This document shows positions 1 to 31,922 of a DNA stretch of 31,922 nucleotides, in pieces. The stretch is taken from positions 1 through 31,922 of the IMG/VR virus record IMGVR_UViG_3300042535_000009; one strand, 5' to 3'. Numbering within the stretch: the stretch's first letter is position 1; every line of letters begins with the position of its first letter. The translations under genes were made by a program, and so were the position numbers. This stretch comes from a virus. The notes beneath the pieces are model-generated. The model made no database searches, was not told the origin of the DNA, and saw only the letters and a program-made list of their open reading frames with translations.

Positions 1-354
1 GGCATCGGCATCGGCGGCGGCATAGGCGGCAGCACCGGCGGCGGCATAGGCATTTTCTTGAGTAGGATTTAAAATATATTTTTTCGCCGCTTCAATTGCC
101 AATCTCGGTCGTTTATCATCTGGATATTTTTTTTCAAATATATCAATAACTTGTTCCGCCGCGAATACTGCATATTTAATTAAATCAATCTTGTTTAATT
201 TTTCTGTTATATACCAATTTGCAAAAACAAAATTATCGCTTTTAATTATTTGGTCAATTAAATTTTTTATCGATTTATTTTTTTGATCTTTAAACCAGTC
301 AATACCCGGTTGACACGCATTCATCGATCTTAATTCTTTTAACGTAATTCTCAT
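1..354 (-). CDS. Imm-5-like putative immunity-family protein, C-terminus cut by window edge
   Basis: The first 118 residues are present and the reading frame is still open at base 1, so the C-terminus is missing. The body ends in FEKKYPDDKRPRLAIEAAKK (residues 73-92) and then passes into an Ala-rich tail with Tyr, Asp and Gly (from residue 101). From memory of the family, this layout matches phage and bacterial proteins labelled 'putative immunity protein' (Imm-5-like), which carry an AEQV..FEKKYPDD.RPRKAIEAA core and long AYAA tails. What they do in phages is not established. The start ATG shares ATGA with the stop of the upstream 52-residue gene. The tail DNA is GC-rich and repetitive, unlike the rest of the gene, and the contig ends inside it. 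An immunity role is only a family label. Confidence 0.7.
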   Translation of the reverse strand, partial: MRITLKELRSMNACQPGIDWFKDQKNKSIKNLIDQIIKSDNFVFANWYITEKLNKIDLIKYAVFAAEQVIDIFEKKYPDDKRPRLAIEAAKKYILNPTQENAYAAAGAAAYAAADADA

Positions 355-509
355 TTATAACTCCTTCTTATTCCGTCTATTTTTTTAACATACTTTTCAA
401 ACTCGGTCTTTCTCGACTTTGCACGCGGAGCATCCGACATTGTAAAGTCGATATAATCAACCTTTTTTTGAAAAAGGCTTTTAAACCAAAACTTAATTTT
501 ACTCAACAT
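351..509 (-). CDS. Small basic hypothetical protein (52 aa)
   Basis: The protein starts MLSKIKFWFKSLF and is rich in Lys, Arg and aromatic residues; it has no Cys pairs and no clear membrane segment. I chose the ATG one base after the upstream stop because AAAGGAAT lies just before it at good spacing. The frame stays open further upstream, but that would run through the neighbouring gene. The stop overlaps the start of the Imm-5-like gene by four bases. The N-terminal amphipathic stretch could touch membrane. No function recognised. Confidence 0.55.
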   Translation of the reverse strand: MLSKIKFWFKSLFQKKVDYIDFTMSDAPRAKSRKTEFEKYVKKIDGIRRSYK

Positions 510-510
510 G

Positions 511-723
511 TTAATTCCTTTCTTCAAATATACTTGCATTGCAAATACCCGAAAATATTTGATGATCTTCCATTTTATTTGATCTGGCTTTTTCAAGTAT
601 TGCAACTTCTTCAAGTCTGTTTTGTTTTTTTAGAGAAAATATCTTTTGTTGATATTGAAAGGCGGCAAAGATTGCTTCATGAGCCATGCTGGTATTTTTT
701 ATAATCGGCATATAGTTTGTCAT
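511..723 (-). CDS. Small hypothetical protein (70 aa)
   Basis: A mostly helical, charged protein with no recognised motif. Its centre (FQYQQKIFSLKKQNRLEEV) looks like an amphipathic or short coiled-coil helix. An AAGAAAGAAAA stretch before the ATG is a weak purine-rich ribosome site. It is the second gene of the leftward operon that starts at the strong promoter near 1076-1103. It is followed after one base by the next gene. Function unknown; it may be a phage-specific accessory protein. Confidence 0.5.
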   Translation of the reverse strand: MTNYMPIIKNTSMAHEAIFAAFQYQQKIFSLKKQNRLEEVAILEKARSNKMEDHQIFSGICNASIFEERN

Positions 724-745
724 ATAATTTTCTTTCTTATAACCG

Positions 746-787
746 ACCGGATACAGGCAATCCGGTTTCGTCTCAATTTTCAGAGAC
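746..787. other. Two adjacent inverted repeats in an 82-base gene gap
   Basis: ACCGGAT (746-752) pairs with ATCCGGT (760-766) over a 7-base loop. GTCTC (770-774) pairs with GAGAC (783-787) over an 8-base loop. They fill the gap between the 62- and 70-residue genes. Neither is followed by a T-run on either strand, so a classical terminator is doubtful. mRNA processing, stability or an operator are alternatives. Confidence 0.35.
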
Positions 788-805
788 TCATCAGGGTTAT
801 TTATA

Positions 806-994
806 TTAAATAAAACCTATTATTTTTCTTATTTCTTTGTTTTCATATTCGATTGCAGCATCCAAGGATGCAAAAGACTTTTCAGAGTAATCCGAGGTCT
901 TAATATCAGTCGCAATAATACCGTTATTACTTTCGTAAGATGATATTTTAATCTTGCTATTATTTTCAACGACCTTCCAAAAAGTTTTACTCAT
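806..994 (-). CDS. Small hypothetical protein (62 aa), first gene of the left-end operon
   Basis: The 62-residue protein begins MSKTFWKVVENN and ends in the helical run ASLDAAIEYENKEIRKIIGF. AGGAGATTGT before the ATG is a very good ribosome site. It looks like a small alpha/beta fold with a C-terminal helix, but no family is recognised. It is the first gene behind the best promoter in the window and has a structured leader of about 75 bases, which suggests early and strong expression. Phage genes in this position are often host-takeover or regulatory proteins; that is inference only. Confidence 0.6.
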   Translation of the reverse strand: MSKTFWKVVENNSKIKISSYESNNGIIATDIKTSDYSEKSFASLDAAIEYENKEIRKIIGFI

Positions 995-1027
995 ACAATC
1001 TCCTGCGTTTAACGTCCACCGACTTTT

Positions 1028-1065
1028 CAGATTTACAAGAAATCTGCGAGATGTTTTTCAATCTC
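1028..1065 (-). other. Tandem hairpins in the 5' leader of the leftward operon
   Basis: In the minus-strand transcript GAGAT/ATCTC (loop of 8, plus-strand 1048-1065) is followed almost at once by CAGATTT/AAATCTG (loop of 5, 1028-1046). They lie between the predicted start point near 1069 and the ribosome site of the 62-residue gene. Hairpins at the 5' end often protect an mRNA. A repressor site in DNA is the alternative. Confidence 0.4.
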
Positions 1066-1075
1066 TATACTATAT

Positions 1076-1103
1076 ATTATAGTCCTTTTTTCTTATTTGT
1101 CAA
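1076..1103 (-). promoter_or_regulatory. Strong sigma70-type promoter, leftward
   Basis: On the minus strand TTGACA (1098-1103) and TATAAT (1076-1081) are both perfect hexamers with a 16-base spacer. Transcription would start near 1069 and read into the 62-residue gene with a leader of about 75 bases. It faces away from the plus-strand promoter at 1158-1186. Confidence 0.8.
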
Positions 1104-1110
1104 CATTTTT

Positions 1111-1141
1111 TTTAATAATTTTTAATAATTTTTTATTATTA
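1111..1141. promoter_or_regulatory. AT-rich repeat between divergent promoters, possible operator
   Basis: A 10-base unit TTTAATAATT occurs twice head to tail (1111-1130). TAATAAT (1123-1129) is mirrored by ATTATTA (1135-1141). The block sits between the two divergent -35 boxes. It could bind the ribbon-helix-helix protein encoded just downstream, or act as an UP element. The sequence is low-complexity, so chance symmetry is possible. Confidence 0.35.
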
Positions 1142-1157
1142 TTTTTAGTGAAAATAC

Positions 1158-1186
1158 TTGACTTTTTTATGCTAATGATTTATATT
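1158..1186 (+). promoter_or_regulatory. Sigma70-type promoter for the rightward operon
   Basis: TTGACT (1158-1163) and TATATT (1181-1186) are 17 bases apart. The predicted start near 1193 leaves a leader of about 14 bases carrying the AAAGGA ribosome site (1195-1200) before the ATG at 1207. Confidence 0.75.
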
Positions 1187-1206
1187 GGATATTGAAAGGA
1201 TACATT

Positions 1207-1758
1207 ATGTGTAAGTTTTTTAGTGCCGTAGTTACAAAAGAAAATATTTACTTTGATTATGATCTTGATTCTCATGAGGATATTATTAAAAAATTTCAAT
1301 TAAAAGAAGGAAGTGAATATCGGGGGTTTGAATTATGCAGGGTTGAATTATTGCCAGAAGACAATAATGTTTTTAATCATGATATGGATAATTGGCATCT
1401 TGTTATCGATCAAGATATTAAACCAGATTGGATTAAAGAAGAACATATTGAAAAAGAAATGAAGATAAAATTACATGAGGTAATTTCCAATCGATTTATT
1501 TTAAATTTTAAAAAAGAAATTTCTTACGGACGTTGGTTTGTTTCCGGCAATGCTAAGATCGATTATGTTTATGGCGATGCTAAGATCTATTATGTTTCCG
1601 GTGATGCAATAATAAATAGTTTTGCGGATAATTATAAAATAACCTCTAATATCGCAGATAACGCGATAGTGATTAAAAGATCAAATGATAAAATATTTAT
1701 CCAAACTAAAATGGGCAAAATAGAAAATATTTTTGATTTACAAAAAGGAAAATTATGA
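1207..1758 (+). CDS. MCKFF-type phage protein with short tandem repeats (183 aa)
   Basis: This is the lead gene of the only rightward operon. I start it at the ATG behind AAAGGA; an in-frame TTG five codons upstream would fall on the predicted transcription start. The N-terminal part (MCKFFSAVVTKENIYFDYDL) resembles a group of phage proteins I have seen that begin the same way and have short repeated tails. Residues around 114-139 hold a 9-residue repeat, G[N/D]AKI.YV, which looks like a small right-handed beta-helix or pentapeptide-like stack. No enzyme motif is visible. The stop overlaps the start of the next gene (ATGA). The function of the group is unknown. Confidence 0.7.
   Translation: MCKFFSAVVTKENIYFDYDLDSHEDIIKKFQLKEGSEYRGFELCRVELLPEDNNVFNHDMDNWHLVIDQDIKPDWIKEEHIEKEMKIKLHEVISNRFILNFKKEISYGRWFVSGNAKIDYVYGDAKIYYVSGDAIINSFADNYKITSNIADNAIVIKRSNDKIFIQTKMGKIENIFDLQKGKL
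1546..1626 (+). repeat. 27-base tandem coding repeat
   Basis: Two close copies (1546-1572 and 1573-1599) and a degenerate third encode nine-residue units GNAKIDYVY, GDAKIYYVS and GDAIINSFA. Copies one and two differ at only a few bases, so the duplication is recent or kept similar by slippage. The unit is a multiple of three, so copy change would keep the frame. Confidence 0.7.
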
Positions 1759-1907
1759 TACAAAAAATTGTTAAAAGCGTATCGTTTACAAGTGAAATTA
1801 TTAACGATATAGAAAAGATCGCTATAAAGGAAAATCGAAGTTTTTCTAATGCGACAAGATTTCTATTGAATTTGGCAATTAAAGAATACTGGAAAAAGAA
1901 AGGATAG
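1755..1907 (+). CDS. Ribbon-helix-helix (Arc/CopG-like) DNA-binding protein, 50 aa
   Basis: The protein fits an RHH fold: a short strand at residues 5-12 (IVKSVSFT), helix 1 at about 13-27, a turn at NRSFSNA, and helix 2 at about 31-47 (SNATRFLLNLAIKEYWKKK). Such proteins bind DNA as dimers through the N-terminal strands and usually repress their own promoter. The ATG overlaps the preceding stop (ATGA), so it is translationally coupled to the 183-residue gene. It is the only visible transcription regulator in the window, and the divergent promoter region just upstream has suitable repeats. Its length is typical of Arc/CopG family members. The target site is inferred. Confidence 0.7.
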   Translation: MIQKIVKSVSFTSEIINDIEKIAIKENRSFSNATRFLLNLAIKEYWKKKG

Positions 1908-1912
1908 AAATT

Positions 1913-2035
1913 ATGATTTTTATGATAATAGTTTTATTTATAATAAGCATAAGTATAATTTTTGCAAATATTATTGATGGAAATTATACTAAAAAAAACC
2001 AACATGACCCTCAAGATAATGATGACTTTATCTAA
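1913..2035 (+). CDS. Single-pass membrane microprotein (40 aa)
   Basis: Residues 2-18 are almost purely Ile, Met, Val, Leu and Phe (IFMIIVLFIISISIIF), a clear membrane segment. A short acidic tail follows (DPQDNDDF). AAAGGA stands about ten bases before the ATG. It lies five bases after the RHH gene. The N-in or N-out orientation cannot be told. Small phage membrane proteins of this type include superinfection-exclusion factors and holin-like peptides, but nothing here decides. Confidence 0.55.
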   Translation: MIFMIIVLFIISISIIFANIIDGNYTKKNQHDPQDNDDFI

Positions 2036-2050
2036 TTATAAGGATATTTT

Positions 2051-2224
2051 ATGATGAATAACATATCAGCATTCCCGCCCGTGACATGCCGTCAATGTGG
2101 TATTATATTAGCCATGCATGGCGATGACTTTGAAAAGAAAAAAGAACTTATAAGTAACACATGTATTACTTGTATATACAATCCAGATGGATGTTTTAAG
2201 TTTGATTATAAGGAAAAGAAATGA
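2051..2224 (+). CDS. Small zinc-ribbon protein (57 aa)
   Basis: Two CxxC knuckles are spaced for a zinc ribbon: C13-x2-C16 (CRQC) and C38-x2-C41 (CITC), with a further Cys at 48. An AGGATATTTT ribosome site precedes two adjacent ATGs. The stop shares ATGA with the next gene. Zinc ribbons this small bind nucleic acid or protein partners. The exact role is unknown. Confidence 0.6.
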   Translation: MMNNISAFPPVTCRQCGIILAMHGDDFEKKKELISNTCITCIYNPDGCFKFDYKEKK

Positions 2225-2550
2225 AAATAAATTTTGATAAAATTGAAAATGAGTGCCCAAAAAGTTATGAAAGATTTATTATGTTTATAAAAAAACGCTA
2301 TCCGCTATTGTCATGGTTAACAGTTGATCATGATTTAAACGATGCTAATTTACCAATTTGCTTTTGTGACTTCGTGGATTTCTTTGATAGTGAGGGGATA
2401 ATAATAACTATTTTATATGATATATGTTGGTTAATTGAAATATGGATAAATAAAAACAGACTTGAGTATTCCGCAAATGATATTGATACTCGTTACGAAG
2501 CGCAAATCAAAGCGGTATACAAGGCGTTTGAAATAATGGAGGGGATATGA
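2221..2550 (+). CDS. Hypothetical phage protein (109 aa)
   Basis: An acidic, aromatic-rich protein with the core CFCDFVDFFDSEGIIITILY (residues 48-67) and a C-terminal helix (RYEAQIKAVYKAFEIME). I have seen similar FCDFVDFFDSEGI-type proteins in gut phages, always without assigned function. It is coupled by ATGA to the zinc-ribbon gene before it and to the coiled-coil gene after it, so it belongs to the same operon. No catalytic motif or membrane segment is evident. Confidence 0.6.
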   Translation: MKINFDKIENECPKSYERFIMFIKKRYPLLSWLTVDHDLNDANLPICFCDFVDFFDSEGIIITILYDICWLIEIWINKNRLEYSANDIDTRYEAQIKAVYKAFEIMEGI

Positions 2551-2885
2551 TAAAAGATATTGTTGAAAAGATAAATGATAAAATAAAATACTCAAAAAAA
2601 AGATTAGATGATATTAAAAATGAATATGTATTAACAAATGAATTATCGTTTTTGCAGGATTATCACTCTGATATTATTTCAGTATTAGAGTGGTTATCAT
2701 GTGACCTTGAAAAAGAGGCTGAACTTCAGGAAGAAATGGCGAAGGCTTTGATTGAAAATAATTCGTTATTTGATGTATTATATGATAACGAAGAAATGTT
2801 CGATAAAGAAATATTAGCACTATATCGAAAAAATAAAGCCATACTCGAAAAATATTACAACAAATCACGGGATGAAATAAAATGA
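2547..2885 (+). CDS. Helical/coiled-coil hypothetical protein (112 aa)
   Basis: The sequence is rich in Glu, Lys, Leu and Ile throughout and has long amphipathic stretches, for example LEKEAELQEEMAKALIENN (residues 54-72), so it is probably an all-helical bundle or coiled coil. No known domain is seen. GGAGGG lies before the ATG, within the end of the previous gene. A very short reading frame (17 codons) overlaps its stop. It could be an antirepressor-like or scaffold-type small protein; function unknown. Confidence 0.55.
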   Translation: MIKDIVEKINDKIKYSKKRLDDIKNEYVLTNELSFLQDYHSDIISVLEWLSCDLEKEAELQEEMAKALIENNSLFDVLYDNEEMFDKEILALYRKNKAILEKYYNKSRDEIK

Positions 2886-2935
2886 AACTATTTAACTTTA
2901 TCAATATCTTTGTGACCGTTATAGTATTTCATTAA
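2882..2935 (+). CDS. Possible 17-residue hydrophobic peptide
   Basis: The ATG shares ATGA with the preceding stop. The peptide (MKLFNFINIFVTVIVFH) is nearly all hydrophobic. Coupling and composition are the only support; it may be chance. The rest of the 93-base gap up to 2979 shows nothing else clear. Confidence 0.2.
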   Translation: MKLFNFINIFVTVIVFH

Positions 2936-2978
2936 GTCGCTGTAAAAAATGGCTTGAGTTACAAGAGGGGAAGAATAA

Positions 2979-3170
2979 ATGAAGTATTTAATATTTTTTT
3001 GCGGAATGATATTTTCGCTATGCCTTGAAGCGTTATTTCAAGATATTTTAGGCGTTGATGGGTATTGCGACTTTGTACGATCTGTATGGGTTTCACCGCC
3101 ATATGGAACTGTTTTTATTATTTTATTAGCGACTGTGGTTTGTATTATTTTTTCAAAAATAAAAAGATAA
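2979..3170 (+). CDS. Small two-pass membrane protein (63 aa), last gene of the rightward operon
   Basis: There are two hydrophobic segments, residues 3-20 (YLIFFCGMIFSLCLEALF) and 42-59 (YGTVFIILLATVVCIIFS), joined by a polar loop, and a basic end (KIKR). AGAGGGGAAG lies before the ATG. The stop codon directly abuts the stop codon of the leftward 191-residue gene, so the two operons meet with no spacer and no terminator. Phage membrane proteins like this may be holin-like or exclusion proteins; there is no specific evidence. Confidence 0.55.
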   Translation: MKYLIFFCGMIFSLCLEALFQDILGVDGYCDFVRSVWVSPPYGTVFIILLATVVCIIFSKIKR

Positions 3171-3746
3171 CTACTCATCAACTGATAACCCACGTGATTT
3201 TTTGAATATATTAGTAAATTCTTTGATGAGAAATTCTTTTGTATTTTGATCACTATTCATCTCATCGTTAAAGTCTTGCCATTTAACGGAATAGTTTAAC
3301 CAGTTATCAGCGAGCCAGGTCGATTGAAAAGCCTTAATATTTTGCACTCTCATTTCGACACTTGTTTTTTTATCGTCATTTTGAATTACTTCCTTAATCC
3401 GGTCGTGGATGCGATACCAAAAAAGACTGATCATAGTATCAAATATTCGTACTTCGCGATTATGATGATCTACATCGCCTGTCGCGGATAATTGACGATA
3501 TAGAGTCTCAAAAGTATCTTTGAGTCTTACTTTTACCTCATCTAATACGCATTCTACGTATTGCATGGTCATAGGGAATTTTTTTTTCGGAAATAAATTT
3601 ATTGTCCATTTTCCAAAAACAATATTTAGTCCGTCGAATAGTTTGCTAATCACAACTAATACTATAATCGCAACAATGGGTAAAAGAATAATTTCAATAA
3701 TAATAAGTGGTATTTGTACGCCTAATATTGTCAAAACTACCTCCAT
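3171..3746 (-). CDS. Membrane-anchored hypothetical protein (191 aa)
   Basis: Residues 2-36 are strongly hydrophobic and may form one long or two short membrane segments. The rest is a soluble, charged, helical domain containing the motifs FWYRIHDRI and DNWLNYSVKW. No enzyme motif is seen. It closes the leftward lysis-region operon, and its N-terminus overlaps the upstream 101-residue membrane gene by ten bases. The position after holin and spanin-like genes suggests a membrane or lysis-related task, but it is not a recognised endolysin. Confidence 0.5.
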   Translation of the reverse strand: MEVVLTILGVQIPLIIIEIILLPIVAIIVLVVISKLFDGLNIVFGKWTINLFPKKKFPMTMQYVECVLDEVKVRLKDTFETLYRQLSATGDVDHHNREVRIFDTMISLFWYRIHDRIKEVIQNDDKKTSVEMRVQNIKAFQSTWLADNWLNYSVKWQDFNDEMNSDQNTKEFLIKEFTNIFKKSRGLSVDE

Positions 3747-4042
3747 ACCGATATTGTTAATGTGTTATAAATCGTTAGAACTATAAAAGTAAAACTAAAT
3801 GCCCATCGAAATATTTTTTTTAACGTCCATCGCTTATCTTCATTTTGTTTTAATTCTAACGCTTTCTTAACTTCGTCTTGAGCTTTTATTATGACTTTAT
3901 TTTGATCTAATACAATCATTACAAGATTTAATATTCTTTCAACATCTTTATCTTTTGGAATATTATTTATCATGTTGCATGTATATTCATTTGTTTGATT
4001 ACAAACTTCTTTAATTATTTCCGCTCTTTCCTCTTTTGTCAT
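3737..4042 (-). CDS. Helical protein with C-terminal membrane anchor (101 aa)
   Basis: The first 75 residues are charged and helical (MTKEERAEIIKEVCNQTNEY). Residues 80-96 (IFRWAFSFTFIVLTIYN) form one membrane segment, so it is a tail-anchored protein. AAGGACATGAAAA stands before the ATG. It overlaps the 42-residue gene before it and the 191-residue membrane gene after it. It sits in the lysis cassette and could be an antiholin or accessory membrane factor, which is inference from position. Confidence 0.5.
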   Translation of the reverse strand: MTKEERAEIIKEVCNQTNEYTCNMINNIPKDKDVERILNLVMIVLDQNKVIIKAQDEVKKALELKQNEDKRWTLKKIFRWAFSFTFIVLTIYNTLTISVWR

Positions 4043-4139
4043 TTTTCATGTCCTTATAGTAATTTTTGAAATATTTCCATATTTCATACGCATTATGATC
4101 TTTATTCCAATCAGGCTTATTATCTTTTACAACTTCCAT
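4011..4139 (-). CDS. Small charged hypothetical protein (42 aa)
   Basis: A 42-residue frame starting MEVVKDNKPDWNKDHNAYEI and ending in a basic stretch (KNDKRGKSGNN). It overlaps the end of the 150-residue signal-peptide protein by 13 bases and the start of the 101-residue gene by 32 bases. The ribosome site is weak. It tiles the space between two likely genes, but it could be an accidental frame. Confidence 0.35.
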   Translation of the reverse strand: MEVVKDNKPDWNKDHNAYEIWKYFKNYYKDMKNDKRGKSGNN

Positions 4140-4579
4140 ACAAATCCATACTTGTCATAATATCCATTGCATAATACCGCCAATACAATAATAACAATTA
4201 CACATCCAATCAATAATATCCCCGCAATGGGAAATAAAATCTTCAAAGATAATTTCATCAAATTATTCTGGATTGCCATACTTTTCAAGTCTTTCGATAA
4301 GTCGTTTATCGATGTCTTCAAGTCGCTTAATTCTATCTCGGCTTGCGTTAATGCTGTCTGTAAGTTGTTGATTGATTGTAATTGCCTCTTTAACAAATCG
4401 CTTTGCTTCATAAAATCCAGTTTCAATGCTTCGTAAATGTTCATTCGCGATTTTAACGTGTTGATTAAATATTGATACTCGCTTTTCGGTATAGAAATAG
4501 ACTCTGACTCCGCTTGCAATTGCGCCGATGATAAAACAAACAACTCCAATAATAATATAAATAACAATTTTCTTAACAT
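4127..4579 (-). CDS. Signal peptide / coiled coil / C-terminal TM protein, spanin-like (150 aa)
   Basis: An N-terminal signal peptide (residues 1-23, MLRKLLFILLLELFVLSS followed by AQLQA) has no lipobox Cys. A long amphipathic coiled-coil stretch (about 33-105, with LKRQLQSINNLQTALTQAEI) follows, then a C-terminal membrane segment (about 112-137). This is the layout of a u-spanin, except that u-spanins start with a lipoprotein signal. The ATG lies four bases after the start of an i-spanin-like gene in another frame, and the two share about 317 bases. Spanins join the inner and outer membranes to finish lysis. Both frames look protein-like. Role inferred. Confidence 0.55.
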   Translation of the reverse strand: MLRKLLFILLLELFVLSSAQLQAESESISIPKSEYQYLINTLKSRMNIYEALKLDFMKQSDLLKRQLQSINNLQTALTQAEIELSDLKTSINDLSKDLKSMAIQNNLMKLSLKILFPIAGILLIGCVIVIIVLAVLCNGYYDKYGFVWKL

Positions 4580-4583
4580 TCAT
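4263..4583 (-). CDS. i-spanin-like protein (Rz-type layout, 106 aa)
   Basis: An N-terminal signal-anchor (residues 5-30, IVIYIIIGVVCFIIGAIA) is followed by a charged periplasmic helix (about 33-100, including RDRIKRLEDIDKRLIERLE). This is the classic layout of an inner-membrane spanin such as lambda Rz, at the lower end of the usual length. Its ATG shares ATGA with the holin stop, and AAGGAAGT lies just upstream. It lies almost entirely inside the 150-residue gene in a different frame. In known pairs the embedded partner is an outer-membrane lipoprotein, but here the partner lacks a lipobox. Assigned by layout and neighbourhood, not by sequence similarity. Confidence 0.6.
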   Translation of the reverse strand: MNVKKIVIYIIIGVVCFIIGAIASGVRVYFYTEKRVSIFNQHVKIANEHLRSIETGFYEAKRFVKEAITINQQLTDSINASRDRIKRLEDIDKRLIERLEKYGNPE

Positions 4584-4912
4584 ATACTTCCTTGTTCATC
4601 TTGCTTATCTTTTGGTAATAGCAATTGAATTTTTTTCATAATTTCTTTTGACGCGACAGATATTGAAAAATTTATAAGTGAATTTATAACAATCCATTCA
4701 ATCGAAACATTGTTGAATAAAAAAGCAAATCCCACAGTAAATCCAATTCCGATTACTATAGCCGTAACAAGTGTATATATTCCTTTAATTTTAGGAAAAT
4801 AATTACAAATTATTTCAGTTATTATAAATACAAATATGCTCGCAAGTGGGTTAAATCCACGATTGCACAATTCATCATATATTTTAAAAATCGATGTGAT
4901 AATATCTATCAT
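4580..4912 (-). CDS. Phage holin (110 aa)
   Basis: A small membrane protein with hydrophobic segments at about residues 22-36 (ASIFVFIITEIICNY), 44-66 (IYTLVTAIVIGIGFTVGFAF) and 70-86, and a charged C-terminus (KKIQLLLPKDKQDEQ). Length and layout fit phage holins, which open the inner membrane at lysis. It sits directly before the spanin-like pair (ATGA overlap) and after the tail fibre gene, the usual late lysis position. No endolysin is next to it; the only candidate cell-wall enzyme seen is a C39-like protein far away at 29231. The exact holin family is not certain. Confidence 0.65.
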   Translation of the reverse strand: MIDIITSIFKIYDELCNRGFNPLASIFVFIITEIICNYFPKIKGIYTLVTAIVIGIGFTVGFAFLFNNVSIEWIVINSLINFSISVASKEIMKKIQLLLPKDKQDEQGSI

Positions 4913-5079
4913 TCTTTACCTGCCTTCATAATAACATATTCTTTGAGTTTTTTTGTAAATTGTTCTCGACAAAACTTTTTAACTTCCTGATCGAATAATT
5001 TATTTTTTATTGATTCATGATCGTTTTTAAAAGAAATTATTTTAATTGTTTCGTCTTCAAATATAAGTTTTATTTTCAT
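4909..5079 (-). CDS. Small charged hypothetical protein (56 aa)
   Basis: A 56-residue frame (MKIKLIFEDETIKIISFKND...) with a beta-type start and a basic helical end (VKKFCREQFTKKLKEYVI). It fills the gap between the fibre and holin genes exactly: it starts seven bases after the fibre stop and ends in an ATGA overlap with the holin. The ribosome site is weak, so translation probably depends on ribosomes arriving from the fibre gene. Function unknown; it might be a tail-tip chaperone or a lysis regulator by position. Confidence 0.5.
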   Translation of the reverse strand: MKIKLIFEDETIKIISFKNDHESIKNKLFDQEVKKFCREQFTKKLKEYVIMKAGKE

Positions 5080-5086
5080 AATGATT

Positions 5087-6439
5087 TTATAATGATATTG
5101 TATATCCTTTTGTTAATATTTTTACTGTTCCCGTTGATGCGGCTCGTGTCCTAACTCTTCCTGATGTATCGGTATTGATATACAATTCAGCATGACCAAC
5201 GCCAAATCCTATATTTGCAACAGATAATTGATATATGCCTGTAGCAGTTGCTGGAGCCAAGTCAGTTGTGTCAGGATCACTAACATAACATAATACATTG
5301 CCAGCACCTATTAAAATAGTAACTACTATGTTGGCTTTCACTTTTACACCTGTCGCAACTGATAACGTTCTTAGAATTGCGCTTGAATTATCAGCCGTAT
5401 CGCTTATATCCTGAATGGGTGTAAGATAATTGACTTCGAGACTATTACCGCCCCTGATCCATTGCGACAAAATAAAGTTAGAACTGCTATTTGTTCTACC
5501 TACTCCAATTTTTCTATAATAAGTCCACCCCGCTGGACGATTTGCCGCTATGATAGAGGTATCAAATCCGTAATCTATAGAACCGTCAGAGTCTTCGCGG
5601 ATGACAAACATGTAATATACTGTATTTGCCGCAACGCTTCCAGAAAACAACCCGCCCGCATCGTCTCCAGCCGCCCATGAAGCATCAATTTGTTTTGTTA
5701 ATGCTGATCCTGTTAGTATTATTGCATTCGTTGAGTCTGTGCATGATCCTGACCCAAATAATATATCGTGGTCTGTATCGGTATCATGTGATATTGCAAA
5801 GCCGTTGATGACTAATAGCGGATAGGTTGCAAGTGCTGAAGGTGCCGCCCATTGAGTTTTTCCATTACCAAGAGTCTGTAGCATATATCCTGACGTTCCG
5901 GCATCATACGGCATAATAGCCTTGTATAATATCAACGCTGAAACTGTTGAACTTGCTACCGTCCATGTGCAAAGACATCTATCAGCATTATAATACATAC
6001 CGCCTTTGAGATACGAAGCGGTAGGAGTTACTGTTTTTGATATATAATATTCACCTTTTCCGATAGTGGTAGCATTTGTATCAAGACAACCCCGACAATA
6101 TAGATACCATGTGCCATCGGATATACTTGGAAAATCAGTAGCCCCGGCATACGTGAAAGTTCGGTCTGACGGCTCAAATATAGCCTCACTTAATAGTGTT
6201 GTCGGAGTATTTCCGGCGATGTACTCATTATTTCCGGTAGCATAATCAGCCGAGATGGTGTAAGTCGCGTCAGTAGCGTATACCATGAAGCGGGTATTTG
6301 CCTTGACAGTCGGGGGATTATTACCGTTTGTTACTATCTCAAAATATTCATGATCGCCGTTAAGCGCGTTAAAGAAGTTGTTTTGTGAATTAGCCCAGCA
6401 ATTGCGATCTGAACCTGCTTTGTGTAGTCTTGTACTCAT
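5087..6439 (-). CDS. Tail fibre / tail-tip structural protein (450 aa)
   Basis: The protein is rich in Thr, Ser, Gly, Ala and Tyr with few Lys, typical of beta-rich fibre proteins. It contains the phrase GYMLQTLGNGKTQWA (about 182-196), a pattern frequent in phage fibres, and beta-sandwich-like repeats afterwards. It is the last structural gene before the lysis cassette, the usual place for a receptor-binding fibre. The start is set by GGAGG in a hairpin directly upstream, so its translation may be controlled. No tail-spike enzyme motif, collagen repeat or chaperone domain is seen. Receptor binding is inferred. Confidence 0.7.
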   Translation of the reverse strand: MSTRLHKAGSDRNCWANSQNNFFNALNGDHEYFEIVTNGNNPPTVKANTRFMVYATDATYTISADYATGNNEYIAGNTPTTLLSEAIFEPSDRTFTYAGATDFPSISDGTWYLYCRGCLDTNATTIGKGEYYISKTVTPTASYLKGGMYYNADRCLCTWTVASSTVSALILYKAIMPYDAGTSGYMLQTLGNGKTQWAAPSALATYPLLVINGFAISHDTDTDHDILFGSGSCTDSTNAIILTGSALTKQIDASWAAGDDAGGLFSGSVAANTVYYMFVIREDSDGSIDYGFDTSIIAANRPAGWTYYRKIGVGRTNSSSNFILSQWIRGGNSLEVNYLTPIQDISDTADNSSAILRTLSVATGVKVKANIVVTILIGAGNVLCYVSDPDTTDLAPATATGIYQLSVANIGFGVGHAELYINTDTSGRVRTRAASTGTVKILTKGYTISL

Positions 6440-6440
6440 G

Positions 6441-6478
6441 TATGCCTCCGATTATCCGAAGGCATAAGAGCCTTACGG
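6441..6478 (-). promoter_or_regulatory. Mutually exclusive hairpins over the fibre ribosome site
   Basis: In minus-strand RNA three arms follow the lipoprotein stop: CCGTAAGGC (6470-6478), GCCTTCGG (6456-6463) and TCGGAGGC (6444-6451). Arm 2 can pair with arm 1 (8 bp, one bulged U) or with arm 3 (8 bp, extending to 11 bp over 6441-6466, loop AUAA). The second form buries GGAGG one base from the fibre AUG. Two G-U pairs exist only in the minus-strand RNA, which supports action on that strand. A moron terminator is the alternative, but there is no U-run. Confidence 0.55.
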
Positions 6479-6479
6479 G

Positions 6480-6761
6480 TTATTTAAATTCTGCCGATAT
6501 GCCGAATTCATTCAAATTAACAATAATATCAATATAATACAATTCAGTATCATGATTATGGTATTGGATATTTAATTTGTTACCTTCAAAAATAATAGTT
6601 TTATCTTCAAAAGCATTCAAAGTTATCCAATCGTCATTTACAATTATATTTTGCAATACATTTGTTTTATTGATAATTTTCAAGTCATGTTCATTTTTTA
6701 CTATCTGTGAACATGAAAATACTAATAAAATTGCTAAAATACTTAAAATAGTCTTAATCAT
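6480..6761 (-). CDS. Predicted lipoprotein, moron-like (93 aa)
   Basis: The N-terminus MIKTILSILAILLVFSC is a lipoprotein signal with Cys17 as the lipidated residue (VFSC lipobox). The mature part is about 76 residues and looks like a small beta domain (LNIQYHNHDTELYYIDIIV). The gene sits between two tail genes, has its own promoter directly upstream, an AGGAG ribosome site and a hairpin after the stop. This is the layout of a moron, a gene expressed on its own, often in a lysogen. Phage lipoproteins can block superinfection or shield a receptor, as known for T5 Llp; an outer-membrane spanin is a weaker alternative. Function inferred. Confidence 0.65.
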   Translation of the reverse strand: MIKTILSILAILLVFSCSQIVKNEHDLKIINKTNVLQNIIVNDDWITLNAFEDKTIIFEGNKLNIQYHNHDTELYYIDIIVNLNEFGISAEFK

Positions 6762-6781
6762 AATTTACGCTCCTATTTTGA

Positions 6782-6810
6782 AGTATAGTGCAATATCTAT
6801 AAAAAATCAA
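6782..6810 (-). promoter_or_regulatory. Promoter for the lipoprotein gene
   Basis: On the minus strand TTGATT (6805-6810) and TATACT (6782-6787) are separated by 17 bases. The start point near 6775 gives a 14-base leader with AGGAG. The -35 box overlaps the stop codon of the upstream tail gene. TTGACC seven bases further upstream is badly spaced. Confidence 0.6.
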
Positions 6811-7526
6811 GGGTCAATTCGCATAATTACACATCTAATTGCATGACCTCCAACAGCAAAACTACCGCCATAATTAATTGAAATTACATCGCCTGATAAA
6901 TAACCGCCAGTCATTAAATCACAATTAAAAATAACGCCTTCGCCGTCATTAGAACCGGATTCTCTCCATTTTTCGTCATTTGGATATGCTCCGCCGGGAG
7001 CAAATTGATTGATACTTAGTGATAATATATGTGTATTGTATTTTGTATAACCTCTTGGTAGTAAAAATTCACAAGGATTATGAGCGCCGTCAAGTAATCC
7101 AGTAATGACAGCCGTTTCATGAGCATATTGAGCAATTAAAACACCGCCTAAAGTGTACATATCATAATCTATATAATGACCCGCTTGACCGGAATGAAAT
7201 TCAATGCAACTTCTTCTATGAGACGTTAAATCAGTAACGACTCTATATTGATTTGTATTCGGTGATCCGACAACTCGTGTTAATGTTACACTACTTGTCG
7301 TATCTCTCAATAATATTGGTCTTGCGCCCGTTAATGCTGAAACGTCAATAATAAAATTAGTATTAAGAAAATATCTTGAAGGAGTTCCTGCCAATATATG
7401 CGGATAAGTTGGACTTGAAGGCACTATAAATGAAAGTTGAGTTCCTCCATAATATGTGCTTTGGAGATGAATATAACAAGGTAAGTCACTATTCCACGGA
7501 TCAACTTCATAGTCGTAAAAAGCCAT
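6807..7526 (-). CDS. Minor tail protein, hypothetical (239 aa)
   Basis: A beta-rich protein with many Gly, Ser, Thr and Tyr residues, starting MAFYDYEVDPWNSDLPCYIH. No known domain is recognised. It lies between the hub protein and the fibre, so it is probably a tail-tip or receptor-binding component. An AGGAG-type site precedes the ATG. The pattern of short strands and His/Tyr-rich loops is compatible with a carbohydrate-binding or trimeric tip domain, but this is a guess from composition. Confidence 0.55.
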   Translation of the reverse strand: MAFYDYEVDPWNSDLPCYIHLQSTYYGGTQLSFIVPSSPTYPHILAGTPSRYFLNTNFIIDVSALTGARPILLRDTTSSVTLTRVVGSPNTNQYRVVTDLTSHRRSCIEFHSGQAGHYIDYDMYTLGGVLIAQYAHETAVITGLLDGAHNPCEFLLPRGYTKYNTHILSLSINQFAPGGAYPNDEKWRESGSNDGEGVIFNCDLMTGGYLSGDVISINYGGSFAVGGHAIRCVIMRIDP

Positions 7527-7535
7527 AATATCTCC

Positions 7536-9176
7536 TTATGCTGTTGTATGCGCTATTGCTTCAAGTTTTGCTATTCTTCTTGAATCATCAAAGGCTTTAT
7601 CATTTGCCTTCGTGTCATACTCATTTAATTTTAATTTTATTGTTTCTTTCTGGTCAAGTTTTACATTACATTGAACTATCGGAGCGGTGTATAATGACCG
7701 ATGAATGCAGAATACTTGCACTCTATCTATATTCACCGTTGCCGAACCAATGACCTGAAAGCCTAACTTACTGAAAGTTGTTACTGGTAATGTTACCTTT
7801 TGATTAACCCATACATTCGGTGTATCAATCGTCATAATTTGTGGATTATCAAATAATGTTTCGCCTATATCGGTATCTATTCCGGCATAACCAATGCCAG
7901 CATAACCCATATTATTACCATAGTTTGTCATATCAAAGGCAATTTGACAAACACTATCGGCGTATATTTGAAATGATATTAACACAGGCGAATATATACG
8001 GATTGCTCTGCCGAATGTATAAGTACATTCATTTGCAAATGTTATCGATCCAGTACCATGTAAGTATGTTGTTGTGTCTATTGTGCAACCTGTCCAAAAT
8101 CCATTATTAACCATATCATCAGAGTCGTCTGTTAATGAATCACAATTCAATAATATCCTATTGATATATTCAGGGTAATCTTGAACTGTTATTCGAGTAC
8201 CTATAATATTTTCAGGATCATATAGTCTTGATAAGTCAAAGTTTTCAACATCAATTGTTTGAGGTATTACAGATGTTTCCGCTATCAGTTGATTGTATGC
8301 AATTTGCAAAGCATCACTATCAGATGATATATATTCTGATATTGTCATCTTTCCGATCTTTGTCCGGACAGTCTTTTCAATAGGTAATATCGGATAAGAG
8401 CCGCCGCCTCCGACAATTCCAAGTGTTGCTACAGTTCCTTCTGTATCACTTGATTTTTTTTGTACTATATATCTGGTATTTTTCAATGATGTATAGTCTG
8501 TTTTTTCTTTGATCTTTGTATACGCCGGATCATCACCATAGAAAAAACTTTGTGAAGTTGTCGTATCCATGTTATATACTGTGAATGTTCTATTTGCTGT
8601 TACTCCCCAGAACTTATCATTCAAGTTTTTGACAAGATCATCAATCATCTTATACGGACTTTCGTATGCTGTATAATCAAGTGTGTATAGTTCCGTGCTA
8701 TCAGTATCAACATAGAATGATATGTAGTTAATTCCAGTGTATGTCTGAACCGATGTTATAATGTCAAGAAAAATAGCGGCGGCAGTCTGATTAGTATATG
8801 ATTTTGTTATCTGCAATTCAGATAATCTTTGTGAAAATGGTATTAGGAGGATTTCGCCGCCTTTCGGGTCTATTGAAATGTCAATCAATGCTGAATATAT
8901 AAGAAGTCCATTGTATCTAACCTCAACATAATCATCGGCATCAAGCGGAAAGTCTATGAATGAAAACTTTATACTTCCAGCACCGCATATTTTCTTATTA
9001 AGTTCAAATGATAATGACTCAATAGGACAATCGTCTTGCGAAAAAAACCAATTAGCAACCTGACCACCGGACTTATTCATTATTCGGATTTGCCATTTGC
9101 CTTGACTTGTAGGCTTATTAAGAAATGAAGTTGATATTAGAGTTTCACCGATGCCTTGCGATCCGATGCTATACAT
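7536..9176 (-). CDS. Tail hub / tail-associated protein with inserted beta domain (546 aa)
   Basis: The N-terminal part (about 1-330) resembles siphovirus hub proteins that follow Dit: it has strands such as DYVEVRYNGLLIYSALIDIS and a domain with a DKFWGVTANRTFTVY segment. Residues about 350-485 look like a carbohydrate-binding-type jelly roll (NGFWTGCTIDTTTYLHGTGS ... RAIRIYSPVLISFQIYADS). The C-terminus (about 515-543) is a charged helix, KANDKAFDDSRRIAKLEAIA, probably a trimer stalk. No peptidase motif is seen. The start overlaps the Dit-like stop by one base (TAATG). The hub forms the tail end through which DNA leaves. Confidence 0.65.
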   Translation of the reverse strand: MYSIGSQGIGETLISTSFLNKPTSQGKWQIRIMNKSGGQVANWFFSQDDCPIESLSFELNKKICGAGSIKFSFIDFPLDADDYVEVRYNGLLIYSALIDISIDPKGGEILLIPFSQRLSELQITKSYTNQTAAAIFLDIITSVQTYTGINYISFYVDTDSTELYTLDYTAYESPYKMIDDLVKNLNDKFWGVTANRTFTVYNMDTTTSQSFFYGDDPAYTKIKEKTDYTSLKNTRYIVQKKSSDTEGTVATLGIVGGGGSYPILPIEKTVRTKIGKMTISEYISSDSDALQIAYNQLIAETSVIPQTIDVENFDLSRLYDPENIIGTRITVQDYPEYINRILLNCDSLTDDSDDMVNNGFWTGCTIDTTTYLHGTGSITFANECTYTFGRAIRIYSPVLISFQIYADSVCQIAFDMTNYGNNMGYAGIGYAGIDTDIGETLFDNPQIMTIDTPNVWVNQKVTLPVTTFSKLGFQVIGSATVNIDRVQVFCIHRSLYTAPIVQCNVKLDQKETIKLKLNEYDTKANDKAFDDSRRIAKLEAIAHTTA

Positions 9177-9976
9177 TAAACAAACCTCTCATAAAATGTT
9201 ACGTTAATGGCAGTACTCCCAAGTCCAGATGTTTTAATATACAAAGTTTGAGTACCTACAGGAAGGCTAAACACCGAACCTCCTGTCAAATAATTTGTCG
9301 TATTAACTGATTGACCTGATATTGTCATAACATTATTTGCGGTATTGTATATTACCGCCTCTGTGGCATTAAAATATGTTGCCGATATTTGAAAACCAAA
9401 TCCGTCATAAAGTTCACATTGAAATAATGTCTCATTCGCCGTTGGCGTGAATGATACTAATACAGGTACTTCAATATCACCAGCATTGACTACCGATAAT
9501 TCGTATGTTGTTGAGTCTGTTATCGTTGCATTATAAGATTTTGCGCTTGCGTTTATGAAATATCCCGACGGCGAAAGTAATTTATACTGTTTTTCTATAA
9601 TTCCACGCTGACAATTAAACTTTTCAGTTCCAAGTTCTGTACAATACACTCTTGTATATTTCGTTATTGGGCTTGTTGCATCACCTTCTTCAATATATAG
9701 ATTGATTGTCTCGGTACTTGCGCGTGTAAACCATTGATTGATTGTCGTCCTCGCTCTGTTCATATATGTAGCGTCTGCATTTCCGGCTTTCAATGGAATT
9801 ATTACAACAAATTCCTTAGGAGAATAGTTACCCCAACCCTTAATCTGTCCACCGTTTGATCCGGCATTTTCAACAACGTTATAATTTCTTTTTGAACTGC
9901 CTAATTGCATTTCTTTTACGTAATTTCCAAGATCGAAGGTATTACTTGCTCTGTCTTTCAGATACCAATAAGCCAT
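9176..9976 (-). CDS. Distal tail protein (Dit-like), 266 aa
   Basis: It follows the tape measure gene directly, as Dit does in siphoviruses. The N-terminus (YLKDRASNTFDLGNYVKEM) and the following beta-rich domain, with a PLKAGNADATYMNRARTTIN segment, fit the phage tail family that forms the hexameric ring joining tube and tip. The C-terminal half (after about 165) looks like a second beta-sandwich, as in evolved Dit proteins that bind sugars. It is linked to its neighbours by TAATG on both sides. Assignment rests on order and general pattern. Confidence 0.65.
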   Translation of the reverse strand: MAYWYLKDRASNTFDLGNYVKEMQLGSSKRNYNVVENAGSNGGQIKGWGNYSPKEFVVIIPLKAGNADATYMNRARTTINQWFTRASTETINLYIEEGDATSPITKYTRVYCTELGTEKFNCQRGIIEKQYKLLSPSGYFINASAKSYNATITDSTTYELSVVNAGDIEVPVLVSFTPTANETLFQCELYDGFGFQISATYFNATEAVIYNTANNVMTISGQSVNTTNYLTGGSVFSLPVGTQTLYIKTSGLGSTAINVTFYERFV

Positions 9977-12159
9977 TATCTACCGCCTTCTTGTATTGCA
10001 ATCCGTTTCAATTGCTCTGCCATATCAATAGGGTCATTAGCATACACATTGACAGTGCCAAAATAATATGTATTTCCCATTCCATTAGGATTTCTTATCG
10101 TGTCAATTAGTTTATTGTAGTCATCGCTTCGGAGTAATGCCTCGCCTTTGTTAGCGTATAGCATTGTATTATCACCAGATGCGTTACCTGTAGGTATTAT
10201 GCCGCCCTGTTCACCGTGAAAAGATTGTCCTGCGATAAGTCCGGTCTGAACTCCCGCCATTGCAAGAGTAGCTGCTGTCATCACCGCCGCAAGCGCAACA
10301 CCCGCGACACCCATCGGAGCAAAAGATGCCCACCATCCCATGACGGAAGTGGCTGCGTTAATCCATACATTAGCAATTTGCCATGTTTTATTTTCTTCAA
10401 ACTGCTTCTTTTTAATATCGGTCTCTTTCTTTTTTGCTTCGGCATTTATCGCCGCTTCTTTTTTCTTGCCTTCATCAAGTATCTGATTACGCGTCATCTG
10501 GTCTTGTTTTTCTTTTATTTGCGCTCGAATATCCGCTTCGTTCTTTTTGCCTTGTTTTGTTTCAAGGCTTCCGGTGAGTGTGTCAATTTCTCTTTGAAGT
10601 CGTTCGTTTTCAGTTTCTTCAACTACCCCCATACGTTCCATCTGTCCGGATACCCACTCATCAATCAAAGCAAGATTATTATCTTTCCAATCTGATACCA
10701 TTCGTAATTGATCGGCATAGTAATTATCCCATGCTTGTTTACCTAAGTCAAGAAATCCTGATACAGTATCAAGAAATAGAGTTCCGAACTTTTGAATATT
10801 TGATGCAACTGATTCAAACTTTTCTTGACCTGACATATTTTCCCATGTCTTATCCGCAATTTCTTTAACTTTTTTTTCTGTCTTTGTATTACTATCAACT
10901 ATAGTATCATTAGTATTTTCAACTGCTGCAACAACTTGCGGAAGTTCTTCATTCGCTTTGTTTTTTATATCTTCAAATGTTTTATTATAAATATTTTTTA
11001 TATTTTCTGCTTGAACTTTTGATTTATCCCCAAAAGTTTTTACTTCGTTAATTGCGGTATCAATCATGTCTTTTGTGTTATCAACAAAATTAGAAGCGAG
11101 ATTTCCAACTGCCGCACCTGTAGATGTTAATTGTGCCTTAACCTGATCCCATGATTTTTTTCCAGAGATAAGATCAAATAATGCTCCAAGTGATTTTCCT
11201 GCTTCAACTATAACTTTTATAAAATCAATAAAAGCAACTGCAATTGTTTTGATAAACTTAATTTGTATCACTACTGCTGCATTTATAAATTGCAATGCAC
11301 CGCCTAATAATTGCCAATGGTCTATTTTTGCCGAGCCCACTAAATCATCCCATGATTTTTTTACTGGCGCAAGATTTTTTTTGAGTTCTCCGAACGCATT
11401 CTTACCCAAATCCTGTATTATCGTTGTTATTGTTTTAAAAGTTGCTCCGATTGTTGCAACGTTATCAGTATTAGAAAGAAAATCATGTATTGAGTTTGCT
11501 CCATCCGTGAATGACTTAACAAGGTCTTTCCCTACGATAGCAACTATATTTCCGACATCTTCATATATGCTACCCTGTGCATTTTCTAATTGCATCAATG
11601 CACCTGTGAATGTATTTGCTTCGCCTTCGGCAATACGAAAACCCCTTGCCATTGCTTCATTTACAATCGCTTGCTTTTGTGTTTCATCTGTAGCCGTCTT
11701 TAATGCTGGTATATATTTTGCCAATGCATCATAATTACCTTGATACGCATTTGCGGTCATCTTCATAGCCATGTTAAGGTCAACGCCAAATGCTTTTGAT
11801 AGTCCAATAGCGTCTTTTGTCGCTTCATTTAATCGGTCTTTTGTTATACCGAGATTGGCTCCGTATTTCATCGCCGCAATTGCCGCATCGTCTTCAACTG
11901 TAGTTACCTTTTGAAGTTCTTCGGCAAACTTAATATGAGCATCAACATTACCGCCGACTGTATCCTTCAATCCCTGTAAGGCAAGTTCTCCAGCTTTGAA
12001 TTCTTCAATACCTTTTGATATAGTTTCTTTAAGAAAATTAGCGGCAATTTTCAAGCCTTCGACGGCAAGATTAGCGGCTATAATAGTTGATGTTACACCC
12101 TTGACAACCCCAGAGGCTTTATCTTTTCCTATTATCTCAAGTTCTACTTTCGTTGACAT
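9976..12159 (-). CDS. Tail tape measure protein (727 aa)
   Basis: The longest gene in the window. It has long helical stretches, an early segment typical of tape measures (KYGANLGITKDRLNEATKDA, about 98-117), a Glu/Lys-rich coiled coil (about 525-590) and a hydrophobic Ala/Gly/Met region near 605-645 that may enter the membrane during DNA ejection. By the usual rule of about 0.15 nm per residue, the tail would be near 110 nm. It overlaps the frameshifted chaperone end by 23 bases. No lysozyme or peptidase domain was seen. Context and composition make the call firm. Confidence 0.88.
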   Translation of the reverse strand: MSTKVELEIIGKDKASGVVKGVTSTIIAANLAVEGLKIAANFLKETISKGIEEFKAGELALQGLKDTVGGNVDAHIKFAEELQKVTTVEDDAAIAAMKYGANLGITKDRLNEATKDAIGLSKAFGVDLNMAMKMTANAYQGNYDALAKYIPALKTATDETQKQAIVNEAMARGFRIAEGEANTFTGALMQLENAQGSIYEDVGNIVAIVGKDLVKSFTDGANSIHDFLSNTDNVATIGATFKTITTIIQDLGKNAFGELKKNLAPVKKSWDDLVGSAKIDHWQLLGGALQFINAAVVIQIKFIKTIAVAFIDFIKVIVEAGKSLGALFDLISGKKSWDQVKAQLTSTGAAVGNLASNFVDNTKDMIDTAINEVKTFGDKSKVQAENIKNIYNKTFEDIKNKANEELPQVVAAVENTNDTIVDSNTKTEKKVKEIADKTWENMSGQEKFESVASNIQKFGTLFLDTVSGFLDLGKQAWDNYYADQLRMVSDWKDNNLALIDEWVSGQMERMGVVEETENERLQREIDTLTGSLETKQGKKNEADIRAQIKEKQDQMTRNQILDEGKKKEAAINAEAKKKETDIKKKQFEENKTWQIANVWINAATSVMGWWASFAPMGVAGVALAAVMTAATLAMAGVQTGLIAGQSFHGEQGGIIPTGNASGDNTMLYANKGEALLRSDDYNKLIDTIRNPNGMGNTYYFGTVNVYANDPIDMAEQLKRIAIQEGGR

Positions 12160-12406
12160 TGCCTTTCCTTATTTCTTCAATAATATGATAATATGTATAT
12201 CGCACATACTCCCATATAGTTATTATTTCTTCATCCTGATCATAGTATCCGCCAGATGTTGGAAGATGAATCCATTGATTCTTATCCTTATCAAGACAAC
12301 TTAACGCCTCACGTACGTAAGCATTCCATTGCAAGTAATTAATATCTGTATCTTGCGGAACGCCATGTATTATACATCTGACGGTATAGTCAATTCCGCC
12401 ATAGTC
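12137..12406 (-). CDS. Frameshifted C-terminal extension of the tail assembly chaperone (gpGT-like part, 89 aa)
   Basis: After a -1 slip on the A-AAA-AAG site, reading continues DYGGIDYTVRCIIHGVPQDT for 89 residues to a stop inside the tape measure start. The joined product is 253 residues (164 + 89). Only weak internal starts exist in this frame (a TTG in front of QWNAYVREAL), and there is no good ribosome site, which supports access by frameshifting. In lambda and many siphoviruses the longer GT-type product binds the tape measure and tube protein during tail assembly. The sequence shows the slippery site; the product itself is predicted. Confidence 0.75.
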   Translation of the reverse strand, partial: DYGGIDYTVRCIIHGVPQDTDINYLQWNAYVREALSCLDKDKNQWIHLPTSGGYYDQDEEIITIWEYVRYTYYHIIEEIRKGNVNESRT

Positions 12407-12897
12407 TTTTTTTTTAAGACAAAACTTTCAGAAAATAACCGGATTTCCTTAACTATGAACTTAATCAATTCGTCATTACCGTATTCATTCCAAAACTCAT
12501 AATTATTGACCGGAATTGTTATTCCGTCTTTTGTGAAATTATGATTGGCAGGGTTGATACACTCTTCAATAACCATTTTTTCAACCTCTGCACCAAAGTC
12601 TGATATTTTTTCCTGCTCTGTCAAATCAAACTTAACATCAATCATAATGGCGGCAATTTCTATATTATCCATCTTGTCAAAATCGTCAAGCGATTTGCCG
12701 CCCTGTGTAAGTTTCTTAATAAGTTCTTTTCCTGCCGGATTATTCATTGACGCCATTGTCATCATATATACTTTACGCTTCAATTTCAAATCCATTTTCT
12801 TGATATAAATAAATACTTCCGTATCATCTAAATCAAAAAATTGCGAAATTATAAGTTTTTTTTCGTTTTTTTCTTTCATTTTTCCAATTTCTGGCAT
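12370..12897 (-). CDS. Tail assembly chaperone, zero-frame product (gpG-like, 175 aa)
   Basis: It lies between the tube and tape measure genes, where the G/GT chaperones always sit. It is helical and acidic, with KKMDLKLKRKVYMMTMASM and two KLTQGGKSLDDFDKM-type stretches. AAGAAGGGG lies close before the ATG. Near the end, codons 161-164 read TTA AAA AAA AAG, giving an in-frame slippery heptamer; only 11 codons separate it from the zero-frame stop. The short form is probably the main product and the -1 form a minority, in the ratio needed for tail assembly. Confidence 0.8.
   Translation of the reverse strand: MPEIGKMKEKNEKKLIISQFFDLDDTEVFIYIKKMDLKLKRKVYMMTMASMNNPAGKELIKKLTQGGKSLDDFDKMDNIEIAAIMIDVKFDLTEQEKISDFGAEVEKMVIEECINPANHNFTKDGITIPVNNYEFWNEYGNDELIKFIVKEIRLFSESFVLKKKTMAELTIPSDV
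12406..12412 (-). promoter_or_regulatory. Programmed -1 frameshift site
   Basis: The heptamer A AAA AAG is in the correct zero-frame phase within a run of nine A followed by G. Five bases downstream GGCGG can pair with CCGTC (five pairs, one G-U), a possible stimulatory stem. The -1 frame opens at once into 89 codons. Confidence 0.8.
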
Positions 12898-12908
12898 AAA
12901 ACCCCTTC

Positions 12909-14234
12909 TTAATATACGGCTGTAATTCCATCAACAACATAGCAATATATATGCTCTGAATATGTTGACTGGCTCGGCTTAACGACTGTAGCCGCCGCCG
13001 TGATCGTAAGTCTATCCGGTGTTGATAATGGGCTATTAAAATCTGTAAATTGTACTTCCGGTATTCTTATCAATACTGAATAAGGTATTCCGGTAGTAAT
13101 GCTTGAGGCTGATTGCATATACAACCATAATGATACACCCGTAGCATTTAGATAATTTGTTCTTAGTGCATACTGTCCACTTGTATTATTTGCGGTCATG
13201 CTAATAGTCATATCGGCTTTTTGTCTAATTTGTTCTTTTTTGTAGACCGAACCAATTACCCTATTATCATCAACATTTGAGTTAATTGTGACTGATAAAT
13301 CTTTAACCTCATCAAATTCAGTTAAATTCCCCGTAGCGTCTTCAAATATAATTTTAGCATTGGAGGCGGTGAATGCAAGGCTCTCCGGTACGGCTAATGC
13401 TATATCGGTCTGCGCTGTTAGTTCTTGTTTTCCGTCAAGGCTCATGTTAATCTTTGCCATATCTTTAGCAGGTAATTGCAATGTTAATGTTTTTGTCTTA
13501 ACGCCTGTAAACGCAACACTTTCATTAGTTCCGAGAAGTCTATTAATTGTATAACAATATGAAGGCAATTCACCACTTGCACTTGCAGGAAAAAGCGTAT
13601 GTTTCTTTGCGCTTGCGCTTGTACTGTCAACTGTCATGAGTTTTGCGCCAATCTTAGCACTTGCCGACTTCAATAACGTTGCCGCAAAATCAGGAATATT
13701 TGTACTATCGCCAGTTGTTGAGCCTAACAAGAAAGAGTCAAATCCTGTCCTTGCCGCAATATACACCGCTAATTCACTTGTAGTATCATATCCCGATGCT
13801 GAAACGTCAAGTACTCCGGCAGTTCCAAAGTTACTGTCGCCTGTCCACGATGAGCCATTTGAAGACTTTTCAATCGTGATAGACGTTCCTGATTTTGTTA
13901 TCCGTTCGTAAGCATTTGCTCCATTATAAGACACTCCAAGAAACGCAAGTGAAGCATTAGATACAACGGAACTTTCACCGCCTAATACAGAATGAAGTTG
14001 GACTCCAATCACGTCCGGGTGTGCAACACCTTCAATGCTTCCCTCTATACCTTCTGCAACTTTAACAAGTTTTGTCGTATATATTTCACCAATAAGCGAA
14101 GGGTCTTCAACATTTTCAACTTTATTATTGAGACTTTCGCTTGATGCTCTTAATAATATATCACCTGTAATGTACGATCCCCACGTTGATTCTTTTTTAA
14201 AAACAATATTTCCAAGTCGTCCAGTTCTACTCAT
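12909..14234 (-). CDS. Major tail tube protein (441 aa)
   Basis: It starts MSRTGRLGNIVFKKESTWGS and continues with a pattern typical of long siphovirus tube proteins: an N-terminal strand, then LRASSESLNNKVENVEDPSL, and a Ser/Thr/Ala-rich beta body. It comes directly before the chaperone genes and after the tail terminator-like gene. At 441 residues it is longer than minimal tube proteins (about 150-250), so it probably carries an extra surface domain in its middle (about 95-215, rich in Ser and Gly). The start overlaps the stop of the 63-residue gene (ATGA). No sheath gene accompanies it, so the tail is non-contractile. Confidence 0.8.
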   Translation of the reverse strand: MSRTGRLGNIVFKKESTWGSYITGDILLRASSESLNNKVENVEDPSLIGEIYTTKLVKVAEGIEGSIEGVAHPDVIGVQLHSVLGGESSVVSNASLAFLGVSYNGANAYERITKSGTSITIEKSSNGSSWTGDSNFGTAGVLDVSASGYDTTSELAVYIAARTGFDSFLLGSTTGDSTNIPDFAATLLKSASAKIGAKLMTVDSTSASAKKHTLFPASASGELPSYCYTINRLLGTNESVAFTGVKTKTLTLQLPAKDMAKINMSLDGKQELTAQTDIALAVPESLAFTASNAKIIFEDATGNLTEFDEVKDLSVTINSNVDDNRVIGSVYKKEQIRQKADMTISMTANNTSGQYALRTNYLNATGVSLWLYMQSASSITTGIPYSVLIRIPEVQFTDFNSPLSTPDRLTITAAATVVKPSQSTYSEHIYCYVVDGITAVY

Positions 14235-14422
14235 CTTATCCCCCTCTTGAAAGTTTTTTCGTCTTCAAGTCTTTCAACTATTTTTTGATTGATATAATCT
14301 TTTGGAGGCGCATACCCAATAGGCAATATTTCGCCTTCATAGAAATTCTTTACACTTAGAATTTTGTCATCTTTGTATATTACTACATTCAAAATCTTAT
14401 TGCCTTTTGTAATTCTCCACAT
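14231..14422 (-). CDS. Small hypothetical protein between terminator and tube genes (63 aa)
   Basis: A basic protein, MWRITKGNKILNVVIYKDDK..., with a short beta start and the helical end INQKIVERLEDEKTFKRG. It is overlapped by the tube gene (ATGA) and lies ten bases after the tail terminator-like gene. Small proteins in this spot are common in Mu-like siphophages and have no assigned job. A head-tail joining or tube-chaperone role would fit the place but is not shown by the sequence. Confidence 0.55.
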   Translation of the reverse strand: MWRITKGNKILNVVIYKDDKILSVKNFYEGEILPIGYAPPKDYINQKIVERLEDEKTFKRGIR

Positions 14423-14432
14423 ATATTACCCC

Positions 14433-14888
14433 TTAATTTATTCTAACTTCGCAAGTGACCCCACAAAGTTTATATGTCTGATTTAATCCGTCTGTTATGT
14501 TAGTACGATTTGTTTTTGTAATCAATACCCATGTTATCGCCGATGTATAATATCCCTGTAATACTCTTTGCATTGCCTCAATATAATAATCTGCATAATC
14601 ATCAAGGCTTGTTGATGTATCAATCATCACCGCCGTTATTTCAACATTATATATTTCTGGAACGTTGTTAATATTGCTTGTCAATTCTTCACTATTCAAT
14701 ATCTCACTATCTGTAATATCAATAGATATTTCAGGAAATTGATTTGTAGGATTGCTAATAGTAAAGGACTTACAATCTGGTATTGTCGTATCACTTCTTT
14801 CAGTCCTGATTGTAGCAATCATTGTATTAAAATCAGTAGACAACTTAGTTTTCAATGTATCCCGAATATCTTTCCCAAAATATCTCAT
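14433..14888 (-). CDS. Tail terminator / Mu gp37-like protein (151 aa)
   Basis: It follows the gpG-like gene with a four-base overlap and comes before the tube gene, the position of Mu gp37-type and tail-terminator proteins. The sequence fits that alpha/beta class: an N-terminal helix (DIRDTLKTKLSTDF), strands with FPEISIDITDSEI, and a helical part DDYADYYIEAMQRVLQGYY (98-116). Such proteins cap the tail tube and make the joint with the head. Assignment comes from order and general pattern, so moderate. Confidence 0.6.
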   Translation of the reverse strand: MRYFGKDIRDTLKTKLSTDFNTMIATIRTERSDTTIPDCKSFTISNPTNQFPEISIDITDSEILNSEELTSNINNVPEIYNVEITAVMIDTSTSLDDYADYYIEAMQRVLQGYYTSAITWVLITKTNRTNITDGLNQTYKLCGVTCEVRIN

Positions 14889-15343
14889 TCTTTTTCTAAT
14901 TCCTCACGTGTTATTTTTGTCAATATATTCCATGCTACAGGAGGCAATGAGTAGTTTTTCGTATAGAAATACTTTCTCGGATTTTTGCTTCGTTCCTGTA
15001 CATACATGTAATACGGATCATCACCATTTACCGTCATCTTCAAATTATCTTTTGTTGCATCCGCTTTGAACTCAACCGCCGCTCTCTGTAGTTTTCCAGT
15101 CAATACTAATAATGGTTGACCCGGATAGTTTTTTTGCTTCCACTTTCTATATTGAGCCGTTAAAGGCATCCATCTTGACTGCTCCATGATTTTTCCCTTC
15201 GCTCCAAAGTTCTGCAAAACTATTTCACGATATTCAGGAACAAACTTTTCCCAAATCTGCTTACGATTTTCAATCTTGCTTGCAAGTTTTATGAATCGAT
15301 TTTTTGCTTGATCCGCTTTCAACTTCCACTCAAGTTCGGTCAT
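14885..15343 (-). CDS. Virion morphogenesis protein, Mu gpG-like (152 aa)
   Basis: The motif SRWMPLTAQYRKWKQKNYPG (56-75) followed by LLVLTGKLQRA (78-88) is the hallmark of the phage virion morphogenesis family (Mu gpG, HK97 gp10-like). These proteins act at the head-tail joint; in Mu gpG is linked to tail and head completion. Length fits the family. It is coupled by ATGA to both the gp36-like gene before it and the terminator-like gene after it. Confidence 0.82.
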   Translation of the reverse strand: MTELEWKLKADQAKNRFIKLASKIENRKQIWEKFVPEYREIVLQNFGAKGKIMEQSRWMPLTAQYRKWKQKNYPGQPLLVLTGKLQRAAVEFKADATKDNLKMTVNGDDPYYMYVQERSKNPRKYFYTKNYSLPPVAWNILTKITREELEKE

Positions 15344-15789
15344 GGTTTATAATTTACCCCTGAATAATGTTTTTCAAGTTCAGCCGCCGTTGTCGAGCCG
15401 TCAAGTACCGGACATGACATATATATTGTTGATGTTCCGGTAGTTGCTCCGTATATTTCAGGATTTTCTTTTATTTCTAATAATATTTCTTGATATCGCT
15501 TCCAATATAATCCCGGAAGTGTATTATCAGCATCCTGACTTGCGTTGATATATCCAAATCCTACACGTGCGGCACTTCCGATTGTACAAGCCTCTTTGAG
15601 TCGTCCAAGTACTCTGCTATCCGTTGGCTGTGAGGCAATTCCCGCCATAGACAAATATAAATCAAGTTCGTTTGTTATATTTGCAATGACTACATTAACT
15701 TGTGTCAATGTAGGTTTTGATGTTATGCTATATGCTGTAGGACTTCCAATAGCAACTTGAACATCTTCAGCGGTGCAATAATTAGCCAT
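15340..15789 (-). CDS. Head-tail connector, DUF1320 / Mu gp36-like (149 aa)
   Basis: The N-terminus MANYCTAEDVQVAIGSPTAY and the following helical pattern (IANITNELDLYLSMAGI, LGRLKEACTIGSAARVGFGY) match the DUF1320 family, Mu gp36. These are adaptor-type proteins that add to the portal and make the neck. A usual length for the family. It overlaps the gpG-like gene by four bases and starts three bases after the stop of the 205-residue virion protein. Confidence 0.8.
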   Translation of the reverse strand: MANYCTAEDVQVAIGSPTAYSITSKPTLTQVNVVIANITNELDLYLSMAGIASQPTDSRVLGRLKEACTIGSAARVGFGYINASQDADNTLPGLYWKRYQEILLEIKENPEIYGATTGTSTIYMSCPVLDGSTTAAELEKHYSGVNYKP

Positions 15790-15792
15790 GTG

Positions 15793-16410
15793 TTATACTC
15801 CCGGATGTACGTAATAATTCAATTCAATATTATAATAATTATTATTTGCCGTTGCATTTGTAATTGTTATTGTATATTTTGAATTATTCTTCAAAATTAT
15901 TTCATCACTTCTTCCAACTTGTCCGCCTGATTGTCGTCCGCTTCCTATTCGCTTTGAGTAGAATAATGTCCCCGCTCCTGTAATTGTTGGGGTATGATTG
16001 AATCCAATATAGTCAACAAGAGTACTATTATGATTGCGATTGAATATTGTTATAGGTGTACCATTATTAGATAATGTCGTATCTTTTTTGACTTCAATCA
16101 ATGCCTCCGCCTCTGTATCAATAATATATACAAGATGAAATAATTTTTGCAATTCATTTGGAACTACTATTGAAAATACTATTGATGCTCCGTTTGCAAG
16201 ATCGCCTGTATAAAATGCCGTATAACTATCACCGCAATGTATTTCATGATGTTCTACAGGAATAGAAAGCAAACAGCCCGGATAAATAGTATCACCAAGC
16301 ATTTGGCTTTCTATTCCGTTTTCGTCAATTATATAAGGACGTGTACGCATAAATCCATTTTCTGAATTAGTTACTGGAACAGGATGTTGTATATCATTGC
16401 TTACAAGCAT
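15793..16410 (-). CDS. Putative structural protein (205 aa)
   Basis: A beta-rich protein whose C-terminal part has SGRQSGGQVGRSDEIILKNN and then TITITNATANNNYYNIELNYY. I have met similar tails (GSGKQ.GG..R..EEIILK.N..Y....TN) in uncharacterised virion proteins encoded next to capsid genes in several phage groups. It may be a head fibre or decoration protein. A clear AAGGAAATAT ribosome site precedes the ATG, and a GC-rich hairpin stands between it and the capsid gene. Virion role probable, exact place unknown. Confidence 0.6.
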   Translation of the reverse strand: MLVSNDIQHPVPVTNSENGFMRTRPYIIDENGIESQMLGDTIYPGCLLSIPVEHHEIHCGDSYTAFYTGDLANGASIVFSIVVPNELQKLFHLVYIIDTEAEALIEVKKDTTLSNNGTPITIFNRNHNSTLVDYIGFNHTPTITGAGTLFYSKRIGSGRQSGGQVGRSDEIILKNNSKYTITITNATANNNYYNIELNYYVHPGV

Positions 16411-16426
16411 ATATTTCCTTATAAGT

Positions 16427-16448
16427 ACGGCGGGTATTTCGCCGCCGT
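16427..16448 (-). other. GC-rich hairpin downstream of the capsid gene
   Basis: ACGGCGG (16427-16433) pairs perfectly with CCGCCGT (16442-16448) over an 8-base loop, 13 bases after the capsid stop. No U-run follows, so it is probably not an intrinsic terminator. It may protect the 3' end of the capsid mRNA. A conserved RNA downstream of Mu gpT genes (Mu-gpT-DE) has been described; whether this is a case is untested. Confidence 0.5.
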
Positions 16449-16460
16449 TACTATTTGAAA

Positions 16461-17372
16461 TTAGTTGTTAATTTTTACTATGCTGAACGGATTAAGGAAA
16501 GCGTAACCCATTCTAAAATCAAGTCCGTACTCAACAAACTTTGATTTTGTATCATCCCATACATTCCATTCAACATTCTTTCTATCCTGTATCAAGAAAG
16601 GCTTGAATGATGCGTTAAGATTACATACATACCAATCGTTATCGGTTGCACCCTGATAATGATTTACTATAATCTCCGCATCTCCTGCATACAGATTACT
16701 CTTTGTTCCAGAAACATAAATCATATTTTGTCTATCGGCAAGTAACGTTTTTGCAAGGTCTTCCATGTGTTGTGGCACAATAACGCCTATCCTATAATTA
16801 GGATTGAAAGGACGATTATTTTTATCTTTCATACCAAGTAACTTTGATTTTGCACTTGCGTAATCTGCTTCGAACTCTGCAAGCGAATAAGTACTTGACG
16901 ATGTTCCAGTAATCAAGTTATTCAAAGTATTACTACCTGAATCGATATACGGTCTTGATGTTGCAAACATTGCAGTGCCGTCAAATGCGTTTAAGTTTGC
17001 TGTCAATAATGCCTGACAAACTTCGTCCGGAAATTGCTTTGTAGTATCTACAAGCATTTTTACCCATGCTTCAACGTTACCGCCGAGATACTCACGACTA
17101 TCATTGATAGTGTTTCTTTCAACTTTCAAGCCAGCATCCCAATCTTTGTTAGTTACTGTCATGAATTTATCGCCGAAGTCGCCAAAATGTCTTGAATCAA
17201 GCCATTCCTTAATGCCTGGCATGGATTCGGGTAACCAATATTTTTCTTCATTACTATTTGAGTTAACCCTTGTTATTACTTTGTCAAAAACGGGCAAAGG
17301 AGAGGTTGCGAATATCTTCGCAAAATCAGCCTTAATCCCTTTCAATAATGCTTTAGGTGAATTATAAGCCAT
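16461..17372 (-). CDS. Major capsid protein, Mu gpT-like (303 aa)
   Basis: Length, order and sequence fit Mu gpT: MAYNSPKALLKGIKADFAKI at the start, the middle NDSREYLGGNVEAWVKMLVD (88-107), the segment YRIGVIVPQHMEDLAKTLLA, and the end DFRMGYAFLNPFSIVKIN. It has the HK97 fold by family knowledge and builds the icosahedral shell. It lies after the decoration gene and before the connector genes. AGGAGGACAAGAA gives it one of the strongest ribosome sites in the window, as expected for the most abundant virion protein. Confidence 0.9.
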   Translation of the reverse strand: MAYNSPKALLKGIKADFAKIFATSPLPVFDKVITRVNSNSNEEKYWLPESMPGIKEWLDSRHFGDFGDKFMTVTNKDWDAGLKVERNTINDSREYLGGNVEAWVKMLVDTTKQFPDEVCQALLTANLNAFDGTAMFATSRPYIDSGSNTLNNLITGTSSSTYSLAEFEADYASAKSKLLGMKDKNNRPFNPNYRIGVIVPQHMEDLAKTLLADRQNMIYVSGTKSNLYAGDAEIIVNHYQGATDNDWYVCNLNASFKPFLIQDRKNVEWNVWDDTKSKFVEYGLDFRMGYAFLNPFSIVKINN

Positions 17373-17384
17373 TTCTTGTCCTCC

Positions 17385-18227
17385 TTATGACCATATTCTA
17401 TACATAATAGCACCGTTTGCTACGAATGTAGCCGATGCGCCGCTTATGGTTGCTGTGATATACTGACCGGATGTCATCTTTCTAACCCCACCGTTTGTTC
17501 CGCCGTCAACAAGATTTGACTTTACAGACGCTACAGAGGTTTTTACACCGTCAATCAAAGTGTCCGCGCTTGCTGATGCGGTTGTAATACCTATGTCCAT
17601 TGTTGCGGCTCCGCTTGATCCAGTTGTTATATCAAGAATAAAACTCTCAACAAGACAAGTTTTTGCGGTTGGATTAACCCATGATAATGATCCGGCATTT
17701 CCTGCTGTACCAGTTACGGCTACTTTTGCAACTCTTACACCACCACCAATGCCGAGATCGTTTAAGAGAAGATAACCCGAAGTTGTTGAGATATAAGTTG
17801 TCAATGTTCCTGCTGGTACACATGCAGTACCGCTTGATACATCATCAATGGTATAGTTGTCTGTGGCGTACATTGTAGTACCTACCATTGCCTGTGTAAT
17901 TGAAGTGAAAGTCAAAAGAAATTCACCTCTAATATATACACGTCTGATTGTCTTGTCGCCTGCTACTGCCGAGCCCTCTTCCTTAGTTCCTGATATAGAG
18001 CCGTTAGCGGTTGTCGCTGCTTCACCTGTAGCATTCGCTGAATCATCGGCTACTATACCGAATATAGTTATTTCGGGGCATGCTGCCGAATCGAGATTAT
18101 ACAGATACCCGTCTTTTCCAATTCCGGCAAAAGTTCCTTGATAGATTGTCTCACCAGTTTTTACCGGGAAAGCAACTGGCTCATCTGCCCATTTGTAAGA
18201 AATTGGTTTTCTTATTGTTACTGCCAT
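17385..18227 (-). CDS. Capsid decoration-type protein (DUF2190-like N-terminus, 280 aa)
   Basis: The N-terminal half (KTGETIYQGTFAGIGKDGYL ... ITIFGIVADDSANATG) has the beta pattern of DUF2190-like proteins found between protease and capsid genes, which coat the capsid as trimers. The C-terminal half (about 165-280) is a second beta-rich domain of low complexity (Ser, Thr, Ala, Gly, Val). At 280 residues it is more than twice the usual 110-120, so it appears to be a decoration domain fused to an extra surface domain. It lies 12 bases upstream of the capsid gene. Strong expression is likely. Confidence 0.7.
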   Translation of the reverse strand: MAVTIRKPISYKWADEPVAFPVKTGETIYQGTFAGIGKDGYLYNLDSAACPEITIFGIVADDSANATGEAATTANGSISGTKEEGSAVAGDKTIRRVYIRGEFLLTFTSITQAMVGTTMYATDNYTIDDVSSGTACVPAGTLTTYISTTSGYLLLNDLGIGGGVRVAKVAVTGTAGNAGSLSWVNPTAKTCLVESFILDITTGSSGAATMDIGITTASASADTLIDGVKTSVASVKSNLVDGGTNGGVRKMTSGQYITATISGASATFVANGAIMYRIWS

Positions 18228-18230
18228 TTG

Positions 18231-18743
18231 TTACTCCTTGATTGCTTTGAGATATGCGGCTACGTCTTTCGGATCATTCCTGTCATATCCCTGCTGTTCC
18301 ATGATGAAATAGTCTTCCGAAGTTAATTTGTATCCGGCATTTGAAAACGAATTAGTCATTTGAATGTTGACTTTTTCTTTTCTTCCTGCAATAATACTTT
18401 TAACTTTATCTTTGTTAAGTCTGAAAAGTTCTTTCATATCCTCAACTTCTGATACATCTATTTTGCCAGTTTTGACGGATTCAGAAAAGAAATCTTCAAT
18501 TTCTTTTTCTTCTTTCTCTTTGTTCATGCTGGTAATAGATATTTTTTGTGCGGCTATTTCCTCCGCCTGTTCCTGCGTTTGTCCTGTCAATTCGTCAATT
18601 TTCATAATTGCTTCTTTCAACATTGCAACCGCTTCCATCAATACGTTAGGATCAATTGTCGGGATGCTTGTAGGGTCACTTGCTAAGTTATATCCTGACA
18701 ACTTTCCTTCGAGTTTTATACTTCTCGATTTTAAGTCTTCCAT
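18231..18743 (-). CDS. Nested in-frame scaffold product, Mu gpZ-like (170 aa)
   Basis: Residue 212 of the protease gene is a Met preceded by AAGGGGTTAAAA, a strong ribosome site at good spacing. Starting there gives a separate scaffold of 170 residues with the coiled-coil segment ELTGQTQEQAEEIAAQK and the charged stretch NKEKEEKEIEDFF. Mu and lambda make scaffold (Z, Nu3) from just such internal starts. The same stop is used. Shown by the sequence: Met and SD. Inferred: actual use. Confidence 0.6.
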   Translation of the reverse strand: MEDLKSRSIKLEGKLSGYNLASDPTSIPTIDPNVLMEAVAMLKEAIMKIDELTGQTQEQAEEIAAQKISITSMNKEKEEKEIEDFFSESVKTGKIDVSEVEDMKELFRLNKDKVKSIIAGRKEKVNIQMTNSFSNAGYKLTSEDYFIMEQQGYDRNDPKDVAAYLKAIKE

Positions 18744-19376
18744 TTTTAACCCCTTAGTTAATTTTATTTGTTCCTGTACAGTTTGAAGAACGCCTTCAAA
18801 TGCAGGTATATTTGTTAATGTTACCGCCCATAATACATTTTTATGAAGTACTTTATCCGTGTCTACTCTATCTCCCCACTCCGGAGATATGTAAGAATAC
18901 TTATTGCCCTTAATTAGATCGTGCCCTGTTTCATTCAATTCAATACGTCCATACAATCCATCTTTTTCAATTTTCAATTCTGTAATGTCTGCGATTTTTT
19001 CTTCTAATTTGTGATTGATGTCCATATACGGTTTAAAAAGTTTTTCTGATTGAAATGATAGTATTACTTGATTAAAAAAGTTATCATCAAAGACAAAATA
19101 ATCATTATACTTCTCAAAAAAATACTTTCCTTTTGGAAATATCTTAAGCCATTGATTTTTTTCAAGGCTGGCATTAAGTTTCCAGAATGATTTTTTCAAC
19201 GGTTGATTTGAATCGTCCATTCCTATAGTGATGGATTGAAGTAATCCTTCAAGAACATTATCGGCGATCTTATATCCGTTTTTTTCAATATTCTTTTTGA
19301 ACTCCGCAAGTAATTCTAATTTATTTTTTGTTTTCGGGGCTTCGGTTGGTTGTGTCGGCTGTATAATATCACCCAT
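18231..19376 (-). CDS. Head maturation protease with scaffold domain, Mu gpI-like (381 aa)
   Basis: The protease part shows the Mu gpI pattern: PYMDINHK with H122, a strand-rich segment GLYGRIELNETGHDLI (140-155), SYISPEWGD (161-169) with the likely catalytic Ser, and LTNIPAF (187-193). From about 212 on the protein is helical and charged, like the scaffold region of gpI/Z. Such serine proteases remove scaffold during head maturation. The AUG stands seven U after an SD (GGAGGUG) that is part of a 14-bp hairpin, so synthesis is probably regulated. An internal start could make scaffold alone. The N-terminal 100 residues are longer than usual. Confidence 0.82.
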   Translation of the reverse strand: MGDIIQPTQPTEAPKTKNKLELLAEFKKNIEKNGYKIADNVLEGLLQSITIGMDDSNQPLKKSFWKLNASLEKNQWLKIFPKGKYFFEKYNDYFVFDDNFFNQVILSFQSEKLFKPYMDINHKLEEKIADITELKIEKDGLYGRIELNETGHDLIKGNKYSYISPEWGDRVDTDKVLHKNVLWAVTLTNIPAFEGVLQTVQEQIKLTKGLKMEDLKSRSIKLEGKLSGYNLASDPTSIPTIDPNVLMEAVAMLKEAIMKIDELTGQTQEQAEEIAAQKISITSMNKEKEEKEIEDFFSESVKTGKIDVSEVEDMKELFRLNKDKVKSIIAGRKEKVNIQMTNSFSNAGYKLTSEDYFIMEQQGYDRNDPKDVAAYLKAIKE

Positions 19377-19473
19377 AAAAAAACACCTCCTACATTATTT
19401 CTAATGCAAGAGGTGCTGAAAGGAATCTTTCGCCTCCGCGATCGTCTACCGTTTGGCGGTCTCCGCTCGGTAG
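19377..19473 (-). ncRNA. Structured leader RNA of the head protease gene (attenuator-like)
   Basis: In minus-strand RNA: stem A, CTACCG (19468-19473) with CGGTAG (19446-19451), encloses GCGG/CCGC. Stem C is GAAAG/CTTTC (19418-19431) and can be extended by GAGG (19433-19436) with CCTC (19410-19413). Stem D is a 14-bp hairpin with a GAAA loop (19384-19415) followed by seven U and the protease AUG. D looks like an intrinsic terminator and its 3' arm is the protease Shine-Dalgarno site. C and D share CCTC and exclude each other. This is the layout of an attenuator or riboswitch; the sensed signal is unknown, and I recognise no known class. Up to 19486 nothing else is seen. Confidence 0.65.
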
Positions 19474-19486
19474 TCCTGTTTCATTG

Positions 19487-19642
19487 TCAAGAACTCAAGT
19501 TTTGATTTGTCCGCGAGTCCTTAATGTTCACATTTTTTACTCTGGCATTCAAATCAATAATATACCTGCCAGTTGTTAGATTAGAACTTTCCGCTAATTT
19601 GAGAAATTCTTTTTTCAAATTGCTTACTATTTTCTTATCCAT
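19487..19642 (-). CDS. Small hypothetical protein before the leader RNA (51 aa)
   Basis: MDKKIVSNLKKEFLKLAESS..., a basic protein with an amphipathic helix at about 5-19 and a strand-like middle (GRYIIDLNARVKNVNI). AAGGATGT lies before the ATG at good spacing. It ends just before the structured leader of the protease gene, so it could be a regulator or leader peptide of that element, though it is longer than usual leader peptides. Function unknown. Confidence 0.5.
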   Translation of the reverse strand: MDKKIVSNLKKEFLKLAESSNLTTGRYIIDLNARVKNVNIKDSRTNQNLSS

Positions 19643-19725
19643 TTAATTACATCCTTGCATTTTTTAGAAAATTTGTCAAGTAAAATCTTAATAATTTTAA
19701 TAATTTTTTCAATTATGTTTCTCAT
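19627..19725 (-). CDS. Short basic amphipathic peptide (32 aa)
   Basis: The peptide MRNIIEKIIKIIKILLDKFS... would be a strongly amphipathic, basic helix, similar in type to membrane-active peptides. Its ATG comes one base after the stop of the 90-residue gene, and it overlaps the next gene by 16 bases. AAGGGG lies 13 bases upstream. Only composition and coupling support it. Confidence 0.35.
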   Translation of the reverse strand: MRNIIEKIIKIIKILLDKFSKKCKDVIKWIRK

Positions 19726-19726
19726 G

Positions 19727-19999
19727 TCATACCATACCCCTTAGTTTTTCAAGCTTTTCCTCTGTCTCTTTTCTGATTTTCTTGATTTCTTCTTCTTTTT
19801 CTTGGTTAATTTTCATCAATGCAATAGCGTATTGTTTGTCGAGGTTTTTTTTCAATGCATCCATTTTTTCAGGCGTAACCGCTCCCTCAACTCTATCAGT
19901 TACCCATTTTGACGCCTGTCTTTTTGCAATGAATACCGCCGATGAAAAAAGAAAAATCATTCCAAAAAGAAAACCTATAATCAATAATAATATTTCCAT
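19727..19999 (-). CDS. Membrane-anchored coiled-coil protein in the head module (90 aa)
   Basis: An N-terminal membrane segment (about 3-25, ILLLIIGFLFGMIFLFSSAV) is followed by a charged helix ending in EKEEEIKKIRKETEEKLEKL (68-87), a clear coiled coil. It sits between the portal and protease genes, where Mu-like phages sometimes carry small extra genes. The layout resembles an i-spanin, but it is in the head region and the lysis cassette already has a candidate. It could also be an assembly factor at the membrane. Function unresolved. Confidence 0.6.
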   Translation of the reverse strand: MEILLLIIGFLFGMIFLFSSAVFIAKRQASKWVTDRVEGAVTPEKMDALKKNLDKQYAIALMKINQEKEEEIKKIRKETEEKLEKLRGMV

Positions 20000-20008
20000 G
20001 TATGTTCC

Positions 20009-21979
20009 TTAATATAATTTATATGGCGCTATTTGACATCTGCAATTATCAGATCCGAGACATGCCGGATTAACTCTACCTCTTCCAATGTTCAACCCCT
20101 CGCTGTCAAGTTCTTTCTTCGTGAAAGTCAAATTGTCGTATGGTGCGCATTCATCGCAAAGGCTTTTATCAAGTATTGCCGTACAAATGTATTCCTCAAT
20201 AACTTCTTCGCTTGCCTTAAGAGCCTCTCCCCTGCCCTCCGTATACCCATCCTCGACTGCCTGAAATAAGTTTCGCTTATCACCTTTAAATGAGTCCTCA
20301 AAACCCATTACTATTTCATTCACTGACTTCTTTTCAAGGTTGGTCTTTTCAAGTTTATCCTCAATTATAGATTGTATATTGAAAAAAAACTTGTCAGTCA
20401 TGCGCTTGATTGATTTGTTTATAGGTGCTATTTTTGGAGTATCTGCAAGTTTGAAATCCTTTTTCAATTTTGCAAGTTCACTATTTACGTCAGAATATCC
20501 GCGTTGCCAAAGTTTTGCATATAGGCTTGTAAGTTTTGTGACCATTTCAGTTTTATATTCTTGCTTAATCTGAAAGTTAGTCTTTCCACTTTCCTGCAAA
20601 TATCCAGCGACTTGCGATAATGCTCTTACGTATATATCTTGTAATATTTTTTGACTTTCTTCCTGTGCTTCAATATATCCCTCTGTCGCACTTTCCATGC
20701 TGAATACTTCAAGTTCAAACTTTGTAGCCTCTCGGCTTTTCTTCTCGGCTTTCTTAGTTCCCTGTATTACAGATGTATCAACATCAACAATCGGCATTCC
20801 GAATATCTCACGAAAGTATTTTTCATCTTCAGGATTTTTCTGAAATATCATCGAGTCATACATATTACGCATGGTTTGAGATAATTTGAATGTATCAATT
20901 TGTGTGATACTATTGAACTTTAAGACCGGATTTTCTGTAAGATTAGCCCACGGAGTATTAGAAAGTATTACATCATTTAACTGTGCTATATTATCTTCGA
21001 GCACACGCAAAATATAATTTGCCTGTAATTCATACGGTGCTTGATGCGCTTCTGTCGCGGCTCTGCTTCCATTCTGACCAATGCCGGATGTAGAAAACTC
21101 GAGCATCATGCCAAAAAACAACTCACGATTGAAAAACTCTAACAATGGCATGTTGTCCTTTTGTCCTTTAAGCTCTTCAAGCCTTACATTCATCATATCT
21201 TTGTTATATGATATATAGCCGTTTTGCATTGCTGTAATTGTTTGTCCGATTGTTTCAATTCCTGATTGGTCGGATGATGACGGAGTGCCTATCGTCTCAA
21301 TAATCGGTATACCTGCGCCTCTCTGACATGCCCGGACGATTGCAAGCAAGCATTTTTCCTTAGCATCATAAGCCATTGTAAGAGGTCTCAATATTGATTT
21401 TCCTCTTACGTCATTATATTCCATGTTGTATGTAAGCCAGTGTAATACTTGCGTTATGTCGCTTACTGTATCACCTTCCTTAATTTCAACTAATGATGAA
21501 GCACCTTCCGGTATTCTATTTTCATGCTGAATGCCTATGAAGTCGCCATATTCATTATAATAGAACTTTTGAATTGTTTCATTTTGAAAGAAGTTAATTT
21601 TGAACAATCTATTGACAATCTTTCTATTCCATTTATCGCCTTTCGTCCATAGCAATTCACCCATTGACAAGCCATTGAATACAGCCTGCAATAGATGATA
21701 CTTAACGGATTGAAAGTCAAGATTACTCCATACGTAATCAAGATAATCCGCCGCTTCCTGATTTTCCGGTGTATGTTCTATTCTATATTCTGTTTGCAAT
21801 ACTGGCATGACAAGTAAGTTAGAGCATCTCGATATTATAGGCTCTCCATTTCTCATTCTCATGTATGTTTCTTGCTGCTCTTGCCATGACCTATCGTCAA
21901 AATCTGATCTTTGTATATCTCCGGCTGTGATATATATTCCGCTGTTTGTTATAGGTTTGTCTTTTCTGAACTTAGGCAT
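20009..21979 (-). CDS. Portal protein (DUF935 / Mu gp29-like) fused to a MuF-like C-terminal domain (656 aa)
   Basis: Residues about 1-410 fit the Mu gp29 portal class, with RSWQEQQETYMRMRNGEPII near the start, NDVRGKSILRPLTMAYDAKE and a FSTSGIGQNGSRAATEAHQA segment. About 430-656 is helical and ends in CDECAPYDNLTF ... GRVNPACLGSDNCRCQI, a Cys-rich end known from MuF-type minor head proteins and portal-MuF fusions. In Mu itself gp29 and gp30 (F) are separate. The portal is the dodecameric gate for DNA; the MuF part faces the inside or neck. AGGAGGCAAT precedes the ATG. Confidence 0.85.
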   Translation of the reverse strand: MPKFRKDKPITNSGIYITAGDIQRSDFDDRSWQEQQETYMRMRNGEPIISRCSNLLVMPVLQTEYRIEHTPENQEAADYLDYVWSNLDFQSVKYHLLQAVFNGLSMGELLWTKGDKWNRKIVNRLFKINFFQNETIQKFYYNEYGDFIGIQHENRIPEGASSLVEIKEGDTVSDITQVLHWLTYNMEYNDVRGKSILRPLTMAYDAKEKCLLAIVRACQRGAGIPIIETIGTPSSSDQSGIETIGQTITAMQNGYISYNKDMMNVRLEELKGQKDNMPLLEFFNRELFFGMMLEFSTSGIGQNGSRAATEAHQAPYELQANYILRVLEDNIAQLNDVILSNTPWANLTENPVLKFNSITQIDTFKLSQTMRNMYDSMIFQKNPEDEKYFREIFGMPIVDVDTSVIQGTKKAEKKSREATKFELEVFSMESATEGYIEAQEESQKILQDIYVRALSQVAGYLQESGKTNFQIKQEYKTEMVTKLTSLYAKLWQRGYSDVNSELAKLKKDFKLADTPKIAPINKSIKRMTDKFFFNIQSIIEDKLEKTNLEKKSVNEIVMGFEDSFKGDKRNLFQAVEDGYTEGRGEALKASEEVIEEYICTAILDKSLCDECAPYDNLTFTKKELDSEGLNIGRGRVNPACLGSDNCRCQIAPYKLY

Positions 21980-21987
21980 ATTGCCTC

Positions 21988-22818
21988 CTAATCTATTAGA
22001 TTTTCATAGAAATACGATAATTGTAATGCTCCCCTATATTCATTGAGGCTATTAACAATTCCTTGTAATATTGGGTCGTCGTTCTTAACTCTGCGTTTTG
22101 CTTCGTTATAAGCCTCTTCGATCTGCTTAACATCCGGCTGCGTTCTAATCCAGTTCAGTGTATCAATGATTGCATAATTTGTTGAGTTTTCTCCGAGTAA
22201 TTTTTCATATTCCATAAGTCTTTCATTAAAGTTATGCCATACGTATTTTAATCTTGATTGTACTTTCTTAGCATTGTTCTTAGGCTCATATCCATATAGT
22301 TTATGATTGCTATATATTTCTGAATCCTCTGGTATACTGAAATGGATATTCTCGGTCTGAGTCAAAATATTACACCAGTACTCTATACATGGCATTTCAT
22401 ACAAATATTCATGATCAAATGAAAGTAATATTCGGTTAAGTTCAATTTCCTTATATCCTTGCATTGCAGCATAGACAATCATATATGCAAAAGTCGACGT
22501 AAAGAACTTTCTGCCCTTGACATATTTTATCATGTCTTCAAGTGGAAACTCTCTTACATCATCTATTATTCCAGACCAATCGTCATATATTGACTGTACC
22601 ATTGAAGGTGTTTTGTATCGGTTGTAATCAAACTGAACTTTCTTTTTGTCAAGAATGCCTCTTATCACATCAACTTTATGAAGTTCAAAGCCCAAGTCTA
22701 TCCGTTCGGTTTTGTCTGCATAACTATCCGCAAAGCATGAGCCTGTCGCCCAAATGTCATTAGTCCAATCAGGGTCTTTGCATGAAACACCTGTTCCGAG
22801 TATTGTAAGTTTTTTCAT
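21988..22818 (-). CDS. Rossmann-like phage protein near terminase, unknown function (276 aa)
   Basis: The start KKLTILGTGVSCKDPDWTND with IWATGSCFADSYADKTERID and FELHKV resembles a recurring phage family with a glycine-rich nucleotide-type loop (GTG) and a conserved 'IDLGFELH' segment. I know these from near terminase and portal genes without a firm function; some are compared to glycosyltransferase-like or DUF115-like folds. The C-terminal third is helical (AIIDTLNWIRTQPDVKQIEE). It is coupled to the preceding zinc-finger gene by ATGA. A DNA- or sugar-modifying role is possible but not shown. Confidence 0.55.
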   Translation of the reverse strand: MKKLTILGTGVSCKDPDWTNDIWATGSCFADSYADKTERIDLGFELHKVDVIRGILDKKKVQFDYNRYKTPSMVQSIYDDWSGIIDDVREFPLEDMIKYVKGRKFFTSTFAYMIVYAAMQGYKEIELNRILLSFDHEYLYEMPCIEYWCNILTQTENIHFSIPEDSEIYSNHKLYGYEPKNNAKKVQSRLKYVWHNFNERLMEYEKLLGENSTNYAIIDTLNWIRTQPDVKQIEEAYNEAKRRVKNDDPILQGIVNSLNEYRGALQLSYFYENLID

Positions 22819-22955
22819 TTCTTCTTTTGCTCCATAAAGTTTTTTAATATATTTTTCTTCAAATCATAATAATGAGTAAAGCACAATGGATATTTCATAC
22901 CTAACATCTTGATAATATCAATAGCCTTTTTTTCACACAAAAAACAAGTTTTCAT
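22815..22955 (-). CDS. Small zinc-finger-like protein between terminase and Rossmann-like gene (46 aa)
   Basis: Cys4-x2-Cys7 (CFLC) and Cys25-x2-His28 (CFTH) are spaced for one zinc site. The rest is basic and helical (YYDLKKNILKNFMEQKKK). The ATG overlaps the terminase stop and the stop overlaps the next start, both as ATGA, so it is locked into the packaging operon. It may be a DNA-binding partner in packaging; not recognised in known phages. Confidence 0.6.
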   Translation of the reverse strand: MKTCFLCEKKAIDIIKMLGMKYPLCFTHYYDLKKNILKNFMEQKKK

Positions 22956-24241
22956 AACTTCATCCTTGTATTAATATTGACCGCCTTGACAAACATTCCA
23001 CCTTCGGATTTGTACAACTCGCGTAAAATCGAAGCAAGGCTATCCGGCGCATCAATCAATCCCCCGCCTTCCTGATAATATACAATTTGTTCTAAGTATT
23101 CCGGTTGACAATCATCTGCAAAAAACAAACGGGGCGACAACTTATGAATCCAATGTGTTATTTTATAATGTTTGTTCTCTTTTTCATTGATCGCCCTCGT
23201 CAATGGGAATCTTTTGTTTATTTCACCATGTGACAGTCCATGATCGCCATTCGCTTCACAGTATAGCATAATACAGTTGTATTGACTACATATATCTACA
23301 ATTTTTTGATATAGATTTGTAATGTTTTCACGCCATACGAAGCCCTTAATGGTTATAGTTTTATCAGGATTTTCTTCAAGCAATGTCAAAGCCGTTGTAC
23401 AGTCGCCAGAATAAGCAGGATCCAGATACGCACTACAAGTGAGTTTTTCATCCCATGCCTTGAACTTAGGCTCAATCAACTGATCGCTATCGGCTATATG
23501 CTGTAGTAGATAGTTTGCGGCGTATAGACTATTTCCGTTTGTTTTTCTTAATTCCGCTATGATTTCAGGCGTAAAATCTGGATCATCAACGCTTCCAATC
23601 GGGTATTTTCTCGGCTCCGGTAGTATTGTAAAAGCATCATCTCTATGCCAAGGTGTACCTGTTGCGATTATAGTTCCTCCGACGGTCTTAATATTTGATA
23701 ATTCCCTTATATAATTCTTTGTACTTTCTCTTTCTGCAGGCGAATATCGGTCTTTTTCAGTAACTATATCGTCTATACAAATCTTGTCAAAATGGGCACC
23801 GGTTATATTACCGCCTTTTCCATATGCCTCAATATTGAACTCTTTTGATATCCGGACCTTAGTCGGTAGGTTAATACGCTTTTGATTCCAGTCTGTCAAC
23901 TCAAAAGGGGTATTAAATACCTCGCTATAAATGTATTTCAACTTTTCAGATAGGTAATGTCTGGTAATTTCCTGTAATATACTTATTGCTCCAGTTTCAC
24001 TTTTACGTATAATTGCAATAAGTGTATCCGGAAAGTATAATAACCTCCATATCGTTCCAACTACTAATATCGACGTGGTTTTCTTGCTATTCCTATACGC
24101 CTGTAGAGTTACGTCCGTATCTGAAAGCCAGCATTTTTTAATCCAGTCATTATGATGTTTCATTAATTTATCATAGCCGAGTATATGCCCTAAGATAATA
24201 GGATTTTCCGCTATGTCATCAATAAGGACTTTGTTAATCAA
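22952..24241 (-). CDS. terL: Terminase large subunit (429 aa)
   Basis: The ATPase part has an unusual Walker A-like segment (AYRNSKKTT, about 48-56), Walker B ICIDD (154-158) and the coupling motif ATGTPW (193-198). The nuclease part shows AYLDPAYSGD (271-280, Asp274), YCEANGD (327-333, Glu329) and DAPDS (397-401), the RNase-H-like metal residues. It pumps DNA into the head through the portal and cuts it. Length is typical of compact TerL. It follows the small-subunit candidate with a four-base overlap. The Walker A lacks the usual Gly before Lys-Thr. Confidence 0.92.
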   Translation of the reverse strand: MINKVLIDDIAENPIILGHILGYDKLMKHHNDWIKKCWLSDTDVTLQAYRNSKKTTSILVVGTIWRLLYFPDTLIAIIRKSETGAISILQEITRHYLSEKLKYIYSEVFNTPFELTDWNQKRINLPTKVRISKEFNIEAYGKGGNITGAHFDKICIDDIVTEKDRYSPAERESTKNYIRELSNIKTVGGTIIATGTPWHRDDAFTILPEPRKYPIGSVDDPDFTPEIIAELRKTNGNSLYAANYLLQHIADSDQLIEPKFKAWDEKLTCSAYLDPAYSGDCTTALTLLEENPDKTITIKGFVWRENITNLYQKIVDICSQYNCIMLYCEANGDHGLSHGEINKRFPLTRAINEKENKHYKITHWIHKLSPRLFFADDCQPEYLEQIVYYQEGGGLIDAPDSLASILRELYKSEGGMFVKAVNINTRMKL

Positions 24242-24525
24242 AGTTTTTCCTTCGCTTTTTGTATAGCGTCTGATATGGCTTGTTTTGTCTCATTATCAAT
24301 ATTAAGTGATAAGTCAACTTTTTCCGTCTCTTTGCCATATACCCATTCTTTACACGCTTGCCAAAATTGGAAATTACCCTTTTTCATTTGATCTTCAATA
24401 ATCGGCAAGTTATCATTAAAGTATTGCTTTAACTTAATTTTATACTTCTTAACTCGTTTGCTTTCATTTGGGGGTTGATGTTCCGATGTAAACCTATTTT
24501 CAGGTGAAGGATTTTTATTACTCAT
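24238..24525 (-). CDS. Candidate terminase small subunit (95 aa)
   Basis: The polar N-terminus SNKNPSPENRFTSEHQPPNE resembles the start of DUF5681-like proteins beside terminases. A basic helical part follows (SKRVKKYKIKLKQYF), then FWQACKEWVYGKETEKV and a charged C-terminal helix. It overlaps terL by four bases. Small subunits recognise the packaging site and regulate TerL. It is short for the class (usually 130-200 residues), and a clear helix-turn-helix is not visible. Its ribosome site is weak, so it may be coupled. Call by position and partial pattern. Confidence 0.55.
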   Translation of the reverse strand: MSNKNPSPENRFTSEHQPPNESKRVKKYKIKLKQYFNDNLPIIEDQMKKGNFQFWQACKEWVYGKETEKVDLSLNIDNETKQAISDAIQKAKEKL

Positions 24526-24549
24526 CCCGTATTTTTTCCGTTTTTTTTA

Positions 24550-24732
24550 TTAACTTTCATATAGTTTCCTACTCACGTATACGGACTTTTTATGCGCTTT
24601 TACATCCGCGTAGTCGTTTACCTCATCGGTAACGCTCCATAGTTCTTCGGCGCATTTTTGAAGGTCGCGAGCGTTCCAATAGTCTACACACCGCTTTAAC
24701 ATGTTTTCAATCAATTTTTCTTGTTTTGTCAT
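24550..24732 (-). CDS. Small helical hypothetical protein (60 aa)
   Basis: MTKQEKLIENMLKRCVDYWN..., a charged helical protein with acidic middle (AEELWSVTDEVNDYAD) and basic ends. It is the first gene before TerS on the packaging side. A promoter directly upstream would start transcription only about one base before its ATG, so it may be translated from a leaderless message or from a longer transcript. No known family. It might be a terminase-associated regulator by place. Confidence 0.5.
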   Translation of the reverse strand: MTKQEKLIENMLKRCVDYWNARDLQKCAEELWSVTDEVNDYADVKAHKKSVYVSRKLYES

Positions 24733-24739
24733 TTATTCC

Positions 24740-24768
24740 ACATTAGCATATTATACGCTTCCTGTCAA
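24740..24768 (-). promoter_or_regulatory. Promoter upstream of the packaging genes
   Basis: On the minus strand TTGACA (24763-24768) and TAATGT (24740-24745) are 17 bases apart. The predicted start is near 24733, next to the ATG of the 60-residue gene (24732). It would read into TerS, TerL and the head genes. The -35 overlaps the end of the upstream gene. Confidence 0.55.
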
Positions 24769-24950
24769 GTATTATTTTTGATTTCAAGTATTTTATTCCA
24801 TATTTGTTTTAATTGATCTATTGATAAATCATCTAAACACCACAAATCATCGGGATTTATTCGTAATGTCTTAAATATACTCTTTTTTTTAGATAAAATT
24901 AAATATTCCTGATTTATTAAATCAATAATTATCTTCTTGCTCTCACCCAT
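24765..24950 (-). CDS. Small helical hypothetical protein (61 aa)
   Basis: MGESKKIIIDLINQEYLILS... is a helical protein with a leucine-rich end (LSIDQLKQIWNKILEIKN). AAAGGCAGAT lies before the ATG. It overlaps the preceding 64-residue gene by 22 bases. No domain is recognised. It closes the early/accessory operon just before the packaging promoter. Confidence 0.5.
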   Translation of the reverse strand: MGESKKIIIDLINQEYLILSKKKSIFKTLRINPDDLWCLDDLSIDQLKQIWNKILEIKNNT

Positions 24951-25123
24951 ATATCTGCCTTTACATATTTCCTTTTAAACCATGATTTAGTTTCTTCTTT
25001 TTTCTCACCGTTTTCATTTTCAAAAATAACAATGCCTTTTTGTTTATTTATACTTAAAACTTTATAGTTTTTATTTTCAAGAATATTAGTGTATAATTCA
25101 TTTATAAATATTTTATTACTCAT
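24929..25123 (-). CDS. Small basic hypothetical protein (64 aa)
   Basis: It begins MSNKIFINELYTNILENKNY and its second half forms a small beta-rich basic domain (VIFENENGEKKEETKSWFKR). AAGGCTTAAAT gives a good ribosome site. It could be a compact nucleic-acid-binding fold, but no family is recognised. It follows the 54-residue zinc-ribbon gene closely and overlaps the next gene by 22 bases. Confidence 0.5.
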   Translation of the reverse strand: MSNKIFINELYTNILENKNYKVLSINKQKGIVIFENENGEKKEETKSWFKRKYVKADIWVRARR

Positions 25124-25138
25124 ATTTAAGCCTTATTT

Positions 25139-25303
25139 TCATAACCCAATAACACTCAATTTTTCTTTATCCGTCAACTTAATTCCCTTACATTCTTTAA
25201 TTATTATTTCTTGACACCCCTTACAATAGATATAATCAAATTGAATAAGCGGATGAACTTTTTCATAGTCTTTCTCACATCGCGGACAGATTGTCGTTTT
25301 CAT
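25139..25303 (-). CDS. Small zinc-ribbon protein (54 aa)
   Basis: Two knuckles, C6-x2-C9 (CPRC) and C27-x2-C30 (CKGC), with a further Cys at 38, make a clear zinc ribbon. The first half, TTICPRCEKDYEKVHPLIQF, resembles the ribbons of many small phage proteins. AAGGATAAACG stands before the ATG. It probably binds nucleic acid or a partner protein. Confidence 0.6.
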   Translation of the reverse strand: MKTTICPRCEKDYEKVHPLIQFDYIYCKGCQEIIIKECKGIKLTDKEKLSVIGL

Positions 25304-25334
25304 ATTCGTTTATCCTTGTTATTATTTATTAACT

Positions 25335-25538
25335 TCACTTATCAGCATCTTCATCCCCTAATAAATCATCCATGTTGTCCGTATTATACAAAACATTTCC
25401 ACATGCTATATATTTTTCATATTGTGCAATCCAAAATATATATGACGGATAATCTTTTTCTTGTATGCTGGTTAATATTTTATAACGCATTTCCTTAATG
25501 ATGCCTTTGTCAAGGGTTACGCTTTCATGATCTTTCAT
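25335..25538 (-). CDS. Small acidic hypothetical protein (67 aa)
   Basis: A 67-residue protein with a helical middle (GIIKEMRYKILTSIQEKDYP), aromatic-rich centre and an acidic end (DNMDDLLGDEDADK). AGGAAGTAAAC provides a ribosome site. Acidic tails on small phage proteins are often seen in inhibitors or DNA mimics, but that cannot be claimed here. No family recognised. Confidence 0.5.
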   Translation of the reverse strand: MKDHESVTLDKGIIKEMRYKILTSIQEKDYPSYIFWIAQYEKYIACGNVLYNTDNMDDLLGDEDADK

Positions 25539-25548
25539 TGTTTACTTC

Positions 25549-25755
25549 CTAATATACATTGCCTTGATATAATGTCCCTGTAAATTCATTTCCTATCATT
25601 TGATAACCAAAAAATAAATACTTTTTAACCATCCTAAATTTACCCTCAACTGGATTGCCATCATATTTATGATTTAGCATAGTCGGCGTGCATAATCCAA
25701 TATGTGAAGAATATATTTTCATTTTTGGCATGAGCATATCAGCATCACAATTCAT
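25549..25755 (-). CDS. Small hypothetical protein coupled to the phosphoesterase (68 aa)
   Basis: MNCDADMLMPKMKIYSSHIG... then a short beta-rich part (VKKYLFFGYQMIGNEFTGTL). The ATG overlaps the stop of the phosphoesterase gene (ATGA), so the two are made together. There is no recognised domain. It might be a small partner or an unrelated accessory protein. Confidence 0.5.
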   Translation of the reverse strand: MNCDADMLMPKMKIYSSHIGLCTPTMLNHKYDGNPVEGKFRMVKKYLFFGYQMIGNEFTGTLYQGNVY

Positions 25756-26438
25756 ATTTTGATCTCCACTCGCTTCCCTAAATCAAGGGGTATCCAAATT
25801 GGTAACCTTCCACGATCGCATATAACCCCCGCTCCAAGCGTAGGTCTTACCGGGAACTTATGATACTTCATCGCGTAGGTATCTATGTCTATAAGACACC
25901 CGACGTTAAATCCATAAATCAAGTCTATCATCGATGCACTCCATTGTATGCCCGCAAAACTATGGCTATGCCCAGATACCGTAGACATCCTGTTAGACTG
26001 CGCCAGTTTGAAGGCGGCATTTGCTCCGGTATAAATCCCATGCTGAAAAAGAACGTCAAATGCCCTCCATGTTTCTTGCCATTTCCACGTATTAGGAATA
26101 TCAAACACGTCATTAAGAGCCTTTAAATACCTAAAGGATATTCCGCTTTTCAATGCCTTTCGCCTTAATCTTAGGTCATGATTGCCATAACAGATATACA
26201 TTTCGGGAAAAGCTTTTATCCATCCCTTTATTTGATCTCTTGCCTTTTCAGTTTCCGTACCGCCCGACAATCCATCCGGGTCATGGTCATAATCGCTTAG
26301 TGCATATAAATCAAATATATCACCTATTGAAATAACTTTAGTACATTTATAATCATTGTATATTTTTATACAATGTGAAAGTGCCTTTTTATGCGTAAAT
26401 GGATGATGTAAATCTGGTATAACAAGGATATTAGACAT
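25752..26438 (-). CDS. Metallophosphoesterase (calcineurin-like), 228 aa
   Basis: All core metal motifs are visible in order: DLHHP (9-13), GDIFD (39-43), GNHD (85-88), FQHG (131-134) and GHSH (156-159). Such enzymes use two metal ions to cut phosphomonoesters or phosphodiesters; phage members include phosphatases and nuclease-like repair enzymes. The substrate is not evident. It overlaps the deoxyribosyltransferase-like gene before it by one base, so both may serve nucleotide metabolism during infection. Length is normal for a single domain, without an extra cap. Confidence 0.88.
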   Translation of the reverse strand: MSNILVIPDLHHPFTHKKALSHCIKIYNDYKCTKVISIGDIFDLYALSDYDHDPDGLSGGTETEKARDQIKGWIKAFPEMYICYGNHDLRLRRKALKSGISFRYLKALNDVFDIPNTWKWQETWRAFDVLFQHGIYTGANAAFKLAQSNRMSTVSGHSHSFAGIQWSASMIDLIYGFNVGCLIDIDTYAMKYHKFPVRPTLGAGVICDRGRLPIWIPLDLGKRVEIKI

Positions 26439-26764
26439 TATTTGTCCTTATAATAGTCATCTAAATCATTGATATTATAAAATATAGGTTTTTTTAACAT
26501 TACCATACGATTTAATTCTTTATCCGCGCCTCGACTTTCACCCGGTAGTCGAAGTAAACAGTCGCATTTATCAAGCCAATACATGTCAATTTCAAGCCAT
26601 TTATCATAAGATAGTCTATAAAGCTGATTTATATAATGACTGGTTAAGGGGGCGAAAGGATAATACCCACGCTTAACCAGTTTATTATATACTTGAAATG
26701 ATGCTTTTACATTATCAATTTTGCTACCAATTGAGTAAGGCGACGCTATATATACGCTTATCAT
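26438..26764 (-). CDS. Nucleoside 2-deoxyribosyltransferase-like protein (DUF4406/DUF1937 type, 108 aa)
   Basis: The start VYIASPYSIG (4-13) and the motif GESRGADKE (75-83) are the substrate and catalytic-Glu parts of the deoxyribosyltransferase-like fold. Proteins of this group move or cleave the base-sugar bond of nucleotides; many phage members are unstudied. Length is typical. The middle segment WLEIDMYWLDKCDCLLRLPG keeps the usual pattern of a surveillance helix and strand. It lies between DUF3310 and the phosphoesterase, so a role in nucleotide turnover is plausible. Confidence 0.78.
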   Translation of the reverse strand: MISVYIASPYSIGSKIDNVKASFQVYNKLVKRGYYPFAPLTSHYINQLYRLSYDKWLEIDMYWLDKCDCLLRLPGESRGADKELNRMVMLKKPIFYNINDLDDYYKDK

Positions 26765-27135
26765 TTCTTACCTTCAATATATTTAATCTCGTTATTCAGG
26801 CATTCGATAGCCTTTTTTAGATCTTGAATCTCATTATCTTTTTTCCCAGATCGCCAGATATATTTTATCGCACATCCTTTGTTAAAATCGAAGTGCGAAA
26901 CAACATCTTTACATTCAATGCCTTTTATCCATGTGTAATGAGATGGATTTTTAACGACATCATCAACAATGTCATGAATTATATTTTTATCTATAGATCC
27001 TTTTTGTTCATACTTTTTTATAGTTCTATTTTTCCCGCCCGTTATATCTGATAAGTCACTATCATAACAAAGATTATCGTCAGTATTATGATATATTGCT
27101 CGGCTTTGTAACTCTTTTTGTTTTCGCTCTTTCAT
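26761..27135 (-). CDS. DUF3310 protein (phage nucleotide-kinase-labelled family), 124 aa
   Basis: Residues 63-120 match DUF3310: NPSHYTWIKGIECKDVV, then NKGCAIKYIWRSGKK and DLKKAIECLNNEI. The family is widespread in phages and sometimes called 'nucleotide kinase', though it lacks a P-loop and its activity is unclear. The N-terminal 60 residues are a polar extension with no known domain. It is coupled by ATGA on both sides within the accessory operon. Confidence 0.85.
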   Translation of the reverse strand: MKERKQKELQSRAIYHNTDDNLCYDSDLSDITGGKNRTIKKYEQKGSIDKNIIHDIVDDVVKNPSHYTWIKGIECKDVVSHFDFNKGCAIKYIWRSGKKDNEIQDLKKAIECLNNEIKYIEGKK

Positions 27136-27368
27136 TCTATCACCTCAAAACTTCGTAAATCCGCTCGCTTTAAATGCTCCATGCCGAATTTATTAAGACT
27201 TTCAAATAATTTTAATCCTTCACAGTCTTCAATATACAAAATATTTTCCACAAAGTCAACATCTTTTTTGTTTTCTTCATCAAGTATATTTTCTACAAAG
27301 TTAATAATGATAGTATCATTGGGATGATGCGTACGATCATTAGCGTTATAGTTTAGTTTTATTTTCAT
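27132..27368 (-). CDS. Hypothetical protein with internal duplication (78 aa)
   Basis: It starts MKIKLNYNANDRTHHPNDTI and contains FVENIL twice, 17 residues apart (INFVENILDEE and VDFVENILYIE), so a short segment has been duplicated. AGAGGCACT lies before the ATG. The remainder is charged and probably helical. Family not recognised. It overlaps the DUF3310 gene by four bases and the 81-residue gene by 23. Confidence 0.5.
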   Translation of the reverse strand: MKIKLNYNANDRTHHPNDTIIINFVENILDEENKKDVDFVENILYIEDCEGLKLFESLNKFGMEHLKRADLRSFEVIE

Positions 27369-27591
27369 AGTGCCTCTTTTCTCTAATAGCCTTCTTTATA
27401 GATCTAATAAATGTTCGTTTCATTTCTTCGAATAGACACGCAATAATAAAAAGTTGGCAATGATAAGTATTATAAACATAAAAAGGCTTTTTATAGAACA
27501 GACATCGACAATATTTAGATATAAGTTTTCTTTGAATATATAATACTGTTAACCAATGTATCTCACGATTTAACCTTTTATTTGTTTTCAT
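27346..27591 (-). CDS. Basic hypothetical protein (81 aa)
   Basis: A strongly basic protein, MKTNKRLNREIHWLTVLYIQ..., with several Cys, Tyr and Phe residues in the middle (SKYCRCLFYKKPFYVY) and a basic helical end (RSIKKAIREKRHYE). It fits exactly between HNH and the next gene, with ATGA overlap at its start. It may bind nucleic acid by its charge. The coding case is weaker than for its neighbours. Confidence 0.45.
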   Translation of the reverse strand: MKTNKRLNREIHWLTVLYIQRKLISKYCRCLFYKKPFYVYNTYHCQLFIIACLFEEMKRTFIRSIKKAIREKRHYENKTKL

Positions 27592-27884
27592 TGATACCGC
27601 CTTTTGCTTAACAAATCCATCAATATTTTTTCTTCAAGTTTTGAACATTCTACAGGGTTATTATCAATATTACATTTTGAATTACAAGCGAGTGAGCATA
27701 CAGATGTTAAATTGAACGGATGATTGATGATTATATCACCGTACTTTTTAATATTCATTTTACTTTTTGATATGCCATGTGCTAATTGAGTCGCAGGCTT
27801 TCCGCATATTTGACAAGTCCAGTTATCACGTTCGAATATGGTTCGCATTTTTTCGTTTATTGTAAACTTTTGCCTTTCGGTCAT
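27588..27884 (-). CDS. HNH endonuclease-like protein (98 aa)
   Basis: The zinc-bracketed HNH pattern is visible: C24-x2-C27 (CQIC), AH at 35-36 as the first catalytic His, H55 with N58 (HPFN), and C63/C67 (CSLAC). HNH enzymes nick or cut DNA; near terminase they can help packaging, while small ones elsewhere may be homing or restriction-like. Here it is next to RusA and away from terminase. The domain is compact and the core appears complete. It is coupled to RusA by ATGA. Confidence 0.8.
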   Translation of the reverse strand: MTERQKFTINEKMRTIFERDNWTCQICGKPATQLAHGISKSKMNIKKYGDIIINHPFNLTSVCSLACNSKCNIDNNPVECSKLEEKILMDLLSKRRYQ

Positions 27885-28210
27885 AATTCAATTACCTCAA
27901 ACCAATTACTATCTGATACATTGACCTCTACGCATTTAACATATTTCCGGCTATCATCAATCAATATACCCGAGTATTTTATTCCGTCAATAACCATTTT
28001 TACCATAAAAAAATTGTTATCCGTATCGAAGGAATTCATAAACCCAAATATTATTTTACATTTCTTTTTTATTTTTGGCAAGTTATTTTTCTTCACGAGA
28101 TACCATATTTCATTATGGTATCTTTTTGCAAGATCATTGCGCTTTTTCCAATGCATACCGGAATATATTTGATTAGACGATATTTTTGGTAGGTCAAAAA
28201 ATATTTTCAT
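27881..28210 (-). CDS. rusA: RusA-like Holliday junction resolvase (109 aa)
   Basis: The typical start IFFDLPKISSNQIYSGMHWK (SNQ-Y plus HW..R) and the acidic residues D62 and D64 (FDTDN), K71, and D85-D86 (GILIDD) fit RusA. RusA dimers cut four-way DNA junctions during recombination or to clear branches before packaging. Length is normal (about 110-130). It overlaps the HNH gene and the following 48-residue gene by ATGA on each side. Confidence 0.82.
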   Translation of the reverse strand: MKIFFDLPKISSNQIYSGMHWKKRNDLAKRYHNEIWYLVKKNNLPKIKKKCKIIFGFMNSFDTDNNFFMVKMVIDGIKYSGILIDDSRKYVKCVEVNVSDSNWFEVIEL

Positions 28211-28353
28211 TGCTTTTCTTTCTGGTCATCATCAAATATAACCTTGTCAAGGATAAAATCTGCATATTCGCCAAGCATTTGCTTTGCAAATTTTTTATCA
28301 AATCTATTAAAATACTTATCACTTAATTCGTCTGCTTTTTCTTCAAGTGTCAT
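28207..28353 (-). CDS. Small acidic helical protein upstream of rusA (48 aa)
   Basis: MTLEEKADELSDKYFNRFDK... is fully helical by pattern and acidic at the end (LDKVIFDDDQKEKQ). AAAGGACTAACT before the ATG is a good ribosome site. The stop overlaps the rusA start. It may be a small partner; no family recognised. Confidence 0.55.
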   Translation of the reverse strand: MTLEEKADELSDKYFNRFDKKFAKQMLGEYADFILDKVIFDDDQKEKQ

Positions 28354-28365
28354 AGTTAGTCCTTT

Positions 28366-28602
28366 TTAGTTGCCGTTGCCGTTGCTGTAGCCGTAGCCGT
28401 AGCCGTAGCCGTTGCCGTTGCCGTAGCCGGAGCCGTTGCCGTTGCCGGAGCCGTTGCCGTAGCCGGAGCCGTTGCCGTAGCCGTCGCCGTAGCCGGAGCC
28501 GTCGCCGTAGCCGTTGCCGTAGCCGTAGCCGTTGCCGTCGCCGGAGCCGTCGCCGTAGCCAACTATACTATTGGCATCTTCGTTTATAAAGCGTTTTTCC
28601 AT
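28366..28602 (-). CDS. Gly-X repeat protein (78 aa)
   Basis: After a short non-repeat start (MEKRFINEDANSIV) the whole protein consists of 32 dipeptides Gly-X, with X = Tyr, Asp, Ser or Asn (one Gly is replaced by Ser). GAGGAATCGGC precedes the ATG, so this frame and not its neighbour is the translated one. Such (GY/GD/GS)n proteins occur in various phages without known function; the chain is probably disordered or forms a flexible Gly/Tyr-rich gel-like part. It overlaps the upstream gene by 19 bases. The composition is unlike any neighbour. Confidence 0.65.
   Translation of the reverse strand: MEKRFINEDANSIVGYGDGSGDGNGYGYGNGYGDGSGYGDGYGNGSGYGNGSGNGNGSGYGNGNGYGYGYGYSNGNGN
28369..28560 (-). 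repeat. 192-base degenerate hexanucleotide tract (GGC-NNC)n
   Basis: The minus strand reads GGC TAC / GGC GAC / GGC TCC / GGC AAC in variable order for 32 units, with almost only GNC or TNC codons. It is strongly GC-rich in an AT-rich region. The unit is six bases, so slippage would change length without changing frame. Long runs of all six frames stay open because of the pattern. Confidence 0.85.
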
Positions 28603-28913
28603 GCCGATTCCTCACAGTCTATAGACATAATAACAGTTAAATAGTCAAACTCTACGACTCCATAACACTTATCAAGAATGGTCTTTGATGTTTTCCCTTT
28701 TGTCAACTGACCTAATCCATGTTCGGTACCCCAATTTCGGATAACATGCGCGTTATACATTTTGCATTGATTGCCGTCTCGTTGAAATCTGCCAATTACT
28801 ATATTACCACGTTGAAGAACTACTATTTTAATTTGACTTGTTATATTTTCATTTTTTAATTCACGGTAATATTTTACTCCGTTAATTTCGATTTCATTTA
28901 ATAATTGTTCCAT
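28584..28913 (-). CDS. DUF6948-like phage protein (109 aa)
   Basis: The order of features, IKIVVLQRGNIVIGRFQRDG (29-48), then YNAHVIRNWGTEHGLGQLT (53-71), an ILDKC turn and YLTVIMSIDCEESAWKNA, follows a pattern I associate with DUF6948, small phage proteins with a 'NAR..W.W...L..LA..G' middle. Their function is unknown. AGAAAGGATTTTTT lies before the ATG. It is the first gene after the 317-base structured gap and precedes the Gly-X repeat gene. The match is from memory of the pattern, hence moderate. Confidence 0.5.
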   Translation of the reverse strand: MEQLLNEIEINGVKYYRELKNENITSQIKIVVLQRGNIVIGRFQRDGNQCKMYNAHVIRNWGTEHGLGQLTKGKTSKTILDKCYGVVEFDYLTVIMSIDCEESAWKNAL

Positions 28914-28934
28914 AAAAAATCCTTTCTAAAAGTA

Positions 28935-28961
28935 CCCGATAACTTGCTTAGAATTATCGGG
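28935..28961 (-). other. 8-bp hairpin in the leader of the DUF6948-like gene
   Basis: CCCGATAA (28935-28942) pairs with TTATCGGG (28954-28961) over an 11-base loop. On the minus strand it ends about 20 bases before the gene's ATG and leaves the AGAAAGGA site free. It may end or process upstream RNA, or protect the new 5' end. Confidence 0.5.
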
Positions 28962-29002
28962 CGATTGTCTGCTAATTCTTCAAATAAAATTTTATTGACC
29001 AT

Positions 29003-29081
29003 ATTTACGGTCTATATACTATCGCTTTTTCACCTCATAGGTTACTTGCGTTAATACCAAATAAAAAGCATTTACGGTCTA
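29003..29081. repeat. Two exact 12-base direct repeats ATTTACGGTCTA
   Basis: Copies lie at 29003-29014 and 29070-29081, offset by 67 bases. The first overlaps a GACC..GGTC dyad (28998-29013). Their spacing is a little over six helical turns. They may be binding sites for a replication or repressor protein; two copies only, so chance cannot be excluded. Confidence 0.45.
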
Positions 29082-29187
29082 ACGTTGTCTCATGAGTACA
29101 TTGCGTCATTTACCTAAGTAAGAGGAGTGCGATTATTTTGCGCATCTAATCGTCTCTGTTTTACTCATGCCTGTTTTCAAATAAATA

Positions 29188-29222
29188 CCAGTTAAGGCTA
29201 CACGCATTTAGACCTCAACTGG
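29188..29222 (-). terminator. Probable terminator after the C39-like gene
   Basis: On the minus strand CCAGTTGAGG (29213-29222) pairs with CCTTAACTGG (29188-29197), ten pairs with one G-U, with a loop of 15 bases. It begins eight bases after the stop codon and is followed by TATTTATTT. The loop is large and the U-run interrupted, so it may be partial. Confidence 0.5.
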
Positions 29223-29230
29223 CTATAAAA

Positions 29231-29677
29231 CTAACTCTTGATAATTCGAGTTATGGTTAAAATATCTTGTCTATTATATAATAACTTGTCGCCAAAATCA
29301 GTATCAAATATTTCAAACTTATTATTTTTCATGCCAATAAAGTTACAATAATGAGCACCTTTGTAAATTCTATGCTTGATAGATGTTATATAAATACCGT
29401 TTATATCGCTAATATCTTTGACTGGTATATGATTAAATCCTAAATGCTTTTCCGCTACACTCCATACGATATAAGACTCTGTCATATCCTTAACATAATT
29501 TCCGGTAAAAAATTGATAGCCTTTGTTTTTTCGTAAATAATCATTAAGTTCTTTCGGTGTTATATCAAATATATTTGCTATTGCCGTGACTAAGCATCCG
29601 TAGTCCTTCATGTGATCAGTCGTCAATCCCATATCATCAAATGCCCATCGTTTATCGCATTGAACATTATAAATCAT
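29231..29677 (-). CDS. C39-like cysteine peptidase-family protein (148 aa)
   Basis: The papain-like C39 pattern is present: YGCLVTAIANI (26-36) with Cys28, GAHYCNFIG (107-115) with His109, and IFDTDFG (123-129) with an Asp. The N-terminus NVQCDKRWAFDDMG also fits. I start it at the ATG with AAGGGG seven bases upstream; a TTG two codons earlier is possible. C39-like domains cut Gly-type peptide bonds or, in phages, may act on cell walls. It is far from the holin, so endolysin is only one option; processing of a host or phage protein is another. Confidence 0.68.
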   Translation of the reverse strand: MIYNVQCDKRWAFDDMGLTTDHMKDYGCLVTAIANIFDITPKELNDYLRKNKGYQFFTGNYVKDMTESYIVWSVAEKHLGFNHIPVKDISDINGIYITSIKHRIYKGAHYCNFIGMKNNKFEIFDTDFGDKLLYNRQDILTITRIIKS

Positions 29678-29852
29678 TGTCAACCCCTTTATAATTTTCT
29701 TTGATAGTTTTTTTAATGCTTTTCATACCAGATATCAACCCTCGCAAAATATTTAATTTTTCTAAATCCTCGTAGTCATGGCATAATAAATTATCAATAT
29801 CGGATTGAAGACAAATTAAATATTCTCTAAATATTTCATTGTTAGTCGTCAT
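29667..29852 (-). CDS. Small helical protein, first gene of the early/accessory operon (61 aa)
   Basis: A helical, charged protein, MTTNNEIFREYLICLQSDID..., with heptad-like Leu/Ile spacing (LEKLNILRGLISGMKSIKKT). AAGGATACC lies before the ATG. It stands directly behind a near-perfect promoter with a leader of about ten bases, so it is expected to be made early and in quantity. The end overlaps the C39-like gene. No family recognised. Confidence 0.6.
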   Translation of the reverse strand: MTTNNEIFREYLICLQSDIDNLLCHDYEDLEKLNILRGLISGMKSIKKTIKENYKGVDNDL

Positions 29853-29868
29853 ATGGTATCCTTAAACC

Positions 29869-29897
29869 AATATACTAAATATTATGTATATTGTCAA
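29869..29897 (-). promoter_or_regulatory. Strong sigma70-type promoter for the 29852-leftward operon
   Basis: On the minus strand TTGACA (29892-29897) and TATATT (29869-29874) are 17 bases apart. Transcription should start near 29862, ten bases before the ATG of the 61-residue gene. It lies only 11 bases beyond the stop of the ParB-like gene, so the island to the right has a separate promoter outside the window or reads through. Confidence 0.8.
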
Positions 29898-29907
29898 TTA
29901 TTATTTT

Positions 29908-30432
29908 CTATATTTCTTCTTGTATTTCCCATGAATCAGAAAATTCTTTATCTTTAAATAAATCTGCTAATCCGGTAATTTGTTTTAGTCGTAATAATTC
30001 ATCTTTATCCATTCCAATATGTCTCATTATCCATCCTTCAGACATTCCCGCTTGAGTTAATTCCATAACAATATTTGACATAAGTTCAATATTATGACTT
30101 CCCCTTGCCCTATTATGTCTAATCGTAGATGCCATTCTATTATCGATATCTTTATCAATAACAACTACAGGTAACATTCCTTTCTCACGTTCAAATATTC
30201 TTTGACTGGTTTTTAATACTGTATATCTATGATAGCCGTCTACAATTTCGTACTTATCTTCATTTTTAAGATAATAGCATACGCATGGCATTGTATAGCC
30301 GTCTTCCCATATAGATATTTCAAGTAACTTCATTTCTGGGGGAGCAACAGAATTTGGGTTATAACTATTTGCTTGAATCTTTTCAATTGGTACCGATAAA
30401 ACATTGTAAACTGGAGATTTAAATTCGCTCAT
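29908..30432 (-). CDS. ParB/Srx-like nuclease-fold protein, IbrB-like (174 aa)
   Basis: The ParB/sulfiredoxin N-domain is visible: VPIEKIQANSYNPNSVAPPE (14-33), VDGYHRY (64-70), VVVIDKD and RHNRARG (105-111). A helical part follows (GWIMRHIGMDKDELLRLKQI), as in ParB. Phage and bacterial proteins of this kind pair with PAPS-reductase/DUF3440 proteins as IbrB with IbrA; in E. coli ibrAB raise expression of eib genes. VDGYHRY is the part that in such proteins may bind nucleotide. It overlaps the methyltransferase stop by ATGA and ends the coupled island. The exact reaction is unknown. Confidence 0.8.
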   Translation of the reverse strand: MSEFKSPVYNVLSVPIEKIQANSYNPNSVAPPEMKLLEISIWEDGYTMPCVCYYLKNEDKYEIVDGYHRYTVLKTSQRIFEREKGMLPVVVIDKDIDNRMASTIRHNRARGSHNIELMSNIVMELTQAGMSEGWIMRHIGMDKDELLRLKQITGLADLFKDKEFSDSWEIQEEI

Positions 30433-30992
30433 ATATTTCCTTTCAATAAAATAATCGGTCTTAAAACATTTTTGTCTAAATGACTAATTCCATATCCTAA
30501 AATTATACTATCTTTTGGCAATTCATAATCTTTACATTTTAGTGTTCTTTTAGAATCTTCTATAGCCAGTTCAATTATTATATTATCGGCAAGTTTTTTT
30601 AGTTCTTCTATCCATTCTTTAATGGAACCAACTACATGATGCAATACTGAAAGTGCTAATACTATATTATAATGCGATGATTGATTTAAATTTTTTATAT
30701 CATTAAGATTTATTTTTTTATTAAATAATGATAATCTCATACATTTATTTTTTTCAATATGAACTTCTCTAATCTTATAATTATTATATTCATAAGCAAT
30801 TATATTGCAATTATTAAAGTCTTCAGTTAATCTTATTCCAAAATAGCACATATTAGCACCAATATCACATACTGAAAATTTATTTTTCTCATAGTTATTT
30901 TTACAGAATTCTTTTATTATATTATATCTATCTTCACAATTTCTTTCTCCCTTTTTTATAAGTTTACCATTAATCCAAATATCTTGATACAT
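30429..30992 (-). CDS. Class I SAM-dependent methyltransferase (187 aa)
   Basis: Motif I is clear, SVCDIGANMCYFGIRL (40-55), followed by an acidic SAM-ribose residue in AYEYN (E68) and motif IV-like NIVLALSVLHHV (109-120). No DNA-methylase signature (DPPY, NPPF, PC) is seen, so a small-molecule, protein or sugar target is more likely than plain DNA-base methylation. It is shorter than average and is embedded between a 46-residue Cys protein (TAATG) and the ParB-like gene (ATGA). The gene is extremely AT-rich, with one line of 60 bases at about 13% GC, which suggests transfer. Confidence 0.82.
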   Translation of the reverse strand: MYQDIWINGKLIKKGERNCEDRYNIIKEFCKNNYEKNKFSVCDIGANMCYFGIRLTEDFNNCNIIAYEYNNYKIREVHIEKNKCMRLSLFNKKINLNDIKNLNQSSHYNIVLALSVLHHVVGSIKEWIEELKKLADNIIIELAIEDSKRTLKCKDYELPKDSIILGYGISHLDKNVLRPIILLKGNI

Positions 30993-31132
30993 TATATTTT
31001 CCTTCCTTGTTTAATATAATTATAATATATTTCACAATTTTTGCAAGTGTTTTTTTTAATACACTTTTTATTTATTATCTTACAAATATTTTCATCTTTA
31101 ATATATATGCTTGTATTTATATAATTTTTCAT
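30992..31132 (-). CDS. Cys-rich 46-residue protein in the island
   Basis: MKNYINTSIYIKDENICKII... holds four Cys at 17, 24, 30 and 33 (C-x6-C-x5-C-x2-C), likely a metal site (zinc or an iron-sulphur cluster), plus many Lys and Tyr. The ATG overlaps the DUF3440 stop (ATGA) and the stop overlaps the methyltransferase start (TAATG), so it is coupled on both sides. The AGGAAGGAAAA ribosome site of the methyltransferase lies inside its end. No known family. It may be a partner of the PAPS-reductase-like enzyme. Confidence 0.6.
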   Translation of the reverse strand: MKNYINTSIYIKDENICKIINKKCIKKNTCKNCEIYYNYIKQGRKI

Positions 31133-31922
31133 TTATCACTCTTTTTTAATTTTTGTAAATTGCGATATTTTTCTAATCCTTTTAACTTTAATATATTTTG
31201 ATCTTTTGTTCTGGCACAACTTAAATAAGTTAAAGTAAAATCATTTTTCATAATGGTAATACACACGGCTTTCCAAGAGGGGCATATTCTAAAATTAGGT
31301 ATTTTAGTATCATCTGGTATACCCGATTTAATTTTTATTATTTCATAAATATCTGGCTTTGTACATAATTTAGATATTGCTTTTGTGTTTTCTATTTCTA
31401 TTCCTTCTGCGATCATTTGCTTTATTACTCTCGGATTTCTACCATACCCTTTTTCTAACCATGTTTTTTGATATCTATCTAAATGATATAATAGTTTTTT
31501 TTTAGTATTTTCAGGTAATGTGCTAATAAGAAAATAAGCATATTCCTTCCATGTAAAATGATCTGGTTTAGTTATTTTTTTCCATCCCATAGCCGATGTT
31601 CCACCATATATACCTCCAAAATTACAGCCATTTACTCTACCTACCATTTTACCCCAACTATGTGGATCTATTATTTTATATAATTTTAAATCGTTTTGAC
31701 CACATTGATGAAACGGACTCGCAACTCTCATTTGATCTATTGTTAATCCCGCCTGATAATATAAATCATATATTTTATTATAATCAAAATTATACTTATA
31801 ATTTACTATCCATATATCTTGAGCTTTCCAGTCATAAATAGGATAAAAATTGCAAGTTAAATTATCAATAACTTTACTATATTTTAATTCTTTGTGCATA
31901 TATTTTCTATGCTGACTTGTAA
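31129..31922 (-). CDS. PAPS-reductase-family protein with DUF3440, IbrA-like, N-terminus cut by window edge
   Basis: The C-terminal DUF3440 part is easily seen: FYPIYDWKAQDIW, then AGLTIDQMRVASPFHQCGQN, DPHSWGKMVGRVNGCNFGGI and YGGTSAMGWKKI. The frame remains open to the window end above the first ATG, so the N-terminal PAPS-reductase ATP pyrophosphatase half with its SGGKDS-type loop must lie outside. Family members (IbrA, distantly DndC) use ATP to activate a substrate, possibly for sulphur transfer. It is the first gene of a coupled four-gene unit with a ParB-like partner. About 264 residues are visible of a usual length near 400. Confidence 0.85.
   Translation of the reverse strand, partial: TSQHRKYMHKELKYSKVIDNLTCNFYPIYDWKAQDIWIVNYKYNFDYNKIYDLYYQAGLTIDQMRVASPFHQCGQNDLKLYKIIDPHSWGKMVGRVNGCNFGGIYGGTSAMGWKKITKPDHFTWKEYAYFLISTLPENTKKKLLYHLDRYQKTWLEKGYGRNPRVIKQMIAEGIEIENTKAISKLCTKPDIYEIIKIKSGIPDDTKIPNFRICPSWKAVCITIMKNDFTLTYLSCARTKDQNILKLKGLEKYRNLQKLKKSDK

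Follow-up and report, generated by a model that had tools for sequence, protein, structure and literature searches.

A probable overprinted pair of membrane coiled-coil genes with starts four bases apart at the stop of a holin-like gene in an uncultured virus

Analysis of the uncultured virus record IMGVR_UViG_3300042535_000009 (31,922 bases, the whole of which was analysed and is referred to below as the window) revealed two minus-strand open reading frames, B (106 aa, 4263-4583) and A (150 aa, 4127-4579; in the +1 frame with respect to B), which begin four bases apart within a single ATGAATG sequence (4577-4583) and are very probably both genuine genes forming an overprinted pair. Near-common starts of two phage membrane genes are a new arrangement of overlapping membrane genes, and in a search of the open literature none of the listed titles and abstracts described spanin genes, or another pair of phage membrane genes, whose starts lie in different frames within a few bases of each other, which is weak evidence of absence. 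The position and distinct frames of the two starts are as an earlier note on this DNA had described them, and its figure of about 317 shared bases is exact (4263-4579); this segment is open in two frames, with the third one packed with stops, and A extends a further 136 bases past the end of B (4127-4262). The best explanation of the locus, which we put forward tentatively, is that two envelope coiled-coil proteins are encoded by overprinted genes, coupled to a holin-like gene, and act in an i-spanin-like manner at lysis. Judged from the sequence, a lysis role of either kind appears somewhat probable for A and B, and a spanin-like role in particular is possible rather than probable.

In minus-strand order, B is preceded by a 56-aa gene (4909-5079) and by the gene of a holin-like small membrane protein (4580-4912, 110 aa; no family match above cut-off), with ATGA at each junction. 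The ATGAATG sequence combines the start of B, the TGA stop of the holin-like gene (4580-4582) and the start of A, whose ATG immediately follows this TGA in the same frame as the holin-like gene. The presence of the stop within this sequence suggests that restart at either ATG is coupled to termination. Ribosomes that complete the holin-like gene, aided by a single Shine-Dalgarno-like site (CAAGGAAGT, 4586-4594, minus strand; aligned spacing 2 for B, 6 for A), would restart at B via the ATGA overlap or, alternatively, at A, where TGA is directly followed by ATG, so that both proteins would be made together with the holin-like protein. In the phage's other genes whose Shine-Dalgarno sites have 6 or more matches, the spacing spans 2-10, which covers both A and B. 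A possible mRNA hairpin at the two starts was rejected (no unusual RNA structure, z -0.86), as was a stop-codon reassignment fusing the holin-like gene to A, given that 15 of the 38 listed genes end in TGA. Inspection by eye of the region near the B stop found no obvious slippery site for a frameshift from B into the tail of A.

B is the ordinary frame of the pair, since its codon-position GC content (.46/.29/.26) matches that of phage genes (.42/.35/.28) and its codon log-odds (0.089) lie among those of 36 other genes (0.041 to 0.29), whereas the values for A are unlike them (.30/.26/.47 in the shared part; log-odds -0.067 in the shared part and 0.000 in the tail). The openness of the A frame over B is well supported by the sequence as exceeding chance. 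Given the B protein and phage codon usage, 12.5 A-frame stops are expected and none is observed (exact P 3.2e-8; no open A frame in 200,000 resampled sequences), and three other training sets yielded P values of 5e-9 to 1.2e-7. The Ile, Val and Leu codons of B that are able to make A-frame stops number 3 vs. 15.7 expected (z -4.63), the strongest shortfall among 37 genes (next lowest z -2.52), and ATA is used for one of 17 isoleucines (8.0 expected). As a control, each of 107 segments of 105 codons from 36 other genes contained at least two +1-frame stops, and applying the average density of +1-frame stops in the other genes gives P 2.5e-4 for 105 open codons. The probability rises to 0.0048 when B's own codons are permuted and to 0.017 with B's own usage plus pseudocounts, so that part of the A-frame signal depends on attributing B's odd codon mix to A. 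Taken alone, these weaker nulls would be unconvincing, because the reader who picked out the stretch had looked over much sequence; it is the phage-usage figures that convince. Reciprocally, 9.6 B-frame stops are expected given A and none is observed (P 2e-6). Both frames, as overprinting demands, are thus constrained within this single sequence, and we infer that both are translated.

The hydropathy profiles and predicted helices of the two products agree with the layouts that the earlier note had assigned to them. B has a single N-terminal hydrophobic segment (residues 6-24, mean hydropathy 2.87), predicted to be a signal-anchor transmembrane segment (TM) and followed by a predicted helical coil of about 80 residues (one long helix over residues 2-103, pLDDT 92.8), which is a type II arrangement. 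A has a hydrophobic N-terminus (1-19) with a signal-peptidase I site judged plausible by eye, a coil, and a C-terminal TM (residues 118-136, mean hydropathy 3.38) with a short tail after it, in the manner of a type I protein (long helices 2-27 and 32-144, pLDDT 86.3). Both models were obtained by AlphaFold without alignment, and they support helicity, not partners. The C-terminal TM lies in the part of A outside B (4127-4262) and is encoded only by A's frame; a stretch of comparable hydropathy occurred in 0.025% of random sequences matched for dinucleotide composition, and such a TM together with an open frame in none of 20,000.

Comparing the features of each protein with what the other frame would impose on it provides an indication of the order in which the two genes arose. 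B is more hydrophobic at its N-terminus (P 0.009) and stronger in helical periodicity (0 of 1,500) than A would force, whereas the N-terminal hydrophobicity of A is unremarkable when B is re-encoded with A kept open (P 0.12) and is thus largely a by-product of B's TM; as independent evidence it was rejected. A's heptad pattern does exceed these re-encodings (P 0.006, the best of nine features tested and about 0.05 after correction). For these reasons B looks like the older gene, with A overprinted later. B would have been an ordinary operon gene over which A arose in the +1 frame, an easy step because a one-base shift of a TM-coding stretch tends to yield another hydrophobic stretch, and A would then have gained a genuine C-terminal TM past B's end. 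Small membrane toxins are reported to retain activity when frame-shifted (PMC7192591).

The rarity of such a layout was estimated in fetched loci, most of them retrieved for terminase or capsid similarity and including cellular flanks, which makes the figures other than a census. In 3.59 Mb of these loci, 52 dual-start ATG pairs were found (same strand, at least 100 aa, starts at most 10 bases apart, different frames), just one of them within the 0.96 Mb of AT-rich DNA, and none of the 52 had two hydrophobic N-termini. With looser limits (80 aa, 30 bases), 3.96 Mb from 275 loci, of which some overlap, held 381 pairs, again with both N-termini hydrophobic in none.

The searches found no relative of A or B. 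No relatives came from scanning viral contigs one protein at a time (A, B, the holin-like protein, the capsid and two tail proteins), from a scan of genome contigs with one tail protein or from a tblastn search of 50,697 phage records with the first three of these as queries; the one blastn match to 3100-5100 was short and looked like chance. When 40 window proteins were compared with the fetched loci by tblastn, no lysis-region protein matched at E 0.01. A match of B (E 0.007) within a 1205-residue open frame, obtained against 48 virus records, was judged coil noise and set aside. Fold searches of A and B in viral models yielded nothing significant, a PDB sequence search of A gave coil-like matches only (E 0.09 or worse), PHROGs matches of A and B had E values of 0.024 or worse, and all matches of A and B in Pfam and NCBIfam fell below curated cut-offs. 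The TIGR04211 SH3-domain-and-anchor family weakly resembles A residues 23-132 (coil plus C-terminal TM; E 9e-4, 18.9 bits vs. a cut-off of 65), the match beginning at profile position 73 of 198 with the N-terminal part of the profile unmatched.

For the virus as a whole, profile scans detected distant kin only, with identities of up to 44% for the terminase and up to 32% for the capsid. The terminase (22952-24241) is nearest to a Leptospirales metagenome-assembled genome (the 44% match), and its module is unlinked to the rest, the capsid matches lying elsewhere; no capsid match was found in the Leptospirales genome. Strong mosaicism is evident: the capsid, portal and tail, either Mu-like or orphan, show no linkage to the Leptospirales-like terminase. 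The protein at 29908-30432 is up to 52% identical to proteins of terminase-related viral contigs, and the loci to which the terminase led include matches to a DUF3440 protein (31129-31899). Elsewhere in the window, 28356-28602 holds a GCCGTA hexanucleotide array (31.5 copies, 28372-28560) that is open in two minus-strand frames, encoding a Gly/Tyr/Asn/Asp-rich product of 78 aa and an Ala/Thr-rich one of 68 aa, and the left end of the window (1-60) carries a CGGCATAGGCGG repeat similar to this array.

Embedded or overlapped two-component spanins, namely lambda Rz/Rz1 and P2 LysB/LysC, resemble A and B in comprising two small envelope proteins in overlapping frames beside a holin gene. In the excerpted text of PMC6139136, a survey of 677 genomes, 528 two-component spanins and 58 u-spanins are reported and 91 genomes are left without either; two-component pairs are embedded, overlapped or separated, a lipobox is a defining feature of o- and u-spanins, and at least one cysteine is present in 507 of the 528 known pairs. 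A similar classification (separated, embedded, overlapping, unimolecular) is given in the excerpted PMC12596118. B, a putative spanin component at most, shares the i-spanin layout, with an N-terminal TM, a putative periplasmic domain and type II topology, a layout that is not spanin-specific. The +1 frame of A is also common for the second gene of two-component pairs (PMC6139136). Unlike embedded pairs, about 70% of which have the second start at 0.4-0.5 of the first gene according to the same excerpts, A begins four bases after B, at about 0.01 of its length. Further differences from two-component spanins are that A is no lipoprotein and has a C-terminal TM, and that neither protein has a periplasmic cysteine, all cysteines of A and B being in or at the edge of TM segments.

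The likening of A to a u-spanin, made in the earlier note, had to be abandoned: a lipobox is absent, and no cysteine precedes residue 100 of A. A does resemble the unimolecular spanin T1 gp11 in having an N-terminal export signal and a C-terminal TM, and it shares the lack of a periplasmic cysteine with all 58 u-spanins catalogued in PMC6139136 as excerpted. However, T1 gp11 is described there as mainly beta, whereas A is predicted to be helical, and A differs from u-spanins in its missing lipobox and in overlapping another gene. A six-frame lipobox scan placed no convincing lipoprotein within 4127-4583; the only pattern match there, LIGC following an internal start in A's frame, was discarded as a lipobox, as it sits within a long hydrophobic stretch. 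The proposal of a new spanin arrangement stands as to the near-common starts of a type II and a type I protein, which fall outside the three two-component architectures described in the excerpts of PMC6139136, and is not supported as to the spanin membership of A. A similar gene layout is that of influenza B NB/NA, two membrane proteins in different frames with starts about four nucleotides apart (PMC10814056, excerpted); this is a comparison of layout only, since influenza B is a eukaryotic RNA virus with scanning ribosomes and no homology to A/B.

The placing of the pair in a lysis cassette depends on one holin-like neighbour and other small membrane proteins; no endolysin was identified nearby. 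Every tested neighbour from 3171 to 4912 has a predicted TM. On the minus strand these include the products of 3737-4042 (101 aa, hydrophobic segment at the C-terminus) and 3171-3746 (191 aa, N-terminal TM and a soluble domain; no family match above cut-off). A 42-aa ORF (4011-4139) begins within the end of A and overlaps the start of the gene at 3737-4042. On the plus strand, 2979-3170 encodes a 63-aa protein with two hydrophobic segments, its end abutting the convergent 3171-3746 gene. The family search for an endolysin covered a part of the window's ORFs and found none among them. At 29231-29683, a 150-aa TTG-start protein has a Cys/His/Asp spacing reminiscent, by eye, of papain-like peptidases; it has neither a family match above cut-off nor a PDB sequence match and is a possible endolysin candidate. 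In transposable prophages of Leptospira, predicted holins and spanins lie close to an M23 peptidase (excerpted text of PMC8705779); no peptidase of this kind was found among the window proteins scanned. The lipobox scan revealed no o-spanin in or near the B gene; the nearest candidate, and the only good lipoprotein candidate on the minus strand, is a 93-aa protein with a lipobox-like VFSC (6480-6761) located between tail genes about 1.9 kb from the pair, which might possibly be a separate o-spanin.

In the preferred mechanism, B would be held in the inner membrane at its N-terminal end and A at its C-terminal end, with coils of similar length that both point outward but run oppositely to each other. 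At lysis, these two inner-membrane coiled coils would work as a pair in the manner of an i-spanin, perhaps making contact with the outer membrane through a separate lipoprotein such as that at 6480-6761. An i-spanin-like pair with a separate outer-membrane partner is favoured because of the layout of B, the type I layout of A (a type I inner-membrane protein with a C-terminal TM being conceivable as an i-spanin according to section 15 of PMC6139136, as excerpted) and the presence of this lipoprotein candidate. It weighs against any spanin-like reading, which would need a diderm host, that the host is perhaps not diderm.

The main rival to an i-spanin-like pair is holin control, in which A and/or B would regulate the holin-like protein in an antiholin-like manner or help form the membrane lesion, the near-equal starts at the holin gene's stop setting the A/B:holin ratio. 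This rather unlikely alternative draws on the location of both starts within four bases of that stop, on the lack of an outer-membrane anchor in either protein and on the predicted TMs throughout 3171 to 4912; however, coils of about 80 residues are more than an antiholin would seem to need, and A and B show no similarity to a known antiholin. We also consider unlikely a different envelope function, such as superinfection exclusion or remodelling of the virion or host envelope, in a neighbourhood that is not a lysis cassette: A and B are orphan proteins, and the partial family search of the window's ORFs found no endolysin, but the pair follows tail genes and is co-oriented with the holin-like gene and other small membrane proteins. 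A bolder variant, in which one stretch of DNA would specify both subunits of a new lipoprotein-free lysis complex, inner-membrane coiled coils held at opposite ends and lying antiparallel, in a fixed ratio to the holin, appears distinctly doubtful; the coils would be matched in length because they are encoded by the same DNA, and a single terminating ribosome would pick between two restart codons four bases apart.

Less probable still are explanations that deny the pair itself. It is very unlikely that only B is translated, with the tail of A being a separate 43-aa single-TM gene read from an internal ATG in A's frame (4127-4255, minus strand) and the first ~108 codons of A open by chance. The location of this ATG just past the B stop is compatible with such a view, as is the fit of B, and not of A, to the phage codon pattern, but position 4255 has no Shine-Dalgarno site, the chance-openness probabilities given above are low under phage usage (3.2e-8), permutation (0.0048) and own usage with pseudocounts (0.017), and it would be left unexplained why the open frame begins exactly with an ATG. 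An assembly indel splitting one gene, whose true product would be the head of B fused to the tail of A, is highly improbable: the record is a single uncultured contig with no second copy for comparison, but a one-base slip near the junction would account neither for a frame A that is open across all of B, with the risk codons depleted, nor for the ATGAATG start.

Overlaps between lysis genes are long familiar, but in known spanin overlaps the second start is mostly well inside the first gene and a lipoprotein is needed. If the interpretation of A and B as an overprinted i-spanin-like pair is true, they show how cheaply one membrane protein can be overprinted on another, and they add a type I inner-membrane candidate of the kind proposed, in the excerpted text of PMC6139136, for phages in which no spanin has been recognised. 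A pair of this sort would escape gene callers that reject overlaps.

Follow-up and report, generated by a model that had tools for sequence, protein, structure and literature searches.

How can a phage express its head maturation protease from a gene whose start codon directly follows what looks like a transcription terminator? This question is raised by the Mu-like head module of IMG/VR virus record IMGVR_UViG_3300042535_000009, a 31.9-kb record whose whole stretch of 31,922 nt is referred to here as the window. The module lies on the minus strand, where the portal gene is followed by two small ORFs and then by a 110-nt gap ahead of the protease gene; the hairpin element is contained in this gap (Table 1).

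Table 1. Head module genes and elements of the portal/protease junction in the window
Feature	Position	Strand	Evidence or remark
Terminase	22952-24241	minus	phrog_38, E 1.9e-47
Mu-like portal protein	20009-21979	minus	PF06074, E 5.4e-19; last gene ahead of the variable stretch
90-aa ORF	19727-19999	minus	hydrophobic N-terminus and charged C-terminus; absent from L266
51-aa ORF	19487-19642	minus	no assigned function; absent from L266
Micro-ORF MKQDYRAETAKR, predicted	19446-19484	minus	AUG two bases past the stop of the 51-aa ORF
5′ domain	19418-19486	minus	fold predicted to resemble a three-way junction; island of high G+C (0.50-0.60 over 50-nt windows)
GGAGG, possible anti-terminator	19433-19437	minus	complementary to CCUCU in the 5′ arm of the hairpin; chance-level pairing
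Hairpin AGCACCUCUUGCAUUA-GAAA-UAAUGUAGGAGGUGUU	19382-19417	minus	predicted fold; intrinsic-terminator-like, 3′ arm contains the Shine-Dalgarno sequence
Shine-Dalgarno AGGAGG of the protease gene	19386-19391	minus	wholly within the hairpin 3′ arm, paired
U7 tract	19377-19383	minus	sequence; directly ahead of the AUG
Protease AUG	19374-19376	minus	
Mu-like head maturation protease, 381 aa	18231-19376	minus	PF10123, E 2.3e-10; phrog_328, E 9.6e-18; 44% to L266
G+C-rich stable hairpin	16427-16448	minus	follows gpT, ahead of the next gene; lacks a U tract on the minus strand
Structural protein, head module		minus	phrog_1731
Major head protein gpT, head module		minus	PF10124

A terminator-like hairpin carries the ribosome-binding site of the protease gene

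The AUG that follows the U7 tract is very probably the real start of the protease gene, since there is no other in-frame start upstream of the KLELL(A/S)EFKK block, which is conserved with L266, the one close relative of the window described below. No base separates the U tract from this AUG. The hairpin that precedes it has a GAAA (GNRA) loop and 15 pairs in the minimum-energy fold (16 according to a terminator scan), and folds at -22 kcal/mol, a value that none of 1000 dinucleotide shuffles reached. No other 45-nt segment on either strand of the window has so low an energy; a 113-nt segment gave a z score of -5.98, with 0/200 shuffles as low. The element has the make-up of an intrinsic terminator, i.e. 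a stable G+C-containing stem-loop followed by a U-rich tract. An earlier note on this DNA had described, between positions 19377 and 19486, a textbook terminator with a 14-bp GNRA stem and seven U, ending at the protease AUG and with the Shine-Dalgarno (SD) site in its 3′ arm. The position, the terminator shape, the loop, the seven U and the overlap with the SD all hold, on the minus strand; the stem, however, has 15 bp rather than 14.

Few genes start in this way. Stems of at least 9 pairs that run into a T-rich tract at a start codon preceded by an SD were found at only 4 of 6370 starts (SD-preceded ORFs of at least 80 codons in 4.4 Mb; many of the loci are related, making this a descriptive count). 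The stem of the window is the longest of the four and the only one at an ATG. We consider the fusion of a terminator with the SD ahead of the head protease gene to be well supported.

The stretch between the portal and protease genes is variable

Protein scans identified a single close relative of the window, L266, which is collinear with it (58% for gpT, 43% for the portal protein, 44% for the protease and 48% for the tail tube). Two more scans with alignments of window and L266 proteins returned L266 again and no others, and no single-protein relatives of the protease and portal were found in viral_contigs. The portal stop of L266 overlaps the protease start by one base (TAATG), its portal/protease junction has neither small ORFs nor a hairpin, and its protease is longer than that of the window by about 42 residues at the N-terminus. 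The absence of the small ORFs and the hairpin from L266 defines the 632 nt between the portal and protease genes (20008-19377) as a variable stretch; since there is only one relative, an insertion into the window cannot be distinguished from a loss in L266. With no other close homologue in the collections searched, the element itself is represented by a single sequence for any analysis of covariation. The 276-aa protein without assigned function that is encoded between the terminase and portal genes of the window, in single copy, occurs in L266 as a tandem pair (positions 1-765 and 797-1627; 34% and 36%).

The terminase has a different affinity. Its nearest relative is found in a Leptospirales MAG prophage (44%), and the nearest named phages are Leptospira LE3 and LE4. 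Many loci with terminase relatives were found, but none had the Mu-like head genes of the window. We conclude that the phage is a mosaic; for the same reason, these loci are of no use for covariation analysis.

At the start of the variable stretch, 9 bases separate the portal stop from the 90-aa gene, whose SD lies within the end of the portal gene, a layout in which the two genes look co-transcribed. Upstream of the hairpin, 3 sigma-70-like sites were found vs. 2.6 expected. No upstream ORF translated into the hairpin was seen among the frames of the window: the micro-ORF stops at a UAG at 19446, inside the 5′ domain, and the next stop in its frame lies within the hairpin. Stop-codon recoding of the two UAGs in the frame entering the hairpin was considered but is not supported, because UAG terminates 3 of 33 genes.

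The frame MKQDYRAETAKR-UAG-TIAEAKDSFQHLLH has a G+C content of 0.52/0.31/0.72 at the three codon positions, a contrast matched by 11/5000 shuffles, and no protein match. The G+C-rich island that it spans (19484-19398, minus strand) is interrupted by the UAG and differs in periodicity from the phage genes (0.42/0.35/0.28); it is possibly the remnant of a foreign gene end. A further, overlapping ORF of 32 aa, MRNIIEKIIKIIKILLDKFSKKCKDVIKWIRK (19725-19627, minus strand), would encode a cationic amphipathic helix-like peptide. It has a weak Pfam match to PSMalpha (E 0.0055; 17.1 bits, under the cut-off of 23).

The alternative pairing in the leader is at chance level

Transcription attenuators and riboswitches exist in which the terminator also hides the SD. 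The window resembles them in that a single hairpin combines terminator stem and SD, and that an upstream pairing may compete with it. The earlier note had gone further, proposing that an upstream GAGG takes the CCTC of the hairpin, that a nested stem-loop forms an aptamer-like 5′ part, and that two exclusive folds switch both transcription and translation. Part of this is seen in the predicted folds. As long as the 3′ arm is missing, GGAGG (19437-19433) is predicted to pair with CCUCU (19413-19409) with a mean probability of about 0.8, and this alternative is the minimum-energy fold in every sampled prefix ending at 19403-19395. However, when the upstream part was shuffled, 270 of 1000 sequences paired as well, so the pairing is not above chance. 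Nor does it survive completion of the 3′ arm: when forced on the full-length RNA, the alternative fold has an energy of -36.6 vs. -46.8, about 10 kcal/mol worse than the terminator fold. Folding of both states, a check that the note had suggested, thus favors the alternative in the prefixes and the terminator in the full RNA. The nested stem-loops of the 5′ domain are likewise present in the predicted fold, but 34/1000 shuffles of those 69 nt were equally stable, and the computed stability of the putative aptamer is marginal.

An Rfam scan gave no family, riboswitch or other, at gathering score, and at a loose E-value only chance-level matches to eukaryotic non-riboswitch families (snoR13 and mir-471). 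A structure model built from the single window sequence entered twice (R1) was used in a covariance-model search of 1.94 Mb of related loci and found no second copy, the best other match having an E-value of 0.3. A DNA similarity search of the element against phages and plasmids returned only matches with E-values of 1 or more, and the pattern of the 5′ stem had no match in viral_contigs. Compared to SD-hiding attenuators and riboswitches, therefore, the window has no recognized ligand-binding core, no match to a known family, no aptamer conserved among relatives and no exclusive pairing above chance. With neither an Rfam family nor a homologue, and with the element absent from L266, the suggestion of riboswitch-like control is not well supported.

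Mu and spirochaete prophages have hairpins at the same gene border

The lys transcript of phage Mu may end at the border between genes G and I, although a phrase search found no statement to this effect in any of the papers listed. The Mu GenBank record (AF083977) contains a TransTermHP-predicted terminator at 17908-17953, a late promoter at 17977-18043 and the protease gene I from 18056, as well as a further TransTermHP terminator after the capsid gene. The stem of the G/I terminator folds at -18.1 kcal/mol. Ahead of gene I lies the C-dependent late promoter P_I (PMC4461284). In the Mu-like Pseudomonas phage Fc02, RNA-seq resolved the packaging/lysis and structural genes as separately timed clusters, and the structural cluster appears to be limited by a Rho-independent terminator, on a side that the relevant passage leaves unstated (PMC9936078).

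The window is like Mu in having a terminator-like hairpin between the packaging/portal genes and the protease and capsid genes, and in having a second hairpin past the major head gene, which lacks a U tract in the window and is a predicted terminator in Mu. The two differ in spacing: the Mu terminator ends 103 nt ahead of the AUG and the promoter lies between them, whereas the U tract of the window touches the AUG. Since, in addition, the 3′ arm is the SD, no promoter fits between terminator and AUG in the window. The window element resembles, in a compact form, the stop signal found at this gene border in Mu.

Hairpins were also found over the protease start in spirochaete prophages. A set of 392 genomes from the phylum to which a Leptospirales MAG belongs included 15 with gpT relatives. 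The protease was found in 10 loci, and in 6 of these its start is covered by a hairpin and T7, the loop of the hairpin containing the start codon. When one spirochaete family was searched, the protease was found in 8 of 195 genomes; all eight (L347-L354) have a 10-12-bp hairpin and T7 over the protease start, again looping out the start codon, and in each locus the hairpin lies some 1.5 kb from one of the ends. Across these 8 sequences, 3 of 12 pairs have changed on both sides, in 7 cells in all, a result reached by 0/500 shuffles, but it should be noted that the count of such pairs alone was reached by 49/500 and that relatedness inflates such counts. Pairing was kept in 98.9% of cells vs. 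92.4% in the shuffles, with slid controls lower. Only the 3′ arm of this hairpin is translated; the 5′ arm, which is not, has thus kept pace with it.

A structure model of this hairpin (R2) gave one match in each of the 8 genomes, always at the protease start and with an E-value of at most 1.8e-9 (next best there, 0.003), and no hairpin match in 2 other genomes. The spirochaete hairpin and the window element both run into a T7 tract and both lie where translation of this protease family begins. They differ in that the spirochaete start codon is in the loop, the 3′ arm and U tract there are coding and the sequence is unrelated, whereas the U tract of the window precedes the AUG. Since R2 matched the window with an E-value of only 0.87, the two elements share location and type, but homology between them is not demonstrable.

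In a wider survey, a terminator-like hairpin was found at 11 of 125 protease junctions, the window included, vs. 61 of 2000 random 240-nt segments from the same loci. The other 114 junctions had no such hairpin by the survey rule, which set start codons mechanically and missed the spirochaete loci L257-L259, where the hairpin is present. The earlier note had regarded control at this point of a late operon as unusual; the terminators at the same border in Mu and the spirochaete prophages weaken that view.

A proposed static terminator at the packaging/capsid border

The best explanation, to which we would give about an even chance of being correct, is that the element is a static intrinsic terminator or attenuator at the packaging/capsid border, fused to the ribosome-binding site of the protease gene. 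In its favor are the hairpin itself, far from chance and followed by U7, the hairpins at this border in Mu and the spirochaete prophages, the survey of junctions and the separate timing of the Fc02 clusters. On one side of the terminator would be the packaging genes (from terminase to portal, along with the variable 632-nt stretch) and on the other the genes for the protease, the structural protein and gpT, and its form would be so compressed that 3′ arm and U tract double as the protease ribosome-binding site. RNA polymerase arriving from the packaging genes would mostly halt at the hairpin, and in any read-through RNA the same hairpin would mask the SD, keeping expression of the protease and downstream genes low unless late transcription passes the site. 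Passage could be achieved by an antiterminated or high-flux polymerase, or from a promoter just upstream, and no ligand would be required. Three steps of this scheme are inferred, namely termination at the hairpin, masking of the SD in vivo and release of the block through late transcription. If the hairpin works in this way, a Mu-like phage would regulate its packaging/capsid border through a merged terminator and ribosome-binding site, with no promoter between terminator and gene. The covarying protease-start hairpin of unrelated spirochaete prophages suggests that this border has repeatedly attracted RNA-level control, which raises the testable question of how Mu-like phages time their assembly protease.

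Some of the data fit a static terminator less well, namely the lack of a hairpin at most surveyed junctions and in L266, the lack of room, in contrast to Mu, for a promoter between terminator and AUG, and the near-expected number of promoter-like sites upstream. Furthermore, an essential gene whose SD is closed in a 15-bp stem should be almost silent until something opens the stem, and a static element by itself offers no account of this. Candidate openers would be an upstream promoter or antiterminated polymerase combined with breathing of the stem, a bound protein, or translation of the leader. This need for an opener keeps alive, at low probability, a regulated two-state switch (a riboswitch, protein-bound leader or leader-peptide attenuator) in which GGAGG takes CCUC and frees terminator and SD together. 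The preferred fold of the prefixes, the somewhat elevated stability of the 5′ domain, and a micro-ORF that starts just past the upstream stop and ends inside this domain all speak for a switch; the chance-level pairing, its energetic cost in the full RNA, the lack of an Rfam match or of a homologue for covariation and the absence of the element from L266 make it unlikely. An RNA gate on capsid building strikes us as rather improbable. Here, the one hairpin would be both terminator and SD lock, and events in the leader would open it, whether anti-terminator pairing, the binding of a virion protein or re-initiation at the micro-ORF, so that the protease and capsid genes would be expressed only while translation of the packaging genes was already under way.

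Moron cassettes of tailed phages are extra small genes of the late operon that end in a terminator, and the hairpin could be the end of such a cassette between portal and protease, its overlap with the SD being accidental. Extra small genes followed by a terminator are indeed what the window has, and they are missing from the collinear L266 with its longer protease. Against this, the cassette has no evident promoter of its own and its 90-aa gene looks co-transcribed with the portal gene, terminators stand at the same border in Mu and spirochaete prophages where no such cassette is known, and a single relative does not separate insertion from deletion; we regard a cassette as unlikely, though it deserves some weight. 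A purely post-transcriptional role, as an SD-hiding hairpin, RNA thermometer, RNase III site or stability element of a single late mRNA, would account for the complete enclosure of the SD in so stable a stem. The U7 directly after the stem would not be needed for such a role and fits termination, and a perfect 15-bp stem of this energy is too stable for a typical thermometer, which leaves this role quite improbable.

Other features of the window

A tRNA search gave no hits. Ahead of the tape measure gene, the frame at 12370-12897 and an open frame at 12140-12427 (minus strand) overlap, and both are conserved in L266; they look like a tail-chaperone frameshift pair.

Follow-up and report, generated by a model that had tools for sequence, protein, structure and literature searches.

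A methyltransferase gene (MT) enclosed between ibrA and ibrB forms a recurrent phage operon, ibrA-MT-ibrB, and its product, as judged by profile and residue comparisons, is a member of the WbdD family of methyltransferases with the phosphate-methylating type of active site. The window analyzed here is a whole IMG/VR record of 31,922 bases, which encodes Mu-like portal, protease, and major head proteins. The three operon genes lie on its minus strand, at the right end. The N-terminus of IbrA is missing because the record ends inside ibrA (31129..31920, 5' end open), and the remaining C-terminal 263 residues are assigned by Pfam to a PAPS-reductase-like PP-loop ATPase with DUF3440. MT (30429..30992) encodes a stand-alone WbdD-type SAM methyltransferase domain of 187 residues, recognized by hmmsearch, residue mapping, and relatives in the same position of other operons. 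The ibrB gene (29908..30432) encodes 174 residues with a ParB/sulfiredoxin fold and a C-terminal helical domain, according to PHROG, AlphaFold2, Foldseek, and motif alignment. A first-pass annotation of the window had recognized the IbrA-IbrB pair and a methyltransferase between them. The pair identification holds, with matches to DUF3440 at 4.1e-59 and ParB_N at 2e-5 in Pfam and to a ParB-like family at 4.2e-80 in PHROG, and the methyltransferase call is backed by a Pfam methyltransferase domain at 7.5e-6, slightly under the Pfam cut-off.

The same annotation had described four successive minus-strand frames joined by ATGA, TAATG, and ATGA junctions, all of which are present, and had deduced that the four proteins are made in fixed ratio. 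The latter does not follow, since 1- or 4-base overlaps occur at no fewer than 11 other minus-strand junctions of the window; stop-start overlaps are thus normal in this phage and do not by themselves mark the four genes out. The G+C content is 26.9% in ibrA, 14.9% in the additional small frame, 22.2% in MT, and 31.6% in ibrB, against 34.0% for the window. The AT-rich island that had been noted is therefore real in the window, but such a composition does not characterize the operon in general: in the relatives L004, L006, L008, and L121 the operon genes have approximately the G+C content of their own surroundings. For this reason we rejected base composition as a proof that the island is a cassette. 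A separate promoter had also been proposed. The TTGACA-17-TATATT site (29869..29897, minus strand) on the downstream side of ibrB, ahead of a 61-residue frame, matches the consensus in 11 of 12 positions, but it is the best of 27 such sites versus 25.8 expected by chance, a number that does not exceed the chance level. A search of the window for RNA elements and tRNA genes yielded none. The phage itself looks isolated in IMG/VR, since its putative large terminase (22952-24241, minus strand), a protein without a Pfam match, found no relative in the scan of viral contigs, and with this TerL query IMG/VR gave no close relatives of the whole phage. Elsewhere in the window, a 78-residue frame (28366-28602, minus strand) consists mainly of Gly/Tyr/Asn/Asp/Ser repeats, and a second frame, which overlaps it on that strand, reads as Ala-Thr repeats.

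The additional frame (30992..31132, minus strand), which encodes 46 residues with four cysteines and fills an extra spacer between ibrA and MT, is doubtful as a gene on the sequence features considered here. The chance of its 44 internal codons staying open is P = 0.006 under a first-order model; at the same time, it has no codon-position G+C signature, and the in-register antisense frame is open too. A Shine-Dalgarno-like AAGGAAGG precedes the MT start within the end of this frame (31001..31008, minus strand). No relative of the frame was found among phage records or among the first 119 loci collected, on which grounds we rejected it as a conserved part of the operon, and in four related lineages MT begins right on the ibrA stop codon, without the 46-codon spacer. 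No other contig has the four-gene order, an outcome that the first-pass annotation had itself named, alongside the lack of relatives of the 46-residue frame, as refuting its proposal. The three-enzyme reading put forward below would work without this frame.

The three-gene order fared better in the comparison of neighborhoods. The ibrA-MT-ibrB arrangement, with 4-base overlaps on both sides, the kind of overlap also found in the window, is present in six contigs representing four other IMG/VR lineages, and this recurrence with overlaps establishes the methyltransferase as an operon member. The ibrA genes of the window and of the MT-carrying lineages form one clade (SH-aLRT 93) that needs a single gain of MT, in a quick tree that leaves the branching order within the clade unresolved. 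Among close lineages MT has dN of 0.077 versus dS of approximately 2.7, the latter near saturation, a pattern of purifying selection at the sequence level. The phage represented by L121 has a family A DNA polymerase, a D5-like primase, and a terminase unlike that of the window; being a different phage, it indicates that the three genes stayed together across different phages. Of the transferred cassette suggested earlier, the part that stands is that transfer is plausible for ibrA-MT-ibrB, because the phages carrying it differ in terminases and neighbor genes. In bacteria, a pattern scan of genomes found no MT, and none of the 80 ibrA loci that came from genomes has MT in this position.

The ibrA-ibrB unit itself is widespread and occurs in phages, bacteria, and Heimdallarchaeum. 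The pair in E. coli ibrAB and ybdN-ybdM belongs to the same two families in the same order; the window differs from it by the methyltransferase gene between ibrA and ibrB. Scans of viral sequences and a single scan of genomes gave 160 loci once ibrA genes at least 95% identical had been removed; 91 of these loci are viral, and 69 belong to bacterial or archaeal genomes. The two genes are adjacent in 127 loci, and in 31 a gene of approximately 115-185 residues stands between them; as the loci were collected by similarity to the window proteins, these fractions are not unbiased frequencies. The space between ibrA and ibrB is a recurrent insertion slot. It is occupied by MT in L004, L006, L008/L120, and L121, by a RecB/Cas4-like nuclease in L002, L003, L009, L021, and L088, and by an ectoine-synthase-like cupin in L086 (5622-6002) and L096 (5612-6004; Pfam 9.7e-42). 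A family of GNAT-like proteins of 120-157 residues fills it mostly in Clostridia (L188, L192, L195-L199, and L202-L204), and for a few further inserts no family was recognized. The GNAT identity of the 130-residue slot proteins is suggestive at most, the top acetyltransferase match having E = 0.03; a lookalike of these proteins precedes ibrA in 11 other loci. In the open-access literature, where subscription papers may be missed, we found no description of the slot or of a link between MT and the ibr genes. Neither PAPS reductase nor IbrB is mentioned in a survey of the ParB-CTPase fold from 2025, which does report ParB-methyltransferase and ParB-acetyltransferase fusions (PMC12704722).

The assignment of MT rests on a full-length match to the methyltransferase domain of WbdD, the O-antigen chain terminator of E. 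coli O9a (PDB 4azs, 4uw0). With the MT family profile, hmmsearch aligns positions 3-184 with residues 16-211 of 4uw0 at E = 1.2e-11, and the sole plasmid match of the L121 protein is a Klebsiella WbdD gene, at approximately 24% identity. The N-terminal YQ...R.C..R motif, the HH pair, and the C-terminal HL...RP motif are shared. WbdD first adds a phosphate to the terminus of the O-antigen chain and then transfers a methyl group to this phosphate; the Y16F, H132A, H133A, and R203A substitutions abolish methylation (PMC3482155). R203, H132, and H133 were assigned to handling of the phosphate nucleophile, because they are lacking in the E. coli O8 enzyme, whose methylation target is a hydroxyl (PMC3482155). 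All four residues essential for phosphate methylation have counterparts in the window MT: counted along the alignment, a sequence profile at low identity, Y16, H132, H133, and R203 correspond to Y2, H118, H119, and R178, and the pocket residues R31, C33, R36, and H197 to R17, C19, R22, and H171. None of these residues varies among the window MT and the slot MTs, and the position of H119 holds Asn in L124 only, a relative outside the ibr operons. Since the slot MTs are only 46-56% identical to the window protein (54-56% for three relatives, 46% for L121), their residue conservation is informative. A modification of DNA or tRNA had been entertained for the island; methylation of their bases is not indicated, because MT is a WbdD-type enzyme whose active site is that of a phosphate methylase.

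Outside the ibr operons, all MT relatives examined are accompanied by a kinase-like domain. In WbdD it is fused to the methyltransferase. Three WbdD-type MTs (L122:961-1884, L123:2701-3624, and L124:7995-8921) have a short C-terminal H(G/H)DIRxxN...ID segment, which is kinase-like by motif only and was matched by no family model; the L124 gene is surrounded by a glycosyltransferase-like gene and other methyltransferase genes. In the mycobacteriophages Thibault (gp12-14, in the order kinase-MT-glycosyltransferase) and Tweety (gp102-104), which encode the same phage MT family, a small annotated kinase gene adjoins MT. These loci differ from the window in having kinase and glycosyltransferase neighbors, not IbrA and IbrB, and their MTs have lost the pocket residue H171. 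The window MT also differs from WbdD, in that it is a stand-alone domain with no kinase fused or nearby, has IbrA and IbrB as partners, and is accompanied by no identified glycan genes. A model of the small kinase segments found no match in the window, L004, L006, L120, or L121.

These neighborhoods bear on a rival view, in which MT serves a separate phage function, such as capping of a virion or cell-surface glycan after the manner of the mycobacteriophage gene clusters, and landed in the slot by chance. That other phage MTs of the WbdD family stand with glycosyltransferases, and that the slot accepts unrelated genes, speaks for it; however, neither a glycosyltransferase nor a kinase was identified beside the ibr-type MTs, and MT keeps its ATGA-type junctions on either side in four lineages in which the genes around the operon are different. 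We regard a separate function as rather unlikely.

The catalytic nature of IbrA is suggested by its relatives. The window protein is 64-77% identical to full-length, PP-loop-bearing relatives, and the loop, for which the first-pass annotation had suggested looking as SGGKDS, is found in the form S[CGA]GKDS in 74 of the 75 full-length proteins, which argues for catalysis; an S[CG]GKDS loop is presumably encoded in the part of the window ibrA beyond the record end. By sequence and by fold, with the complete L121 protein modeled at a pLDDT of 89.8, IbrA is nearest to the ATP sulfurylase CysD and then to FAD synthase and PAPS reductase, enzymes whose ligands are ATP or adenylyl compounds and whose targets are sulfate or phosphate groups. 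Across 64 IbrA proteins there is no invariant cysteine and no universal cysteine pair, the best position being C85 (60 of 63). A role as a sulfur carrier is therefore not indicated, sulfur transfer or an Fe-S cluster in IbrA was rejected, and the sulfur modification imagined for the island is not supported.

The IbrA-IbrB pair also invites comparison with DndC-DndB of DNA phosphorothioation, which likewise combine a PP-loop ATPase of the PAPS-reductase group with a ParB-like protein. The pair could accordingly be a Dnd-like system for modification or regulation of nucleic acids, with MT acting on a base or the backbone for counter-defense or host control, an alternative that we consider unlikely. 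It draws on a weak match of IbrA to DndC models (5.6e-8), on a SNF2-type helicase gene adjoining ibrA-ibrB in 65 of the 160 loci (for instance, L043:7495-8718; mostly outside the window clade), on the frequent RecB/Cas4-like nuclease in the slot, on the KorB/Noc-like helical domain kept in IbrB, and on the ParB-like nature of DndB (PMC10853773). But the DndC match is partial, at about residues 150-255, and far under the cut-off (for TIGR03183, a model of 447 positions, 25.8 bits versus 290.4, with only residues 150-229 matched), the invariant cysteine pair is lacking, and the characterized WbdD-type methyltransferase targets a glycan phosphate, not a nucleic acid. Unlike Dnd, the window operon includes a methyltransferase; no DndA, DndD, or DndE was seen beside it, and no DndD or DndE family was recognized among the recurrent neighbors of ibr loci. 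We also rejected a known defense system as an identity for the operon, since for IbrA PADLOC yields weak partial DndC matches only; the same search gave no match for MT or IbrB.

The AlphaFold2 model of IbrB (pLDDT 84.8) retrieves ParB, Noc, and KorB first in Foldseek, followed by SbnI, Srx, and SerK, and it resembles the first three over a longer stretch than it does the kinases. SerK is a ParB-fold serine kinase using ADP (PMC5120207), and SbnI is another, as cited in PMC12704722. With these free-serine kinases IbrB has in common the fold of the N-terminal domain and the DGxHR(Y/W) form of the P-motif, which reads DGYHRY in IbrB, DGVHRY in SbnI, and DGHHRW in SerK; in IbrB (D65-G66-Y67-H68-R69) the D, G, H, and R are each present in 63 of 63 proteins. 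The C-terminal part is different, overall similarity is very low, and the catalytic residue of SerK, Glu30, is not clearly present: it aligns beside N27 with a gap, E33 (62 of 63) lying nearby. Nor does IbrB show the features of the ParB CTPase clamp: it has DGYHR where clamp proteins have GERR (GERRW in Noc), and in the 174-residue model no domain follows the helical part that could be the C-terminal dimerization domain of a clamp.

One could instead see in IbrB a DNA-binding NTP switch and in IbrA its co-activator, in an operon that is mainly gene-regulatory and to which MT is incidental. The similarity of IbrB to ParB, Noc, and KorB would fit, as would the name "immunoglobulin-binding regulator" and the phage records in which IbrB relatives are annotated as co-activators of prophage gene expression. 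We find this improbable, given the PP-loop kept by the IbrA relatives and the P-motif of IbrB, which is that of the kinases, whereas a clamp would have GERR. Since no kinase was found near the ibr MTs and the IbrB motif is of the kinase form, IbrB is a candidate for the phosphate-handling step.

We tentatively propose, at a little under even chances, that the substrate of MT is a phosphate-type oxyanion which IbrA and IbrB make or activate. In this putative scheme IbrA, as a PP-loop ATPase, would activate the oxyanion substrate using ATP, and IbrB, with its NTP-handling ParB/Srx fold, would take the phosphate-handling role that a kinase has for other MT relatives; MT would next O-methylate the resulting phosphate, leaving it capped or masked. 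Candidate substrates are a nucleotide, an end or the backbone of a nucleic acid, and a small molecule. Against such linked chemistry count the lack of a clear counterpart of SerK Glu30 in IbrB and the many loci that have the pair without MT: as these are the majority, MT is an accessory enzyme, and its substrate may be something other than what IbrA and IbrB produce. Further, the nuclease in the same slot fits no simple tailoring scheme. We found no open-access paper that settles the chemistry of IbrA-IbrB, and the MT active site, by pointing to phosphate, would make this chemistry testable through operon-dependent methylated phosphate.

A bolder extension, to which we assign very little probability, is that ibrA-MT-ibrB encodes a counterpart of WbdD with the kinase replaced, which during infection transfers methyl groups to a phosphate in nucleic acid or in nucleotides, the slot being a socket for enzymes with a shared substrate. 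If so, a methyl phosphotriester or a methyl-capped end would be made during infection, and the interchangeable slot enzymes would act on one substrate. To our knowledge, phosphate methylation of nucleic acid or nucleotides has no precedent as a phage modification route. The slot, filled by different enzymes in different lineages, offers a series of experiments made by nature on a pathway that may be a single one.

Several additional genes adjoin the pair. Immediately before ibrA, and often overlapping it, most of these phages encode a protein of approximately 84-98 residues similar to the C-terminal part of DUF3440, as in L002 (5198-5479; Pfam 3.9e-5), in L004 (2862-3119), and at 35 further viral loci. 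Next to ibrA-ibrB, 46 of the 91 viral loci (for instance, L003:2420-2851) encode a protein family of approximately 143 residues that has no convincing Pfam match. Finally, a second protein with a ParB-like start and no Pfam match is encoded in L121 (6089-6694) directly before ibrA, with a 1-base overlap.
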